Of a DNA stretch of 64,000 bases, positions 1 to 64,000 are shown piece by piece. The notes beneath the pieces were generated by a model. The model saw only the letters and a program-made list of their open reading frames with translations, had not been told where the DNA came from and ran no database searches. The DNA is from Albimonas pacifica (GTDB taxonomy: Bacteria > Pseudomonadota > Alphaproteobacteria > Rhodobacterales > Rhodobacteraceae), in assembly GCF_900113695.1 (NCBI RefSeq), contig NZ_FOQH01000007.1, positions 62,001 to 126,000 of the forward strand. The letters run 5' to 3'. How positions within the stretch are numbered: the first letter of the stretch is position 1; each line of letters begins with the position of its first letter. Position numbers and translations under genes: made by a program.

Positions 1-43
1 CCATCCCCTTCCCCCGCCTCGCCGGCCTGCCGGAATCCCTGCG

Positions 44-1576
44 ATGACCCCGGTCCTGGAACTGGACGGCATCACCAAGCGCTTCGGCGCGCTGACCGCG
101 AACGAGGACGTGTCCCTCTCCCTCGGCCAAGGCGAGATCCTGGCCCTGCTGGGCGAGAACGGCGCCGGCAAGACGACGCTGATGAACATCCTCTTCGGCC
201 ACTACACCGCCGACGAGGGCGAGGTCCGCGTCTTCGGCGCCCCCCTCCCCTCCGGCCGCCCCCGCGCCGCCATCGAGGCCGGCGTGGGCATGGTCCACCA
301 GCACTTCACCCTCGCCGGAAACCTCACGGTGCTCGAGAACATCACCATCGGGGCCGAGCCCCTCTCCCGCCTGATGTCCGCCACCGGCCCCGCCCGCCGC
401 CGCCTGCGCGAGCTGTCGGACCGGTTCGGCCTGGCGGTGGACCCCGACGCCCGCGTCGGCGACCTCTCGGTCGGCGAGCGCCAGCGGGTCGAGATCCTCA
501 AGGCGTTGTATCGCGAGGCGAAAATCCTGATCCTGGACGAGCCCACCGCCGTCCTCGCCCGCCCCGAGGCCGAGCGCCTGTTCCAGACCCTGCGCGGCAT
601 GACCGCCGAGGGCCTTTCCCTCATCTTCATCTCCCACAAGCTGCACGAGGTGATGGCCGCCTCCGACCGCGTCGTGGTCCTGCGCCGCGGCCGCGTCGCC
701 GCCGAGCGGCGGACCTCCGAGACCTCCGCCCCCGAACTCGCCGAACTCATGGTCGGCCGCCGCGTCGCCCGCCCGGTGCGCGAGGCGCAGCCCCCCGGCG
801 CCCCCGTCTGCATCGCCTCCGCCGTGACGGTGACCGAAGGTGGCCGGGACCTGCTCGACGAGGCCGACTTCACCGTCCACGCCGGCGAAATCCTCGGCAT
901 CGTCGGCGTGGCGGGCAACGGCCAGGCCACCCTGGGCCGCCTGCTCTGGGGCCTGACCCGCCCCACCCGCGGCCGCCTCGCCCTGGGAACCGAGGACCTC
1001 GGCCGCATGACGCCGGCCGACTGCGTCGCCGCCGGCGTCGGCCGCATCCCCGAGGACCGCCACGCCGAGGGCGTCGTCGGCGAAATGACGGTGTGGGAGA
1101 ACGCGACGCTCGAGCGCCTCTCCTCCCCCGCCTTCTCCCGCCGCGGCTTCGTCAGGCGCTCCGCCGCCCGCGCCTACGCCGCCGACCTGATCCGCCGCTT
1201 CGACATCCGAGGCGCCGAGCCCGACACCCGCGCCCGCCTCCTCTCGGGGGGCAACATGCAGAAGCTGATCCTGGGGCGGAACCTGGCGCAGGGCCCGCGC
1301 CTGATCCTCGCCAACCAGCCCACGCGCGGCCTCGACGAGGGTGCGGTCGCCGCCGTCCACGCCGAACTGCTGGCTGCCCGAGGGGCCGGGGCGGCCGTTC
1401 TGCTGATCTCCGAAGACCTCGACGAAGTCCTCGGCCTCGCCGACCGCATCCAGGCGATCGTGAAGGGGCGGCTGTCCAGGCCGATCCCCGCCGAACAGGC
1501 CGACGCCCGCCGCATCGGCCTGATGATGGCCGGCGCCTGGGACGAACCCGTGCCGTCCTCCGCGGGGGCGTCCTGA
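44..1576 (+). CDS. ABC transporter ATP-binding protein, two NBDs (nucleoside/simple-sugar uptake type)
   Basis: This 510-residue protein is the ATPase of an ABC importer of the BMP/nucleoside or simple-sugar class, which couples ATP hydrolysis to uptake through two inner-membrane permeases. It has two tandem nucleotide-binding domains. The first has a full Walker A (GENGAGKTT, about residues 37-45), signature LSVGERQR and Walker B ILILDEPTAVL. The second has a degenerate P-loop (GVAGNGQ, no Lys) and signature LSGGNMQK, which is usual for this family, where one site is non-canonical. The stop overlaps the next start by one base (TGATG), so it is translationally coupled to permease 1. The matching BMP-family lipoprotein would normally lie just upstream, outside the window. 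The substrate (purine nucleosides in characterised relatives) is inferred from family only. Confidence 0.9.
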   Translation: MTPVLELDGITKRFGALTANEDVSLSLGQGEILALLGENGAGKTTLMNILFGHYTADEGEVRVFGAPLPSGRPRAAIEAGVGMVHQHFTLAGNLTVLENITIGAEPLSRLMSATGPARRRLRELSDRFGLAVDPDARVGDLSVGERQRVEILKALYREAKILILDEPTAVLARPEAERLFQTLRGMTAEGLSLIFISHKLHEVMAASDRVVVLRRGRVAAERRTSETSAPELAELMVGRRVARPVREAQPPGAPVCIASAVTVTEGGRDLLDEADFTVHAGEILGIVGVAGNGQATLGRLLWGLTRPTRGRLALGTEDLGRMTPADCVAAGVGRIPEDRHAEGVVGEMTVWENATLERLSSPAFSRRGFVRRSAARAYAADLIRRFDIRGAEPDTRARLLSGGNMQKLILGRNLAQGPRLILANQPTRGLDEGAVAAVHAELLAARGAGAAVLLISEDLDEVLGLADRIQAIVKGRLSRPIPAEQADARRIGLMMAGAWDEPVPSSAGAS

Positions 1577-2625
1577 TGCGCCTCGAGCGCCGCCCCCAGC
1601 CCTCGCTGACCATGACCGTCGCCGCCCCCTTCGCGGCGGTTCTGGCCTCGCTGGTCCTCTGCGCCGGGCTGATCGCCCTGGCCGGCGTGAACCCATTGGA
1701 CGCCTATGCCGAGATGCTGCGCGGCGCCTTCGGCTCCCGCCTCTCGATCACCGAGACGCTGGCCCGCGCGACGCCCCTGATCCTGACCGGCCTCGCCGCC
1801 ACCGTCGCCTTCCGCGCCCGGCTGTGGAACATCGGCGGCGAGGGCCAGTTCTACGTCGGCGCGCTCGCCGCCGCCTGGCTGGGCTCCGAGGCGCTGGCGG
1901 GGCTGCCGCCTGCGCTGGGCATCCTCGGCGTGATGATCGCCGGCATGATCGCGGGCGCTTTGCTGCTGCTGGTCCCCGCCTTCCTGCGCGTGCGCTTCGG
2001 CGTGGACGAGGTGGTCACGACCCTTCTGACCAACTTCATCGTCATGCTGTTCGTCGGCATGATGGTCGAGGGGCCGTTGAAAGATCCGCTCGCCTTCGGC
2101 TGGCCGCAGTCCGTGCCAGTGGCCAACGAGCTGATGCTCCCCAAGCTGGTCGAGCGCACCCGCCTGCACATCGGCCTGCTGATCGCGCTGGCGACGGCGG
2201 GGCTGGTGTGGCTGATGCTCGCCCGCACGGTCTTCGGCGCGCGCGCCCGCGCGGCCGGCCTCTCCGCCGGCGCCGCCGAGTTCGCCGGCGTGCCCCTGGC
2301 GCGCACCCTGCTGGGCGTGGCGGTCATCTCCGGCGCCCTCGCGGGGCTGGCCGGCGCGATCGAGGTGGCGGGCGTGAAGGGCTACGTCACCACGGACCTG
2401 TCGCCGGGCTACGGCTACTCCGGCATCGTGGTGGCGATGCTGGCGGGGCTGCAGCCGCTGGGCGTGGCGGTCGCGGCGGTCTTCGTGGCGGTGGTCTTCG
2501 TGGGCGCCGACGCCATGTCCCGCGCGCTGGGCGCCCCCACCTTCATCGCCGACGTGATCGTCGCGGTGTCCCTGCTGACCATGCTCGTCGCCCTGCTGTT
2601 CGCCACCTACCGGGTGCGGAAATGA
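1576..2625 (+). CDS. ABC transporter permease 1 (nucleoside/simple-sugar type)
   Basis: This is an inner-membrane permease of 349 residues, beginning MRLERRPQPSLTM at the ATG that overlaps the stop of the ATPase gene. About eight to ten hydrophobic segments can be seen. The conserved family pattern WNIGGEGQFYVGA (about residues 77-89) and the long loop before VVTTLLTNF fit the BPD_transp_2 family of BMP-type importers. With the second permease it should form a heterodimeric channel. An earlier in-frame start would run deep into the ATPase gene in another frame and is not credible. Confidence 0.9.
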   Translation: MRLERRPQPSLTMTVAAPFAAVLASLVLCAGLIALAGVNPLDAYAEMLRGAFGSRLSITETLARATPLILTGLAATVAFRARLWNIGGEGQFYVGALAAAWLGSEALAGLPPALGILGVMIAGMIAGALLLLVPAFLRVRFGVDEVVTTLLTNFIVMLFVGMMVEGPLKDPLAFGWPQSVPVANELMLPKLVERTRLHIGLLIALATAGLVWLMLARTVFGARARAAGLSAGAAEFAGVPLARTLLGVAVISGALAGLAGAIEVAGVKGYVTTDLSPGYGYSGIVVAMLAGLQPLGVAVAAVFVAVVFVGADAMSRALGAPTFIADVIVAVSLLTMLVALLFATYRVRK

Positions 2626-2650
2626 CCCCCCCGGCGCCGGAGGGCCGCCC

Positions 2651-2673
2651 CGCGGGGGCATCGAGCCCCCGCG
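2651..2673. other. Perfect 9-bp hairpin between the two permease genes
   Basis: The arms CGCGGGGGC and GCCCCCGCG (2651-2659 and 2665-2673) are separated by ATCGA. It lies in the 106-bp gap inside the transporter operon. It has no T tract, so an intra-operon attenuator or mRNA-stabilising hairpin is more likely than a full terminator. That role is inferred. Confidence 0.45.
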
Positions 2674-2731
2674 TGCCGGGGCGCCGGCGCGCCGGGCGCA
2701 TTCCGGCCGATGCCGCACGGGGAGGCCTGCG

Positions 2732-3673
2732 TTGATCGAGGCGCTCGAGATCCTGACCACCGCCTCCCTATGGGCCGCGGTCCTGCGCATCGCGACGCCG
2801 CTGATCTTCGGCGCGCTGGGCGCGCTGATCTGCGAGCGATCCGGCGTTCTGAACCTCGGCATCGAGGGGATCATGACGCTGGGCGCGATGATCGCCTGGC
2901 TGGCCGCCTACCAGGGCGCCGACCTCTGGGTCGCGCTGGCCGCCGCGGCGGCGGCGGGGGCCTGCTTCGGCCTTCTGCATGCTGTCCTGACCGTGCCGCT
3001 GGGCCTGTCGCAGCACGTCTCGGGCCTCGGCATCACGCTCTTCGCCTCCTCCTTCACCTACTACGTCTACCGGCTCGTGGTGGTGGTCGGCGACGCGCCC
3101 CCCACCATCGAGCCGTTCCGGCCCCTCGCGATCCCCGGCCTCTCCGACCTGCCCTTCGTGGGCCCGGTGGTCTTCGCCCAGACGGCGCCCACCTACGCGG
3201 CGCTGGCGGCGGCGGGGCTCTGCGCCTGGATCCTCGCCCGCACGCCGCTCGGCCTCGCGGTCCGAATGGCCGGCGAGAACCCCCACGCGGTCGAGGCGCA
3301 GGGGCTGAACCCGCTTTCGATCCGCACCGGGGCGGTGGTCGTCGGCTCGGCCCTGATGGCGCTGGGCGGCGCCTTCCTGACCACGGCGGCCTTCAACAGC
3401 TTCTTTCCGCAGATGGTCCAGGGCCGCGGCTGGATCTGCATCGCGCTGGTGGTCTTCGCCGGCTGGCGTCCGGGAAAGGCGCTGCTCGGCGCCCTGCTCT
3501 TCGCCTTCTTCGACGCCTACCAGCTGCGCCTTCAGCATGTGGTCGAGGGGCTGCCCTACCAGCTGTTCCTGATGGCGCCCTACCTCCTCTCGATCGTCGC
3601 CCTCATCGCCGTCGCCCGCCGCGGCCGCGCGCCCGAGGCGCTGATGGCACCCTACCGTCGCGGCGAGCGCTGA
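2732..3673 (+). CDS. ABC transporter permease 2 (nucleoside/simple-sugar type)
   Basis: This 313-residue permease is the partner of the one at 1576. The start is a TTG at 2732, chosen because GGGGAGG lies just upstream and the protein then begins MIEALEILTTASLW, the normal N-terminus for this family. The motif CERSGVLNLGIEGIM (about residues 32-46) is a hallmark of the second permease of BMP-type importers, and GENPHAVEAQGLN matches the cytoplasmic coupling loop. Eight or more hydrophobic segments are visible. It ends the operon; the next genes converge on it. Confidence 0.9.
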   Translation: MIEALEILTTASLWAAVLRIATPLIFGALGALICERSGVLNLGIEGIMTLGAMIAWLAAYQGADLWVALAAAAAAGACFGLLHAVLTVPLGLSQHVSGLGITLFASSFTYYVYRLVVVVGDAPPTIEPFRPLAIPGLSDLPFVGPVVFAQTAPTYAALAAAGLCAWILARTPLGLAVRMAGENPHAVEAQGLNPLSIRTGAVVVGSALMALGGAFLTTAAFNSFFPQMVQGRGWICIALVVFAGWRPGKALLGALLFAFFDAYQLRLQHVVEGLPYQLFLMAPYLLSIVALIAVARRGRAPEALMAPYRRGER

Positions 3674-3907
3674 CCGCGCAGGCCGCCCGCGTCCTGCCGC
3701 GTCGCCCCTCCCGCCGACGCCCCAGCCCGCGCCCGTCCCTCCCCGTTCCTGCCGGCGGGGCCACGTTCGGGGGCGGGGTTGCGGCGGACGCCACAGCCGG
3801 AGCCGCCGCCCGAACCGGATTGCTCCGCCTCGGATCCAGGCCGGCGGACCGGGTCGCCGCCTCCCGTCTCGCCTGGCTCCGGGAGGGGTTCCGCAAGCGT
3901 TCGCCCC

Positions 3908-4597
3908 TCAGTTTCCGGCGCGGATCGCCGTCACCGCGTCGGCCGAGATCTCCTCGCCCCCGGCCAGCACCAGCATCGGCTCCTCGCCGCCCAGCCGCAG
4001 TTCGACGACCTCTGCATAGACGCGGCCCGGCCGGCTTTCGATCAGCGCATCCTCGCCAAGGTATTCGACCGAGAACCGGTAGGCGCCCGGCGCCGCCTCC
4101 CCGGCGCCGGTCTCGCCGGACCAGGTCAGGCTCTGCGCCGTGGGGTCGACGGCGAGGCGCGCGACCTCCGTGCCGTCGGCCGTCTCGACGACCAGGATCG
4201 CGCGCTCGGCCTCGGCCGGCGGATCGACCTCGAGGCCAAGGGGCTCGCCGTCGTAGGGGACCGCCGCGGCGGCCTGCACCTCCTTGCCGATCCACTCGGC
4301 CAGGCCCGCCCCGTCGCCGCCCAGCGCCGCCAGGATCGCGTCCAGGCGGTCGTTGGACCGGATCTGCTGCTCCACCGCCGAGAAACTGGCGAGCTGGGCC
4401 ACGAACTCTGTCGATTCCACCGGTTTCAGCGGATCCTGGTTGCGCATCTGCGTCGTCAGCAGCTTCAGGAAGGTCTCGAAATCGCCGGCCGCCTGCGCCG
4501 CGGGCGAGTCGCCCGCCGGCGCCGGCGTGGGCGCGGCCCGCGGGCCGGCGCCGCCTCCGGCGGGGCCGGCGAGGGGCGAGGTCGCGGCATCCGTCAT
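3908..4597 (-). CDS. flgD: Flagellar hook-capping protein FlgD
   Basis: FlgD caps the growing hook so that hook subunits can polymerise outside the cell. The protein has 229 residues. After an Ala/Pro-rich N-terminus comes the conserved core FETFLKLLTTQMRNQDPLKP and then EFVAQLASFSAVEQQ, both diagnostic of FlgD. The C-terminal half has the FLIK/tudor-like beta-rich pattern (ending AVTAIRAGN). The ATG lies five bases after AGGAGG, and that Shine-Dalgarno overlaps the TAG of fliK, so fliK and flgD are translationally coupled. The gene converges on the transporter operon across a 234-bp gap in which I see no gene. Confidence 0.93.
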   Translation of the reverse strand: MTDAATSPLAGPAGGGAGPRAAPTPAPAGDSPAAQAAGDFETFLKLLTTQMRNQDPLKPVESTEFVAQLASFSAVEQQIRSNDRLDAILAALGGDGAGLAEWIGKEVQAAAAVPYDGEPLGLEVDPPAEAERAILVVETADGTEVARLAVDPTAQSLTWSGETGAGEAAPGAYRFSVEYLGEDALIESRPGRVYAEVVELRLGGEEPMLVLAGGEEISADAVTAIRAGN

Positions 4598-4606
4598 TCC
4601 ATCCTC

Positions 4607-6214
4607 CTAGACTCTGAGGTCGAGCCCGCGGAGTCCCGCGAGGCTCCCCGTGGGCGGTCGCGCAGGCTCCTCCTCCGCGGCGAGGTCGGCGGGACCGCCG
4701 CCGCCCGGCGGCGCGTCGCGCTCCCCCCCGCCGCGGCCGAACTGCAGGTCGACCCGGGAATGGCCGGCCTCGGCGAGGGACTGGCCCAGCAGGTCGGCGT
4801 GACGGCGCAGGAGGTCCGCGACCTCCGGCCGCTCCGCCACGATGGAGACCACCAGCGCGTGGTCATGCCGGGAGAGCGACAGGCGCACGCGCCCCAGCTC
4901 CGGCGGGTCGAGGCGGATCTCGACCTCCCCGGAGGTCTCTCGCCTGGCCAGCCGCACCGCCTGCTCGGCGACGGCATGAGCCGCGGGCGGCGCCTGCGCG
5001 AAGCTGGCCGCAGGGGGCGACGTCGACGACGGCCCCGTGGCGCCGGCTCCGGTCACGAGGCCGCCGGCCTCCGCGTACCCCGACCCTCGCGCGGTCTCGG
5101 CCGCCGGCGTCTCGCGCAGGGCGCGGGCGGCCGCGTCGATCCCGCCGCCGGCCGCGACGCCGGCCAAGTCGGGCGCGGGCGCCGCAGCCGTCGGGACCTG
5201 CGGCGTGGCCGGCGGGGTCAGGCGCGACGCCGCAGGGCCCTCCGGCGCGCGAACGCCGGACGCTTCCCCCCGCTCCGCGCGCGCCTCTCCGGTCCACCTG
5301 TCGCGAAGGGTCGCCCTGCCCTCCGGCGCCGCCCCTGCGGGCGTCGCCTGAAGTCCCGCAGGCCCGACCGAGGCGGCGATCGCGCCGAGTTGCACGGGCG
5401 TCGCGGACGCCGCCTGCGGGCGCGCCGCGCCGACCTCGTCCAGCTTCCCGGGCGATCGGGGGCCGCCGTCGGACGACCGTGACGTCGCCACGGTCGCAGA
5501 AGCCATCGCGGGCGCCCGTTCCACGAGCCGCGCGTCGGGCGTCGGCGACGACAAGGGAGAAGCGCCCGGGTGGGCCGACTCGCGCGCCGTGGCGCTTGAT
5601 GTCGCAAGGTCCGCGCGGCGCTGCGATGAACCGCCCGCGGCATCCGCCACCGCCGGCGCTTGCCCTTGCGCCCGCCAGTCTGCAACGGCGGCCGCGGAGG
5701 ACAGCTTCGGAACCGACGACGCCTGAGCGTCGTCTGCCCGCGTCGCGCCAGGGGCCGGCAGGAGGGCGTCGCCTTCCGGAAGGGTCGCGCCTGCACGGCT
5801 GTCCAGGGCGGCGCGACGAGGCGCGGCGGGGGAGGCCCCCGACCCCGCCGCTTCAACGGATGGCCGACCGACGACCGAGGCCGCGGACGGCGTCGCGGGC
5901 GACCACGACGCCTCGGCGACGGGACGGCGCGAAGTCTCCGCCCAGGGAGGGGATGGCGCGGGTTCGGGCGTCGGTTTCGTCGGCGGCGCGGCGGCCGCGA
6001 ACGCCAGGTCGAACGCCAGCGCCGCGGACGCAGGGTCCAGTTCGGCGGCCGGCTCCATCGCCGCGGGCCGCCCCCGCGCCCGATCGGAACTGCCGGGGTC
6101 CGCGACCTCCGGCGGCGCTGCGCCCGAGGCCTCGCCCGAAGGCGTCGACGCGCGCCCCCGCAACGGGGCGGAGACGGGACGGGGCGAGGCGTCCGGGATC
6201 TCGAAATGGGGCAT
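4607..6214 (-). CDS. fliK: Flagellar hook-length control protein FliK
   Basis: FliK is secreted during hook assembly, measures hook length and switches export specificity at FlhB. The 535-residue protein has a long low-complexity Ala/Pro/Ser/Thr-rich region (about 1-430), as expected for the ruler part. It ends in a compact C-terminal domain (about 435-535) with EIRLDPPELGRVRLSLS and LRRHADLLGQSLAEAG, the Flg_hook signature. It is followed by flgD with its stop inside the flgD ribosome-binding site. Divergent from the rod-binding protein gene at 6318. The low-complexity part evolves fast, so only the C-terminus supports the call. Confidence 0.9.
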   Translation of the reverse strand: MPHFEIPDASPRPVSAPLRGRASTPSGEASGAAPPEVADPGSSDRARGRPAAMEPAAELDPASAALAFDLAFAAAAPPTKPTPEPAPSPPWAETSRRPVAEASWSPATPSAASVVGRPSVEAAGSGASPAAPRRAALDSRAGATLPEGDALLPAPGATRADDAQASSVPKLSSAAAVADWRAQGQAPAVADAAGGSSQRRADLATSSATARESAHPGASPLSSPTPDARLVERAPAMASATVATSRSSDGGPRSPGKLDEVGAARPQAASATPVQLGAIAASVGPAGLQATPAGAAPEGRATLRDRWTGEARAERGEASGVRAPEGPAASRLTPPATPQVPTAAAPAPDLAGVAAGGGIDAAARALRETPAAETARGSGYAEAGGLVTGAGATGPSSTSPPAASFAQAPPAAHAVAEQAVRLARRETSGEVEIRLDPPELGRVRLSLSRHDHALVVSIVAERPEVADLLRRHADLLGQSLAEAGHSRVDLQFGRGGGERDAPPGGGGPADLAAEEEPARPPTGSLAGLRGLDLRV

Positions 6215-6257
6215 GGGCGCATTCTGCTCCGCGGCTGGGTCGGGAGGCAGAATGGCC

Positions 6258-6280
6258 GCGAATCGTTACCCAACGTTTAC
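6258..6280. promoter_or_regulatory. Candidate control site between fliK and the rod-binding gene
   Basis: The 103-bp divergent gap holds TTAC-N7-TTAC (6266-6280), similar to the CtrA box TTAA-N7-TTAA. On the minus strand, 6272-6258 reads TGGGTAACGATTCGC with the GG-N10-GC spacing of a sigma-54 promoter. Both factors are known to drive flagellar genes in Rhodobacterales. The two readings overlap, neither is a strong match, and which one applies cannot be told from sequence. Confidence 0.25.
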
Positions 6281-6317
6281 CGACGCGGGCGTATCGAGGC
6301 GGCGAAGGAGATCCGCG

Positions 6318-6623
6318 ATGCTCGACGCCCCCTCCGCCGTCCCGCTCGGCGCCGGCGCCACGACGCCCGACCGCCCGATCCGGGGCTCGGACGACGCCGC
6401 CCTGCGCAAGGCGGCCGTGGAGTTCGAAACGATGTTCCTGGCGGAGGCGCTCTCGGCCGCAGGTCTCGGCCGCCCGCCGGAAGGCTTCGGCGGCGGCGTC
6501 GGGGAACAGGCCTTCACGAGCCTGCTGGTCCGCGAACAGGCGCGCCTGCTCGCGGAAAGCGGCGGCATCGGGCTGGCCGAGCGCATCTATCGATCCCTCA
6601 TCGGGAAAACGGAGGCCGGATGA
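6318..6623 (+). CDS. Rod-binding protein, FlgJ N-terminal domain type
   Basis: This 101-residue protein corresponds to the N-terminal rod-binding half of FlgJ, which acts as a periplasmic scaffold for rod assembly. The diagnostic segment is KAAVEFETMFLAEALSAAG, followed by a helical end with REQARLLAESGGIGLAERIYRS. It lacks the muramidase domain of enterobacterial FlgJ, as is normal in alphaproteobacteria. The ATG at 6318 was chosen because GAAGGAG sits directly upstream; longer in-frame versions have no family resemblance. Its stop overlaps the start of the next gene (ATGA). Confidence 0.85.
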   Translation: MLDAPSAVPLGAGATTPDRPIRGSDDAALRKAAVEFETMFLAEALSAAGLGRPPEGFGGGVGEQAFTSLLVREQARLLAESGGIGLAERIYRSLIGKTEAG

Positions 6624-7057
6624 CCGAGGATGGCTGGAACGGCCTGCGCGCCGGCATGCCCAACGGCGGCGACGGCCCGGGCGGGCGAATCGGCGCGGCC
6701 CTGCGCGGCGCCGCCTGGCGGGGCCGGGCCCGACAGGTGCGCGCCCTGCTGGAGGAGGAGCGGGAGCTGATCCTTCGCGGCGATCTGAAGGCGCTCGCAG
6801 GCCACGCCGCGCGCAGCCGGACGGCGCTGGACGATCTGACCTCGACGCCTCCGGGCGGCGAGGCGCCCGGGCGCGAGCTCGAGCGGATCCGCGTCGCGGC
6901 AGAGCGCAACCGGCGACTGCTCTCGGCGCTGCTCGAAGGAGCGGCCGAGGCGCGTCGCGAACTGGCGCGGCATGAGAAGGCGCGCAAGCGGCTCGGCTAC
7001 GATCGGTCGGGCGATCCGCTTGCCGGCTCGGACACGGGGCGCGGCCGCCGCGCCTGA
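6620..7057 (+). CDS. FlgN-like flagellar chaperone/export protein
   Basis: This 145-residue, strongly helical and charged protein starts at the ATG overlapping the rod-binding gene stop. The pattern LLEEERELILRGDLKALAGHAARS, given here in outline only as a charged helix around residues 45-65, and the C-terminal motif KRLGYDRSGDP match alphaproteobacterial FlgN-like proteins. FlgN is the cytosolic chaperone of the hook-filament junction proteins. Its pairing with the FlgJ-type gene is common in Rhodobacterales. It is short and diverged, so the family call is moderately confident. Confidence 0.65.
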   Translation: MTEDGWNGLRAGMPNGGDGPGGRIGAALRGAAWRGRARQVRALLEEERELILRGDLKALAGHAARSRTALDDLTSTPPGGEAPGRELERIRVAAERNRRLLSALLEGAAEARRELARHEKARKRLGYDRSGDPLAGSDTGRGRRA

Positions 7058-7243
7058 CGATGGCGAGGCCGGGAGCGAGGTCTGCGCCGCGGCAGCGCAA
7101 CCTCCGATGACTCCGCCGGGAATGCGGTTCTCCCTCTCGTCCCATGGGCGCGGCGACGCAACAAGGCGCCGGTCGCCCTCCGATGCGCGCGCGACGTGAG
7201 GGAGGCGCCTCCTGCAATCCAGTCGCAGACCGGGTCGGCGGGA

Positions 7244-8086
7244 TCAGCCGAACCTGGACTGAACGAGGTTTGCGAAGCTCGCGGCGCCGGCCTGGAGCAG
7301 CGAGACGGCGCCTTGGCCGGGGACATAGCCGCTGAGGCCCTGCTCTGCGGCGGAGCGGGCGAGGAAGCGACGGATCACGGTCTCGACCTTTTCGGGGTCG
7401 GTGAAGACGGCGATGGACTCCTCGCCGAACAGTTCGCGGGTCTTGGCGCGCAGGGTCTCGCGCTGCTGGTCGAGGTCGATCTGGGCGAAGGCGGAGGGCA
7501 GGCCGTAGGCCTTCTCGATCACCGCGCGCAGGGGACGGTCGCCCAGCGCGGCGAACCAGGATTTGCCGTCGCTGCCCGAGTCCTCCGCCGCGGCGGCATG
7601 TTTGGCGAGCTCGCGACGCGCGTTCAGGGCCAGCCGCAGGTCGGAGTCGGCGTCGCCGACCGCGACCTCGAACTGCCGCTCCTTGAAGGCGGCGGCGATC
7701 TCGCCGGGAAAGCCGATATCGGCGACGCGAGGTCCGAGGATGCTGCCGTAGCCGAAGGCGTTTGCGAGGTCGCGGTAGCGGGAGTCGACCAGGCGGTTGG
7801 CGAAGGACTGGGCGTCGAGCGGATCGCTCTCCAGCACCTTCTGAATGAAGGCCCGCTTGTCGATCTCGTCCTCGAGGCCGAAGGCGCCCAGGGCGACCTG
7901 CAGGAGGCGGCGATCCTTGACCAGGTCCGCGGCGGTGGCGGCGGTGTGGATCTTCTCTTCGAAATGCGCGGTCGCCCGGGTGATCTCGGGAGATTTCTCG
8001 AAGGTCTCGCGCTGCTGGTCCTCGATCCGCTGGAGCAGGGACCAGCCGGCGACGCCGCCGACGGGGAGGACGGGCGTGAAGGCCAT
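7244..8086 (-). CDS. DUF1217 flagellar-cluster protein
   Basis: This protein of 280 residues is all-helical in appearance, with no signal peptide. It matches the DUF1217 family, found in alphaproteobacterial flagellar clusters, usually beside flaF and flbT. Recognisable segments are GWSLLQRIEDQQRETF near the N-terminus, FANRLVDSRYRDLANAFGYG in the middle and FLARSAAEQGLSGYVPGQG near the C-terminus. The exact function is not known. It is transcribed with flbT (11-bp gap) and flaF, so it probably belongs to the same flagellin-regulation operon. Confidence 0.85.
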   Translation of the reverse strand: MAFTPVLPVGGVAGWSLLQRIEDQQRETFEKSPEITRATAHFEEKIHTAATAADLVKDRRLLQVALGAFGLEDEIDKRAFIQKVLESDPLDAQSFANRLVDSRYRDLANAFGYGSILGPRVADIGFPGEIAAAFKERQFEVAVGDADSDLRLALNARRELAKHAAAAEDSGSDGKSWFAALGDRPLRAVIEKAYGLPSAFAQIDLDQQRETLRAKTRELFGEESIAVFTDPEKVETVIRRFLARSAAEQGLSGYVPGQGAVSLLQAGAASFANLVQSRFG

Positions 8087-8097
8087 GGCGGCCGCCT

Positions 8098-8517
8098 CTA
8101 CTGGGCGGCCGTCGCGGCGGAGGAGACGGCGAGCAGCCGTTCCTCCCGCGGCAGCAGCGTGCGCAGGGTCTTCAAGGACTGGTAGAACCGCTCGGCGATC
8201 GCGTGCTCGGTCGCCTCGGTGAGGCGCGCGCGGCTGTCGGGATCGTCGAAGACCTGGGAGAGCTGCTCGATCCCCGCGAGGATCTGGCGGCGCGCCTCGA
8301 ACGGCTCGGCCTCGCCGGCCAGCACCAGCTGGGCGACGTAGCAGACCCGGCGGACCGGGGTGGTGACCTCGTGCGGGTGGATCGCGTCGCGCAGGCGCAG
8401 GACATTGGCCTCGGGCGTCAGGATGTTGATCCGCGTGCGGCGCGGCCCGTTCTCCATCACCACGCCGTTGACCATCACTCGTTCGCCCGGGCCGAGCTTC
8501 AGGATCAGGCCGGGCAT
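8098..8517 (-). CDS. flbT: Flagellar biosynthesis repressor FlbT
   Basis: FlbT (139 residues) is an RNA-binding post-transcriptional regulator, shown in Caulobacter to bind the flagellin mRNA leader and limit flagellin production until the hook is complete. The N-terminus LILKLGPGERVMVNGVVMEN and the segment RRVCYVAQLVLAGE are typical, and the length is that of the family. It starts one base after the flaF stop codon and is therefore coupled to flaF. The likely target is the flagellin mRNA from 10701. Confidence 0.92.
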   Translation of the reverse strand: MPGLILKLGPGERVMVNGVVMENGPRRTRINILTPEANVLRLRDAIHPHEVTTPVRRVCYVAQLVLAGEAEPFEARRQILAGIEQLSQVFDDPDSRARLTEATEHAIAERFYQSLKTLRTLLPREERLLAVSSAATAAQ

Positions 8518-8518
8518 C

Positions 8519-8944
8519 TCAGGCGCCCTCGACCTGGCCGCGCAGGCCCTTCATCACCGACGCGTTGATCTCCACCAGCGCCGCGGAAGTGATCTCTCGC
8601 CGCACGAGGCGGGGGGTCTCGCGCTCGACGAAGGCGGCGAGCGACAGCAGGCCCGCGCGCAGCGCGTCGGGCAGCCCGTTCTCCGCCACCGAAAGATCGG
8701 CGGCGAGGGCCAGCCAGAGGCGGAGGTTGTCGTGAGCCGCGGCGGCGAGGCGGGCGTTGGCCCCGGTCTCGCCGGCGTCGAGCGCGGCCTGGGACTCGGA
8801 GAGGCGGTGGGTGACGTTGGCGAAGACCCGATACTCGGCCTGGCGGGGCGTCAGCGCGGCATGGCCGGCGTCGCCGTAGGCCGGCCGGCGGTCGGCGCCG
8901 CGGCCGAGACCGGATCGGGAGGGAGAGAGCGCGGCGGCGGTCAT
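8519..8944 (-). CDS. flaF: Flagellar biosynthesis regulator FlaF
   Basis: FlaF is the partner and antagonist of FlbT and is needed for flagellin production or secretion in alphaproteobacteria. The 141-residue form beginning MTAAALSPSRSG is chosen because CAGGAGCC lies just upstream of this ATG; an ATG 42 bp earlier has no such site. Family features are RPAYGDAGHAALTPRQAEYR, then EYRVFANVTHRL, then a Trp-centred helix LRLWLALAADL and the C-terminal LVEINASVMKGLRG. It leads the flaF-flbT-DUF1217 run, downstream of flagellin on the same strand. Confidence 0.9.
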   Translation of the reverse strand: MTAAALSPSRSGLGRGADRRPAYGDAGHAALTPRQAEYRVFANVTHRLSESQAALDAGETGANARLAAAAHDNLRLWLALAADLSVAENGLPDALRAGLLSLAAFVERETPRLVRREITSAALVEINASVMKGLRGQVEGA

Positions 8945-9088
8945 GGCGGCTCCTGGGTCTGGCGAGGTCCGGCGCCGGCGATTCATGCCCTGGCCGCGCG
9001 TCTCGCCGTGAATTCCCGTGCGCCCCAGTCCCCGGCGGCGGCGGCGCGCAAGCGGCGCGCCCCCCCGCGCGGGGCGCGGGGCGGTGGT

Positions 9089-9116
9089 GGGGAAGGCCGG
9101 GTTCCCGGCCTTCCCC
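9089..9116 (-). terminator. Hairpin after the flagellin gene
   Basis: The 13-bp arms GGGGAAGGCCGGG and CCCGGCCTTCCCC are perfect complements separated by two bases, 11 bp after the flagellin stop. No T run follows, as is common in very GC-rich genomes. It probably ends the monocistronic flagellin mRNA or protects its 3' end. Confidence 0.6.
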
Positions 9117-9126
9117 GTCGTCTCCC

Positions 9127-10701
9127 TTAGCGGAAGAGCGACAGCACGCTCTGCGGCGCCTGGTTGGCGATCGACAGCGCCTGGATGCCCAGCTGCTGCT
9201 GGACCTGCAGGGCCTGCAGGCGGGCCGAGGCCTCCTCCAGGTTGGCGTCCACCAGGGCGCCGATGCCCGAGGTCAGCGAGTCGGTCAGCGACTTCACGAA
9301 GTCGGCCTGGATGTCGATCCGGCCCTGGACGGAGCCGAACTCGGCGGCGGCGTCGATCGAGGTCTGGATCAGCGACTCGATGTTGGCCAGCGCGTTCGCG
9401 GCGCCGTCGGCGGTGGACACGTCGATGCCGTCGAGGCCCACCAGACCGCCCGAGGCGACGCCGCCCGAGCCGTCGTCGACCGTCAGCGCCACCGTTGCGG
9501 CGGCGTCGTTGTCGATCTGCAGCGTCGGGGGCTGCGAGATCGGGTCGTCCGACAGGTTCACCTGCACCGAGATGCCGTCGATCCCGCCGGCGTCGATCAC
9601 GCGCTTCAGGCCCGTCGCCACGTCGTTGAGCGTGTCGCCCTCCTTCGCGGTGTAGTCGAAGTTCTGGCCGCCCAGCGAGATGCGGAAGCCGTCGCCCTCG
9701 TTCACCACGCCGCCGGTGTTGCCGGCGCCGCCGAGCGAGACCGTCTCGGCCCGGGCGGTCAGGGTGCCCGCCGCGCCGGCCGCGCCGGCCGCCTGGGCGC
9801 CGCCGGCGTCAGGGTCGACCACGAAGGTGGTCGCGCCGGTGGAGGAGCCCTGCATGGTGATGGACTCGAACGAGTTGGTCGAGGAGATCGTCACCTCTCC
9901 CGCACCGGACACCGCGGTGGTCACCCCCTCGACGCCCAGGTTGGCCAGGCCCGCGGCGACGATGTCGTCCAGGTCGGCCACCGTGATGTTGGCGCCGGTG
10001 TTGTTGGTGAAGGTGAACTGCTGGTCGGCGAAGTCGATGGTCAGCGTGTCGCCGTCCGCCATGTCGTTGGCGATGGTGATGGTCGCGTCGTTCGCCGCGT
10101 TCGACAGGGTGGCGCCGGCGCCCACGGTATAGGTGCCGTCGTCGGCCACGGTGCCGATGCGGTCGATGGCGCTGGCGGTCTCGACCGTGCCGGCCTCCGA
10201 GGTCAGGTTCTGGCCGCGGAAGGAGATCGAGGACGAGGAGACCGAGCCGTTGCCCGCACGGTCGAGCGACGAGAGCACCGAGGTCTCGTCATAGGAGTCG
10301 ACCAGGTTCTTGCCGTTGAACTGGGCGGCGCCGAGCACCGAGGTGATCTGGCTGCGCAGCGCGTCGATGTCGGTCTGGATCTTGGCGCGGTCGACGTTCT
10401 CCTCCTGCGAGGCGACGATCTTGCCCTTGATGTCCGTCAGCAGCTCGGTGACCGTCTCGGCGGCCTGGCGGCCGACCTCGACGGTCGAGGCGCCGAGCGA
10501 CAGCGATTCGCTGATGCCCTTGAAGCCCTTCACGTCCGACTGCATGACCGAGGAGATCGCCCAGACGGCCGCGTTGTCCTTGGCGGACCCGACCTTCTTG
10601 CCGGTCGAGATCTGCTGCTGGATCTGGTTAAGGTTCTTGTTGGTGCCGTTCAGGGTCTGCAGCGCGACCATCGCGCTGGTGTTCGTGAGAATGCTGGCCA
10701 T
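9127..10701 (-). CDS. fliC: Flagellin (filament subunit)
   Basis: This is a 524-residue flagellin exported through the flagellar type III apparatus and polymerised into the filament. The conserved D0/D1 N-terminus runs NLNQIQQQISTGKKVGSAKDN, shown here as residues about 24-44. The C-terminal D0/D1 helix includes RLQALQVQQQLGIQALSIAN, ending SVLSLFR. Between about residues 155 and 430 lies a beta-rich, Gly/Thr/Asp-rich insert with flagellin-IN-like strands, so the protein is larger than the roughly 280-400 residue flagellins common in alphaproteobacteria. The ATG follows ACGGAGCAA. The flaF-flbT genes downstream are its probable regulators. Confidence 0.95.
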   Translation of the reverse strand: MASILTNTSAMVALQTLNGTNKNLNQIQQQISTGKKVGSAKDNAAVWAISSVMQSDVKGFKGISESLSLGASTVEVGRQAAETVTELLTDIKGKIVASQEENVDRAKIQTDIDALRSQITSVLGAAQFNGKNLVDSYDETSVLSSLDRAGNGSVSSSSISFRGQNLTSEAGTVETASAIDRIGTVADDGTYTVGAGATLSNAANDATITIANDMADGDTLTIDFADQQFTFTNNTGANITVADLDDIVAAGLANLGVEGVTTAVSGAGEVTISSTNSFESITMQGSSTGATTFVVDPDAGGAQAAGAAGAAGTLTARAETVSLGGAGNTGGVVNEGDGFRISLGGQNFDYTAKEGDTLNDVATGLKRVIDAGGIDGISVQVNLSDDPISQPPTLQIDNDAAATVALTVDDGSGGVASGGLVGLDGIDVSTADGAANALANIESLIQTSIDAAAEFGSVQGRIDIQADFVKSLTDSLTSGIGALVDANLEEASARLQALQVQQQLGIQALSIANQAPQSVLSLFR

Positions 10702-11085
10702 TTGCTCCGTTTCCCAAAGCTGGCGGCGCGTGCCGGCGCCGCATATTGCAGACCGACCGGAAACTTCCTCCGGCCGGAGAGAACCGCCTTTCTGACGGAG
10801 CGCATCGGGCGTTCGACCCGCCGCGCCGGCCCACCCCTTGGGGCCGCGACGAGGGAATTAGCGCGCCGACTCTGAAGAAGGTCTTAGCGGGCCGTCCCGT
10901 CCTGACGCGACTTCGCTCTGTTTTTAGGGGGATGCGGGGCATTCCTCGCACGGGCGCGCGACGCTCTTCGCTTCCTTGGCCTGCCGTGCTCTGTTAACTG
11001 AACCGGAGGCCCGCCGCGCCGTCACCCATGCGCAGCGGCCGCAGGCGCGGGCCGCACATGGGCAATTGGGGGGCCGGAGCCGCGG
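10702..11085. other. 384-bp gap: divergent promoters of flagellin and the MotA-like gene
   Basis: No gene is visible. On the minus strand a GGAAGTTT (10768-10761), 11 bases, then GCAATATG loosely resembles a sigma-28 flagellin promoter. Overlapping it, GG-N10-GC spacing (10754-10741) is compatible with sigma-54. Both matches are weak. On the plus strand the last bases carry CCGGAGCC, the Shine-Dalgarno of the gene at 11086. A more AT-rich stretch around 10855-10930 may hold the plus-strand promoter. Confidence 0.4.
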
Positions 11086-12288
11086 ATGGCCATCGTTCAG
11101 GACCGCAAGATCGAATTCTCGCAGCCGGTCAGGCAGATCGTGCTGATGGTCGTCGTCCTGGCGCTGGTGGCGGTGGGGATCTTCTTCCTCCTCGGCCCCA
11201 TCGAGGCGGTGTTCTCGGCCAACGTCTGGCTCAACGGCTTCATCGCCGCCGTCTTCGTGATCGGCGTGCTGTCGTGCTTCTGGCAGGCGCTGTCGCTGGT
11301 GCGCGCGGTGAACTGGCTGGAAGGCTTCGCCATCGACCGGCCGGGGCATGAGTTCGTCAATCCGCCGCGCCTGCTGACCTCGCTCGCCTCGCTGCTGCGC
11401 GACCGCCGCGCGCGCGAGGCGCTGACCGCGACCTCCTCGCGCTCCCTGCTCGACACCGTGGCCACCCGGCTCGACGAGCAGCGCGACATCACCCGCTACA
11501 TCATCAACCTGCTGATCCTGGTCGGTCTTCTGGGCACCTTCTGGGGCCTGAGCCAGGTGGTCCCGGGCATCGTCGAGACGATGCGCTCGCTGTCGGGCAC
11601 CCAGGATGCGAACGCCGATTCGATGCAGGTCTTCGCCAACCTGATGGCGGGGCTGAACAGCCAGCTCGACGGCATGGGCACGGCCTTCGCCTCGTCGCTG
11701 CTGGGCCTCGCCGGCAGCCTGGTGGTGGGGCTGCTGGACCTGTTCGCCGGCCACGGCCAGAACCGCTTCTACCGCGAGCTGGAGGAGTGGCTGTCGTCGA
11801 TCTCCCGGATCTCGCTGGGCGGCGGCGAGGGCGAGGCCTCGGTCGGCGCGCTGGCCGTCGACGCGCTGGACCGCAACGCCGAGCAGATCGAATCCCTCGT
11901 CGCCGCGCTGCGCGACGCCGAGGACCGCCAGCGCGCCGCCGACGCCCGGCTGGAGACGCTGGCCGCCGGCCTCTCGGGCCTGGTCCGCGCCCTGGAGGAG
12001 GAGCGCGAGACCCGCGCCCCCGCCCCGGCTGCGGCCCCGGCCTTCGACGACTCGAACCTCACCGCCCGCCTCGACCGGCTGGCCGCCGCGCAGGAGCGGG
12101 TGGTGCACCTGCTGGAGAAGGCGCAGGACAAGGAGGAGACGGACGAGGGCCGCCAGCGCCTGCGCTCGATCGACCTGCAGATCACCCGCCTGCTGGAGGA
12201 GGTCTCCGCCGGCCGCCAGGAGGCGACGGCCGAGCTGCGCATGGACCTCGCCCGCCTGACCCGCGCCGTGTCGGGCGAGCGGGGCTGA
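11086..12288 (+). CDS. MotA/TolQ/ExbB-type proton channel protein
   Basis: This 400-residue inner-membrane protein resembles MotA/ExbB channel subunits. Four hydrophobic helices lie at about residues 19-39, 47-69, 139-160 and 205-226; helices three and four (LLILVGLLGTFWGLS and LLGLAGSLVVGLLDL) carry the family pattern, including the conserved Thr/Gly of LLGTFWGL. The C-terminal about 150 residues are cytoplasmic, charged and partly coiled coil. The ATG follows CCGGAGCC. It sits three bases before the MotB/OmpA-like gene, so the pair should form one ion-driven stator-like complex. True MotA is shorter (about 290 residues), so a role outside the flagellar motor is possible. Confidence 0.8.
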   Translation: MAIVQDRKIEFSQPVRQIVLMVVVLALVAVGIFFLLGPIEAVFSANVWLNGFIAAVFVIGVLSCFWQALSLVRAVNWLEGFAIDRPGHEFVNPPRLLTSLASLLRDRRAREALTATSSRSLLDTVATRLDEQRDITRYIINLLILVGLLGTFWGLSQVVPGIVETMRSLSGTQDANADSMQVFANLMAGLNSQLDGMGTAFASSLLGLAGSLVVGLLDLFAGHGQNRFYRELEEWLSSISRISLGGGEGEASVGALAVDALDRNAEQIESLVAALRDAEDRQRAADARLETLAAGLSGLVRALEEERETRAPAPAAAPAFDDSNLTARLDRLAAAQERVVHLLEKAQDKEETDEGRQRLRSIDLQITRLLEEVSAGRQEATAELRMDLARLTRAVSGERG

Positions 12289-12291
12289 CGC

Positions 12292-14205
12292 ATGGCGCTG
12301 TCGCGACGCAACCAGCGCTACGAGGGCAACGTCTGGCCCGGGTTCGTGGATGCGATGACGGCGCTGCTGCTGGTGCTGATCTTCGTCCTGTCGATCTTCA
12401 TGATCATCCAGTTCGTGCTGCGCGACCTGGTGACGGGCAAGGACCAGGAGCTCGACAACCTCACCGCCCAGCTCGCCGAGGTCGCCCAGGTCCTGTCGCT
12501 GGAGCGCACCCGCGGCGAGCGGCTGCAGGGCGAGGTCGAGACGCTGTCGGCGACGCTGACGCGCGAGCGCTCGGAGATCGACCGCCTCTCGGCCCTGTCG
12601 GACAGCCTGCGCGCCGAGCGCGACGCCGCCGCCGCGCGCAACGACGACTACGAGGCCCGCGTCGCCGCCCTGCTGGACGACATCGGCGCCGCCCGCGACC
12701 GCATCGGGACCCTGACCGCCCGCGTCTCCGACGTCGAGGCCGAACGCGACGCCGAGACCGCGCGGGCCGAGGACCTGACCCAGACCCTCTCCCAGGCCCG
12801 CGCCTCGATCGACGAGCTGGAGGCGGCGCGCACCCGCGCGATCTCCGAGCAGGAGGCGATGCAGCTCACGCTCGCCCGGATGCGCGACGAGATCTCGGCG
12901 CAGGAGGAGGCCGCCCGCCTCGCCGCCGCGAAGACCGAGGCGCTGGAGGCCCTGACCGCCGACCTGCGCGCCGAGGCGCAGGAGACCCAGGCCACCCTGT
13001 CCGAGACCCTCCAGGCGCTGGCCGAGCGCAACCGGACGGTCGAGGAGCAGGACGCCGCCATCGCCTCGCTGTCCTCCGACGTCGAGGCCGCCGAACAGGC
13101 CCGCGCCGAGCAGGAGGCCGCCCGCGAGGCCGCGCAGACCGAGCTGCTGGAGCTGCGCGTCACGGAGGCAGAGAAGGAGAAGCTCCTCGCCGCCCTCCAG
13201 CAGGACCTGACCGAGGCCGAGAAGCAGAAGGCGGCCGAGGCCGCCGCCGCCCAGGCCCTGCGCGACCGGCTGGCGAACAGCCAGGACGAGCTGACCGCGA
13301 TGGAGCTGGCGCTGGAGGAGCAGCGCCGCAAGGCCGAGGAGACGCTGACCCTTCTCGCCGCCGCCAACCTCGCCAGGCAGGAGCTGCAGGACCAGGTCGA
13401 GGCCTCGGAGGAGGAGATCGCCGCGGCCCGCGCCGAGATGACCGAGCGCGAGGCGCTGCTGTCCGCCGCCCAGCGCCGCCTGACCGAGGAGCAGACCTCC
13501 GCCGCCGACGAGGCCCGACGCGTGGCGCTGCTCAACGCCCAGGCCCAGGAGCTGCGCCGCCAGCTCTCCGGCCTGCAGGAGCTGCTCGACGCGGAGGAAT
13601 CACGTAACGAGAACCTGAAGGTGCAGGTCTCCAACCTCGGCAGCCAGCTCAACTCGGCGCTGGCGCGCGAGCTGCAGCTCAAGCGCCGCGAGGCGGAGCG
13701 CAACGCCCAGGAGGTCGCCCGGCTGGAGGCGGAGAAGAAGTCGCTGGAGGCCCGCCGCTCGGAGTTCTTCGGCCGCATCCGCGAGGCGATCGAGGGCCGC
13801 GAGGGCGTCGAGGTGGTCGGCGACCGCTTCGTCTTCCAGTCCGAGGTGCTGTTCGCCCCCGGCTCGGCGGATCTCGGGGCCGACGGGCGCGCCGCGCTCG
13901 ACGATTTCGCCCAGCTCTTCCGCGAGGTGCAGGACGCCCTGCCCAACGAGCTGCCCTGGGTGCTGCGGGTCGACGGGCATACCGACGACGTGCCGCTGAC
14001 CGGCTCCGGCCGCTACCGCGACAACTGGGAGCTTTCCCAGGCCCGCGCGCTGTCGGTGGTGCGCTACCTCGCCGACGCCCAGGGTTTCCCGCCCGAGCGG
14101 CTGGCCGCCAACGGCTTCGGCGAATACCAGCCCATCGACCCCGCCGACACGCCCGAGGCCCGCGCCCGCAACCGCCGCATCGAGCTGAAGCTGACCGAGC
14201 GCTGA
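12292..14205 (+). CDS. MotB/OmpA-like peptidoglycan-binding protein with a very long coiled coil
   Basis: The protein has 637 residues. One transmembrane helix near the N-terminus (about 20-43, MTALLLVLIFVLSIFM) is preceded by FVDAMTA, where the Asp occupies the position of the proton-binding Asp of MotB. Residues about 50-490 are a nearly unbroken heptad-rich, Glu/Ala/Arg-rich coiled coil. The C-terminal domain (about 505-637) is OmpA-like, with LRVDGHTDDVPL, WELSQARALSVVRYL and ARNRRIELKLTER, and should bind peptidoglycan. It is coupled to the channel gene just upstream. Similar channel/OmpA pairs occur in Rhodobacterales as uncharacterised genes. The coiled coil is far longer than the spacer in MotB, PomB or ZorB. 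Confidence 0.85.
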   Translation: MALSRRNQRYEGNVWPGFVDAMTALLLVLIFVLSIFMIIQFVLRDLVTGKDQELDNLTAQLAEVAQVLSLERTRGERLQGEVETLSATLTRERSEIDRLSALSDSLRAERDAAAARNDDYEARVAALLDDIGAARDRIGTLTARVSDVEAERDAETARAEDLTQTLSQARASIDELEAARTRAISEQEAMQLTLARMRDEISAQEEAARLAAAKTEALEALTADLRAEAQETQATLSETLQALAERNRTVEEQDAAIASLSSDVEAAEQARAEQEAAREAAQTELLELRVTEAEKEKLLAALQQDLTEAEKQKAAEAAAAQALRDRLANSQDELTAMELALEEQRRKAEETLTLLAAANLARQELQDQVEASEEEIAAARAEMTEREALLSAAQRRLTEEQTSAADEARRVALLNAQAQELRRQLSGLQELLDAEESRNENLKVQVSNLGSQLNSALARELQLKRREAERNAQEVARLEAEKKSLEARRSEFFGRIREAIEGREGVEVVGDRFVFQSEVLFAPGSADLGADGRAALDDFAQLFREVQDALPNELPWVLRVDGHTDDVPLTGSGRYRDNWELSQARALSVVRYLADAQGFPPERLAANGFGEYQPIDPADTPEARARNRRIELKLTER

Positions 14206-14299
14206 GGCCCGCCGCCCTTCGCCTGGCCGCGCCGGGGCCGCGGGGACGTCGGCCCGACCGGCCCGCGCCCGGGCGCCCCGCCCCTCGGCGGCGGGACCG

Positions 14300-15085
14300 T
14301 CAGATGCCGTGCGCCATCCGCGCCCGCCGGGACGCCGACAGCTTCATCCCCGGCGCCGCCAGCCGCCCCTCGGGCCCCGTCCAGGCGTAGGCCAGCAGGC
14401 AGGGCTCGAGGTCGCCGGTGGTGATCCGGTGCTCATGCTCCGGGCGGTTGAGGATCAGCGAGCCGGGGGCGTAGACGGCGGCGTCGTTCTCCGACCAGGC
14501 GCCGGCGACCGAGAGATAGCTCTCCTCGATCTCCTTGTGGCTGTGCTGGGGATAGGTGGTCGAGGGCGCAAGCAGCACGAAGCCCAGGATCAGCCGCTCG
14601 GAGGGAACCGGGCCCTGCGGGCCCATCACCTCGCAATAGGCGTAGCGGCGCATCAGGTGGCGCGGGGGCCTGGCGTAGCCGTATTCCCAGGTCAGCCGAC
14701 CCGCGACCCGGCCCAGCGCGCGCGCCAGCGCCGACATCGCGCCGCGCTCGCCCACGTCCAGCGCGCGCGGCAGGTAGGCGGTCACCGGCTTCTCCTGCGG
14801 CGCGCGCGCCAGCAGGCGCGGATCGGCGTCGAGCACCGAGGACAGCGTCTCGCGCACCCGCCGGCGATGGGCGCGGATCGCCTTGCTGCCCCCCGCCGAG
14901 CCGCCGGCGCGGTAGAGCGTCTCGAACTCCCGCAGCAGGTAGCTCCAGTCCGGCGCCTCCGACAGGCGCGGGCCCGGCTCGGGCTCCGGGCTGGGCTCGG
15001 CGGCGGTCGCCGCCTCTCCGCCCGGGTCGCAGGGCGCGGGCGCCTCGTGCAGGGGCGTCTGGGTCTCGGGCCGGGAGGGCTGCAT
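14300..15085 (-). CDS. dddL: Dimethylsulfoniopropionate lyase, DddL type
   Basis: DddL is a cupin metalloenzyme that cleaves DMSP to dimethyl sulfide and acrylate, a reaction typical of marine Roseobacter-group bacteria. The protein has 261 residues from the ATG at 15085, which has GGAG at proper spacing. The cupin metal motif is YPQHSHKEIEESYLSVAG, with two His, a Glu and a Tyr, followed by APGSLILNRPEHEHRITTG, which supplies the last His. The conserved C-terminus CLLAYAWTGPEGRL is characteristic. The first about 60 residues are Pro/Glu-rich and variable. Divergent from the GFA gene; no acrylate or DMSP transporter genes lie next to it. Confidence 0.82.
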   Translation of the reverse strand: MQPSRPETQTPLHEAPAPCDPGGEAATAAEPSPEPEPGPRLSEAPDWSYLLREFETLYRAGGSAGGSKAIRAHRRRVRETLSSVLDADPRLLARAPQEKPVTAYLPRALDVGERGAMSALARALGRVAGRLTWEYGYARPPRHLMRRYAYCEVMGPQGPVPSERLILGFVLLAPSTTYPQHSHKEIEESYLSVAGAWSENDAAVYAPGSLILNRPEHEHRITTGDLEPCLLAYAWTGPEGRLAAPGMKLSASRRARMAHGI

Positions 15086-15416
15086 CGGCGGAGCTCCGGG
15101 GAGGGCGCCGGGCTCGCCCCAGGCGGCCGACGCGGATCGAAACGCGGATCGAGGGCGGGCGCGGGCCGGATCGGACCGGCAGGCGGCGGAGGCGGGCGGC
15201 GGGGCGTCGGCAGGGACGAGCGCACGGCGCGCCGCGGGCGCCCGGCGCGGTCGCCGACGCCGCGTCACAGATCGCGCCGCGCGGCCCTGGCGTCGGCGTC
15301 GAAAGCGACCTGTCGCACGTGGGCGCCGACATCGGCCCGGCTGGCGCTTGCGCGCCGCCCGTCCCGCCCCCAGACTGCGCCGGCCCGCGCAGACGGGCGC
15401 TGGACGGGAGGATGCG
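15086..15416. other. 331-bp divergent gap between dddL and the GFA gene
   Basis: No gene is convincing here. The region is GC-rich and must hold the dddL promoter and that of the gene at 15417. The sequence GGGAGGA (15406-15412) is the ribosome-binding site of the latter. I see no recognisable operator. Confidence 0.4.
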
Positions 15417-15818
15417 ATGAAGCTGTCAGGCCGCTGCTACTGCGGCGAGGTCCGCTACGAGGTCGAGGGCGACCCGGTGCTGCAGGCGCAGTGCCATTGC
15501 CGCGAGTGCCAGTATATCACCGGCGGCGCCCCCAACACCTTCATGATGTTCCCGCGCGAGGGCTTCCGCTACGTTCAGGGCGCCCCGAAGGACTTCGCCC
15601 GCAGCGATCTCGAGAAGCCGGTCACCCGCCAGTTCTGCCCGACCTGCGGCACGCATCTGGCGACCCAGATCTCGCGGGCGCCGATGACGGTGGTGAAGGT
15701 GGGCACGCTGGACGATCCCGCGGTGTTCGCGCCCGCCATGGCGATCTTCGCCTGCGACCGGCAGCCGTTCCACCAGGTCGCCGAGGGCCTCGCCGTCTTC
15801 GACAAGCGCCCCGGCTGA
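15417..15818 (+). CDS. GFA/CENP-V family zinc protein
   Basis: This 133-residue protein belongs to the GFA (glutathione-dependent formaldehyde-activating-like) family, small zinc proteins of mostly unknown substrate. It shows the expected cysteine pairs: GRCYCGEVRYEV at the N-terminus, CHCRECQ around residues 26-32 and FCPTCGTHL around 73-81. The ATG follows GGGAGGA at the right distance. It is monocistronic, ending in a hairpin at 15826. A role in detoxifying small aldehydes is possible but only inferred. Confidence 0.85.
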   Translation: MKLSGRCYCGEVRYEVEGDPVLQAQCHCRECQYITGGAPNTFMMFPREGFRYVQGAPKDFARSDLEKPVTRQFCPTCGTHLATQISRAPMTVVKVGTLDDPAVFAPAMAIFACDRQPFHQVAEGLAVFDKRPG

Positions 15819-15825
15819 TCGCGAA

Positions 15826-15849
15826 GCGCCCGCCGTCCGCGGCGGGCGC
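15826..15849 (+). terminator. Hairpin after the GFA gene
   Basis: GCGCCCGCCG and CGGCGGGCGC form a perfect 10-bp stem with loop TCCG, starting 8 bp after the stop codon at 15818. No long T run follows. Confidence 0.55.
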
Positions 15850-15960
15850 GTCTCCTGCCCCTCGCCTCCCGCGCCGGCCTCGCCAGTCCGCGGCGCCGCC
15901 CCCCGGCGCGCCGGGGCGGGCGGGTGGGAGGCGCGCCGGGGGGCGGCGCCGCGGCCGGTC

Positions 15961-15977
15961 CGGGCGCGCTGCGCCCG
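15961..15977 (-). terminator. Hairpin after suhB
   Basis: CGGGCGC-GCT-GCGCCCG forms a 7-bp stem shortly beyond the minus-strand suhB stop, preceded on that strand by CCTTTT. It also faces the GFA terminator, so the pair separates two convergent genes. Confidence 0.4.
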
Positions 15978-15984
15978 AAAAGGC

Positions 15985-16782
15985 TCAGCCGCGCAGCAGG
16001 CCGGCGAACTTCTCGAAGATCTCGGCGTTGGCGGCGACCACGTCGGCGGTCTCGAACGGATTGCGCTCGGGGTCCGAGAGCGACTCGGCGAAGCCGCCCG
16101 CCTCGCGCACCATCAGCAGGCCCGCGGCCATGTCCCAGGGCTTCAACCCCCGCTCCCAGAACCCGTCGTAGCGGCCCGCGGCCACCCAGGCGAGATCCAG
16201 CGCCGCCGCCCCGAAGCGACGCACGCCCGCGCAGCGCGGCATCAGCTTCGAGAGGTCCTTCAGCGTCGCCGGCAGCCCTTCGGTGCCGGCGAAGGGAATG
16301 CCGGTGGCGAACAGCATCTCGGTCATGTCGCGGCGCGAGCTGACCCGCAGGCGGCGGTCGTTCAGCCAGGCGCCGGCGCCCTTCTCGGCGGCGAAGATCT
16401 CGTCCTTGGTCGCGTCCAGGATCACCCCGGCCACCACCTCGCCCTTGTGCTCCAGCGCGATCGAGATCGCCCAGTGCGGCAGGCCGTGCAGGAAGTTGGT
16501 GGTGCCGTCGAGCGGGTCGACGATCCAGCGCCGGGTCTGGTCGGCGCCCTTGATCTCCCTGTCGCTCTCCTCGCCCAGCCAGCCGTAGGCAGGACGGGCC
16601 TCCATCAGCTCCTTCTTGATGATCTCCTCGGCCTTGAGGTCGGCGCGCGAGACGAAGTCCGCGGCGCCCTTGCGGCTGACCTGCAGGTTCTCGACCTCGC
16701 CGAAGTCGCGCAGCAGCCCGCGGGCGGCCTTGCGCGCGGCCTTGATCATCACGTTGAGATTGGCGGAACCGCTAGCGGACAT
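15985..16782 (-). CDS. suhB: Inositol monophosphatase family protein (SuhB)
   Basis: This 265-residue cytosolic Mg-dependent phosphatase hydrolyses inositol-1-phosphate-like substrates; SuhB also acts with Nus factors in rRNA transcription in some bacteria. The metal-binding residues are visible in GWLGEES (Glu), IVDPLDGTTNFLHGLP (Asp, Asp, Gly-Thr) and KPWDMAAGLLMVREAGG (Asp). Length and motif order are those of the family. It follows the cupin and efp genes on the same strand, about 170 bp downstream of the cupin gene. Confidence 0.92.
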   Translation of the reverse strand: MSASGSANLNVMIKAARKAARGLLRDFGEVENLQVSRKGAADFVSRADLKAEEIIKKELMEARPAYGWLGEESDREIKGADQTRRWIVDPLDGTTNFLHGLPHWAISIALEHKGEVVAGVILDATKDEIFAAEKGAGAWLNDRRLRVSSRRDMTEMLFATGIPFAGTEGLPATLKDLSKLMPRCAGVRRFGAAALDLAWVAAGRYDGFWERGLKPWDMAAGLLMVREAGGFAESLSDPERNPFETADVVAANAEIFEKFAGLLRG

Positions 16783-16950
16783 GTCTTCGATTCTCCTCGA
16801 GGCGCCCCGCCTCCCCGGGCGGGAGGCGATCGGCGCCGCGGTCAGCTCAGGCCGCCGCGGATCGGGGGCCTGCGGAATGCATGAGCCGCGCCGGGGGCCG
16901 GCGCGGCGTCGTTCAGGCGGGATCCGGCGGGCGCAGGCGCGCCGCGCGGA

Positions 16951-17271
16951 TCACTTCAGCTCGGTCTCGACGAAGCGCAGCTCGCCGTCGCCGGCGTTGA
17001 TCACGTCGTGGGCCACGCCCTTCTGGCGGAAGTAGCTCACGCCCGCGGTCATCTGCACGCGGGTCGCCGCGCCGTCGGGCCCGACGATGTCGACGGGCTG
17101 GGTGGTGACCGGGGTCACCACATAGTCCATCTGGTGCGTGTGCCAGCCCGTCGCCTGGCCGGGCGCGAAGACCCACTCGGTCACCCGCACGCGGTCGTTG
17201 TCGACCATCTGCCGGTGCGAGGCGGCGGGCCTGGCCACGTAGCCTTCGGGCGCGGGGGTCTCGAGGCACAT
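16951..17271 (-). CDS. Small cupin-domain protein
   Basis: This 106-residue single-domain cupin has the metal-type motif TGWHTHQMDYV and a second half with GVAHDVINAGDGELRFVE. It begins two bases after the efp stop codon, so it is probably co-transcribed and coupled with EF-P. No substrate can be named. Related small cupins are often annotated as cytoplasmic proteins of unknown function. Confidence 0.8.
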   Translation of the reverse strand: MCLETPAPEGYVARPAASHRQMVDNDRVRVTEWVFAPGQATGWHTHQMDYVVTPVTTQPVDIVGPDGAATRVQMTAGVSYFRQKGVAHDVINAGDGELRFVETELK

Positions 17272-17273
17272 GG

Positions 17274-17834
17274 TCAGGCGCGCTCGACGTATTCGAAGGT
17301 CTCGGTGTTCACCACCACCTGCTCGCCGGTTCCCACGAAGGGGGGGACGGTGATGCGCACGCCGTTGTCGAGGGTGGCGGGCTTGTAGGAGTTGGCGGCC
17401 GTCTGGCCCTTCACCACCGGCTCGGTCTCCTCGATGGTGCAGACCACCTTCTCGGGGAGCTGCATCGAGAGCGCCTCTTCCTCGTGGTATTCGACCACCA
17501 CGGTCATGCCGTCCTGCAGGAACGGGCGGCGGTCGCCCAGCAGGTCGGCGGGCAGCGCGATCTGCTCGAAGGTCTCGCTGTCCATGAAGGTCAGCATGCC
17601 GTCGGTCTCGTACAGGAACTGCTGGTCCTTCTGCTCGAGGCGCACGCGCTCGACCTTGTCGGCGGAGCGGAAGCGCTCGTTGAGCTTGGTGCCGTTGCGC
17701 AGGTTCTTCAGCTCGACCTGAGCGAAGGCCCCGCCCTTGCCGGGCTTCACGTGGGCGGTCTTCACCGCCACCCACAGGCCGCCGTCATGCTCGATGATGT
17801 TGCCGGGGCGGATTTCGTTGCCGTTGATCTTCAT
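17274..17834 (-). CDS. efp: Translation elongation factor P
   Basis: EF-P (186 residues) relieves ribosomes stalled at polyproline stretches. The N-terminal KOW-like domain has the modified loop VKPGKGGAF, where Lys33 aligns with the lysine beta-lysylated by EpmA. Two OB-fold domains follow, with [14 protein letters not shown] and the C-terminal [20 protein letters not shown]. The ATG at 17834 gives the standard N-terminus [19 protein letters not shown]. Many proteins in this window carry long proline runs, so EF-P should matter for their translation. Enzymes for Lys33 modification are not in the window. Confidence 0.96.
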
Positions 17835-18054
17835 CGAAGCGCCTATGTTCGGTTCCGTCGGCCGCTTCCGGTGCGGAGGGCCGCGCACGCCATGCGCGCC
17901 GGGCGCGGACCGCCCGTTCGCAGCCCGCGCCCGGGCGCGATCCGCGCGGGGTATAGCCTCGCCCCGCCGCCGGGGCAAGCCGCAGCGGCCGCGGCGCCGC
18001 CGCCCTTTCCATGGCCGTCCCGCCGGCAGGTCCGGGCGGGCGCCGTGCGCGGGT

Positions 18055-20796
18055 TCAGCCGTCGAACCCCTCCAGGAAGCCGCCGTAGCGCGGGCGATCC
18101 GCCGTCGCGGCGGGCCCGCGCGCGCGGGGGGCTGCGAGCAACGCGAGCCCGCTCGCCGGCGCGCCCGCCTCGCGCAGCGTCTCGGCCGCGGCGCGCAGAT
18201 CGCCGCGGCGCGTCGCGCCCCAGCGCATCGCCAGCAGGCGCCGGTCGGCGAGGCCCGCCAGCGCCCGCGCCTCGGCCGCGTGCAGCAGCGGCGGCGTGTC
18301 GAGGATCACCACGTCGAAACGCCGGCGCAGCTCCTCGACCAGCCGGACCATCGCCGGACCGGCGAGCAGCTCCGCCCGCCGGGCGGTGGCGGGGTCGGCG
18401 GGCAGCAGCCAGGGCCCGCCCTCCTCCGGGCGCAGCAGCGCCTCGGCCGCGGTCGCCTCGCCCGCCAGCACGGCCAGCAGGTCGGTCGCCCCGTCGGCCC
18501 CGCAGCGCCGGGCCTGCGAGGGCGCGCGCAGGTCCGCGTCGACCAGCGCCGTGCGCAGGCCGGCGCGCGCGCAGCTCTCGGCCAGCAGGGCGGCGAGGGT
18601 CGAGCGTCCCTCCCCCGGGCCGGGCGACAGCACGGCGAGCACCTGCACCGCCTCGGGCGTCTCCGCGCCGGCGTCGAGCGCCTGGCGCAGGCGACGCGCC
18701 CCCTCGGCGAGGGGTGAGCCGGGACGCCGGCGCGCCGTCTCCACCGGGTCGGCGCGGCCCCGCGCGCGCGGCAGCGCCGCCAGCGCCGGGGCGCCCGCGT
18801 CCGCGGCGGCCATCGCCGCGGAGAGGGGCGGTCCGTCGCCCGTCTCGCGCAGCCAGGCCAGCGCCCCGCCCAGCGCCAGCCCGCCGCCCAGCGCCAGCGA
18901 CAGCGCCAGCCCGGGCGAGGGTCCCGCCGCCCGGCCCCGCACGTCGACCGAGACCCGCCGCGCCTCGGGCGCCGCGGTCGCGGCGGCCAGGCGCGCGGCG
19001 GCGAGCCCGTCGACCAGCGCCGCCCGCTCGGCGGCGCGGGCGTCCGGCGCGGGGGGCGGCAACGCCGCCGGACGCGCGTCCGCCTCCTGCGCATGGGCCG
19101 CCAGCGCCGCGGCGAGGCCGGCGCCCCGGGCGACCGGGGCGTCCGGTTCGGGCGGCGCGTCGCCGGGCGCGTCGAGCCGGGCCAGCCGGTCGGACAGCCG
19201 CGTCGCGGCGGAACGGGCCTCCCGCGCCGCGGCCTCGGCCTGGACCTGCAGGCGGTCGTCGACCACGGCCGCGGCGATGCGGGCGGCAAGCGCCGGGTCG
19301 GCGCTGCGCGCGCGCAGCACGATCAGCCGGCTGTCGCCCAGCCGCCGTGCCGAGAGGCGGGACGCGAGCCGCCGCGCCGCCTCGGCGACCCGCGCCTCGG
19401 CCTCGCTCGGATCCGCGGCCGGGGCGGCGGCGGGAGCCTCCGGGGCGGGGCCGGCCGGCGGGGGCCCGCCGGTCGGCGGCCGCGGGGCGGCGGGCGGCAG
19501 CACGCCGGCCGAGGCGATCAGCGCCCTCGCGCCCCAGGGACCCGGCGGGCGGCCGAATTCGGCGGTGGCGGCGAGGCCGAGGCGACGCGTCACCCGCTCC
19601 AGCGCCTCGGGCGCAAGCAGCAGCCGGCGCTCGGTCTCGATGCCGGCGGGGTCCAGCGCGGCCGCGGCGGCGGGCGCGGCGGCCCAGGACGCGGCCGGAC
19701 GCGCGGCGACCTCGACCACCGCCTCGGCGACGTAGCGCGCGGGCGCCAGCGACAGCGCCGCCATGACCGCCGCGACCGCCAGCGCCATGCATCCCGCCGC
19801 CAGCCGCCAGTGCCGGCGCAGCGCCCAGCCGAGCAGCTCGGGCCCGGAGACGAGCGCCTCCGGCCCGCCTGCCGTGGACGCCGGCAGGGGCGGGATCGGC
19901 GCCGCCTCCGCCGGCGCGACGTCGCGCGCAGGACGGCCGGCGTCGCCGCCCTCCGCCCGCGCCGCAACCTCGGCCGGGGCGGTCGGCGGCGGCGGGTCGC
20001 CTGCGGATGGCGAAGGCGGGGCGTCGCGAGCGCCTGCGGGAACGCGCGCAGCGGACGGCTCGCCCGGCTCGGCGACCGGCGCCGTGCGCTCTGACGACGA
20101 CGGACGAGCGGGCGCGGCGGGGGGCGGCGCGGGAGGGGGCGGAGCGGCTTCGGCAGGCGGCGTGGCGGGCGCGGGCGCCTCCGCGCCGAGGCTGCGTCGC
20201 GTCTGTTGCGCCCGGGCGATCGCCTGCGTCAGCGCATCCCGGCGAGGTCCGCGCGACGCCTGCGGCGGGGCGTCGAGGAGGGGGGCGCCGCGCGTCGCGT
20301 CCGGAGCGGCCGGGCGGCGAGCCGGCGTGACGGACGGCGTCGCGACGCCCTCGTCGCCTCGTCCCGGCGCCATGGCCTCCGGCGGCGAGCCGAAGGGGGG
20401 CGGCGCGGGGAGCGGCGGCGGGGGGCGGCGCAGGCCGGCCTCGCGCAGGGCGGCGATCCGGGGACTGACGTCGGGCAGATTGGCCGAGAGGTCGGGCCCG
20501 TCCCGAGGGGCCCGGATCGGGGGAACCGGCGCGGCGGACGGCGGCGGCGGAACGCGCGGCGCGGCGGGCGGCGGCGCGGCGGACCGGGCCCGGGGCCCTG
20601 CATCGTCCTGCGCGGCCGGGCGGGCGCGAAGCCAGGGTCCTGCGCCGGCGTCGGCGACGCCCCCGGCCGGCCCGGACTCCGACGCCCCCCGATGCGGGCC
20701 CTGAGGCTCGGGGGCGGCGAACCTCCGTCCAGGCGGCGGTCGGGACAATCCTGCTCTCCCTGCGCGAAGCGGGAGGCGGCGCAGCCTTCCCGGCAA
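18055..20796 (-). CDS. Wzz-domain / BY-kinase-like polysaccharide co-polymerase
   Basis: This up to 913-residue protein has a Pro/Ala-rich N-terminal tail (about 1-325) and a first membrane helix (about 330-350). A periplasmic Wzz-like region with coiled-coil segments follows, then a second helix (about 629-649) and a C-terminal P-loop domain (about 700-913). The latter has Walker A' (VDADLRAPS) and Walker B ([15 protein letters not shown]), but the P-loop reads [10 protein letters not shown], with Arg instead of Lys. The usual C-terminal tyrosine cluster is reduced to one Tyr (PRYGGFLEG). It would control chain length or export of a polysaccharide. The only start that keeps the whole frame is a TTG at 20796 without a clear Shine-Dalgarno; the true start may be internal. 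Confidence 0.75.
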
Positions 20797-20887
20797 GGTT
20801 AAAGCTAGGATTCGACCGGTTAAGAATCGGTAACCATGCGCGCCCGCCGTGCCGGCCCCGGGCCGTCCGCCGGGCGCGGGCCGCGGC

Positions 20888-21433
20888 CTACCAGTCCTCT
20901 TCCCGGTGCACCCCGTGGGCGTAGGCCTGGGCGTTGCGCCAGTACCACTCGGCGTTGCCGCGGTTGGGGACGGTGCAGTCGCGCTCGGCCACCCGCTTCG
21001 CCGGCACGCCGGCGATGATCGAGTGCGGCGGGAACTCGGCGTTCTCGGTGACGATGGCGTGGCCCGCGACGATCGAACCCGCGCCGATCTTCGCCCCGTC
21101 CATCACCGTGGCGTTGATCCCGATCAGGCAGTCGTCGCCGATCTCGCAGCCGTGGATCGTGACGTGGTGGGTGATCGAGCAGTTCCGCCCCACCTTCGTG
21201 CCCGAGTTCATCCCCACATGAACCATCACGAAGTCCTGCAGGTTGGCGCCCTCGCCGATCTCGACGAAGTCGCGCTCCGCCCGGATCACCACGTTGGGCC
21301 AGACCGACACGCGCGCGGCGAGGCTGACCTTGCCGTGGATCAGCGCGGTGTCGTGGACCAGCGCGTCGGGCGCGATCTCGACCAGGGGGCCGAAGACGCG
21401 GCCCGTGCGCATCTGGGGCAGTTTTCCGATCAT
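20888..21433 (-). CDS. Gamma-carbonic anhydrase family hexapeptide protein
   Basis: The 181-residue left-handed beta-helix protein has repeated hexapeptides (VSLAARVSVWPNVVIR, IGEGANLQDFVMVHVG, IGDDCLIGINATVMDG). The candidate zinc His residues lie in MVHVGMN and ITHHVTIHG. This subfamily includes CaiE/PaaY-like and YrdA-like proteins, and activity as carbonic anhydrase is not assured. It is on the same strand as the agmatinase upstream (112-bp gap) and the Wzz gene downstream. Confidence 0.85.
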   Translation of the reverse strand: MIGKLPQMRTGRVFGPLVEIAPDALVHDTALIHGKVSLAARVSVWPNVVIRAERDFVEIGEGANLQDFVMVHVGMNSGTKVGRNCSITHHVTIHGCEIGDDCLIGINATVMDGAKIGAGSIVAGHAIVTENAEFPPHSIIAGVPAKRVAERDCTVPNRGNAEWYWRNAQAYAHGVHREEDW

Positions 21434-21545
21434 TCCTCTCCTCCCGCGCCGTCCCGCTCCGCGCCCGGCTGCGCGGCGCTTCGCCGGTCGTCGGCGGCCA
21501 GACTAGACCGGGGCGGGGCCGAAGCCCAAGCCCGCGCGCCGGCGC

Positions 21546-22508
21546 TCAGCCGCGGGCGTGCAGCACCCGGCCGAGGAGGTTGAGCAGGAGCTGCGCCGCG
21601 AGGATCGAGGTCGAGCCGGTGCGGTCGTAGTCGGGCGCCACCTCCACCAGGTCGACGCCGACCACCTCGCAGCGCTGCGCGACGCCGGCCAGCAGCTCCA
21701 GCCCCTCGTAGTAGAGGAACCCGCCGTGGGAGGGCGTGCCGGTGCCCGGGGCGATCGAGGGGTCGAAACCGTCGATGTCGATCGTCAGATAGACCCGGGC
21801 GCCGGCGGGGATGCGGGCGAGCGTCGCCTCGATCCCCAGCGCCCGCACCTGGCGCACCGAGAGGATGTCGGAGCCCCGCGCGCGGGCGTCATCGTAGCCC
21901 TCCCGCGCGGTGGAGGAGACGTTGCGGATGCCGAGCTGGGTCAGGCCCCCGACCCACGGCTTCTCGGCCGCGCGGCGCATCGGGTTGCCGTGGCCGCGGG
22001 TCACCCCGTGGCGGACGTCGACGAAATCGAGATGGGCGTCGATCTGCACCACATGGATCGGGCCGTGGCGGGCGCAGTCGTCCTCGAAGGCCTCGATGCA
22101 GGGGATGTTGACGGAATGGTCGCCCCCGATCACCACCGGCAGGGCGCCGGCGTCGAGGATCCGGCGCACGCCGGCGGCGATGTTGTCATGCGAGCGGAGC
22201 GTGTCGGTGTGCACGATGTCGGCGTCGCCCAGGTCCACGATGCGCGCGCCGTCGAGATAGACCACGTCGTCCTCGTGGTCGTAGGCGCCGGCATGGCCGA
22301 AGCTGAACAGCGTCGAGGCCTCGCGCACCCCGCGGGGCCCGAAGCGGGCGCCGGCGCGCCACTGGGCGCCGGCGTCGAAGGGGGCGCCGAGGATGCACAC
22401 GTCGGCGTCGATGGGCTGGTCCGGCAGGACGATGGGATATTTCCCGAAGCTGCAGATGCCGGTGAAGGGCAGGTTCAGCCTGCCGGCGTCGTAGGCGTTG
22501 CCGCTCAT
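21546..22508 (-). CDS. speB: Agmatinase / ureohydrolase family enzyme
   Basis: This 320-residue manganese ureohydrolase probably converts agmatine to putrescine and urea, although related guanidino compounds are possible substrates. The binuclear Mn ligands are present: GGDHS (His131), QIDAHLDFVD (Asp157, His159, Asp161) and TIDIDGFDP (Asp244, Asp246). The ATG at 22508 is preceded by GAGGAGGG; a longer in-frame version has no matching site. Divergent from csbD. A putrescine product would fit the PotD-like uptake system at 33 kb only loosely. Confidence 0.85.
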   Translation of the reverse strand: MSGNAYDAGRLNLPFTGICSFGKYPIVLPDQPIDADVCILGAPFDAGAQWRAGARFGPRGVREASTLFSFGHAGAYDHEDDVVYLDGARIVDLGDADIVHTDTLRSHDNIAAGVRRILDAGALPVVIGGDHSVNIPCIEAFEDDCARHGPIHVVQIDAHLDFVDVRHGVTRGHGNPMRRAAEKPWVGGLTQLGIRNVSSTAREGYDDARARGSDILSVRQVRALGIEATLARIPAGARVYLTIDIDGFDPSIAPGTGTPSHGGFLYYEGLELLAGVAQRCEVVGVDLVEVAPDYDRTGSTSILAAQLLLNLLGRVLHARG

Positions 22509-22681
22509 CGCGCTCGCCCTCCTCTCGTCACTTACATTCCTTGGGGTCGCCGCAGGCCGGCCGCGGTTCCTCCTTGGTCGGCTCCACATCAGGATCACCC
22601 CCGGGTCGCGCCCCGCCCGACCGCCATCCCCCCAATGCGGCGGGCGCGGCGCGGCCCCCCGATTTCAGGAAGGAGACCGCC

Positions 22682-22882
22682 ATGAACTGGGATCAGATCG
22701 AAGGCAAGTGGAAGCAATTCACCGGCGCCGCGCAGGCCGAGTGGGGCAAGCTCACCTCGGACGAGGTCGACGAGGTCGCGGGCAACCGCGAGCGCCTCGA
22801 GGGCAAGATCCAGGAGCGCTACGGCGTCGCCAAGGAAGACGCCCAGAAGCAGGTCGACGCGTGGATCGCCAGGCAGAAGTGA
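22682..22882 (+). CDS. CsbD-family stress protein
   Basis: This 66-residue hydrophilic protein starts MNWDQIEGKWKQFTGAAQ, the near-invariant CsbD beginning, after AGGAGA. CsbD-like proteins are small, general-stress-induced and of unknown mechanism. It is followed by two strong hairpins. The short, isolated transcript with a good Shine-Dalgarno suggests high expression under stress, which is inferred from family. Confidence 0.92.
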   Translation: MNWDQIEGKWKQFTGAAQAEWGKLTSDEVDEVAGNRERLEGKIQERYGVAKEDAQKQVDAWIARQK

Positions 22883-22894
22883 GCGATCCGCTCC

Positions 22895-22951
22895 GCGGGG
22901 GCGCCGCCCCCGCCTGATCTCGCCGCCGCGCCGCCCCCTTCGGCGCGGCGG
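22895..22951 (+). terminator. Tandem hairpins after csbD
   Basis: The first stem is GCGGGGGC/GCCCCCGC (22895-22902 and 22906-22913). The second is an 11-bp stem CCGCCGCGCCG/CGGCGCGGCGG (22923-22933 and 22941-22951). They start 12 bp after the csbD stop. Confidence 0.6.
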
Positions 22952-22991
22952 TCGCACGTCCGGGGTGCGGCGGGCGCGCCCGATCCCGCGG

Positions 22992-23138
22992 TCATACGCG
23001 GACGCGCGGCGCACGCGGCCCGGCGCGATAGGCCAGGCCCGCCGCCCGGGGCGCGATCGGAAGCGCGGCGACGGCGACTGGGGTCAGCGCCAGCCAGACC
23101 TGCGGCGTGTCCCGCCAGCCGTCGGTCGTGACAGTCAT
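22992..23138 (-). CDS. Possible 48-residue membrane peptide
   Basis: A short open frame beginning MTVTTDGWRDTPQVW has AGAGG upstream of its ATG, a hydrophobic core (VWLALTPVAVAALPIAP) and a basic C-terminus. It lies in the 394-bp gap between csbD and the amidoligase gene and runs opposite to both. I do not recognise it, and it may be a chance frame in GC-rich DNA. The rest of the gap holds the csbD hairpins and, near 23160-23276, the likely promoter of the amidoligase gene. Confidence 0.3.
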   Translation of the reverse strand: MTVTTDGWRDTPQVWLALTPVAVAALPIAPRAAGLAYRAGPRAPRVRV

Positions 23139-23276
23139 CGCCGCCTCTCGGGAGCGCCCGGGCCCCCGCGGCCCCGCGTTCCGACCATAAGGGCAGCCTC
23201 CCCTAGGAATCGCCTCCGGAATATGCTGCGCTGCGAGTGCGCCGCCAACGCGCGCAGCCGGACAGGGACGCATCGA

Positions 23277-26200
23277 ATGAGCATCAACGCGGCGATCACG
23301 CACCGCACCACCTATCGCTACGACAAGCCCATCACCATGGGCCCCCAGGTGGTCCGCCTGCGCCCCGCGCCTCACTCGCGCACCAAGATCCTGAGCTATT
23401 CCCAGAAGATCTCCCCCGAGCCGCATTTCATCAACTGGCAGCAGGACCCGTTCGGCAACTGGCTGGCGCGGCTGGTGTTCCCCGAGAAGGTCGACCACTT
23501 CGAGGTGAAGGTCGACCTGGTGGCCGACATGGCCGCGGTGAACCCGTTCGACTTCTTCATGGAGGACTACGCCCAGTCCTTCCCCTTCGACTACACGGCC
23601 GAAGACCGCAAGGACCTGGCCCCCTATCTCGAGACCGGCCCCCAGGGCGAGCGGTTCGAGGCGATCCTCGCCGCCCTCCCCGAGAAGGAGGAGCACACGG
23701 TCGACTGGCTGGTGAAGGTCAACCAGGTCGTCCAGAACGCCGTCGCCTACCTGGTGCGCATGGAGCCCGGCGTGCAGACGCCGGAAGAGACGCTGGAGAT
23801 CGGCTCCGGCTCCTGCCGCGACAGCGCCTGGCTGCTGGTGCACCTGATGCGCCGAAGGGGCCTCGCGGCCCGGTTCGTCTCGGGCTACCTGATCCAGCTG
23901 ACGCCCGACGTGAAGTCCGTGGACGGGCCGTCCGGGCCCGACGCCGACTTCACCGACCTGCACGCCTGGTGCGAGGTCTACGTGCCCGGCGCGGGGTGGA
24001 TCGGGCTGGACCCGACCTCGGGCCTCTTCGCCTCCGAGGGGCATATCCCGCTGGCGGCCACGCCCTCGCCCCGCTCGGCCGCGCCGATCTCGGGCGGGCA
24101 TGAGCGGACCGACAAGGTCGACTTCGACTTCCACATGGAGATCGCGCGCGTCCGCGAGGAGCCGCGCGTCACCTTCCCCTTCACCGACGAGGCCTGGGCG
24201 GCGATCAACGCCGCAGGCCAGGAGGTGGACCGCCGCCTCGCCGCCGACGGCGTCGCGCTGACCATGGGCGGCGAGCCGACCTTCGTCGCCGAATACGACC
24301 GCGACGCGCCCGAGTGGAACGAGGCCGCCGTCGGCCCCACCAAGCGCATCTACGCCGACAAGCTGATCCGCCGCCTGCGCACCCGCTTCGCCCCCCAGGG
24401 CCTGCTGCACCACGGCCAGGGCAAGTGGTATCCCGGCGAGCAGCTCCCCCGCTGGGCCTTCGGCCTCTACTGGCGCAAGGACGGCGTGCCGCTGTGGGAC
24501 AAGCCCGAGCTGATCGCCCCCGAAACCGCCTCCGGCGCCGGCTTCCCCGAGGCGAAGAAGTTCACCGAGGCGCTGTGCGAGGCGCTCGACATCGACCCCA
24601 TCGCCGCCGAGGCCGCCTACGAGGATCCCGCGCCCTTCCTGCTGCGCGAGCAGGAGCTGCCGGTGAACCTCGATCCGGTGGACAACAAGCTCGACGACCC
24701 GATGGAACGCCAGCGCCTCGCCCGCGTCTTCGACCGCGGCCTCGGCCAGCCGGTGTGCATGGTGCTGCCGGTGCAGGCCCAGCAGGCGCGCGACCGCTCC
24801 CGCCGCCGGTTCTTCTGGGCGACCGAGCGCTGGCGCACCCGGCGCGGCAAGCTGTTCCTCGCGCCCGGCGACAGCGCGGCGGGCTATCGCCTGCCGCTGA
24901 GCTCGCTGGCCTGGATCACCGAGATCGACCGGCCCTGGATGAACCCGCTGGACCCGTTCGCGCCCCGCGCGCCGCTGGCCCGGCGCACCGCGATGCAGGG
25001 CCGCGCGGCGACGGGGGTGAACCCCGGCGCCGGCGTCTGGGGCTACGGCCCCGGCATCGGCGAGGCCGCCCCCGGCCACACCCCCATGCCCATCGCCGGA
25101 GAGCTGCACCCCGAGGCGGCGATGAACGCCCCCCAGCAGCCCGACCCCGGCATCGCCATCTACACCAACCTGGTGCGCACCGCCGTGACGGTGGAGCCGC
25201 GCGAGGGCCGTCTGCACATCTTCATGCCGCCGCTGCCCTCGGCCGACAGTTTCGTCGACCTGATCGCGGCCATCGAGGAGGCGGCCGAGATCACCGGCCT
25301 GCCGGTGCAGCTCGAGGGCTACTCGCCCCCCTCCGACCCGCGCCTGCAGAAGATCATGGTCACCCCCGACCCCGGCGTGGTGGAGGTCAACATCCAGCCC
25401 GCCGAGACCTGGGAGGAATTGGTGGAAATTTCCGAGGGTCTTTATGAAGATGCTCGGCATTGTTCGCTGGCAACTACAAAATTCCTCTATGACGGCCGCC
25501 AGACCGGCTCCGGCGGCGGCAACCACATCGTCGTCGGGGGCGCCACGCCCGAGCAGTCGCCGTTCCTGCGCCGCCCGGACATGCTGGCCTCGATCGTGCG
25601 CTACTGGCAGCTGCACCCGTCGCTGTCGTTCCTGTTCTCGGGTCAGTTCGTCGGCCCGACCAGCCAGGCCCCGCGGATGGACGAGGCGCGCGACGACATC
25701 CTCTACGAGATGGAGATCGCGCTCGAGCAGGCGCCCAAGCCCGGCTGGCAGACGCCCCTGTGGCTGGTGGACCGGATCTTCCGCAACCTGCTGACCGACG
25801 TCTCGGGCAACACCCACCGCGCGGAAATCTGCATCGACAAGATGTATTCTCCCGACGGGCCCACCGGCCGCCTCGGCCTGGTGGAATTCCGCGCCTTCGA
25901 GATGCCGCCCCACCCGCGCATGTCGCTCGCCCAGTCGCTGATCCTGCGCGCCCTGATCGCCAAGTTCTGGAAGGAGCCGTTCGAGCGTCCCCTGCGCCGC
26001 TGGGGCGCCGCCCTGCACGACCGCTTCATGCTCCCGCATTTCGTCTGGGAGGATTTCCTGGAGGTGCTCGCCGACATCGAGGCGTTCCTCGGGACCCCCA
26101 TCGACCCCGAGTGGTTCCGCGCCCAGTTCGAGTTCCGCTTCCCGCTGGCCGGCGACGTGAAGCACAAGGGCGTGACGCTGGAGCTGCGCTCTGCCATCGA

Positions 26201-26681
26201 GCCCTGGCACGTGCTGGGCGAGACCGGCGCCATCGGCGGCACGGTGCGCTACGTCGACAGCTCGCTCGAGCGGCTGCAGCTGCGCGTGGCGGGGGACCTC
26301 GAGGGCCGCTACAAGGTCGCCTGCAACGGCTACGAGGTTCCCCTGACCGAGACGGGGCGCAAGGACGAGCGGGTGGCGGGCGTGCGCTACCGCGCCTGGC
26401 AGCCGCCGGAGTGCCTGCACCCCACCATCGGGGTGCACACGCCGATGGTCTTCGACCTGTGGGATTCGTACTCGAACCGCTCGGTGGGCGGCTGCGTGCT
26501 GCGCTCCGCCCACCCCGGCGGGCGGGCCTTCGACACCCAGCCGATCAACGACCTGGAGGCCGAGGGCCGGCGCCTGGCCCGCTTCGAGACCATCGGCCAC
26601 ACGCCCGGCCGGATGATGCCCGCGCCCGCGCGCATCTCCCCCGACCAGCCCCTGACCCTGGACCTGCGCCGCCAGCGCTGA
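23277..26681 (+). CDS. Transglutaminase-like / DUF2126 amidoligase fusion protein
   Basis: This 1134-residue protein has no signal peptide. The N-terminal part (about 1-260) is a bacterial transglutaminase-like domain with the triad Cys180 (GSGSCRDSAW), His229 (DLHAWCEVYV) and Asp245 (GLDPTSG). The rest (about 300-1110) is DUF2126, described by comparative genomics as a COOH-NH2 amidoligase-like domain. The ATG at 23277 is chosen because the family N-terminus INAAITHRTTYRYDKP starts there and AGGGA precedes it. It is followed by the ATP-grasp/alpha-E gene and a second transglutaminase; such genes are predicted to make and process peptide tags or cofactor-like peptides. A 78-bp AT-rich patch lies at 25415-25492. 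Confidence 0.9.
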   Translation: MSINAAITHRTTYRYDKPITMGPQVVRLRPAPHSRTKILSYSQKISPEPHFINWQQDPFGNWLARLVFPEKVDHFEVKVDLVADMAAVNPFDFFMEDYAQSFPFDYTAEDRKDLAPYLETGPQGERFEAILAALPEKEEHTVDWLVKVNQVVQNAVAYLVRMEPGVQTPEETLEIGSGSCRDSAWLLVHLMRRRGLAARFVSGYLIQLTPDVKSVDGPSGPDADFTDLHAWCEVYVPGAGWIGLDPTSGLFASEGHIPLAATPSPRSAAPISGGHERTDKVDFDFHMEIARVREEPRVTFPFTDEAWAAINAAGQEVDRRLAADGVALTMGGEPTFVAEYDRDAPEWNEAAVGPTKRIYADKLIRRLRTRFAPQGLLHHGQGKWYPGEQLPRWAFGLYWRKDGVPLWDKPELIAPETASGAGFPEAKKFTEALCEALDIDPIAAEAAYEDPAPFLLREQELPVNLDPVDNKLDDPMERQRLARVFDRGLGQPVCMVLPVQAQQARDRSRRRFFWATERWRTRRGKLFLAPGDSAAGYRLPLSSLAWITEIDRPWMNPLDPFAPRAPLARRTAMQGRAATGVNPGAGVWGYGPGIGEAAPGHTPMPIAGELHPEAAMNAPQQPDPGIAIYTNLVRTAVTVEPREGRLHIFMPPLPSADSFVDLIAAIEEAAEITGLPVQLEGYSPPSDPRLQKIMVTPDPGVVEVNIQPAETWEELVEISEGLYEDARHCSLATTKFLYDGRQTGSGGGNHIVVGGATPEQSPFLRRPDMLASIVRYWQLHPSLSFLFSGQFVGPTSQAPRMDEARDDILYEMEIALEQAPKPGWQTPLWLVDRIFRNLLTDVSGNTHRAEICIDKMYSPDGPTGRLGLVEFRAFEMPPHPRMSLAQSLILRALIAKFWKEPFERPLRRWGAALHDRFMLPHFVWEDFLEVLADIEAFLGTPIDPEWFRAQFEFRFPLAGDVKHKGVTLELRSAIEPWHVLGETGAIGGTVRYVDSSLERLQLRVAGDLEGRYKVACNGYEVPLTETGRKDERVAGVRYRAWQPPECLHPTIGVHTPMVFDLWDSYSNRSVGGCVLRSAHPGGRAFDTQPINDLEAEGRRLARFETIGHTPGRMMPAPARISPDQPLTLDLRRQR

Positions 26682-27336
26682 GGCCGGGGGGCGAAGCCTC
26701 CCCGCGAGAGCGGGGAGGCGCAGGCCCGCAGGCGCCCTGCGGGCGGGCCTGGGCCCGCGGCGAAGGGCGCGCCCGGGCGCCCTGCGTGCGCCTCCCGCGG
26801 AACCGTGGGAGGCGCCGCGTCGACGGTTGCGCCGGCCGCGCGCCCCCGCCCGCGGCGCGGGGCTGGGGGAGCCGCCCGACGCCGGCGTCGAGGCGCCCGC
26901 GGCCAGCCTCGCGCGTGCCCGCCCGCCCTGCGCCGCGGGCGAGTCCTCGCCCCCCGCGCAACCGTCGACGCGGCGCTCCCGCGGCCGCCGGCCTGCGCCG
27001 GCGGCCCGGTCCCGGCCGCCCGCCCCCGGCGCCGCCGCCCGCCCTGCGCCGCGGGCGCCGCCGCCCGCCCTGCGCCGCGCGCGCGGCCTCGCCGCCGGCG
27101 CGCGGGTCGACGCGGCCCCCCCCCCGCCGGCCGGGCCGCAGGCCCCGGCCGCGGCGCCCGGTCGCCGAGCGAAACCATTCCCTCGCTTGGCGCCCTCCCC
27201 GCCCCGGTGCATAATCCGGCGCTTGCGCCCGGTCGGCGCGCCGACGCCCCGCGCCGCCTTCGCGCCCGCGTCCGGCGGCCGCCCGCCGGGATCCGCCAGC
27301 GCGCCCCGGGCCCCGCCAAGCCCTCGAAGGAGATCC
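26682..27336. repeat. 655-bp repeat-filled intergenic region
   Basis: No gene is visible. It begins with a 10-bp hairpin with a GAGA loop (26696-26719), then a second stem-loop (26721-26751) and a third (26788-26815, arms GCGCCTCCC/GGGAGGCGC). A 21-bp word GCGCAACCGTCGACGCGGCGC occurs inverted at 26812-26832 and direct at 26956-26976, both perfect. A 26-bp unit is duplicated in tandem at 27028-27053 and 27054-27079, with a partial copy near 26920-26943. At 26731-26752 lies the reverse complement of a 22-mer also found at 33207-33228 and 39236-39257. The last bases carry GAAGGAG for the gene at 27337. Confidence 0.75.
26696..26719 (+). terminator. Hairpin with GNRA loop after the amidoligase gene
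   Basis: GCCTCCCCGC and GCGGGGAGGC form a perfect 10-bp stem closed by GAGA, 14 bp after the stop codon. There is no T tract. It may end the first transcript or stabilise its 3' end, which would uncouple it from the gene at 27337. Confidence 0.5.
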
Positions 27337-29997
27337 ATGACCGTCGCCGACCGCCTCGAAGAGGACCTCAGGGGCCTCTTCGCGCACTATCCCTCCGACC
27401 GGAGCGCTTCCGGCCGGACCGACGGCCCTGCGCCCGCCGCAGCCGCCGCCCAGGGACAGGGCGCGGTCGACGCGGGCCTGGCGATCGCCACCGCCGACCC
27501 GCCCGCCCCCGGCGTGATCCCCCCCGCCCTGCCCCCCGAGCGCGTCTTCGACGAGGCCATCGATTCGGACGGCCGCCTGCGCCCCCACTGGCGCGGAGTG
27601 ATCGAATGGGCCGGCCGCGCCGGGCCCGAGGGCTACGAGGCGGTGCTGACCGAGAACCGCCGCCTGCGCCTCGAATCCGGCGTCGCCTTCGATCCCGCCG
27701 GCGCCTCCGACGCCATGGCCGCCGCCGCCGACGCCTTCCCGGTGGTCATCGCCCCGGAGGAATGGGAGACCATCTCCCTCGGCGTCGCCCAGCGCGCCCG
27801 CCTGATCGAGGCGGCGCTGCGCGACCTCTACGGCCCCCAGAAAGCCCTCAAGGAGGGCTGGCTGCCCCCCGGCCTCGCCTTCGGCAACCCCGACTTCGCG
27901 CTGTGGCGACGCGACTGGCCCGCCCAGGACGCCCCCTGGCTGACGCTGTTCGAGATGGACCTCGCCCGCGGCGCCGACGGCCGCTGGATGGTGCTCGCCG
28001 ACCGGGTCGACAGCCCGCTGGGCGACGGCTGGCTGATCGCCAACCGCGTCGCCGCCTCCCAGTCCTTCGCCGAGCCGTTCCTCGGCGCCCGCGTCCGCCG
28101 CCTCGCCGGCCACTACCTCGCGCTCCAGCAAGTGCTGGAGGACGCCATGGGTCCCGACGGGCGCGTGGCGCTGATGTCGGGGGGCGGGCGCGACCCGCGC
28201 TATTTCTCCCACGCCTACTTCGCCCGCTACCTCGGCGCCGCCCTGATCGAGCCGGGCGACGTCACCGTCCGCCACGGCGCCGCCTACGTGAAGACGGTCG
28301 AGGGGCTGAAGCCCCTCTCGGTCCTGCTGCGCGGCGTGCACTCGCGCCACCTCGACGCGCTCTTCGCCCCGGACGAGGCGGCGCCCGGCGCCCCCGCCCT
28401 GTCGCTCGCCGCCCGCTCCGGCCGGCTGCGGCTGGCGAACGGGCTGGGCACGGGCGCCTTCGCCTACCGCGCCATGGCCCCCTTCGCCCACGTCCTGTGC
28501 GAGAACCTGCTGGAGGAGCCGCTGATCCTCCACGACGCGCCCTGCCTGTGGATGGGCGACGCCCGGGCGCGCGAGCAGGCGATGGACGAGCCGGAGCTGT
28601 GGCGGCTGGAGCGGATCACCCGCGGCCCGATGACCGAGAAGGGCGCCCCGGTCCTGACCATGCGCGACCGCGACGCGCTGATCCGCTTCCTGCGACGCTC
28701 CGGCGACCGGCTGGCGGCGGTGGCGACGCCCCCGCTCTCGACCACGCCCGCCTGGGTCGACGGCGCCCTGGCGCCGCGCCAGTGGATGATGCGGGTCTTC
28801 GCGGGCCTGACGCCCAAGGGCTGGTCCGTGGCGCCGGGCGGCGTCGCCACCCTGGTCGAGCCCGGCTGCCCGCCGCCCCCGCTCGCCTTCGGCAAGGACG
28901 TCTGGATCCCCGCGCGCACCGAGGACGAGGCGCGCACCGCCCCCTCGATCGAGCGGCGCATGGCCGGCGCCCACCTGCGCCGCACCGGCGGCGACCTGCT
29001 CTCCCGCGTGGCCGACGACCTGTTCTGGCTCGGCCGCACCACCGAGCGCGCCGACGGCACCCTGCGCGCCCTGCGCGTGGTCATCGACCGCATGCTCTCG
29101 GGCCAGGAGGAGGACGAGAGCCCCGAGGTCCTCTCCGCCATCCTCGAGATCCAGGCCGGCGCCGACGAGCGGCGCGTGGGCATGGTCCGGGTGCGCGACG
29201 CCATCGGCCGGCTGACCGCCGACCCGCACGAGCCGATGGGCATCGCCGCCCTGCTGTCGGGCCTGCGCCGCACCGGCCAGCGGGTGCGGCCCTACCTGTC
29301 GGAGGAATCCTGGCGCTCCATCGACCGGCTGTGCTCGGACAAGGGCTGGAAGATGCCGCCGCCGCCGCAGAACGCCTCGGCCCTGCTGCGCCTGATCGAC
29401 GACAGCCTGCTGGCGCTCGCCGCCTTCGCCGGCGCCACGCACGAGAACCAGACCCGCAACCATGTCTGGCGGTTCCTGGAGCTCGGCCGCGGGATCGAGC
29501 GCGGGCTGACCTTCGCCCGCGCCGCCGACGCGCTGGCCGGCCGCAGGCGCGAGCCCGACGAGACCTGGCTGCGCGCCTGGCTGACCCTGCTCGACAGCCG
29601 CTCGGCCTACCGCACGCGCTACATGACCACGCCGGCCCCCGCGCCGGCGGTGGACCTGCTGATCCTCGACGAGCGCAACCCCCGCTCCCTCGTCTTCCAG
29701 CTGATGCGCCTCGAGGAGGCGCTCGAGCGCCTGCCCTCCCCCGGCCCCCGCCGCTCCCGCGAACTGCGCCTCGCGATGCGCACGCTGATGGAGATCCGCC
29801 TCGCCGACCCCGAGGCCCTGGCCGAGGAGGACGAGGACGGCGTGCGCCCGCGCCTGCGCGCCCTGATCCACGACGTGCGCGAGGCGCTGGCGGACCTCTC
29901 GGACGAGCTCGCCCGCTCGTTCTTCGCCCATACCCAGAGCCACGCGCAGGTGCAGGCCCACCAGCGCATGATGGCCCCTCCGGAGAGCCCGGCATGA
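27337..29997 (+). CDS. Circularly permuted ATP-grasp / alpha-E fusion protein
   Basis: This 886-residue cytosolic protein starts at an ATG after GAAGGAG. Residues about 60-530 form a circularly permuted ATP-grasp ligase domain (DUF404/DUF407 type), with IAPEEWETISLGVAQRARL, LFEMDLARGADG and FSHAYFARYLGAALIEPGD. Residues about 545-880 form the alpha-helical alpha-E (DUF403) domain, beginning LLSRVADDLFWLGRTTERAD. In many genomes these are two separate genes; here they are fused. Predicted activity is ATP-dependent amide or peptide bond formation on a yet unknown substrate, together with the neighbouring transglutaminase-like proteins. The stop overlaps the start of the next gene (ATGA), so the two products should be made together. 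Confidence 0.9.
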   Translation: MTVADRLEEDLRGLFAHYPSDRSASGRTDGPAPAAAAAQGQGAVDAGLAIATADPPAPGVIPPALPPERVFDEAIDSDGRLRPHWRGVIEWAGRAGPEGYEAVLTENRRLRLESGVAFDPAGASDAMAAAADAFPVVIAPEEWETISLGVAQRARLIEAALRDLYGPQKALKEGWLPPGLAFGNPDFALWRRDWPAQDAPWLTLFEMDLARGADGRWMVLADRVDSPLGDGWLIANRVAASQSFAEPFLGARVRRLAGHYLALQQVLEDAMGPDGRVALMSGGGRDPRYFSHAYFARYLGAALIEPGDVTVRHGAAYVKTVEGLKPLSVLLRGVHSRHLDALFAPDEAAPGAPALSLAARSGRLRLANGLGTGAFAYRAMAPFAHVLCENLLEEPLILHDAPCLWMGDARAREQAMDEPELWRLERITRGPMTEKGAPVLTMRDRDALIRFLRRSGDRLAAVATPPLSTTPAWVDGALAPRQWMMRVFAGLTPKGWSVAPGGVATLVEPGCPPPPLAFGKDVWIPARTEDEARTAPSIERRMAGAHLRRTGGDLLSRVADDLFWLGRTTERADGTLRALRVVIDRMLSGQEEDESPEVLSAILEIQAGADERRVGMVRVRDAIGRLTADPHEPMGIAALLSGLRRTGQRVRPYLSEESWRSIDRLCSDKGWKMPPPPQNASALLRLIDDSLLALAAFAGATHENQTRNHVWRFLELGRGIERGLTFARAADALAGRRREPDETWLRAWLTLLDSRSAYRTRYMTTPAPAPAVDLLILDERNPRSLVFQLMRLEEALERLPSPGPRRSRELRLAMRTLMEIRLADPEALAEEDEDGVRPRLRALIHDVREALADLSDELARSFFAHTQSHAQVQAHQRMMAPPESPA

Positions 29998-30989
29998 GCC
30001 GCCTGCGCGTCCGCCACGAGACCCGCTACGTCTACGGCGCGCCGGCCGCCTTCTCGCAGCACCTGCTGCGGCTGACGCCCCGCGACCGCGAGGACCAGAA
30101 GGTGATCTCCACCGAGATCGCGGTCACGCCGGACCCGCAGGAGCTGCAGTGGTTCGACGACGGCTTCGGCAACCGGCTGGGCACGGCCACGGTCTACGAG
30201 CCCCACGACACGCTGGAGATCGTCGCCGAGTCGGTGGTCGAGCGCCTGCCGGTCACCGAGATCATGCCCGGCGCCTCGATGCCCTGGGAGGCGGCGGCGG
30301 CCGCGGCCGCCGCGCCCGCAGGCCTCGCGGCCGCGCTCTACGCCTTCCCCACCCGCTACACCGACGCCGACGACGCGATCGAGGCCTATGCCCGGCGCAT
30401 CTTCACCCCTGGCCGGCCGGTGCTGGAGGCGGCGCGCGAGCTGTGCTCGGCGATCCACGACGACTTCGCCTATGCGCCCGGGGCCACCGGCGCGGAGACG
30501 GTCGCCTCCGACAGCTACGCGGCGCGCGAGGGGGTCTGCCAGGACTTCGCTCACGTGATGCTGGCGGCGATGCGGGCGCTGCGGCTGCCCTGCGCCTATG
30601 TCTCGGGCTACCTGCGCACGATCCCGCCGCCGGGACAGGCGCGGCTGATCGGGGCGGACGCGACCCACGCCTGGGTCTCGGTCTGGGATCCGGGGCTCGG
30701 CTGGATGCAGCTCGACCCCACCAACGACATGGAGCCGGGCCCCGACCATGTGCTCGCCGCCACCGGGCGCGACTACGCCGACTGCGCGCCGGTGACCGGG
30801 CTGGTGGTGGGATCGGGGGGGCAGATGCTGTCGGTCTCGGTCGACGTGGCCGCGATCGACGAGACCGGCGCCGAGCGCGCGCCCGACCCGGCCCCCGCCA
30901 AGGCGCCCCCGCCCCCGCCCGCGCCCGTCGCCCCGGCCGGGTCCGCGCCGGCGACGGCTGCCGGCCCCTCCCCCGACGCCAAGAGCTGA
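29994..30989 (+). CDS. Transglutaminase-like cysteine peptidase family protein
   Basis: The 331-residue protein has an N-terminal beta domain (LRVRHETRYVYGAPAAFS) and a transglutaminase core with Cys182 (REGVCQDFAHV), His225 (DATHAWVSVW) and Asp241 (QLDPTND). In bacteria such domains usually act as peptidases or amidases. The last 50 residues are a Pro/Ala-rich tail. It is the third gene of the amidoligase cluster and overlaps the ATP-grasp gene by four bases. The proteasome-like Anbu peptidase that accompanies this cluster in some genomes is not found here. Confidence 0.9.
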   Translation: MSRLRVRHETRYVYGAPAAFSQHLLRLTPRDREDQKVISTEIAVTPDPQELQWFDDGFGNRLGTATVYEPHDTLEIVAESVVERLPVTEIMPGASMPWEAAAAAAAAPAGLAAALYAFPTRYTDADDAIEAYARRIFTPGRPVLEAARELCSAIHDDFAYAPGATGAETVASDSYAAREGVCQDFAHVMLAAMRALRLPCAYVSGYLRTIPPPGQARLIGADATHAWVSVWDPGLGWMQLDPTNDMEPGPDHVLAATGRDYADCAPVTGLVVGSGGQMLSVSVDVAAIDETGAERAPDPAPAKAPPPPPAPVAPAGSAPATAAGPSPDAKS

Positions 30990-31140
30990 CCCCCGGCCGC
31001 GGAGGCGCCGCGCTCCGGTTCCGCCTGCGGCCGGCGCCTCGCCCGCGGCGCGAGCCCGGCGGCCCGCCCGGGGCGGGGCCCGCCCCCCGCGCAACGCCCG
31101 ACCGCGCCGCGGGCCGGAGACCGGCCCCCGGCGCGACGGC

Positions 31141-31152
31141 CGACGCGGCGCC
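31141..31152. repeat. Dispersed intergenic word CGACGCGGCGCC
   Basis: This 12-mer recurs in intergenic DNA at 26811-26822 (inverted), 31141-31152 and 35721-35732, and with one change at 26966-26977. Around the 31141 copy, the flanks CCCCCCGCGCAACGC (31084 onward) and GGCGCGACGG also recur, in looser form, at 43099-43160. This suggests a short, diverged extragenic repeat rather than chance composition. Confidence 0.4.
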
Positions 31153-31176
31153 TCCGGGCCCGCGTCGGGCGCGGCG

Positions 31177-31644
31177 TCAGGCGGGAGGCGGAAGACCGTG
31201 AACCGAGGCGATCCGCATCGGCGGCCAGGGCGCCTCCGCCAGCCAGTCGAGGAACAGGCGCGGGAAGCGCTCGGCCAGCGCCTCCTCGGCGGCGGTGCGG
31301 AACCACCACACGACCTTGACCTGCGCCTCGGCCGCGAACGCCGGATAGACGTAGGCGCAGCCGAGGTAGGCGTCGTCGCGCGCGTCCGCGATCACCCAGG
31401 CGAAGGAGCGCTCGGCCTGGAACTCCCGCCGATGCCAGCAGAGATCGACGAGGTTCTCCTCCCGCCCGATCCCCTCGGGCCAGCCGGAACCGTCGCCGAA
31501 CAGCCCGATCAGGGCCGCCTCGCTCTCGCGCAGGGCGGCGAGGTCCGCGTCCAGATCCTCCGGCCCCAGCCCGCGCAGGTGGAAGGGCCCGAGCCGCAGC
31601 CGCGCGGGGATGGCGCGGCCGGCGAAGGCGGGATGCGGCTCCAC
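31177..31644 (-). CDS. Probable GNAT-family N-acetyltransferase
   Basis: This 155-residue protein has a GNAT-like layout: LRGLGPEDLDADLAALRES at the start, the central strand pair SFAWVIADARDDAYLGCAYV and a C-terminal strand/helix WWFRTAAEEALAERF. The GTG at 31644 is chosen because it lies 13 bp after the stop of the upstream oxygenase gene and gives a normal length; a longer frame would overlap that gene. Acceptor unknown. Co-directional with the oxygenase and likely co-transcribed. Confidence 0.6.
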   Translation of the reverse strand: MEPHPAFAGRAIPARLRLGPFHLRGLGPEDLDADLAALRESEAALIGLFGDGSGWPEGIGREENLVDLCWHRREFQAERSFAWVIADARDDAYLGCAYVYPAFAAEAQVKVVWWFRTAAEEALAERFPRLFLDWLAEAPWPPMRIASVHGLPPPA

Positions 31645-31657
31645 CCCGCCCGCCGCC

Positions 31658-32779
31658 TCAGCCGCGCGCGGGGGCGGCTTCGGGGGCGGCCTCGCCCCCG
31701 ATGGGCTTCGCCTCGCGCTTGAAGGGGTTGGCCTCGGGCACCTCGAAGTCCGGGACCAGCTCGCCCTTGGCATGGGCGTCGGACATGTAGCGGAAGCCGC
31801 CGATGGTCATCCGCATCAGGTGGTCGCCGGCCTTGAAGGGCGGATACCTTTCCAGCGCCTCGGCGGTGCGGAACGTCTCCAGCGGCTGCACCACCGCGTG
31901 ATAGTTCAGGCCGAAGAACAGCGGGCAGGAGAAGCGCTCCGTCCCCTGGTTCAGCACCCGGTGCTGGGTGGACTTGTAGCGCCCGCCCGACCAGGCCTCG
32001 AAGATGTCGCCGATGTTGACCACGAAGGCGCCCGGGATCGGCGGCGCCTCGACCCACTGGTCGTCCGCATTCATCACCTGCAGACCGGGCCCGCCGGTGT
32101 GCAGGATGGTGAAGCACTCGAAGTCCGAGTGGCTGTCGATGCCCACGTAGTCCGTGGACTTCGGCATGTCGTTGGGCACGTAGCGCAGCAGGCGAAGCTG
32201 CGAGGTCGGACAGGTGCACTGCGCGCGCAGCTCGTCCCTGTCGACGCCCAGCTCGAAGGCGAGGCAGTCGAGCATCCTGAGCCCCAGCGCGAAGACCGCC
32301 TCGTAGTAGGCCGAGACCGTCTCCTTCCACCCGGGAATCTCCGGCCACACGTTCGGCCCGGTCATCCGCCAGCCGGCGAGGAAGTCGGGATGGTCCGCCG
32401 GCGCCTCGAAGCCCATGTCCCAGGCCTCGTTGAAGTTGATGCGCTTGGGAAACTTCGAGCCGTTCTCCTCGAAGGGCACGTAGCCGCGATGATGGGTCGA
32501 GAACCCGCACCAGTTGCGCATCTTGAAGCGGCGCGAGCGGCCGTGGAAGTCCTTCGAGGCCGCCATCACCCCGTCGACCAGCTCCTGCGGCACGCCGTGG
32601 TTGACGATGTAGAAGAACCCCGAGGTCCGCGCCGCCGCGCCCAGGCTCGCGGCCACCGTCACGATCCCCTCGGCCGAGCCGTCGGCCAGCGGCCCGAGGT
32701 CGACCACGGGAAGCTGCGCATCCTCCAGCGTCAGCGCGCGGTGGTCTGCGGGCAGGGCGTCGGCGGGACCGTCATGCAT
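31658..32779 (-). CDS. 2-oxoglutarate/Fe(II) oxygenase, isopenicillin N synthase family
   Basis: This 373-residue cytosolic dioxygenase has the N-terminal DIOX_N region (LPVVDLGPL, SGFFYIVNHGVP). The iron ligands His and Asp are in GIDSHSDFECFTIL and the distal His in STQHRVLNQGTERFS, whose Arg-x-Ser binds 2-oxoglutarate. The ATG at 32779 follows GGAG with six-base spacing. It is divergent from the ABC uptake operon and may oxidise the compound that operon imports, but this is inferred from position only. Confidence 0.88.
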   Translation of the reverse strand: MHDGPADALPADHRALTLEDAQLPVVDLGPLADGSAEGIVTVAASLGAAARTSGFFYIVNHGVPQELVDGVMAASKDFHGRSRRFKMRNWCGFSTHHRGYVPFEENGSKFPKRINFNEAWDMGFEAPADHPDFLAGWRMTGPNVWPEIPGWKETVSAYYEAVFALGLRMLDCLAFELGVDRDELRAQCTCPTSQLRLLRYVPNDMPKSTDYVGIDSHSDFECFTILHTGGPGLQVMNADDQWVEAPPIPGAFVVNIGDIFEAWSGGRYKSTQHRVLNQGTERFSCPLFFGLNYHAVVQPLETFRTAEALERYPPFKAGDHLMRMTIGGFRYMSDAHAKGELVPDFEVPEANPFKREAKPIGGEAAPEAAPARG

Positions 32780-32831
32780 GGCCGGGCTCCAGGATAGCGT
32801 CGGGCGATTCCTCTCGCATCCTGCCACCCTG

Positions 32832-32853
32832 CAAATCGTTTGACCACGCAAAC
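32832..32853. promoter_or_regulatory. Overlapping dyads upstream of the oxygenase gene
   Basis: CAAA-TCG-TTTG (32832-32842) and GTTTG-N6-CAAAC (32838-32853) overlap in a locally AT-rich stretch about 55 bp before the oxygenase start codon. They could be an operator for a dimeric regulator. No regulator gene is adjacent. Confidence 0.3.
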
Positions 32854-32957
32854 TCCAACGCCCATTTCAGCGCCATCGACCGCGCCCATCCTGCACCCTT
32901 TGCGGGCAAACACGCCGCCGCTCGCCCCGGGCGCGCCTGCCCCAGGCGCCGCCGGGA

Positions 32958-33119
32958 GCGCCTGTTCTCCGGAGCCGTCCATCGCGGATGCCGATCGGAG
33001 CGACTCGGGGGGAGCGGTCAAGGATCGCGAAGCGACCGCGCTTGCGCGGCTCGTCCTTGACCGCTCCCCCCGAGTCGCTCAGGCATTCGACGCGATGGAC
33101 GGATCCGGAGGACAGGCGC
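32958..33119. repeat. Long-hairpin dispersed element, copy A
   Basis: This 162-nt element folds back on itself almost end to end. The outer arms GCGCCTGTTCTCCGGA and TCCGGAGGACAGGCGC pair, the middle arms CCGTCCATCGCG and CGCGATGGACGG pair, and the inner arms AGCGACTCG/CGAGTCGCT and GCGGTCAAGGA/TCCTTGACCGC pair. A small side hairpin TCGC-GAA-GCGA and an apical CCGCG-CTTG-CGCGG stem follow. It lies in the 579-bp gap between the oxygenase and the ABC operon, about 145 bp before the sigma-54 promoter. Copy B at 39001 is about 90 percent identical over the element by eye. Confidence 0.85.
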
Positions 33120-33206
33120 GGGCGCCTTGTTCTTGGGTGAGTCCGGAGCCCGCCGGAGGCTCCCCCCTTCCCAATCCCTCGCAAGCCTTCCGGACGCGCC
33201 TCCCCG

Positions 33207-33228
33207 CCAGGCCCGCCCGCAGGGCGCC
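33207..33228. repeat. 22-bp dispersed word next to copy A
   Basis: The 22-mer starting CCAGGCCCGCCCGC (33207-33228) recurs exactly at 39236-39257, just after copy B, and inverted at 26731-26752. In both hairpin copies it sits about 75-90 bp beyond the element and is preceded by CAAGCC, so it may be part of a larger repeated unit. Confidence 0.6.
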
Positions 33229-33263
33229 CGCGTCCCCGGTCCCCCGCGGCCCTCGGCGCCCGC

Positions 33264-33279
33264 TGGCACGCCCCCTGCA
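33264..33279 (+). promoter_or_regulatory. Sigma-54 (RpoN) promoter of the ABC uptake operon
   Basis: TGGCACG-CCCC-CTGCA matches the -24/-12 consensus TGGCACG-N4-TTGCA with one change, and has the invariant GG-N10-GC spacing (33265-33266 and 33277-33278). Transcription would start near 33290, giving a leader of about 70 nt before the ATG at 33359. Control by RpoN plus an enhancer-binding protein such as NtrC would fit a nitrogen-source transporter. Confidence 0.65.
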
Positions 33280-33358
33280 TGGCCTCTGCGCACAACCCGG
33301 CGCCAGTCCGGGACCCCCCAACAGGGCTCCGCGCCCCTCGCCCGACAGGAGAGCGCCC

Positions 33359-34471
33359 ATGACCTCGCGCCTCGCGACCCCGTCCCTCGCCCGTTCCGGC
33401 GCCCTGCGCGTCTCCCGCCGCTCGATCCTCAAGGGCGCGGCCGGCCTCGCCGCCGTCTCGGCGCTCGGCGCCCCGGCGCTGGCCCAGAGCCGCAGCCTGA
33501 AGATCGGCTCCTACGGCGGCTACTTCGAGAACTCGTTCAAGGAGCACGTCTACCCGAAGTTCACCGAGGCCACCGGCATCGCGGTCGAATCCGTCACCCA
33601 GCCCAACTCCTCGGACTGGCTGGTGACCATGCAGAACGCGGCGCAGTCGGGCACGGTCCCTGCGGATCTGTCGCTCTATGCGCGCGACACGATGATCCGC
33701 GCCTCGCGCATCGGCGGCCTGCTGGCCCCGCTGCAGCCCGCGGCGATGCCCAAGGCCGAGGGGCTCGACCCCAAGTTCCTCTACACCGCCGACAGCGGCC
33801 TGGTGGGGGTCGGCGCGATGTCGTGGTTCACCTCGATGGTGGTGAACCCCAACGTGGTCGAGGCGCCGGCCTCCTGGGCCGAGTTCTGGGATCCCTCGAC
33901 CTACGAGGCGTCGCTCGGCATCTCCAAGCTCTACAACTCCCATTTCCTCGACATCGCCGCGGCCACCTTCTTCGACGGCGAGGCGACGATGATGTCCAGG
34001 GACGGCATCGTCGCCGTGGTCGAGAAGGTCGCCGAGCTGAAGGGCAACGTCGGCCTCTGGTGGTCGGCCGAGAGCCAGATGGAGCAGGCGATGAAGAACG
34101 AGGACGTGATCGGCGGCATCTACTACCACGACGTCGCCGGCATCATGGCCGCCGAAGGCTTCCCCATCGCCTCGATCTTCCCCAAGGAGGGCAACCCCCA
34201 GGACTACGGCTCGTGGTGCCTCGCGGAAGGGTCGGAAAAGGCCGAGGAGGCCGCCGCCTTCATCGACTTCTCCTCCGACCCGGCCACCCAGGCCCTGATG
34301 AGCCGCATGATCGGCACCGCGCCGCTGCTGCCCCAGTCCGCCACCGACCTGACCGACGAGGAGTTCGCCGCCGTCTCCGGAACCCCCGCGATCACGCCGG
34401 CCTACGAGGCCTATCTCGACATGGGCGAATTCATCAAGGAGACGTGGGAGAAGATGCTGGCGGCCGCCTGA
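33359..34471 (+). CDS. ABC transporter substrate-binding protein, PotD-like, Tat-exported
   Basis: This 370-residue periplasmic binding protein of the spermidine/putrescine or opine-like class captures the substrate for the importer encoded next. It has a twin-arginine signal, VSRRSILKGAAGLAAVSALG, ending at APALAQS. The mature protein begins LKIGSYGGYFENSFKEHVYP, the usual first strand of extracellular solute-binding family 1/PotD proteins. The ATG follows AGGAGAG. The ligand is not evident; polyamine-like amines are the family guess. It leads the operon 33359-38960. Confidence 0.88.
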   Translation: MTSRLATPSLARSGALRVSRRSILKGAAGLAAVSALGAPALAQSRSLKIGSYGGYFENSFKEHVYPKFTEATGIAVESVTQPNSSDWLVTMQNAAQSGTVPADLSLYARDTMIRASRIGGLLAPLQPAAMPKAEGLDPKFLYTADSGLVGVGAMSWFTSMVVNPNVVEAPASWAEFWDPSTYEASLGISKLYNSHFLDIAAATFFDGEATMMSRDGIVAVVEKVAELKGNVGLWWSAESQMEQAMKNEDVIGGIYYHDVAGIMAAEGFPIASIFPKEGNPQDYGSWCLAEGSEKAEEAAAFIDFSSDPATQALMSRMIGTAPLLPQSATDLTDEEFAAVSGTPAITPAYEAYLDMGEFIKETWEKMLAAA

Positions 34472-34482
34472 GAGCCCCCGCG

Positions 34483-35595
34483 ATGAGCTCCGGAGAGCCC
34501 GGACCCGGCGCCCCCCAGGGGGACCCGGCGGACCTGCGCCTGTGGGATGTGCGCAAGACGTTCCCCGGCGGGGCGGTGGCGGTCGAGAGCGTCGACCTCC
34601 GCTTCCCCGCCGGGGAGCTCACCGCCCTGCTCGGCCCCTCCGGCTGCGGAAAGACCACGCTGCTGCGGATGATCGCGGGGCTCGAGAGCCCCTCCTTCGG
34701 CCGCATCGAGCTGGGCGGGGAGGACATCACCGACCTCCCCGCCCACAAGCGCCGCTTCGGCATGGTGTTCCAGAACTTCGCGCTGTTCCCGCATCTGACG
34801 GTCGCCGAAAACGTCGCCTACTCGCTCGCCATCGAGGGCGTGGCGAAGCCGAAACGCCGGGCCCGCGCCGAGGAGCTCCTCGATCTCGTCCAGCTCCCCG
34901 GCTACGGCGCCCGCCGGATCGGAGAGCTCTCCGGCGGCCAGCGCCAGCGCGTCGCCATCGCCCGCGCGCTCGCGCAGGAGCCCTCGGTCTTCCTCCTCGA
35001 CGAGCCGATGTCCGCCCTCGACGCCAAGCTGCGCGAGGAGATGCAGGTCGAGCTGCGCCTCCTCCAGCAGCGGCTGGGCATCACCACCGTCGTGGTCACC
35101 CACGACCAGCGCGAGGCGATGACCATGGCCGACCGCATCGTGGTGATGTCGAACGGGCGGGCCGAGCAGGTGGGCCCCCCGCAGGAGGTCTACCAGCGCC
35201 CCGCCAACCGCTTCGTGGCGGGCTTCATCGGCAAGGCCAACTTCCTCTCGGGCACGGCCGACCGGGGCGAGGTGCTGCTCGCCACCGGCGCGCGTCTCTC
35301 CGTCGCCCCCGCCGCGAACTTCCGCGACGGCGCGCCGGTGCAGGTCGCCTGCCGCCCGGAATGGACGTTCCTCGCCTCCGAGCCGGGCGCCAACACCCTC
35401 GCCGGCCGCGTCGCCTTCGTGCGCGACATCGGCCAGGTCCGCGAGATCCACGTCGAGACCCCGGCCGGCCCCCAGGTCTGCGAGCTCCCCTTCTCCAGCC
35501 CCGCGCGCCCCAGGCTCGGCGACGCGGTGCACCTGTTCCTCCCCCCCGAGCTGATCCGCGTCTTTCCCGCCCAGGACCGGGCCGAGGCCGCATGA
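34483..35595 (+). CDS. ABC transporter ATP-binding protein, PotA-like
   Basis: The 370-residue ATPase has Walker A GPSGCGKTT, Q-loop VFQNFALFPHLTV, signature LSGGQRQRV, Walker B FLLDEPMSALD and H-loop VVTHDQREAMT. A C-terminal TOBE/MOP-like regulatory domain follows (about 240-370). This arrangement is that of spermidine/putrescine and iron(III) importers. It lies 11 bp after the binding-protein gene. The 163-bp spacer to the next gene is extremely GC-rich and carries the 12-mer CGACGCGGCGCC at 35721, but no gene. Confidence 0.92.
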   Translation: MSSGEPGPGAPQGDPADLRLWDVRKTFPGGAVAVESVDLRFPAGELTALLGPSGCGKTTLLRMIAGLESPSFGRIELGGEDITDLPAHKRRFGMVFQNFALFPHLTVAENVAYSLAIEGVAKPKRRARAEELLDLVQLPGYGARRIGELSGGQRQRVAIARALAQEPSVFLLDEPMSALDAKLREEMQVELRLLQQRLGITTVVVTHDQREAMTMADRIVVMSNGRAEQVGPPQEVYQRPANRFVAGFIGKANFLSGTADRGEVLLATGARLSVAPAANFRDGAPVQVACRPEWTFLASEPGANTLAGRVAFVRDIGQVREIHVETPAGPQVCELPFSSPARPRLGDAVHLFLPPELIRVFPAQDRAEAA

Positions 35596-35758
35596 TCCCC
35601 GCCCGCCGCCCGCCCCCGCGCGCAGCGCGCCAGCCGAGCGGGCCCCGCCTCGCGAGGCCCGCCCCGCGCGCCCCGTCCGCCCCGCGCCGCGCGCCCGCCG
35701 CCCGCCCCGGGCGCGAGGCCCGACGCGGCGCCCCCTCCCGTCGCCCGGAGCGCGCCCG

Positions 35759-36718
35759 ATGACCGCCGCGCGCCCGCAGGCCTCCGGCGGCCGCCGCCCC
35801 GGCTTCGGCGCCGTCCAGGCCCTGCTCGGCCTCGTCCTCGCGGCGCTCTGCGTCGCGCCCTTCGCGATCGTCCTCGTGGTCTCCTTCGGGCAGGTGGTCG
35901 AGGGCGCCTCCTGGCGGTGGGCGCTGAGCCTCGAGAACTACCTGCGCTTCTTCGTGGGGCTCGAGTGGCCGGCCTCCACCTCCTTCCTCTATCTGCAAAA
36001 GCTGTGGTGGACGCTGGTCTACGCCGGCCTCGCCGCGGTGATCGCGGTGGCCTTCGCCTTCCCCTTCACCTGGCTGACGACCCGCCAGTCCCGCCGGATC
36101 CAGACCGTGTGGCTGGTGTTCCTGCTGTCGTCGCTGTCGCTGTCGGAAGTCTTCGTGGTGATGGGCTGGGACGTGCTGCTGTCGAACCGCTCGGGCCTTC
36201 CGATGGTGTTCCGCGAGACCGGGCTGACCGACTGGCTCCAGTCGGTCGGCTGGTTCGACACGCTGCGCGACTGGGGCATGGCGACGCCCCGCAACGTGCG
36301 CTTCAAGACCTCCGTCTTCGCCACCGTGCTGACCATGAGCTACCTGGTCTTCCCCTACGCGGTGATCCTGCTCTACCCCGCGCTCAGCCGGCTCGACCCC
36401 GCGATGCTGGAGGCCGCGCGCACCATGGGCGCGCGCCCGTTCACGGTGATCCGCACGGTGGTGCTGCCGGCCGCGCGGCTGCCGCTGACGGGGGCGGCGC
36501 TGCTGCTTTTCGTCTATCTGCTGGGGGCCTACGTGGTGGTCTCGGTCTTCGCGGACCCGGCGCGGCAGACGCTGACCATCACCATCTACGAATCCGTGCG
36601 CGGCGCCACGCTCAACGCGCCCTTCGGCGCGGCGCAGGCGGTGATCCTGCTGCTGACCGCGGGCGGCTTCCTGCTCGCCTCGCTCCGCCTCTCGCGCCTG
36701 GCGGAGGCGAAGGCATGA
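35759..36718 (+). CDS. ABC transporter permease, PotB-like
   Basis: The 319-residue inner-membrane permease has about six hydrophobic helices and the coupling EAA-type loop LEAARTMGARPFTVIRTVVLP. It starts at the ATG after CCCGGAG. The stop overlaps the start of the second permease (ATGA). An unusually long periplasmic insertion around residues 120-185 (LFSNRSG-like and WLQSVGWFDTLRDW) is typical of this amine/opine subgroup. Confidence 0.9.
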   Translation: MTAARPQASGGRRPGFGAVQALLGLVLAALCVAPFAIVLVVSFGQVVEGASWRWALSLENYLRFFVGLEWPASTSFLYLQKLWWTLVYAGLAAVIAVAFAFPFTWLTTRQSRRIQTVWLVFLLSSLSLSEVFVVMGWDVLLSNRSGLPMVFRETGLTDWLQSVGWFDTLRDWGMATPRNVRFKTSVFATVLTMSYLVFPYAVILLYPALSRLDPAMLEAARTMGARPFTVIRTVVLPAARLPLTGAALLLFVYLLGAYVVVSVFADPARQTLTITIYESVRGATLNAPFGAAQAVILLLTAGGFLLASLRLSRLAEAKA

Positions 36719-37515
36719 GCCGCCTCGCGGGTCGCCTATACCTCGCCTGGTGCGCGCTCTTCGTGCTGGCCCCCATCGTGGTGGTCTGCGCGGCGGCGCT
36801 GAACGGCGGGCGCACCATGTTGTTCCCGCCCGAGGACCCGACCCTCGAGCGCTTCGTCGAGTTCTTCGTCTCCGATCCCGTCTGGACCCGGGCCCTGCAG
36901 CGCTCGATCCTGATCGCGGTCGCCTCCGCCGCCATCGCCACGCTGATCGCCTGGCCCACCGCCTACGGGCTGTGGCGGCGCGACACGAAGCTCTCGAAGC
37001 TGCTGGCGGCTTCGATGGCGATGCCCTTCGCCCTGCCGCCCATCGTCTTCGGCGTCGGCCTGGGGTTCCTGTGGGCCTTCTCCGGCCTGATCGGCACGAT
37101 CCCGGCCGGGATCCTCTCCCACGCCGCGCTGCATGGCGCCCTGCCGCTCGCCACCATCTCCATCGGCCTGCAATCGATCGACCGCGCCCATCTCGACGCC
37201 GCCGCCACCATGGGCGCGACCGAGCGCACGGCCTTCCGCACCATCGTCCTGCCCCAGACGATCCCCTACACGCTGTCGGGCTTCTTCTTCGCGCTGGTGC
37301 TCAGCTTCAACGAGTTCATCGTGATGTTCTTCGTCTCCGCCTCGGCCTACGCCACGGTGACGCTGCAGATCTTCAACTCCCTGCGCAACGGCTTCACGCC
37401 CACCATGGCGGTCGGCGCCATCGTCTTCATCCTGACCTCCGTCGCCGTCTTCAGCCTCGTCGCCCGCTTCGGCGACCTGCCGCGGCTGATGGGGGCCGAC
37501 CCCTCCCGCCGCTAG
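36715..37515 (+). CDS. ABC transporter permease, PotC-like
   Basis: The 266-residue second permease has six helices and the coupling loop LDAAATMGATERTAFRTIVL. Its end SLVARFGDLPRLMGADPSRR is cytoplasmic. It begins four bases inside the preceding gene and is followed 13 bp later by the cysteine hydrolase gene, so importer and hydrolase appear to be one operon. Confidence 0.9.
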   Translation: MSRLAGRLYLAWCALFVLAPIVVVCAAALNGGRTMLFPPEDPTLERFVEFFVSDPVWTRALQRSILIAVASAAIATLIAWPTAYGLWRRDTKLSKLLAASMAMPFALPPIVFGVGLGFLWAFSGLIGTIPAGILSHAALHGALPLATISIGLQSIDRAHLDAAATMGATERTAFRTIVLPQTIPYTLSGFFFALVLSFNEFIVMFFVSASAYATVTLQIFNSLRNGFTPTMAVGAIVFILTSVAVFSLVARFGDLPRLMGADPSRR

Positions 37516-37528
37516 AAAGGTCCCCGCC

Positions 37529-38146
37529 ATGCCCCGCCAGCCCATGATCGTCGGCAACCCCGTGGTGCTCGTCATCGACATCCAGAAGGGCGGCTTTCTC
37601 GACGGCTACGACGTCGGCATCCCCAAGATGGCCGGCTGGCGCGCCAACATGGCCCGCGCCCGCCAGGTGATCGACGCGGCCCGCGACACCGGCGTCCCCC
37701 TGATCTTCTTCCAGGAGGCCCACCGCCCCGACCTCATCGACTTCGGCCGCGAGCTCGACGGCGCCGAGGGCGTGCACTGCGTCGAGGGCCGCGAGGGCAC
37801 CGAGATCGCCGTCGAGGAAACCGGCTACCGCCCGGGCGAGGACTATTTCATCCGCAAGCGCCGCTACTCCTGCTTCTTCGGCACCGAGCTCGAGATCCTG
37901 CTCAAAGGGCTGAAGGCCCAGACCCTGATCCTGATCGGCGGCCTGACGGACGTGTGCTGCCACTACACCTTCGCCGACGGCCACCAGCACGACTACCACT
38001 GCCGCATCGTGGGCGACGCGGTGGGCGGCAGCTCGGACGAGGCCCACGCCGCCTCGCTGCGGGCGATGGAATACCTGCAGGAGGGCGCCGTCCGCTCCGC
38101 CGCCGACATCGCGGCCGGTCTCGCCGCCCTGAAGGCGGCCGCCTGA
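37529..38146 (+). CDS. Isochorismatase-family cysteine hydrolase
   Basis: This 205-residue cytosolic hydrolase of the isochorismatase/amidase superfamily carries the triad Asp (VLVIDIQKGG, about residue 17), Lys (YFIRKRRYSCF) and Cys (IGGLTDVCCHYT). The family includes nicotinamidase, N-carbamoylsarcosine amidase, biuret hydrolase and ureidoacrylate hydrolase. The position in an amine-type uptake operon suggests hydrolysis of an imported amide or ureido compound. The exact substrate cannot be read from sequence. Confidence 0.88.
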   Translation: MPRQPMIVGNPVVLVIDIQKGGFLDGYDVGIPKMAGWRANMARARQVIDAARDTGVPLIFFQEAHRPDLIDFGRELDGAEGVHCVEGREGTEIAVEETGYRPGEDYFIRKRRYSCFFGTELEILLKGLKAQTLILIGGLTDVCCHYTFADGHQHDYHCRIVGDAVGGSSDEAHAASLRAMEYLQEGAVRSAADIAAGLAALKAAA

Positions 38147-38147
38147 G

Positions 38148-38960
38148 ATGACCGCCGCCCCCTCGGCCGCCGAGCCTCCGGACCCGCGTCTCGTCGCGGC
38201 GCTGGCGCTGGAACCCACGCTGGAGGCGGTGCAGGGCCTGTGGCGGCGCGCCTGGCTGCGCGCGCCCGGGCACGAGGACGCCACGACCGAGGTCCACTGG
38301 ATCCAGGCCGGCCGCCTCCACGTCGACCTGCGCCTGCCCGAGGGCCTGCCCGACGTGCGCGGCGCGAAGGCGCTGGCCGACCTGCCCCCCCGCGTCCTGC
38401 GCGCGCTCGCCCGCGCCGAGGGCTTCGCCGGCGCCACGGCGGTGGAGCGGGGCGTGTGCACCTGGACCCGCCGCGTGAACTGGCGCGGCCCGCTCGACGG
38501 GCCCGACGTCGGCGCCCTGTTCTTCGAGAACGGCGCGCTGATCGAGCGCGGCGTCTTCGCCGACTACGCCGAGCTGTGGCGGCGCGAGCCGACCGAGGCG
38601 CCGCTCGCCGCCCGCCAGCTCCGCCGCGCCGACGGCCAGGCCGCGGTGCTGGCCCGCGCCGGCGACCGCTTCCTGCTGGGCCGCGGCGCGCCCGAGGCGC
38701 TGGCCGCCCCCGCCCCCCTGCCCGAGCGGCTGGAGCGGGCGCTGGCCCACCGCCACCGCGGCGCGCTGCGCCGGCTCTTCGACCAGGAGTTCTGCCGCGG
38801 CCGCCTGACCCCCGAGGGCGGGATCATCGAGCGCTCGACCAACCCGCTGCGCGAAGGCGCCCTCGCCTTCCCCGCGGACGCGTTCGAGGCCGAGACCGTC
38901 TCCCTCACCGCCCAGGATTTCGACGGCGCCACCGAGACCTCCCCCTGGATCCCGGTCTAG
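38148..38960 (+). CDS. Uncharacterised protein at the end of the ABC/hydrolase operon
   Basis: This 270-residue protein starts one base after the hydrolase stop and is therefore almost certainly co-translated. I do not recognise the family. It is soluble, without signal or membrane segment, rich in Trp/Arg and short beta segments: WIQAGRLHVDLRLPEGLPD, GFAGATAVERGVCTWTRRV, DVGALFFENGALIERGVF. The alternating pattern could be a lipocalin-like beta barrel, which would fit ligand binding, but that is speculation. Its tight coupling says it serves the imported compound. Confidence 0.75.
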   Translation: MTAAPSAAEPPDPRLVAALALEPTLEAVQGLWRRAWLRAPGHEDATTEVHWIQAGRLHVDLRLPEGLPDVRGAKALADLPPRVLRALARAEGFAGATAVERGVCTWTRRVNWRGPLDGPDVGALFFENGALIERGVFADYAELWRREPTEAPLAARQLRRADGQAAVLARAGDRFLLGRGAPEALAAPAPLPERLERALAHRHRGALRRLFDQEFCRGRLTPEGGIIERSTNPLREGALAFPADAFEAETVSLTAQDFDGATETSPWIPV

Positions 38961-39000
38961 ACGCCCGCCCCCCGCAGGCCCGCCCCCAGCCCTCCCGGGA

Positions 39001-39162
39001 GCGCCTGTTCTCCGGAGCCGTCCATCGCTGATGCCGATCAGAGCGACTCGTCGGGGGCGGTCAAGGATCGCGAAGCGACCGCGCCTGCGCGGCTCGTCCT
39101 TGACCGCCTCCGGCGAGTCGCTCAGGCATCTTCAGCGATGGACGGGTCCGGAGGACAGGCGC
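39001..39162. repeat. Long-hairpin dispersed element, copy B
   Basis: Same length (162 nt) and fold as copy A at 32958. The differences are concentrated in stems and mostly keep pairing. For example, G-C near 32987 in copy A is T-A here (CATCGCTGA/TCAGCGATG), and the inner stem GACTCGTCGGGG pairs with CTCCGGCGAGTC through wobble pairs. It lies between two convergent genes (38960 and 39257), so it may work as a bidirectional transcript end. The 296-bp gap holds nothing else but the 22-mer at 39236. Confidence 0.85.
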
Positions 39163-39256
39163 GGGCCTGTTCTCTGGTGAGCTCCGGAAGCGCCCCTTCG
39201 CGGGCGCCCGCCCGCGCGCGCGGACCGCGCGCAAGCCAGGCCCGCCCGCAGGGCGC

Positions 39257-40078
39257 CTAGCTCCACTTCGCCAGGTATTGCGCGCAGATCTCGCGCATCC
39301 GCTGCTGCCCGAAGCTCAGGTCATGCCCGCCGTGGACGATGGAGACCTCCATGCCCGCCAGCCGCTCCAGCGTGCGCAGGTAGTCCGCCATCACCCCGAT
39401 CGGCAGCAGCGGCCCGTCGTAGATCGCGTCGCCCGAGAACAGCGTCCCGTCCGCCTCGTCCAGCAGCCCGATCCCGCCGGCGGAATGGCCCGGCAGATGC
39501 ACCACCGTGAACCCGCGCGAGCCGAGCTCCACCCGGTCGCCTTCCTCCAGCAGCCCCGTCGCCGGCGCCGCCTTCAGCCGGTAGCCCGAGGGGTCGTAGT
39601 CCGCCGAGGGCCGGGCCGTGACCAGCACGTCGGGCAGCGGGCGATACCCCTCCGCCTCGAACCCGTCGCGCAGCGCCCGGGGGATCTTGTCGCGGAACAG
39701 GGTGGCGAGACCCACGTCCGTGCGCTGCAGGTCCGCCGCCTCGGCCGGGTGGATCAGGCGGCTGTCGAATTCCCACGAGCCGCCCATGTGGTCGATATGC
39801 GCATGGCTCAGGACATGGACCAGCGGTTTCGAGGCGTCGCGCAGCCCGTCCACGAAGGGCGCGAGCAGCCCCACCCCCATGCCGCTGTCGATCAGCATGT
39901 CGCGCTCGGAGCCCTCGACCAGCCACAGGTTCGCCTGCAGCAGCGGGTCGAGATGCGGCTCGACGATCTTGGTCACGCCCGGCGCCACGCGCTCGGCCGT
40001 CCACCAGTCCGCCACGGGCAGCGCGCGGGCGCGCGCGCGGACCTCGGCGCCCACGGGATCGAGGGCCGGATCGCTCAT
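39257..40078 (-). CDS. MBL-fold metallo-hydrolase
   Basis: This 273-residue metallo-beta-lactamase-fold hydrolase has the metal motifs [10 protein letters not shown] (His92, His94, Asp96, His97), [10 protein letters not shown] (His), FSGDAIY (Asp) and VHGGHD (His). The family covers glyoxalase II-like, lactonase and thioesterase activities; nothing here fixes the substrate. The ATG overlaps the ubiG stop codon by three bases (ATGA), so it is coupled to ubiG. Confidence 0.88.
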
Positions 40079-40848
40079 CCCCGCACCTCCCGCTTCACCG
40101 AGCAGGTGACGTAGTTCACCGACAGGTCGCGGGCCGAGATCGACCACGACCAGGTCACCGGGTTGAACACGAAACCCTTGCGGTCGACCACCTCCAGCCC
40201 GGCGGCGGCGATCATCGTGGTCAGCTCGTCCGGCGTGATGAATTTCGACCACTCGTGCGTGCCCTTGGGCAGCCAGCGCATCACGTGCTCGGCCCCCACG
40301 ATCGCCATCATGAAGCTCTTGGGATTGCGGTTGATCGTCGAGCAGACCATCAGCCCGCCGGGTTGCACCAGCCGCGCGCAGGCGCCCAGATAGGCGGCGG
40401 GGTCGGGGACGTGCTCGACCACCTCCATGTTCAGCACCGCGTCGAAGGTCTCGCCCGCCTCGGCCAGCGCCTCGGCCGAGGCGGCGCGGTAGTCGATCTC
40501 GAGCCCCATGCGCTCGGCGTGGATGCGGGCGACGGGGATGTTGCGCTCGGCCGGGTCGACGCCCACGACCGTCGCGCCCAGCCGCGCCATCGGCTCGCAC
40601 AGCAGCCCGCCGCCGCAGCCGATGTCGAGGATGCGCAGGCCCTTGAACGCCTCCGGCTGGGAGGGATCGCGCCCGAACTCGGCGGCGACCTGGTCGACGA
40701 TATAGCCCAGCCGGCACGGGTTCATCATGTGCAGGGGCTTGAACTTGCCGTTCAGGTCCCACCATTCCGAGGCCATCGCCTCGAACTTGGCGATCTCGCC
40801 CGGGTCGATGTTGGTTCCCGCGGTCGGGGACTGTTGCATGGAGGTCAT
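40075..40848 (-). CDS. ubiG: Ubiquinone biosynthesis O-methyltransferase
   Basis: UbiG performs both O-methylation steps of ubiquinone biosynthesis using SAM. The 257-residue form begins [18 protein letters not shown], then [20 protein letters not shown], a UbiG hallmark. The SAM site is [20 protein letters not shown], and [11 protein letters not shown] and [10 protein letters not shown] follow. An ATG 51 bp earlier is possible, but the region before 40848 also serves as promoter for the divergent gene at 40909. The 60-bp divergent gap holds both promoters. Confidence 0.94.
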
Positions 40849-40908
40849 GTGGCGATCCGCTCCGCTGCCGGCGCTTGTGATCCGCGCCCGATGTGACATA
40901 GATCGGAC

Positions 40909-41874
40909 ATGCGCGAAAGCGAAGCCGACATCTCGGCCCGCCAGGCCCTTTATCCCGCCATCGAGCCCTTCTCACGGCTGCGGCTCGAGGTGCCGGGCGG
41001 TCACGACCTTTACGTAGAGCAATGCGGCAACCCCAAGGGCAAGCCCGTGGTGGTGCTGCACGGCGGACCGGGCGGCGGCTGCTCTCCGGGGATGCGCCGG
41101 TTCTTCGACCCCGAGGTCTTCCGCGTCATCCTGTTCGACCAGCGGGGCTGCGGCCGCTCGCGCCCGCATTCCAGCCTCGAGAACAACACCGCCTGGGATC
41201 TCGTCGCCGACATCGAGCGGATCCGCGAGAAGCTGGGCATCGACAAGTGGATCCTGTTCGGCGGCTCCTGGGGGGCGACCTTGTCGCTGCTCTACGCCGA
41301 AGCCCACCCCGAGCGGGTCGAGGCGATGGCGCTGCGCGGCATCTTCCTGATGATGCAGCGCGAGCTCGCCTGGTTCTACGGCGGCGGCGCCGGCCAGTTC
41401 CGCCCCGTCGAGTGGAAGCGCTTCGCCGAGGCGATCCCCGCCGCCGAGCGCGCCGATCTGATCGCCGCCTACCACAAGCGCCTGACCTCCGACGACCTGA
41501 TGGAGCAGACCCGCCACGCCCGCCTCTGGGCCGGGTGGGAGGCCGCCTGCGCGACGCTTCAGGGCGGCGGCGGCCACGGGCCGGACGGGGCCTATGCGCG
41601 GGCCTTCAGCCGGATCGAGTGCCACTACTTCGTCCACCAGGGCTGGCTCACGCGCGACGACCAGCTGCTGGGCGACGCCTCGCGCCTCGCCGGCATCCCC
41701 GGCCATATCGTGCAGGGGCGCTACGACCTGATCTGCCCGCCCCTCTCGGCGCAACTGCTGCACGAGGCCTGGCCCGGCTCGCAGCTGCACATGATCCAGC
41801 AGGGGGGGCACGCGCTCTCCGAGCCCGGGATCGCGGCGAAGCTGGTGGAGATCATGAACGGGATGCGCGGCTGA
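40909..41874 (+). CDS. pip: Prolyl aminopeptidase
   Basis: This 321-residue alpha/beta-hydrolase removes N-terminal proline from peptides in the cytosol. The oxyanion region [10 protein letters not shown] and the nucleophile elbow GGSWGATLS (Ser120) are typical; Asp273 (GRYDLICP) and His301 (GGHALSE) complete the triad. The motif [11 protein letters not shown] is diagnostic for the family. The proline-rich proteome of this organism gives an obvious supply of substrate. It converges on the DUF1989 gene. Confidence 0.95.
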
Positions 41875-41894
41875 GCGGCCAGGTGGGCGTCCTC

Positions 41895-41911
41895 GGGGGC
41901 GTCGAGCCCCC
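41895..41911. terminator. Short hairpin between convergent genes
   Basis: GGGGGC-GTCGA-GCCCCC, with a loop similar to the hairpin at 2651. It lies in the 76-bp gap between pip and the DUF1989 gene and could end either transcript. Confidence 0.35.
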
Positions 41912-41950
41912 TCGGCCGCCGCCCGTTCCGGGCGCTCCCCCCTCCCGACG

Positions 41951-42814
41951 TCAGAGCCCGTGGCTGCGGTCGTAGGCCGAGGGCGCGGGGCTTTCCCACC
42001 CCTCCAGCGTCGCGGGATCGGGCCGCAGCACCTCCATGCGCAGCGGAAAGCAGGCGGCGGCGTCGGAGGAATGCGAGGCCGAGCAATCGCCCCCCGGGCA
42101 GGCCGACAACCCCGCCAGCAGGTCGATCTCGGCGAAGAGGGTCAGCGCATCGCCGGGGCGCACTGGGCTCGCCTTCATGAAATACTGGTGCGTGTCGCGG
42201 GTGAAGCCGGTGCACATGAAGACGTTGAGCACGTCATGGACCAGCGGCTCGGCGGCCTCGGGCGCGAGGCCCGTCGCCTCGGCCAGCGCCCGCACCAGGT
42301 TGGAATGGCAGCAGTGGTGGTAGTCCGACCCCGCCAGCAGCCGGTTCGTATAGGGATCGCAGCGGGTGCCGATCACGTCATGCACCCCAGCCCCGTCGGC
42401 GTCGAACCCGTACCACTCCAGGTCGTCGGCCACGATCGTCGCCATCGGGCGCAGCCAGGGCAGCACGCTCCAGAGGCGATGGCCGCGGGTGACATGGGTC
42501 CCGTGCAGGGCGCGGGTCTTGCCGGAGAAGAACCGCTCCTCCAGCCGGCCCGCGTTCCACAGGTTCAGGTCGCCCACCTGCGGGCCCTCGACCGAGACCA
42601 TGCGCAGGAAGCTCCCCGCCGGGACCCGCACGCAGCGCGCCTCGCGCGGGGGGACCGTCACGACCTCCACCGTCTCCGCCGAGGCCAGAGCGGCGCCGTA
42701 GAGCGCCAGATCGGGGCCCGCCAGCGCATCGTCGGGATAGGCCACCACCGGCCGCGCCGCGCGGCGCTGGTCGGCGTCTTCGGGCTCGGGCACGGCGGAG
42801 GGCGGACGCGGCAT
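41951..42814 (-). CDS. DUF1989 / urea carboxylase-associated family protein
   Basis: This 287-residue protein has the DUF1989 signatures QVGDLNLWNA, ERFFSGKTRALHGTHV and the Cys/His-rich DYHHCCHSNLVRAL and CPGGDCSASHSSD, which look like a metal site. Members are associated with urea amidolyase and glycine-betaine-like aminomethyl metabolism; the biochemical role is not settled. The ATG follows TAGGAGATATCC. No urea carboxylase gene is next to it here. Confidence 0.85.
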   Translation of the reverse strand: MPRPPSAVPEPEDADQRRAARPVVAYPDDALAGPDLALYGAALASAETVEVVTVPPREARCVRVPAGSFLRMVSVEGPQVGDLNLWNAGRLEERFFSGKTRALHGTHVTRGHRLWSVLPWLRPMATIVADDLEWYGFDADGAGVHDVIGTRCDPYTNRLLAGSDYHHCCHSNLVRALAEATGLAPEAAEPLVHDVLNVFMCTGFTRDTHQYFMKASPVRPGDALTLFAEIDLLAGLSACPGGDCSASHSSDAAACFPLRMEVLRPDPATLEGWESPAPSAYDRSHGL

Positions 42815-42900
42815 GGATATCTCCTACAGGGGACGCAGCCACCCTGCCCCGCGAGGCGCCCCCAAGCCAACCCGCGCCGAAGCGCAACGTCGCGGAGAGG

Positions 42901-42976
42901 CGAGTCGGGCCGCGGGTCAAGGCTCGCGAAGCGACCCGGCGAAGCCGGGCTCGGCCTTGAGGCGCGGGCCGACTCG
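42901..42976. repeat. Long-hairpin dispersed element, diverged core (copy C)
   Basis: Only the core is kept: outer arms CGAGTCGG/CCGACTCG, then TCAAGGC/GCCTTGA, the side hairpin TCGCGAAGCGACC, and an apical CCCGGC-GAA-GCCGGG followed by GGCTCG. Against copies A and B an A-T pair has become C-G (GGATCG/CGTCC to GGCTCG/CGGCC) and the apical stem is fully replaced with pairing kept. It lies in the 344-bp gap 42815-43158, which otherwise holds a 7-bp hairpin at 42993-43009 and the diverged word near 43099-43160. Confidence 0.7.
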
Positions 42977-43158
42977 TCGCACGCTCGCCAGAGGCCGGCC
43001 CTGCCGGCCGTCTCAGCAGAGGGCGGAAATCCCGACCCCGGCGATGCCTTCGCCTTCCCTGCCGACCCTCGCCAAAGGAAACGGCGCCCATAGGCGCACC
43101 CCCCGCAACGCGCCGCGCGCCGGACGCCCACCACAGGCGCGACGCCGGCCGCGGCGCC

Positions 43159-43590
43159 TCAGGCGCCCAGGCCGGGGGCGGGACAGTCCAGGGGGGCTTT
43201 CTCGCGGAACGCCTCGACCAGCGCGCGGCCGCCGACGCCGGGGAGCCAGGCGGTCACCCGGCCTTCCTGCAGCGCCACCGCCCAGCAGCGGCGGTCGTCG
43301 GGGTCGTCCTCGTAGATGAAGCAGATCAGGCCGTCGTCGGCCTCCCATCGCCCATGCAGGCACAGGCCCGAGGCGTCGCGCCACTGCACCGAGCCGCCGG
43401 GGAAATACTGCTCCGAGCCGAACAGGGCCCCGCCGAGGCCGTAGTGCAGGGTCCAGCCCTCCACCGCCTCCGCGAAGCCCGGCCCGTCCAGCCGCGGCGG
43501 CCCGTCCAGCAGGGGCGGGCGCTCCTGCCCCGCCGCTCCGCCCGCCAGAATCGCAAACGCCGCCGCGAGCCCGAGGCCCCGGCGGCGCGT
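43159..43590 (-). CDS. Small secreted protein of unknown function, apparent ACG start
   Basis: The frame encodes a signal peptide (RRRGLGLAAAFAILAGGAAG, cleavage likely before QERPPLL) and a mature domain of about 120 residues rich in Trp/Gly (WTLHYGLGGALFGSEQYFPG, CLHGRWEADDGLICFIYED, RCWAVAL). No ATG, GTG or TTG stands before the signal. GGAGGGG precedes an ACG at 43590 with six-base spacing, so ACG is the best start, or the base is a sequencing error for ATG. A GTG at 43464 would drop the signal. Family not recognised; it resembles small periplasmic proteins whose glycine-rich strands report on environment. It lies just upstream-of-stop order after the ferredoxin gene, on the same strand. 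Confidence 0.6.
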   Translation of the reverse strand, partial: TRRRGLGLAAAFAILAGGAAGQERPPLLDGPPRLDGPGFAEAVEGWTLHYGLGGALFGSEQYFPGGSVQWRDASGLCLHGRWEADDGLICFIYEDDPDDRRCWAVALQEGRVTAWLPGVGGRALVEAFREKAPLDCPAPGLGA

Positions 43591-43628
43591 CCCGCGCCCC
43601 TCCGGCGATGCGGAGGCGCGGCGCGGTC

Positions 43629-45504
<1,876 letters not shown>

Positions 45505-45585
45505 GGGCGGCCTCGCCGATCCGGCCGCGTCCCGGCGCCCCCGAGGGCGGGAGGAGGAGCCCGGCCTGCATCGCGCGCGCCCCGG

Positions 45586-46842
45586 TCACTCCGCCGGGGC
45601 GGCGGGCGGCGGGGGCGTCGGCCGCACGCGGGCGGTCAGCGTCGTCTCCCGCCCCTCGTCCGGATGGCGGGGTATCAGCCGCGCCAGGCCCAGCGAACAG
45701 CCGGCGAGGCCCACGGCCAGCACGAACACCGCCTCCGGGCTGACCAGCCACAGGTAGCCCAGCGCGGCCGGCAGGAACACGGCGGCGATGTGGTTGATGG
45801 TGAAGGCCACGGCGGCGGTGGGGGCGATGTCGCCCGGCGCCGCGATCTTCTGGAAGTAGGTCTTCAGGGCGAAGGCCATGGCGAACAGCAGGTGGTCGAT
45901 GACGTAGAGCGCCGCCGCCGCCCAGGCCGGCCAGTCGAAGACGTAGATCCCGGCGTAGAGCGTGAAGACCAGCACCAGGCCCGAATATTCCAGCGTCAGC
46001 GCCAGCCGCTCGCCGAAGCGCGCGATCATCCGGCCGACCAGCGGCGCGAAGAGCATGTTGGCGAGGTAGTTGATCAGGAACAGCGCGGTGACCTCGTGCA
46101 CCTCGAAGCCGAACTTCTCGACCATCATGAAGGCCGCGAAGACCACGAAGATCTGCCGCCGCGCGCCCGAGAAGAACTGCATCAGGTAGTAGAGCCAGTA
46201 GCGCCGGCGCAGCACCATCTTCTTGATCTGGGGATTCGGCGCCTCCCACTTGGGGAAGGCGATCCAGGCGAACAGCGCCACCGCCACCGTGGCCGCGCCG
46301 CCGACGAGGTAGACCGTCTCGTAGCTCAGGTCGTAGGCCTTCCAGGCCCCCACGATCAGCGCATAGGCCACCAGCGAGGCCGCCGAGGTCGCCGCCAGGA
46401 TCCAGCCCAGCACCTTGGGGGCCTGCTCCTTGGTCAGCCACTGGAGCTGCAGGGACTGGTTGACCGTCTCGTAGTAGTGGAAGCCGAGGGAGCCGATGAA
46501 GGTGGTGATCAGCAGCCCGCCGAAGGTCGGGAACCAGGCCGTCACCGCCACCGCGGCGCCCAGCGCCAGCAGCGAGATCAGGGCCAGCGTCTGCTCGCGC
46601 ACGAAGATGATCACCGCGATCACGCCGATGGCCGCGAAGCCCGGGATCTCGCGCACCGTCTGCAGCCAGCCGATGTCGGAGCCGTCGAAGCTCGCCGCCT
46701 CTATGACGAAGTTGTTCAGCAGGGCGTTCCAGGTCGCGAAGCTGAGCGGCATCCCCGCCGACAGCAGGATCAGCAGGGCGATCGGGCGGCGCCAGGCCGG
46801 ATAGTTGGGGGCGTCTGCGATGGGAACGGGCGTGCGGCTCAT
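45586..46842 (-). CDS. MFS transporter
   Basis: The 418-residue protein has about twelve membrane helices, with the loop FIGSLGFHYYETVNQSLQLQ and the repeat-half marker RMIARFGERLALTLEYSG. The substrate is unknown. The start codon at 46842 sits within a palindrome ATAAGG-CGG-CCTTAT, possibly an operator. It may be co-transcribed with the MATE gene 81 bp downstream. Confidence 0.88.
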   Translation of the reverse strand: MSRTPVPIADAPNYPAWRRPIALLILLSAGMPLSFATWNALLNNFVIEAASFDGSDIGWLQTVREIPGFAAIGVIAVIIFVREQTLALISLLALGAAVAVTAWFPTFGGLLITTFIGSLGFHYYETVNQSLQLQWLTKEQAPKVLGWILAATSAASLVAYALIVGAWKAYDLSYETVYLVGGAATVAVALFAWIAFPKWEAPNPQIKKMVLRRRYWLYYLMQFFSGARRQIFVVFAAFMMVEKFGFEVHEVTALFLINYLANMLFAPLVGRMIARFGERLALTLEYSGLVLVFTLYAGIYVFDWPAWAAAALYVIDHLLFAMAFALKTYFQKIAAPGDIAPTAAVAFTINHIAAVFLPAALGYLWLVSPEAVFVLAVGLAGCSLGLARLIPRHPDEGRETTLTARVRPTPPPPAAPAE

Positions 46843-46855
46843 AAGGCGGCCTTAT
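46841..46855. promoter_or_regulatory. Palindrome over the MFS gene start
   Basis: ATAAGG-CGG-CCTTAT is a perfect 6-bp dyad that spans the start codon and the ribosome-binding site (AAGG) of the MFS gene. It could be a repressor site or a translation-control hairpin. A chance match is possible. Confidence 0.25.
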
Positions 46856-46998
46856 CCGGTCCGCGCGACCTTGGCGAGCGAAATCCACCTGCCGTCGGTC
46901 GGAGCGTCGGTCGAGGCCCCGCGCCGCCCGCGGACCGCCCCCCGACGCGACGTCTGCGGGGCTCCGGGCCGTGGTCCGGGCGGGGGCCGGAAACGAAG

Positions 46999-47020
46999 AA
47001 AGCCGCCCGAAGGCGGCTTT
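46999..47020. terminator. Strong terminator after the VPLPA-CTERM gene
   Basis: AAAGCCGCC-CGAA-GGCGGCTTT is a perfect 9-bp stem. Read on the minus strand the loop is TTCG closed by C-G, the very stable UUCG tetraloop, and T-rich sequence follows. It lies 38 bp beyond the stop at 47058 and would also stop plus-strand transcription. Confidence 0.85.
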
Positions 47021-47057
47021 CCGATCAGGTCTGGTCCGGGGCCGGAGCCCCGCCCGG

Positions 47058-47972
47058 TCAGCTCTTGCGGCGACGGGCGGCGAAGAGGCCCAGGCCGGCC
47101 ATCGCGGCGCCCAGCATCGGCAGGGCCGCGGGCAGCGGGACGGCCGAGGCGAACGGATCCGGCGCGATGCCCGAGTTCACCGAGTCGGCGATGCCGCGGA
47201 CCGAGAGGGCCAGGCGGAAGCGGTAGTCGGTGCCGGCCGCCAGGGTGGTGGTGATGTCGTACTCGTCCGTGCCGCTGACGACGGTCGAGCCGAAGGCGCC
47301 GCCGACGACATACGGGCCCTGGTGGGCGGCGTAGTTCTCGTCGCCGAAGGGGGTCTGGCCGCAGAAGTAACTGCTGCCGCCGGAGCAGCTCGGCTGCCAC
47401 GCGCCCCAGTTCACGTTGCCGGACGGCTTGGTCGAGTAGGTGACCGTCCAGTACATGTCCGCCCAGGTCGTGCTGCCGCCGCTGTCGGCGGTGGCGAGCA
47501 GGTAATCGAGCGTCATCAGCAGCGACAGGTCGGTCGCCTCGGTCAGGCCGGTGATGGTCACCAGGGTGCCGAGCGTCGTCGCGTCGCTGATCGTCTGCAG
47601 CGTGGTGCGGGTGTTGTAGGCGTACCAGGCGCGGGCGTTGGCGCCGGCGCCGGTGGCCACGCCCTGCAGCAGGACGTCATGCTCGGCGGTGACCGAGGTG
47701 CCCGGGCTGCTGACCGAGTCGGCGTTCTCGGAGAACGTGCTCACGCCGCCGCCGGAGTCCGTGTAGAAGCCGCCCTGCGGCACGCCCGGAGCGAAGTTCT
47801 GAACCGTGATCGAGCCGCTCGTAACCGGCGCCTCGTTGCTGTGGTACAGGTAAGCGCTCGTGGAGGTGTCCACGTCGACGGCATAGAAGGCATTGGCCGA
47901 AGCCTGATGCGGCGCGAAAGCAGCCACCCCCACAAGCGCCAGGCCGACGATCCCCACATTCTGGCTGCGCAT
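47058..47972 (-). CDS. VPLPA-CTERM sorted surface protein
   Basis: This 304-residue exported protein has an N-terminal signal ([20 protein letters not shown], ending SANA). The C-terminus [20 protein letters not shown] followed by AARRRKS is the VPLPA-CTERM sorting signal (motif, membrane helix, basic end) recognised by exosortase-type systems. The middle is Ser/Thr/Gly-rich with a beta-sandwich look and a Cys pair ([11 protein letters not shown]). The ATG at 47972 is chosen because GGAG stands six bases before it; an ATG 12 bp upstream is possible. No exosortase gene is in the window, but a polysaccharide locus follows within 3 kb, the usual company for such proteins. Confidence 0.88.
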
Positions 47973-48168
47973 TCCCAACTCCATCGCTTGGCGGATTTTC
48001 CCCGATCCGCATAAGATATCAGCGAGGCGCGAACGCATGAACCGTTGCCCCTCGATCTCAGCCGTTTTAACAGACAATTCAGGAACTGAGAAGCCCGAAA
48101 CCGACGGCTATCTGAACGCCCGGCCGCCGGTTCACACCGCCCCCACGAGAGAGACAAAGCTGCCGGAC

Positions 48169-49533
48169 ATGCCCGACCGTTCCCAGGACTCGCCGTTTTC
48201 CACTCGAAAAGTGGGTATGGTCTCGCTCGGCTGCCCCAAGGCGCTGGTCGACTCCGAACGAATCCTCACCCGCCTGCGGGCCGAGGGCTACGACTTCGCC
48301 CCCGATTACGCAGGGGCCGACGCCGTCATCGTGAACACCTGCGGCTTTCTCGATTCGGCCCGGGCCGAGTCGCTGGACGCCATCGGCGAGGCCCTGGCCG
48401 AGAACGGCAAGGTGATCGTCACCGGCTGCCTCGGCGCCGATCCCGCGTTCATCACCGGCCAGCACCCCAGGGTGCTCGCCGTCACCGGGCCGCAGCAATA
48501 TGAACAGGTCATGGAGGCGGTGCGCGCCGCGGCCCCCGTCGCGCCGAATCCGCTGGTCGATCTGGTGCCGCCGCAAGGGCTTAAGCTGACGCCGCGGCAC
48601 TATGCGTGGCTGAAGATCTCGGAAGGCTGCAACCACAAGTGCGCCTTCTGCATCATCCCGCAGCTGCGCGGGCCGCTCGCCTCCCGCCCCGTCCACGCCG
48701 TGCTGCGCGAAGCCGAGAAGCTGGCCGAGGCGGGGGTGCGCGAGCTGCTGGTGATCTCCCAGGACACCTCCGCCTACGGCCGCGACCTGCGCCACCCGTC
48801 GCATCCCTGGCGGGGGCGCGAGCGGCGCACCCACGTCCAGGACCTGGCCGAGGGGCTCGCCTCGCTCGGCCTGTGGACGCGGCTGCACTACATATACCCC
48901 TACAAGCACGTCGACGCGCTGATCCCGCTGATGTGCCGGACCTCGGGCGAGGACGCGCCCGCCGGCCTGCTGCCCTATCTCGACATCCCCTTCCAGCACT
49001 CCCACCCCGAGGTCCTGCGCCGGATGCGCCGGCCCGCGGCCTCGGAGGACACGCTGGAACGGCTGGCGGCCTGGCGGGCGATCAACCCCGACCTCGTGGT
49101 CCGCTCCACCTTCATCGTCGGCTTCCCCGGCGAGACGGAGGCGGAGTTCCAGCACCTGCTCGACTGGATGGAGGCCGCCCAGCTCGATCGCGTCGGCTGC
49201 TTCAAGTACGAGAACGTGGTCGGGGCCCCGTCCCGCGACCTGCCCGACCATGTCCCCGAAGAGGTGAAGGAAGCGCGTCACGCCCGCTTCATGGAGGCCG
49301 CGCAGCGGATCTCGGCCGCCAAGCTGGCGGCGAAGGTGGGAACCCGCGCCTGGGCGGTGGTCGACGAGATCGACGAGGACGGCGACGCCGTCGCCCGCAC
49401 CGCCTCCGACGCGCCGGAAATCGACGGCAACGTCTTCGTCGACGGCGAGGACCGGGACTTCGAGGTCGGCGAGATGATCCGGGTCGAAATCACCGACGCC
49501 TCCGAATACGACCTCTTCGCCCGGCGCGTCTGA
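48169..49533 (+). CDS. rimO: Ribosomal protein S12 methylthiotransferase RimO
   Basis: RimO is a radical-SAM enzyme that methylthiolates Asp88 of ribosomal protein S12. The 454-residue protein has the N-terminal UPF0004 domain with three Cys ([26 protein letters not shown]). The radical-SAM cluster is [11 protein letters not shown] and a C-terminal TRAM domain follows ([18 protein letters not shown]). All six cluster cysteines are present. The ATG at 48169 gives the usual short lead before [11 protein letters not shown]. The 196-bp divergent gap to the VPLPA-CTERM gene is AT-rich and must hold both promoters. Confidence 0.96.
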
Positions 49534-49563
49534 GGCGCCGGACGGGCGGAGGGGCCGGGTCGG

Positions 49564-50136
49564 TCAGGCCCCCGGGCCCGCGGCGGAGGGCCCATCGCCG
49601 CCGGCCTGCGCGTCGCGCAGGCCCTGCAGGATCATGTAGACCCGGCCGGCGTCCTCGATCTGCTCGAAGCCGATGAAGACGGTGCGCCAGCCGGGTTCTC
49701 CGGCCCGGCGCACCCGGTCCTTGTGGAACCATACGGCGCCCAGACCCTCGCCAAGTTCGACGAGGTCGAGGGGCGAGTCCGCCCGGATCTCGCGCGCGAT
49801 CACCTGGCGGCGGCCCAGCGGTCCGTCGCGGATCACCACGCCCCGCCGGTCGGTCAGCACATAGCGCGTGCCCGCCCGGCGCCGGGGCTCGTACCAGAAC
49901 CCCGCCAGCAGCGCCGCGCCCCCGAAGCCCGAGGCGACCAGCGCCGGCAGCGTCAGGAACAGGTCGGGGCCGGCCTGGAGCGCCCCGGCCAGCATCCACA
50001 GGCCCCCCAGCAGCGACGGCGCCCCGACGATCAGGCTGGCGATCTGCGGCAGGCCCCAGCGGAACCCCGTCCGCGGCCGCCCCCGCCACAACACCTCTTC
50101 GCCCTCTTGGGGCTGGAACCCGTCCGCCTCCGCCAT
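49564..50136 (-). CDS. Membrane protein with PH-like domain
   Basis: The 190-residue protein has two adjacent membrane helices (about 28-48 and 55-75) and a C-terminal bacterial PH-like (bPH2/YdbS-type) domain, with RYVLTDRRGVVIRDGPLGRR and ADSPLDLVELGEGLGAVWF. The start MAEADGFQPQEGEEVLWRGR is typical, as such proteins open with a G-E-x-hydrophobic-W motif. Function unknown. It converges on rimO. Confidence 0.8.
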   Translation of the reverse strand: MAEADGFQPQEGEEVLWRGRPRTGFRWGLPQIASLIVGAPSLLGGLWMLAGALQAGPDLFLTLPALVASGFGGAALLAGFWYEPRRRAGTRYVLTDRRGVVIRDGPLGRRQVIAREIRADSPLDLVELGEGLGAVWFHKDRVRRAGEPGWRTVFIGFEQIEDAGRVYMILQGLRDAQAGGDGPSAAGPGA

Positions 50137-50488
50137 GATGCGAGGCTCGCGCAGACATGCCGTTGGGTCAAGGCCACGGGCGCAGGCGTCGCCCGCGGGG
50201 CGTCCGCGCAAGATCCGACGACCACCGCAAGGCGAACCGGGGTCCTTGACCCGCCATTTACACCGACACGGGCCGCCAATATTCTGTTAACCAACTGAAA
50301 ATACGGTGTCGCGGGCCGCGTTCGTCGAATGTGTCGCGTTGAACGGAGAGTCGGCCCCTCTCCACTATGCCGCGCGCATTCGGACGTTCCGAGTCGATCC
50401 GCCGTTTCACAGCCGCTCCTTGCGGGAGGCCTCCGCCGTCGGCTCCGACGGTCCTGCGCCGCCCGCCCAACGCCTCGATTGGACGCTC
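50137..50488. other. 352-bp gap before the flippase-type ABC gene
   Basis: A 9-bp inverted repeat GGGTCAAGG (50165-50173) and CCTTGACCC (50244-50252) flanks 70 bp of GC-rich DNA and shares the TCAAGG/CCTTGA stem of the long-hairpin element, but none of its core. Around 50275-50305 an AT-rich stretch with TTAACC and GAAAAT is a plausible promoter. No convincing gene. Confidence 0.4.
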
Positions 50489-52294
50489 ATGCTCAAGGCC
50501 TGGCGCAAGACCATGGACATGTTCGACGCGCAGGAGCGTCGGAACTTCTGGCGGCTGATCGCGCAGGTCGTCGCGATGAGCTTCGCGAACATGGTCGGGA
50601 TCGCGATGATCATCCCGTTCCTGCACGTGCTCGCCGACACCGAGGCGACCAGCGGCGACGGGATCATCGGCCGGATCTACCGCTTCGGCGGGTTCGAGAC
50701 GGTGATCGGCTTCCAGATGGCGCTGGGGGCCGTGGCGCTGATCGTCTACCTGGGCTCGGTCAGCGTGCGCGCCCTGACCGCCTGGAGCCTCAGCCGCTTC
50801 ACCTCGATGCGGGTGTTCTCGATCTCGCACCGGATCCTGCGGGGCTACCTGGGCCAGCCATACGTGTGGTTCCTGGGCCGCCACAGCTCCGACCTGGTCA
50901 AGACGGTGATGAACGAGACGATCATGCTCGTGCAGGGGACCGTGCGGCCGATGCTCGACGTGATCTCCAACGGCGCGGTGGCGCTGGCGATGATCGTGCT
51001 GCTGGTCCTCGCCGACCCGCTGTCGGCGCTGATCATGGCTGCGATCATGGGCGGCTCCTACGGACTGCTCTACACCTGGGTCCGCGCGAAGCAGGTCGCC
51101 GCCGGCCGCATCCGCTTCAAGGCGACCGCCGAGTGCTACCGCATCGTGCAGGAGGCGATGATCGGCGCGAAGGAGATCAAGGTGCTGGGGCTCGAGCAGC
51201 AGATGCTCGCCCGCTTCCGCCATCCCGCGCTGGCCAAGGCCCGCGCCGAGGCGACCTTCCGCGTGCTCTCGCAGGTGCCCCGCCATTTCCTCGAGGGCGC
51301 GGCCTTCGGCGGGATGATCGTGGTCCTGCTGGTGATCCTGCGGGTGAACGACGGCGACATGGCCCGGGCGCTGCCCATCGCCGGCGTCTACGCGCTGGCC
51401 GGCGCGCGGCTGATGCCGGCGCTGCAGGGGGTCTACGGCGGCCTCTCCTCGATCCGCTACCAGGCGCCGACGCTCGAGAACCTGCATGCCGAGCTGCGCG
51501 ACGCCGCGGCCGTGGGCGACCGGCTGCCCGAAGCCGACGGCGAGCCGCTGCGCCTCCAGCGGCGGCTGGAGCTGCGCGACCTCGTCTACGCCTATCCCTC
51601 CGCCGACCGGCCCGCGCTGCGCGGCGTCTCGCTCGAGGTCGAGGCGCGCACCACCGTGGGCATCGTCGGCGGCACCGGGGCGGGCAAGTCCACCGCCATG
51701 GACATCCTGCTTGGCCTGCTCGAGCCGGAGGGCGGCCAAATGCTGGTCGACGACAAGCCCATCGAGAGCCGCGCCGACCGCCGCGCCTGGCGGCGCTCGA
51801 TCGGCTACGTGCCCCAGCACATCTTCCTCGCCGACGACACGGTGGCGGCCAACATCGCCTTCGGCCTGCCGCCGGAGAAGATCGACATGGAGGCGGTCGA
51901 GCGCGCCGCCCGCATGGCCGAGCTGCACGACTTCGTGACCGAGCAGCTCCCCGACGGCTACCAGACCCTGGTCGGCGACCGCGGCGCCCGGCTCTCGGGC
52001 GGGCAGCGCCAGCGCGTGGGCATCGCCCGCGCCCTCTACCACGACCCCGACGTGCTGATCCTCGACGAGGCGACCTCGGCGCTGGACAACGTCACCGAGC
52101 GGGCGGTGATGGACGCGCTCGACCGCATCGGCGGCGCCAAGACCGTGATCATGGTCGCCCACCGCCTGTCGACGGTGCGCAACTGCGACCGGATCTTCCT
52201 GTTCCGCAACGGCGTGGTCGAGGCCTCGGGCCCCTACGACCAGCTGTTCGAGACCTCCGACGCCTTCCGCGCCATGGTCCAGGCGGCCGAGTGA
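50489..52294 (+). CDS. ABC exporter/flippase, fused membrane and ATPase domains
   Basis: The 601-residue half-transporter has six membrane helices (about 20-300) and a C-terminal ATPase domain. It has Walker A GGTGAGKST, Q-loop region YVPQHIFLADDT, signature LSGGQRQRVG, Walker B VLILDEATSALD and switch His in VAHRLSTV. The layout and the loop FLGRHSSDLVKTVMNE resemble PglK/Wzk-type lipid-linked oligosaccharide flippases. Beside polysaccharide genes, glycan flipping or export is likely. The start at 50489 lacks an obvious Shine-Dalgarno; an ATG eight codons later is an alternative. Confidence 0.88.
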   Translation: MLKAWRKTMDMFDAQERRNFWRLIAQVVAMSFANMVGIAMIIPFLHVLADTEATSGDGIIGRIYRFGGFETVIGFQMALGAVALIVYLGSVSVRALTAWSLSRFTSMRVFSISHRILRGYLGQPYVWFLGRHSSDLVKTVMNETIMLVQGTVRPMLDVISNGAVALAMIVLLVLADPLSALIMAAIMGGSYGLLYTWVRAKQVAAGRIRFKATAECYRIVQEAMIGAKEIKVLGLEQQMLARFRHPALAKARAEATFRVLSQVPRHFLEGAAFGGMIVVLLVILRVNDGDMARALPIAGVYALAGARLMPALQGVYGGLSSIRYQAPTLENLHAELRDAAAVGDRLPEADGEPLRLQRRLELRDLVYAYPSADRPALRGVSLEVEARTTVGIVGGTGAGKSTAMDILLGLLEPEGGQMLVDDKPIESRADRRAWRRSIGYVPQHIFLADDTVAANIAFGLPPEKIDMEAVERAARMAELHDFVTEQLPDGYQTLVGDRGARLSGGQRQRVGIARALYHDPDVLILDEATSALDNVTERAVMDALDRIGGAKTVIMVAHRLSTVRNCDRIFLFRNGVVEASGPYDQLFETSDAFRAMVQAAE

Positions 52295-52310
52295 GCGGCG
52301 GCCCCGCCGC

Positions 52311-55229
52311 TCAGTCCACGATCCCCTCGAAGACGTAGAGATAGGCCGAGGCCGGGGGCAGCCCGCAGGCGGGCGCCCCGGTCGCGGGCCCGAGCCGGAA
52401 GCGCGTGGGATCGGCCGGCGGGGCCAGCGCCTCGCGCGCGATCCGCACCCGGTCGGCGTCGACGTCGTGGGCGTCGTAGGGCCCGTCCATCCGGTGCACG
52501 ACGAGCGACGCGGCCGAGGCGAAGGGCAGCGCGACCTCCACCGGCGTGCAGCCGGGCGCGGCCTCCCCCGGCGCCGGGGCGGGAAGGTCGGGCAGGCGGC
52601 GCGAGATCAGGACCAGCGCCAGCCGGTCGCCGCGGCGCGTGGCGTAGGCGGCGACCTGGGGCGCGTCGGGGACCGCCTCGCGGCGCTTCGCGGCGGCGAG
52701 GTCCAGGGTCGGGACCGCCCGCGTCTCCACCGCCAGCATGTCGCCCAGCGCCTCGCGGTTCAGAAGTTCGAGCAGCTCCCAGGCCGGATAGGCGTGTCCG
52801 CCCCGGTCCCAGCGCGCATGGCTGCGCCACCAGCGGCCCTCGCCGTAGGCGAAGAAGCTCTGCATCCGGTAGCCCAGCGCCGACAGCGCGAGGAAGCCGT
52901 CGAGCGTGGCGACCCCGGCCGCCTGGCTCTTCATCACCCGCTCCTGGACCTCGACGTCCTCGCGTCCCAGGCCCTCCATGACATAGCCCGGGCCCGCCTC
53001 GTAGGTCCCCACCTCCAGCGGCACGCCGCGGGCGCGCGCGGCCTGCGCGGCGCGGGCGATGTGCATCCGGCCCAGCGGCTCGGTGTTCTGCGCGGTCCAG
53101 TTCAGCAGGGTCGCGAAATTCTCCGGCGTGCCCGTCGGGGCCGGCTGGTCCGCGTCCCAGCCGCCGAGGTAGGGGCCCAGGCCCACGAAGCCCGAGCCCG
53201 GCGAGGTCCTCGCCGCCTGCTCGCCGTAGTCGAGCACGTTGAAGCCCCCCAGCGCGAAGACCGCCCGCCGGTCGAGATCCGCGGCCCGCCACCTGGGGCT
53301 GGCGCGCAGGCGGTCGATGGTCTGCTGCTGGAACAGGCCGTAGACCTCGCCAGGGGCGTAGCGCCGGCCGGTCTGCGCGTCGACCATCGCCGGGAAGGTC
53401 CAGGGACGGAACAGGCGGTTCCAGGTCTCGTTGCCGATCTCGAACCAGATCCGGCCGAAGGCCTCGGTCCAGGGGGCCGCGCGCCCCTGCGCCGCGCGCT
53501 TGTCGGCCCAGGGGCCGGAGCCGGCGGGGGCGGCGAGATATTCCAGCAGCCCGTCCCATTCCTCCGGCGCCAGATGCGGCTCGATCTGCAGCCAGGGGTC
53601 GGCGCCGGCCCCCTGCGCCATGCGCAGCATCTGCGGCAGGCTCGAGCCGCCGGCCGTGCCGCTCGCCAGCCCCGGCGGGTCGGTGAGCTGGGCGAGGTCG
53701 TAGGTCCAGCGCCCGGTCTTGATCAGCGGATGCGTGCGCAGGAGCGAGACCTGCGCCGCCCGCAGCCGCGCGTAGTCCCGCGCGTCGAGGTCCAGCCAGG
53801 GCGTGCCGGCGCGGCGGATGCGGAAGTTGTCGACGCCGAAGCGCCCCGCCCCCTCCAGCGTCAGGGCGAAGCGGCCCCGGGCGCGGCGGGCCGCCTCGTC
53901 GCCGACGAACTCGGCCGCGATCCGCCGCCACTCGGGCCCGGTCTCGAAGCTCGCGGCGGGCTGGCGGGCGCCCCAGGCGCCGCCGCCCAGCACCTCCAGC
54001 CGGGCGCGGCCGGGGGCGTCGCTGCGCACCCAGGCCTCGACCCGGTAGGGCTCGGGGCGCAGCACCTCGTACCAGTGCTGGGCGTCGTCGGCGAAGCGCG
54101 CGCCGGAGAGCTGCACGGGCCGACCCGCCTGCAGCTCCAGCTCCAGGTAGCTGCGCCCGGCCTCCTCCACCGGGGCGTCCGGCGCGTGCGGGCGCAGGCG
54201 CCAGGGGGCGCCGCCGGGCTCCTCGGCCCAGCGCGAGAGCGGCCCCGGGCGCAGGCGGCGGGCGGCCCGGCCGTCCCAGGCGCGGTCGGCGATCAGCGCC
54301 TCGCGCGAGGGGTCGGGGAAGCTGCGGCTCAGGATCACCAGGTCGCCCGCCTCGACGCCCGGGGCCCCCGCCCCGCCCTCCAGCGCGAGGTAGCTGCCGC
54401 GCCGCGAGCCGGGGGGCGCGTCGGTGCGCTCGATCACGTAGCCCCGCGCGCCGGGGACCGGGTCCCAGGCGAGCCGCGGGGCGCCGGGCTCGCCGGGCTC
54501 GAGGCGCAGGGCGGCGGGGCCGGGCTGCGGCCCCTCGCGCAGGCCGCGCTCCACCGGCAGGGCGAGGGCGACGAGGGCCTTGAAAGCGCCGCGCTTCGCC
54601 GCGGCCTCGCGCGCCGGCCCCTCGGGAGCCGGCGCCATGACCTCCGCCGAGGGCGCGGAGAGGGTTCCGTCCCCGGCCACGGCCCGGACCCGGAACCAGG
54701 TCGGCGCGCCGGGGCGGTGCTCGGGCTCCCAGGCGAGCGGCAGGCCCAGGGTCGCGGCCGGCAGGGCCGCGTCGTCGCCGGTCAGGCGCCGCCAGCTCTC
54801 CAGCACATGGCCGCCGGGGGGCACGCGGTCCCGGCGCACCAGCTCCAGCGCGCCGCCGCGGATGCGGTAGATCCGCGCCTCCGCCCCGTCCAGCGCGCCG
54901 CTGCGCAGGCCGCCGGCCGAGAGCTCGGCCGGGTCGGCCAGGATCCGGTCCGGCGCGGCCGCGCCGGCCGTGAACATGGTGCGGTAGACCAGCGGCTCGA
55001 ACCCGTCGCCGCCGAGCCGGAGGCCATTGCCCGACGGCTCGAGCGTGACCGAGACCGCGGGGAGGTCGGGGTTGATGACCCGCCCGGAGACCGTGAAGCG
55101 CGCGCCCGGCGCCGCGCCGCCGCCCAGGCCCAGGCTCGCCGCGGCGGCGGCCGCGAGGAGCGCGAGCGCGGCCGCCGCGCCCCTCCGGCGCAGCCGCAGG
55201 CGGGCCGTCCCGCGGCGGCGGGCGCTCAT
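52311..55229 (-). CDS. Large secreted clan GH-A-like protein with beta-sandwich modules
   Basis: This 972-residue protein has an Arg-rich signal/anchor (RRRGAAAALALLAAAAAASL). Fibronectin-III-like segments (LAWDPVPGARGYVIERTD) and a jelly-roll carbohydrate-binding-like module (about 375-480) follow. A TIM-barrel-like region (about 490-800) carries IWFEIGNETWNRLF, the Asn-Glu acid/base motif of clan GH-A glycosidases, and LEVGTYEAGPGY, a candidate nucleophile Glu. It resembles arabinofuranosidase/GH39-like enzymes but no exact family is clear. It follows the polymerase gene on the same strand and may trim or release the local polysaccharide. The stop is 17 bp from the convergent ABC gene. Confidence 0.7.
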   Translation of the reverse strand: MSARRRGTARLRLRRRGAAAALALLAAAAAASLGLGGGAAPGARFTVSGRVINPDLPAVSVTLEPSGNGLRLGGDGFEPLVYRTMFTAGAAAPDRILADPAELSAGGLRSGALDGAEARIYRIRGGALELVRRDRVPPGGHVLESWRRLTGDDAALPAATLGLPLAWEPEHRPGAPTWFRVRAVAGDGTLSAPSAEVMAPAPEGPAREAAAKRGAFKALVALALPVERGLREGPQPGPAALRLEPGEPGAPRLAWDPVPGARGYVIERTDAPPGSRRGSYLALEGGAGAPGVEAGDLVILSRSFPDPSREALIADRAWDGRAARRLRPGPLSRWAEEPGGAPWRLRPHAPDAPVEEAGRSYLELELQAGRPVQLSGARFADDAQHWYEVLRPEPYRVEAWVRSDAPGRARLEVLGGGAWGARQPAASFETGPEWRRIAAEFVGDEAARRARGRFALTLEGAGRFGVDNFRIRRAGTPWLDLDARDYARLRAAQVSLLRTHPLIKTGRWTYDLAQLTDPPGLASGTAGGSSLPQMLRMAQGAGADPWLQIEPHLAPEEWDGLLEYLAAPAGSGPWADKRAAQGRAAPWTEAFGRIWFEIGNETWNRLFRPWTFPAMVDAQTGRRYAPGEVYGLFQQQTIDRLRASPRWRAADLDRRAVFALGGFNVLDYGEQAARTSPGSGFVGLGPYLGGWDADQPAPTGTPENFATLLNWTAQNTEPLGRMHIARAAQAARARGVPLEVGTYEAGPGYVMEGLGREDVEVQERVMKSQAAGVATLDGFLALSALGYRMQSFFAYGEGRWWRSHARWDRGGHAYPAWELLELLNREALGDMLAVETRAVPTLDLAAAKRREAVPDAPQVAAYATRRGDRLALVLISRRLPDLPAPAPGEAAPGCTPVEVALPFASAASLVVHRMDGPYDAHDVDADRVRIAREALAPPADPTRFRLGPATGAPACGLPPASAYLYVFEGIVD

Positions 55230-55307
55230 CGCGCGGGTCCGGCCGTCGCCCGGGGCGCAGGGGGCGACGGGGGCGGCCCCCGCGCGCCCGGTCCGCGCCC
55301 GGACGGT

Positions 55308-56912
55308 TCACCCCCGCCGCGGGGGCGTCGCCCCCCGGCGTCCGGCCATGCCGCCCAGGCCCGGGCGCACGGCGCCGCGGCGGACGGCGGCCTCGGGCTC
55401 GGCCTCGGCCGGCGGTCCACGCCGCCGGAGCGGCGCGGGCCCCGCCGGCGCCGGCGCCGGCGCGTCGGGGTCGGGGCGAGGCGGCGGCTGGCCCCGTCGG
55501 CGCGGCGTCATCCGCCGCGCGGCCGCGGCCGCAGCCGGCGCGGCGGCGCGCAGGGTCTCGGCCTGGCCGGTCAGCACGCCCACGATCAGCCAGGTCAGGG
55601 GCCACTGGCTCGAGTTCGGCAGCAGGTCGACCAGGTTGATCGCCAGCACCAGCGCCAGCCCCGTGGTCTGCGCCCCCAGGTCCGGGCGATTGCGCAGCCG
55701 CCAGAGCATGAACAGCGGCGCCACCAGCAGCCCGAAGCGCGAGATGAAGCCCACGATGCCGCCGACGCCCAGGCTGATGATCCAGGTCCCGTCGGTGACG
55801 CTCATGTCCCGCCCGGTCTCGGGGTGGAACACCCGGTTCCGCGCCCAGCCGCCCCAGCCGAAGATCGGCTTCTCGATCGCCTTGTCGAGCAGGATGTCCT
55901 CGTTCCGGAAGCGGTAGTCGAGCGAGGCCGCCCGCTGCCCGCCGATGGCCGAGACGATCTGCTGGGTCGGAAACAGGTCGTAGGCGCGCGACAGGGGATA
56001 GAGCAGCACCATCGCCGCCAGCGCCGCCGCCACCGTCGCCTGCAACGGGCGCCTGGCGAAGCCGGCGAAGGGCGCCGCCGCCGCCGCGAGGAACACCGCG
56101 CCCAGCGAGTTCATCAGCAGCAGCACCAGCGTCAGCCAGACCGCCTTCGCCCAGGCCAGCCCCTTCTTGAGCGGCGCGGCGACGCTCGCCAGCGACGCGG
56201 CCGCCACGATCGCCAGCGCCATCAGGGTCGCCAGCGCCAGCCCGTGGTTCATCAGCACCAGCGGGCGATAGCCTCCGCCCCGCAGCGCCTGGATGAAGTC
56301 CGAGGGTCTGAAGCCGTAGACCATGAAGTGGATCTGCGGGCTCATCCGGACCTCGTAGAGGATCGGGATGGTGTAGATCAGCAGCGCCCCGACCATGAAG
56401 CGCATCAGCATGTCGACATCCTCGGGACGCGACAGGTACCGCCGCCCCAGCAGCATCGGCACGAGGGCGATGGCCGTCTCGAGCGTCACCGCGGCCGCGT
56501 CGTAGAGGCTCAGCCCCGGCAACACCTTCTGGCCGTAGACCACCGCCTCGCCGTTGGTCGCCGCGGTGGCGACGGGCTGGAGCAGCATCACCGCGATCAG
56601 GACCCGCTGGAGGGGCGAGTCCGGCAGCCAGCCGGGCCGGTGCAGCGGCGCCGCCGGCGCCGCGCCTCCCCGGCCCGAGGTCTTCGCCATCCCCACCGCC
56701 AGCACGCAGCACAGCAGCGCCGAGAGCACCGGGGCCGTAAACCGGTCCAGCGGCGGCAGCAGCGGCAGGTCGAAGCCGCCGCGCGTCGGCAGCACCATCA
56801 GCCCCAGCAGGATCGTCGCCACGATCGCCTTCGACGCCGGCAGGCGCAGGAACAGGAGCACGGTCAGCGCCGGCCAGGCGAGCAGAACGATTTGTGCGAC
56901 CAGATTAGGCAT
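55308..56912 (-). CDS. Polysaccharide polymerase / O-antigen ligase-like membrane protein
   Basis: The 534-residue protein has ten or more membrane helices and a large periplasmic loop, with the O-antigen ligase/Wzy-type end motif KAIEKPIFGWGGWARNR before the last helices. Such proteins polymerise lipid-linked repeat units or ligate glycans in the periplasm. The C-terminal about 80 residues are Pro/Arg-rich and cytosolic. The ATG at 56912 follows AGGAG by five bases. It starts the two-gene run with the GH-like protein. Confidence 0.8.
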   Translation of the reverse strand: MPNLVAQIVLLAWPALTVLLFLRLPASKAIVATILLGLMVLPTRGGFDLPLLPPLDRFTAPVLSALLCCVLAVGMAKTSGRGGAAPAAPLHRPGWLPDSPLQRVLIAVMLLQPVATAATNGEAVVYGQKVLPGLSLYDAAAVTLETAIALVPMLLGRRYLSRPEDVDMLMRFMVGALLIYTIPILYEVRMSPQIHFMVYGFRPSDFIQALRGGGYRPLVLMNHGLALATLMALAIVAAASLASVAAPLKKGLAWAKAVWLTLVLLLMNSLGAVFLAAAAAPFAGFARRPLQATVAAALAAMVLLYPLSRAYDLFPTQQIVSAIGGQRAASLDYRFRNEDILLDKAIEKPIFGWGGWARNRVFHPETGRDMSVTDGTWIISLGVGGIVGFISRFGLLVAPLFMLWRLRNRPDLGAQTTGLALVLAINLVDLLPNSSQWPLTWLIVGVLTGQAETLRAAAPAAAAAARRMTPRRRGQPPPRPDPDAPAPAPAGPAPLRRRGPPAEAEPEAAVRRGAVRPGLGGMAGRRGATPPRRG

Positions 56913-57254
56913 GTCGTCTCCTGGCCCGCGCGGCCTGCGCGGCGGTCTTCTCGCGGCCGCGTCCGGCCAGGGCCCGGCCCCCGCGGGCACGGCGGCGACG
57001 CCGCCGGCGACGCCGCCGGCGAGCATGCGGAACGCTCCGCGCCGCGTCCATCCCCGGCGGCAAGACGCCTCGCCGCAGGAGCCCCCGCCGGGCCTTCCCC
57101 TGCGCCCGGCCTCGCCCAGCCTCTAGCCGAGGCGGCCGCGCCTGTCGATGCGAAGGGCCGTGGCGCGGGCTTCGTTTACCATTTGGAAACCCTGTTTTCC
57201 GCACCCTCGCCCCGGCCGCCCCGCGCGTCCCGCACCTCGCAAGGACCGTTCCGC
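56913..57254. other. 342-bp divergent gap between polymerase and sulfotransferase genes
   Basis: It contains about 2.5 tandem copies of GGCGACGCCGCC (56994-57022). Near 57170-57200 an AT-richer stretch (TTTACCATTTGGAAACC) is the probable promoter of the sulfotransferase gene. No gene is seen. Confidence 0.4.
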
Positions 57255-58031
57255 TTGAGCCCGATCGCCGCCCGCCGCCTCGCCGCCCTCCTCGCCGCCG
57301 CCCCGCGCCCGCTGCGCCGGTTCGCGGCCCGGCGCATGGATCCCGCGGCGGCGCGCTGGCTGCAGGGTCTGGAGGGGGCGGACCGCCCCTATTCGCTCGA
57401 CGGCATGCGCAGGCGCGGCTGCCTCTTCGTGCACGTGCCCAAATGCGCCGGCCTCGCCATGGCCGAGACGCTGTTCGGCGACAAGGCCGGGGCCCATGCC
57501 TCGCTGGAGGATTACCTCTACCACTTCGGCGCCCGCTGGACCGACCGCGCCTTCAAGTTCGCCTTCGTGCGCGACCCCGTCTCCCGCACGGTCTCGGCCT
57601 TCGAGTTCCTGCGCGCCGGCGGCCTGCACCGCTGGGACGCCGCCTTCGCCGAGCGCCACCTCGCCCGCTTCGCCGACGTCGAGGCCTTCGCCCGCGACGG
57701 CCTGAGCGACCCCGCCATCCTGCGCTATCCGCATTTCCGCGAGCAGGTCTCGTTCCTGACCGATCCGCGCACCGGGCGCGTCGGGGTCGACTTCGTCGGC
57801 CGCTACGAGCGCATCGGCGAGGACTTCGCCCGGGTCTGCGCCCGCCTCGGCGTCGAGGCGCCGCTGGCCGAGCGCAACCGCAGGCCCATGGCGAAGGCCG
57901 CGCCGGATCTCTCCGACGCGGCCGCGGCGCGCATCCGCCAGGTCTATCGACGCGACTGCGAGGCCTTCGGCTACGCCCCCGCCCCGCCGCGCCCGCAGAC
58001 GCAGGCGGAGCGGGCGGCGCTCACGACGTGA
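57255..58031 (+). CDS. Carbohydrate sulfotransferase family protein
   Basis: The 258-residue protein matches sulfotransferase family 2. The 5'-phosphosulfate-binding loop of PAPS is FVHVPKCAGLAMAETLFG and the 3'-phosphate-binding strand is FAFVRDPVSRTVSAFEF. It would place sulfate on a sugar of the locally made glycan, or on a lipid. The start is a TTG with AGGA eight bases before; an ATG at 57336 would shorten it by 27 residues without losing the motif. Its end overlaps the end of the convergent SGNH gene by 11 bp. Confidence 0.82.
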   Translation: MSPIAARRLAALLAAAPRPLRRFAARRMDPAAARWLQGLEGADRPYSLDGMRRRGCLFVHVPKCAGLAMAETLFGDKAGAHASLEDYLYHFGARWTDRAFKFAFVRDPVSRTVSAFEFLRAGGLHRWDAAFAERHLARFADVEAFARDGLSDPAILRYPHFREQVSFLTDPRTGRVGVDFVGRYERIGEDFARVCARLGVEAPLAERNRRPMAKAAPDLSDAAAARIRQVYRRDCEAFGYAPAPPRPQTQAERAALTT

Positions 58032-60057
58032 CCGCCGCGGTGGCCTGGCCGGCGAAGATCGCCGCCTCGCTCACCATGGTGTTGAGCCCGTCGCCCTCCG
58101 CCGACCAGCCGGCGGGGTTGGAGGGGATCTCGTCCCAGACCTGCGCCAGGCCGCCGTTGCGGTTGCCGGTCAGGTAGGCCGCGGCCACCGAGTCGACCCC
58201 CGCCAGCGTCCCGTCGATGTAGAGCGCCGCCTTCTGCCCGCCGAGGCAGTCGCCGGAGATCACCACCTCGAACGTGCCCGTCGGCGCCGGCGTCGAGATC
58301 ACCGCGAGGTCGGCGGCGGAGACGTGGCTGCCGTTGCTGTAGCCCATCACCAGCGTCAGCCGGTCCACGCCGCCGTCGTCGTGGATCACGCAGCAGGCCC
58401 CGTAGGCGCTGCCGCCCGCCTCCCACAGCACCCCGTGATCGCCGGCCGCGCGGGTCGCCGTGAAGCGCACCGTCAGCGCCGTCTGCGTCGGGCGCAGGTT
58501 GGAGAAGGCGGCGCCGGCGGTCCAGGTCGTGGTCTGGGTCATGCCCGCGGTGGGGTCCGAGGAGGTGACCGCGATCGCGCCGACCTCCCATCGCCCGCCG
58601 TCGGACCAGACCACGAGGTGCGAGCCCGCGGGCATCGCGTTCGCGCCCTCGACCAGCGCGGTCTCGGTCGTGCCGTCGGCCGCGACCAGGTAGGCGGCGC
58701 CGCCCGGGGGCACGGTGATGGTCTCGTCCCCGCCCACCGGCGCCGCGGTCGAGACCGCCAGCGCCGGCCGCTTGGGCGCGCCGAAGGCCGCGACCAGCGC
58801 CGCCTGCGCGGCGGCGGTGGGGTGGATGTCGTCCACCGTCGTCGCCGGGTAGCCGATCTCGTAGGCGTCGACCAGCTTCACCCCGAACTCCGCCGCCACC
58901 GTGCGGCAGGCCTCGACATAGCCCTCGAACCAGGCCCGGGTGCGGCCGGCGAAGGCGGGGTCGTAGGCGGTGACGAGGCCGGTGTCGGAGATCCAGAACG
59001 GCGTCGCCAGCCAGATGTTCTCCCGCCCGTAGCGCACCAGCCAGCGCCGCAGGGCCGAGCGCAGGTCGCGCGCGTAGGCCTGGGCGTTGAACGTCGCCTC
59101 GGCGAGCGTGTAGCGGGCGTCGTTGAAGCCGTAGGCGCACACGATCGCCTCGGCCCCCGCGGGCAGGGAGCGGGAGACGAAGACGCTCATCAGGTTGCTC
59201 GGGAGCGGCGCGCCCCCGTCCGCGAGGCTGCCCTGCAGCACCGAGCCCCCGGCGCCGTTGTTGTCGGCCGTGGCGCCCCACTGGGCGACGAGCACGTCGT
59301 CGACCCAGCTCGTCACCCCGCCGCTGCCGCCCGCGGTGATGCTGTCGCCCACCGCCACCGCCGCGCCGTAGCTCCACCCCGCCACCAGGTCGACGCTCAA
59401 GCTAAGGTCGTGGATCGTCTCCCCCGTCGCCCGGATCACGAACGGGGCCGAAAGCGCGCCCGAGGCCGGCATCATCGCGCTCAGCCGCCCCGTGGCCGCG
59501 TCGAGCGAGACGCCCGTCGCCTCCGCCGGCGCCGAGACCAGCGTGTAGGAGAAGGCGCCCGCCGGCAGGTATCCCGCCGCCGAGGCGACCAGGGTCGCGC
59601 CGTGGACCGCCTCCATCGGGGTCATCGCGACGGGGATCGCCGCGGCGGCCGAGACGTTGACCGTGAAGGCGTCCTGCGCCCAGCCGGCGGCGTTGGCGGC
59701 GCGCACGACGATCTCCACCGTCTGCTCGCCCGCCGGCGTCCAGCTCAGCGTGCCGCCCGAGACCGAGGCGCCCGCCGGCCCCGAGACCACCGAGAACGCC
59801 AGGTTGGTGCCCGAGAAGGCCGCCGCGAGGTCGACGCTCATCGGCGCGCCGGGGGCGACGCCGAGGTCGGCGAGGGGCTCGACGAGCGACGGGGCGGAGT
59901 CGGCGGTGATGAAGGCCGGGCGCGAGGGCCCGACGCTGACCACCTCGACCGCCGCGCCGACGCCGGGCGCGAAGCTCCCGTCCGGATCGGCCAGCCAGGC
60001 GTCGTCGGCCGCGCCCGCGGGGCGCCAGTAATAGGTGATGGGGGGAAGCGTCGCCAT
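58021..60057 (-). CDS. SGNH/GDSL hydrolase with accessory beta domains
   Basis: This 678-residue protein has Ig-like/cadherin-like N-terminal modules (about 60-260), a SGNH hydrolase domain (about 265-470) and a C-terminal jelly-roll-like domain. Catalytic blocks are AVGDSITAGG (Ser), NNGAGGSVLQG (Gly), YGFNDARY (Asn) and DDIHPTAAAQ (Asp-x-x-His). Such enzymes remove acetyl or other acyl groups, often from polysaccharides. No classic signal peptide is seen at the start MATLPPITYYWRPAG, so export would need a non-classical (for example type I) route. The ATG follows GGGAGG. Confidence 0.82.
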   Translation of the reverse strand: MATLPPITYYWRPAGAADDAWLADPDGSFAPGVGAAVEVVSVGPSRPAFITADSAPSLVEPLADLGVAPGAPMSVDLAAAFSGTNLAFSVVSGPAGASVSGGTLSWTPAGEQTVEIVVRAANAAGWAQDAFTVNVSAAAAIPVAMTPMEAVHGATLVASAAGYLPAGAFSYTLVSAPAEATGVSLDAATGRLSAMMPASGALSAPFVIRATGETIHDLSLSVDLVAGWSYGAAVAVGDSITAGGSGGVTSWVDDVLVAQWGATADNNGAGGSVLQGSLADGGAPLPSNLMSVFVSRSLPAGAEAIVCAYGFNDARYTLAEATFNAQAYARDLRSALRRWLVRYGRENIWLATPFWISDTGLVTAYDPAFAGRTRAWFEGYVEACRTVAAEFGVKLVDAYEIGYPATTVDDIHPTAAAQAALVAAFGAPKRPALAVSTAAPVGGDETITVPPGGAAYLVAADGTTETALVEGANAMPAGSHLVVWSDGGRWEVGAIAVTSSDPTAGMTQTTTWTAGAAFSNLRPTQTALTVRFTATRAAGDHGVLWEAGGSAYGACCVIHDDGGVDRLTLVMGYSNGSHVSAADLAVISTPAPTGTFEVVISGDCLGGQKAALYIDGTLAGVDSVAAAYLTGNRNGGLAQVWDEIPSNPAGWSAEGDGLNTMVSEAAIFAGQATAAVTS

Positions 60058-60442
60058 GATGGTACCTCCCGCGGGCGGAGTTCCGCCTGCGTCGTCGATG
60101 AAACCGAAGGATGGAGAGAGACGGGGGGCGTCGACCGCATGCTCGCGATGCGCGGCCGTCCGGCGCCCGCGCGCAGGCGGGCCCCGGCGTCGATGCACGG
60201 CCGCCCCCGGTCTACCAGAGCAGGGTTAACCCGATGTTTCCGAAACGGCGGAATGCCCGCGCAAGGGGCGCTCCGCGCCCGCCGGCGGCCTGCGCCCGGG
60301 GGCCGCTCGCGCCCCGCCTCCCGCGCCCCGCCTCCCTCGCCCCGCCTCCCGGCCAGGCGGGCGGCGACGGCCAGAGGCGCACCGGGCCTGACCCGGGGTC
60401 TCCCAGGCCTCGCCGCGCTCGCGGCGTCTCCGGCCGGGCGCC
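60058..60442. repeat. 385-bp gap with a 14-bp triple repeat
   Basis: Three tandem copies of CGCCCCGCCTCCCK occupy 60310-60351, differing only at the last base. Around 60222-60240, GGTTAACCCGATGTTTCC is AT-richer and may be the promoter of the SGNH gene, which runs leftward from 60057. No gene is visible. Confidence 0.55.
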
Positions 60443-61693
60443 TCAGCCCCCGGGGCGCAATCCCTCGGGCAGCCGCCCCTCCCGTCCGCCGCGGATCAGG
60501 GCGGCGAGCCAGGCGGTCTCCCGGGCCACGTCGAACTCGGCGACGACGCGGGCCCGTCCCGCCTCGCCCATCCGCGCCCGCAGCGCCGGGTCGCCCAGCA
60601 GGCGGTCCATCGCCTCGGCGAGCCCCGCCGCGTCCCCCGGCGCCACGGTCAGGCCGCAGACGCCGGGCTCCACCAGCTCCTCGACCGCAGCGATGCGGGT
60701 GGCGACGGCGGGGATGCCGGTCGCCAGCGCCTCCATCAGCACCACCGGCAGACCCTCGGCGAAGCTGGGCAGGACCAGCAGGTCGGCGCGCGAGAGCTCG
60801 GCCGCCACCGCCTCCGGCGGCAGGAAGCCCAGGATCTCCACCGCCCCGCCGACGCCGCCGCGGGCGATCTGCGCCTCGATCTCCGGGCGCGAGGGGCCGT
60901 CGCCGATCAGCGCCAGCTCCGCCTCGGCATGGCGCGCGCGCACCGAAGCGAAGGCCTCGAGCAGCACCGGCAGCCCCTTCTCCGGCGCGAGCCGCCCCAC
61001 GAAGACCATCCGCTTGCCCGGCGGCCGGCCCGGCTGGGGCGCATAGGCCGCGGGCTCGACCCCGCAGTGGACGATGCGCAGCTTCCCCCAGTCCCCGCGG
61101 TCCGAGAACAGCATGCACTGCGCGCGCGCGAAATGACTGATGCAGGCCACGAAGCGCGCGCGGGCGATCTTCACGTCCAGCCGCCATTTCTCGGGGGCGT
61201 AGAACTCCGCCGGCCCGTGCAGCGTGAAGCTGCGCGGCAGGCCGGCGATCTCGGCCGCCAGCAGGGCCACCGAGCCGGAGGAATCCGCGAAATGATGGTG
61301 CAGCCACCCCGCCCCGGAGGCGCGCAGACGTTCGGCCAGCACGCCGGCCTCGAGGAAGTAGAACAGCTGCCACAGCCCGCCCCGCAGCCCCGGCGGCGCC
61401 GTGCGCGCCGCGAGCCCGAGCGCCCGCAGCCAGCGCCCCGGCGCCCGGGCGATCCAGCCCAGATGCGCCCGGGCCAGCCGCAGCGGGGACTTCGCCGCCT
61501 CGAGCACATGAAAGGTCGCCGCCGCCTCGGCCCGCTGGAGGTCCGAGACATGCTGGCCCGGATCGGTGCGCCGGATCGAGCAGGTCAGCACCGTCAGGCC
61601 CTGCGCCCGCAGCCCCGCCACCTCGCGCTGGATGAAGGTGTCGGTGGCGCGGGGGTATTCGCCGGTGAGGAAGGCGACGGGCGGTTCGCTCAT
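60443..61693 (-). CDS. Glycosyltransferase family 4
   Basis: The 416-residue GT-B enzyme transfers a sugar from a nucleotide donor to a growing glycan on the cytosolic face. The N-domain begins VAFLTGEYPRATDTFIQREV; the C-domain has FVGRLAPEKGLPVLLEAF and the donor site SFAEGLPVVLMEALATGIP with its Glu-x7-Glu pattern. The start overlaps the epimerase stop (ATGA) and follows GGAGGCGGAG. Last gene of a three-gene operon. Confidence 0.92.
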   Translation of the reverse strand: MSEPPVAFLTGEYPRATDTFIQREVAGLRAQGLTVLTCSIRRTDPGQHVSDLQRAEAAATFHVLEAAKSPLRLARAHLGWIARAPGRWLRALGLAARTAPPGLRGGLWQLFYFLEAGVLAERLRASGAGWLHHHFADSSGSVALLAAEIAGLPRSFTLHGPAEFYAPEKWRLDVKIARARFVACISHFARAQCMLFSDRGDWGKLRIVHCGVEPAAYAPQPGRPPGKRMVFVGRLAPEKGLPVLLEAFASVRARHAEAELALIGDGPSRPEIEAQIARGGVGGAVEILGFLPPEAVAAELSRADLLVLPSFAEGLPVVLMEALATGIPAVATRIAAVEELVEPGVCGLTVAPGDAAGLAEAMDRLLGDPALRARMGEAGRARVVAEFDVARETAWLAALIRGGREGRLPEGLRPGG

Positions 61694-62727
61694 CGCTCCG
61701 CCTCCATCGCCGCGACCGCCTCGAAGCGATGGCGCGGGGTCCAGCCGAAGGCTGCCCGCAGTCGCGCGTCGGAGACCGGGACGCCCTGGAACCGCGCCGC
61801 GTGGACCGGCCCCCGCAGGAACCCCGGCGCGCGCGCGCCCAGCAGCCCGGCCGCCGCCCGCGCCGCCGCGCCCGGAACCGGCAGGGTCAGCCACGCGCCC
61901 GAGCCCGCCGGCATCGCCGCCCGCCAGCGGCCGCGGTCCGGGGCGTCGGCGTCGACCACGTTGAAGACCTCCGGCGAAGCCGGGGGCGGGGCGAGGGCCG
62001 CGAGCGCCAGCGCTTCGGCGCAGGCGGCCACGGGGATCGCGGCGACGGGACCGTCGCCCATCGCCAGCTCCACCCGCCCCTTGCGCACGCCCAGATGCGC
62101 GCAGTCGAGCCGCCCCGGCCCGTAGACATAGGCCGGCCGCAGGATCCGCACCGGCAGGCCGCGGGCGCCGGCGGCGCGCACGATCGCCTCCTGCCCGAGC
62201 TTCGCGCGGGTATAGGCGTCGCGGGCCTCGGGCGCGGCCTCCAGCGCCGCGTCCTCGTCCAGCACGCCGCCCGCGGCGCGCGCCGCCGCGATGTCGTAGA
62301 CCGAAAAGGACGAGACCAGGACCAGCAGCGCCGAGGGCGCCCGCGCCTCCATCGCCGCGACCAGCGCCCGCGTCGGGCCCAGCGTGTCGCGCGCCTGCTC
62401 GACGTCGCCGCCCGCGAGCCGGGCCGCGGCATGGACCACGGCCGAGACGCCCTCGACCAGCGCCTCCAGCCGCTCGCCGGCCGCGGGGAAGGAGAGGTCG
62501 CAGGCCAAAGGCTGGATCCCGCCGCCGGGCGCGCCGCCCTCGCCGCCGGTCCAGGCCTGCATGGCGGCGCGCGCCCGGTCCCAGTCCGAGGCCGGCCGCG
62601 GGGTGCGCGAGACCGCCAGAACCTGCGCCCCGCGCCGCGCCAGCTCCGCCGCCGCATGGGCCCCGATGAAGCCCGAGGCGCCGGTGACCAGCACGCGCGG
62701 CGCCGTCGTCGTCTGCTCTTCGCTCAT
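61690..62727 (-). CDS. NAD(P)-dependent sugar epimerase/dehydratase (SDR)
   Basis: The 345-residue extended SDR has the Rossmann motif VLVTGASGFIGAHAAAEL and the Tyr-x3-Lys catalytic pair in AYTRAKLGQEA, with Ser in VSSFSVYD and the substrate loop LRPAYVYGPGR. It probably interconverts nucleotide sugars for the locus. It overlaps its neighbours on both sides by four bases, so the three genes form one translation unit. Confidence 0.88.
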   Translation of the reverse strand: MSEEQTTTAPRVLVTGASGFIGAHAAAELARRGAQVLAVSRTPRPASDWDRARAAMQAWTGGEGGAPGGGIQPLACDLSFPAAGERLEALVEGVSAVVHAAARLAGGDVEQARDTLGPTRALVAAMEARAPSALLVLVSSFSVYDIAAARAAGGVLDEDAALEAAPEARDAYTRAKLGQEAIVRAAGARGLPVRILRPAYVYGPGRLDCAHLGVRKGRVELAMGDGPVAAIPVAACAEALALAALAPPPASPEVFNVVDADAPDRGRWRAAMPAGSGAWLTLPVPGAAARAAAGLLGARAPGFLRGPVHAARFQGVPVSDARLRAAFGWTPRHRFEAVAAMEAER

Positions 62728-63887
62728 GCCAGCCGCGCCCAGGGCATCGGCGCCATCGGCGCGCAGGTGGTGGTCATCGCGTGGGGGGCGGTGCGCTCGC
62801 CCGCCGCCTGCAGGGCCAGCGTCGCCTCGTTGAGATGCAGGGAGAAGTCGGCCGAGATCCGGCAGGGCCGCCCCTCGTCGCGCGCGTCCAGCATCTCGAC
62901 GGGGCCGAGCGCGAAATTCATCGCCGCCGCGCCGGTGCGCTTCACCTTCGGGTGGCTCCCGCCCGCGAGCTTCAGGCGGCGGGGGAACGGATGCTCCACC
63001 AGCCGCCTGCGCACCCGGAACCGCCTGCGGAAGCGCACCGGGGCGGCGTTGTCCCAGGCCGCGTCCAGCTCCAGCGCGCCGCCGTCGCAGATCACCCGGA
63101 TGCGGTGGTCGTGGGGCGCGATGATCGAGCAGGTCAGCCGCGCCACCGGGCCGCTGTCGAAGAACAGCGTGCCGGTCGAGAAGTCCGGCGCCGCGCGCCC
63201 CCCGTCGGGCAGCTTGCCCGGGATCAGCTCGGCCGAGGCCGCGGCCACCGTGCGGATCGGCCCGAACATCGCGATCAGCCAGGTGAGGTAATAGCCCGCA
63301 TGCTCCAGCGTGCAGCCGGTGCGGAACTCGTCCTCCCGCGGCCAGGGGGCGCCGGAGGCGGAGACCCAGGCCTCGGTCGGCGCCTGGGGGATGAAACCGT
63401 CGTCGAGCTCGGCGTAGATCAGCCGCGGCGAGCCCGCGATCCCCTCGCGCACCGCCGCCCACAGGGTCTGCGCCGCCTCGCCGAGCACCGAGCAGGGCGC
63501 CGAGGCCAGCATCAGCCCCCGCTCCGCGGCCAGCGCGTGCAGGGCGCGGGCATGCTCCATGGTGGTGGCGAGCGGCTTCTCGGACCACACGTGCACCCCC
63601 GCCTCCAGAAGGGCGCGCGAGACCTCGTAATGCGCCTCGGGGTTGGTGAGGTTCAGGACCACGTCGCCGGGCAGCAGCGCGGCGAGGAAGCCCGCCATGC
63701 CGTCCGCCACCGTCAGGCCCGCGCCCAGCGCGCCGTGGCCCTGGCCGCGCCAGTGATCGACGAAGCGGCGCCGCCGCTCGGGGTCGCGGTCGTGGACCGC
63801 CGAGATCGCCACGTCCGGATGCGCCGAGAGCGACCCCATGTAGAGGTCCGCCACGAAGCCCAGCCCGATGATCGCGATCCGCCGCAC
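62724..63887 (-). CDS. Gfo/Idh/MocA-family oxidoreductase
   Basis: This 387-residue NAD(P)-dependent sugar oxidoreductase has the N-terminal Rossmann motif IAIIGLGFVADLYMGSL, the EKP motif WSEKPLATTMEHA and the C-terminal domain with GCTLEHAGYYLTWLIAMFGP, which supplies the active-site His. It starts with GTG at 63887 after AAGGGGGG. It likely oxidises a nucleotide sugar or sugar intermediate in the same pathway as the epimerase and glycosyltransferase. The last 113 bp of the window hold no gene that can be supported. Confidence 0.88.
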   Translation of the reverse strand: MRRIAIIGLGFVADLYMGSLSAHPDVAISAVHDRDPERRRRFVDHWRGQGHGALGAGLTVADGMAGFLAALLPGDVVLNLTNPEAHYEVSRALLEAGVHVWSEKPLATTMEHARALHALAAERGLMLASAPCSVLGEAAQTLWAAVREGIAGSPRLIYAELDDGFIPQAPTEAWVSASGAPWPREDEFRTGCTLEHAGYYLTWLIAMFGPIRTVAAASAELIPGKLPDGGRAAPDFSTGTLFFDSGPVARLTCSIIAPHDHRIRVICDGGALELDAAWDNAAPVRFRRRFRVRRRLVEHPFPRRLKLAGGSHPKVKRTGAAAMNFALGPVEMLDARDEGRPCRISADFSLHLNEATLALQAAGERTAPHAMTTTCAPMAPMPWARLA

Positions 63888-64000
63888 GCGCGCCCCCCTT
63901 GCCGCCGGCGCGCCGCCGCGGGCGTCCCCGTCGAGCCCGCCGCGCGCCGCGCTCCAGACCCATGACCCGACGCCCGACGGCTTGCAACCTCTTGCGTCGT

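Follow-up and report, generated by a model that had tools for sequence, protein, structure and literature searches.

The palindrome described here is the tip of a large repeat family in the genome of Albimonas pacifica. It was noticed in a 64,000-nt stretch of DNA (the window) in two copies of 162 nt, A (32958-33119) and B (39001-39162), both on the + strand, the strand that reads TCGCGAAGCGA first, and in a third form, C. The initial annotation ascribed to them one long hairpin with a side loop and inferred selection for structure, be it of a REP/BIME-like mobile element or of a structured RNA. We find that the repeat is multicopy, intergenic and palindromic, that its pairing is kept with a one-strand polarity while the letters change, and that its presence differs between sister species. 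Moreover, the apical part of the hairpin is common to non-orthologous copies. The repeat is probably a dispersed, non-coding and non-autonomous intergenic repeat of REP/ERIC-like type that depends on its fold. With more than 100 paralogs per genome, in which pairing is kept while the letters are replaced, it constitutes a natural experiment, and orthologous pairs in two sister species allow the timing of stem replacement. The spread of a repeat family without known transposase and selection on single-stranded DNA versus RNA thereby become testable.

The coordinates given for A and B proved exact. Both copies start with GCGCCTGTTCTCCGGAG and finish with its near-complement. In A, a palindrome of the long form (type II) and the query of our genome searches, a hypervariable 8-nt block on the 5' side (GGGGGAGC, 33008-33015) is the exact reverse complement of its partner on the 3' side (GCTCCCCC, 33063-33070). 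Between the blocks lies a conserved stem of GGTCAAGGA (33016-33024) paired with TCCTTGACC (33054-33062), and this stem encloses the apical hairpin 1 (TCGCGAAGCGA, GNA triloop, 33025-33035), the apical hairpin 2 with its swappable stem (33036-33049) and the unpaired junction CTYG (33050-33053). The long hairpin of the initial annotation thus stands, but its side loop TCGCGAAGCGA forms a small hairpin of 4 bp capped by a GAA triloop. Since the side loop is hairpin 1, the apex is a three-way junction, completed by the second hairpin and the unpaired CTYG. Plain minimum-energy folds of A and B pair the apex otherwise, without hairpin 1, and the junction rests on comparison. The left end of A (GCGCCTGTTCT, 32958-32968) recurs as the right direct repeat CGCCTTGTTCT (33123-33133), a deletion or insertion junction, and the sister species is without the hairpin between these repeats. 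The right-end box of A (GCCAGGCCCGCCCGCAGGGCGCC, 33206-33228) closes the conserved part of the 107-copy consensus. Hence 162 nt is the length of the palindrome and not that of the repeat, which extends some 30-45 nt leftward and, rightward, to the box GCCAGGCCCGCCCGCAGGGCGCC ending about 95-110 nt away. Copy B, likewise of type II and on the + strand, lies at a place that is also occupied in the sister species; its right-end box, read from the sequence, is at 39235-39257. Its 5' variable block (TCGGGGGC, 39051-39058) is paired with 39106-39113 at six of eight positions, so that pairing in B is imperfect. Folding gave z = -14.8 for A as DNA and z = -14.9 for B as RNA. As in MITEs, terminal inverted repeats are present, with outer arms of 29 nt (93% complementary) in A and 31 nt (94%) in B; these arms are the ends of the hairpin and are unproven as ends of the whole unit.

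Copy C is related, as had been claimed, but it belongs to a shorter subfamily (type I) with a second hairpin of its own. Its core, again a three-way-junction hairpin, occupies 42897-42981 on the + strand and is followed by the second hairpin (42990-43013) and by the 3' motif TCTCAGCA (43011-43018); most of 29 sequences have a comparable motif after their second hairpin. The sister species has core, linker and second hairpin in conserved form at the corresponding position, and the flanks diverge. Folding of C together with the following hairpin gave z = -3.2 as RNA. All three compensatory changes named in the initial annotation are real: G-C to T-A next to TCGC between A and B, A-T to C-G next to TCAAGG between A or B and C, and the swapped but paired apical stem in C.

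The host genome (6.02 Mb, 68 contigs) carries many further copies. The grounds on which the initial annotation would have been refuted thus fail, as there is also covariation beyond that of shuffled alignments and a bias in position. In a blastn search of this genome with A, the best 40 of 199 candidates all match at 86-100% identity and nearly full length. The pattern GGTCAAGGNTCGCGAAGCGA, allowing up to three mismatches, finds 67 + 86 = 153 matches, as compared to 2 + 1 = 3 for a reversed-pattern control. In 110 stretches around matches (30 loci from blastn and 80 chosen by place), nhmmer distinguishes 111 separate places, 107 of them full-length. The total is thus 107 verified full-length copies, or about 150 by pattern, and the sister species Albimonas sp. 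CAU 1670 (G001) has about as many, with at least 149 covariance-model matches among its best 150 candidates, some of which are the opposite strand of one place. A. donghaensis DSM 17890 (G002), the other genome of the genus, has four covariance-model matches. The palindrome sits within a repeat unit of about 300 nt. Its consensus from 107 copies begins with a GC-rich left part and reads gAGCGCCTGTTCtCCGGAGCCGTCc.TCGC ... GAGCGACTCG, the 8-nt block and GGTCAAGGA in the 5' half; hairpin 1 as TCGCG(A/C)AGCGA, hairpin 2 and CTYG in the apex; TCCTTGACC, the complementary block and CGAGTCGCTC ... GCGA.gGACGG..cCGGaG.aCAGGCGC in the 3' half; and the tail TGTTCttgGGTGAGTc followed by the right box GCCaaGCCCGCCCgCaGGGCGCC at the right end. 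CTYG occurs in 106 of 107 copies, a count in which the parse required it in 103 copies and in which it was seen in three of the four unparsed ones; one copy has CCTG.

Keeping of the structure is strongly supported. Covariation was scored on 44 sequences, namely C and 43 copies, one per distinct block, a choice that favours variety. The score was 0.284 versus 0.070 (sd 0.007) for shuffled alignments and 0.044-0.088 for slid partners; 96.9% of cells are paired versus 35-46% for slid partners, and 19 pairs have changed on both sides. In 102 of the 107 copies the 8-bp blocks could be compared directly. They show 40 distinct 5' blocks, and 79 copies are exactly complementary, against a permuted mean of 7.7 and a maximum of 17 (2000 permutations); 788 of 816 block pairs are paired, against a permuted mean of 436.5 and a maximum of 500. 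By a slightly different parse, blocks are exactly complementary in 76 of 103 copies. Hairpin 2 exists in 25 versions in these 102 copies and is self-complementary in 101, with loops that are mostly GAA, TT or GCA; it is replaced wholesale and its self-complementarity is retained. Blocks and hairpin 2 are found in many combinations. These pairing counts are not independent events, because the copies are related and apical cassettes are exchanged. Hairpin 1 is almost invariant in Albimonas and has different but complementary stems in other genera. Between genera hairpin 2 and even the 'conserved' stem change complementarily as well; in one genome (G006) the latter has gone from GTCAAGG/CCTTGAC to GTCAACC/GGTTGAC.

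The remaining mismatches are polar. Among 5657 stem positions in the 107 copies, counted outside the internal loop, 5433 are Watson-Crick. Without a strand favoured by selection or mutation, G.T should equal A.C, and G.G should equal C.C. We counted 115 G.T (20 sites) versus 4 A.C (4 sites; p = 0.0015 on sites) and 38 G.G (14 sites) versus 2 C.C (2 sites; p = 0.004 on sites); 47 of the 115 G.T come from one common site. The comparison of A.G (52 at 6 sites) with C.T (11 at 4 sites) is not significant on sites (p = 0.75), and A.A and T.T occur once each. A C-to-T mutation bias on one strand could explain the G.T excess but not the G.G excess. The polarity therefore argues that the fold of one strand is kept, that reading TCGCGAAGCGA first. 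Among 25 sequences from other genera, in an alignment fitted to the model and with nine opposite-strand duplicates of type I left out, 493 of 590 main-stem pairs are Watson-Crick, and the polarity goes in the same direction for G.G (37 at 7 sites versus 1 C.C) and, more weakly, for G.T (24 at 14 sites versus 16 A.C at 7); there is none for A.G (6) versus C.T (8), and T.T and A.A number three and two.

A model search of the kind that the initial annotation had proposed yielded relatives in 14 other genera besides the many copies here. With the core model R1, at least 15 of 149 genomes of the family have matches at E <= 1e-3, that is Albimonas and these 14 genera; as strict filters were used on the best 30 candidates per genome, the number is a lower bound, and the E-values are rough. 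Among the best 150 candidates at E <= 0.01 on both strands, there were 30 matches in G076, eight in G006, four in G124, two in G022 and one in G003. G022 has long Albimonas-like copies (L160, L176). Most other genera, and A. donghaensis, have type I, in which the three-way-junction hairpin is followed after about 15 nt by a second hairpin with a variable stem and by a motif like CTCAGCA. In G076 a right end about 155 nt after the core is common to many copies. By automatic parse, hairpin 1 comes directly or 1-2 nt after the conserved stem in 28 of 30 short-form or other-genera sequences, the exceptions being L177 (no hairpin 1) and L228 (mis-anchored). It has 16 distinct sequences among 29 parsed, the mis-anchored one included. 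The second hairpin is found in nearly all parsed sequences, and CTTG follows in 14 of 29. A separate repeated hairpin with a loop like GGGTGGGCGGGTGGG, possibly a G-quadruplex, lies to the right of the type I core before the right-hand gene at five loci in four genomes (L160, L167, L182, L186, L187).

A positional bias is present. Gene calls came from a home-made periodic Markov gene finder, whose gene structure for a part of the window looked plausible. None of 106 assessable copies lies within a called gene; four further copies have no gene on one side inside the stretch. Relative to the element, neighbours are convergent in 37, ++ in 36, -- in 23 and divergent in 10 cases, and in 73 of 106 copies the gene on the left has its end at the element. 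Divergent gaps are thus under-represented as compared to element-free gaps drawn from the same stretches and the window (29 of 85 gaps of at least 100 nt, p = 5e-5; 16 of 45 gaps of at least 200 nt, p = 2.5e-4), a position near gene 3' ends such as REP and BIME sequences have. A neighbourhood skew test, which is crude, gave no significant replication-strand bias (p = 0.13); the skew of a copy's own locus does correlate with orientation (p ~1e-14), but since it also reflects the direction of genes and the flanks of the element itself, it was set aside. In other genera (24 of 25 loci, L166 left out), neighbours are +- in 12, -- in nine, ++ in three and -+ in none. There the right neighbour is on the - strand in 21 of 24, and in 17 of 24 loci no more than 20 nt separate the core's left end from the left gene.

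From this context it is quite possible, if on the whole unlikely, that the repeat is transcribed and acts as an RNA element at the 3' ends of genes and between cistrons, i.e. as a terminator, mRNA stabiliser or processing site whose fold works in the mRNA. The excess of left neighbours ending at the element and the scarcity of divergent gaps would fit, as would the G.U-type mismatches on one strand. Likewise, type I elements are found near stop codons or between co-directional genes, including BetB/BetA-like pairs. However, the constant-direction neighbour of type I is the right one, on the - strand, i.e. the opposite strand. Furthermore, the mismatch rate is 0.0240 when the left gene points in (73 copies) and 0.0264 when it points away (32 copies; p = 0.57), with two common mismatch sites and two copies without context left out, and the polarity is the same (G.T:A.C 43:3 versus 23:1). 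This independence from left-gene direction counts against a simple role in mRNA and in favour of a step that every copy shares. Four genomes have the element immediately before a BetA-like gene (L167, L182, L165/L260, L263), where the 'Bet' names are a reading of N- and C-termini. A general bet-operon function was rejected, since the element is found at only two of 30 betA loci, picked by similarity to one BetA, and both belong to these four genomes. The recurrence looks like retention or function at one place. Separately, in genomes where betA has no element in front of it (L237, L238, L240, L249), the region upstream of this gene repeatedly carries CCCGCCGGAGGC preceded by AT-rich sequence, and the Albimonas tail bears a similar CCCGCCGGAGGC.

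Comparison with the sister species shows where the two genomes differ in hairpins. In synteny between the window and C3 of G001, B and C are present in both genomes. A is filled here and hairpin-less in G001, where GCGCCTGTTCT abuts TTGGTGAG. The G001 copy 66896-67084 is without counterpart at window 35622-35642, and the G001 copy 75410-75649 corresponds to window 26776-27148, which is without hairpin; the latter may be a hairpin loss, because the right-end box (window 26731-26752, - strand) is present in both genomes. Around these two places, window 35606-35740 is GC-rich and palindromic, lies between genes for ABC transporters and matches stretches of G001 next to element copies; it looks like a tail-side module of the element minus the hairpin. 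In window 26731-27148, the place of a type II copy in G001, GC-rich DNA containing strong inverted repeats comes after the right-end box. Of the compared loci, four have the hairpin in the host genome and are hairpin-less in G001 (A, L003/L193, L100/L196, L145/L194), and the reverse case is L208/L229, with synteny on one side only. In aligned loci a direct repeat of CCTGTTCT type marks the limits of the part that is missing, and the outer shell stays. Such a boundary is as expected from slippage across the hairpin; an insertion with duplication would look alike. In L208 the right box is missing too, which speaks for a full unit that has decayed. No locus without the whole unit and with a clean target duplication was found among those compared. 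Since hairpin-less loci keep the outer shell, we only infer mobility, from copy number and species differences.

If the repeat is indeed of the fold-dependent REP/ERIC-like kind, the + strand would have to fold in single-stranded form, as ssDNA or RNA, for the element to be copied or kept. The machinery would recognise the fold together with a small set of constant motifs (in Albimonas GGTCAAGG, CTYG and the ends), and the sequence of the variable block and of hairpin 2 would not matter to it. Block and hairpin 2 may then change as cassettes through recombination between copies, and copies would probably lose their hairpin through slippage from one short flanking direct repeat to the other. 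Less in keeping with this reading are the weaker polarity in other genera, the recurrence before BetA-like genes, the lack of a significant replication-strand bias and the one ortholog pair of eight whose outer part is less ortholog-like than its core. A bolder proposal, which we regard as rather doubtful, is a mobile family whose identity is the fold itself: a machinery would copy one single strand via the polar three-way junction, with the apical stems as free exchangeable cassettes, and the family would have spread through the Rhodobacteraceae independently of RAYT.

Cassette exchange itself is apparent at eight loci that are filled in both species. There the 8-nt block differs in eight of eight and hairpin 2 in seven of eight, with exactly complementary blocks in 11 of 16 copies. 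Ranked among 101 parsed host copies by outer stems and 60 nt of tail, the true ortholog comes at positions 1, 5, 80, 9, 10, 26, 9 and 9; ranked by apical core, in the same locus order, it comes at 13, 48, 23, 35, 70, 77, 65 and 38. L198/L151 is the exception, with an outer part less ortholog-like than its core. One sister-species core, in a copy fetched for its high model score, is identical to that of a non-orthologous host copy; three G001 copies of the eight (L221, L223, L235) were fetched in this way, which favours cores like those of the host. Because the core is closer to other copies than to its ortholog, the 'compensatory' change is in part a swap of apical cassettes. The common cores and the many combinations of blocks and hairpin 2 would also be expected if there were no selection on the fold and the arms matched through template-switch correction or gene conversion of whole apical cassettes. 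We consider this improbable: correction yields perfect arms, not an excess of G.T over A.C or of G.G over C.C, for the second of which a C-to-T bias would not account either, and between genera both apical hairpins and the 'conserved' stem change complementarily.

A REP/REPIN family of the usual kind, mobilised by a RAYT (Y1) transposase, would share the high copy number, the intergenic palindromes and the gene-3'-end bias (PMC3733652, in the part available), but is very improbable, since no GTAG, CGTC or GGAG tag lies within 6 nt of either foot in any of 107 type II copies, the palindromes of A and B measure 162 nt where that of a REP has 20-40 bp, and Y1_Tnp (PF01797, RAYT/IS200) has no match at E <= 1e-5 (four candidates scored) in the host genome, which with G001 has the most copies of the genomes searched. 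RAYT mobilisation in this genome is accordingly disfavoured. Y1_Tnp, the one transposase family covered by our search, was found in 15 of the 149 genomes, which include four of the 15 genomes that carry the element (G124, G125, G152, G159), against an expectation of about 1.5.

Rfam gave no match at gathering thresholds in the window and, at E <= 1 for six loci, three matches, all in L175 and all sub-threshold. No match to the element was found in plasmid and phage collections. One exact 22-base match in viral contigs, where only a 29-nt stretch resembles the family model, was treated as chance. Judged by title and the start of the abstract, no paper on this element was found in a literature search that had most subscription journals outside its scope.

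REPs are described in the available part of PMC3733652 as intergenic palindromes of high copy number with a bias to gene 3' ends and variable stems, and in all of this the element is like the REP, BIME and REPIN sequences of the GTAG and CGTC super-families. It differs from them as a long hairpin with a three-way junction, without tag and without a Y1 transposase found in its genome, and its short form has a second hairpin. The label 'REP/BIME-like' is thus apt for the resemblance and fails for tag, size and transposase: by resemblance the element is a dispersed palindrome of REP/BIME/ERIC type, by membership it is not a REP. The Albimonas repeat is a further, structurally richer case in the same bacterial class. 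ERIC or IRU sequences (127 bp) and other MITE-like intergenic palindromes are imperfect and dispersed palindromes as well. Likened by description and not by sequence, ERIC is an imperfect palindrome of similar length, dispersed and intergenic, but belongs to other taxa, and neither a three-way junction nor swapping stems are known among its features. Integron attC sites are recognised through the fold of one strand and have a variable centre. In these two respects the element resembles them, whereas no integron core site was recognised by eye in it. New here are the polar three-way junction, the replacement of whole stems with pairing retained, the swapping of these stems among copies, and the presence of related forms across further genera of the family.
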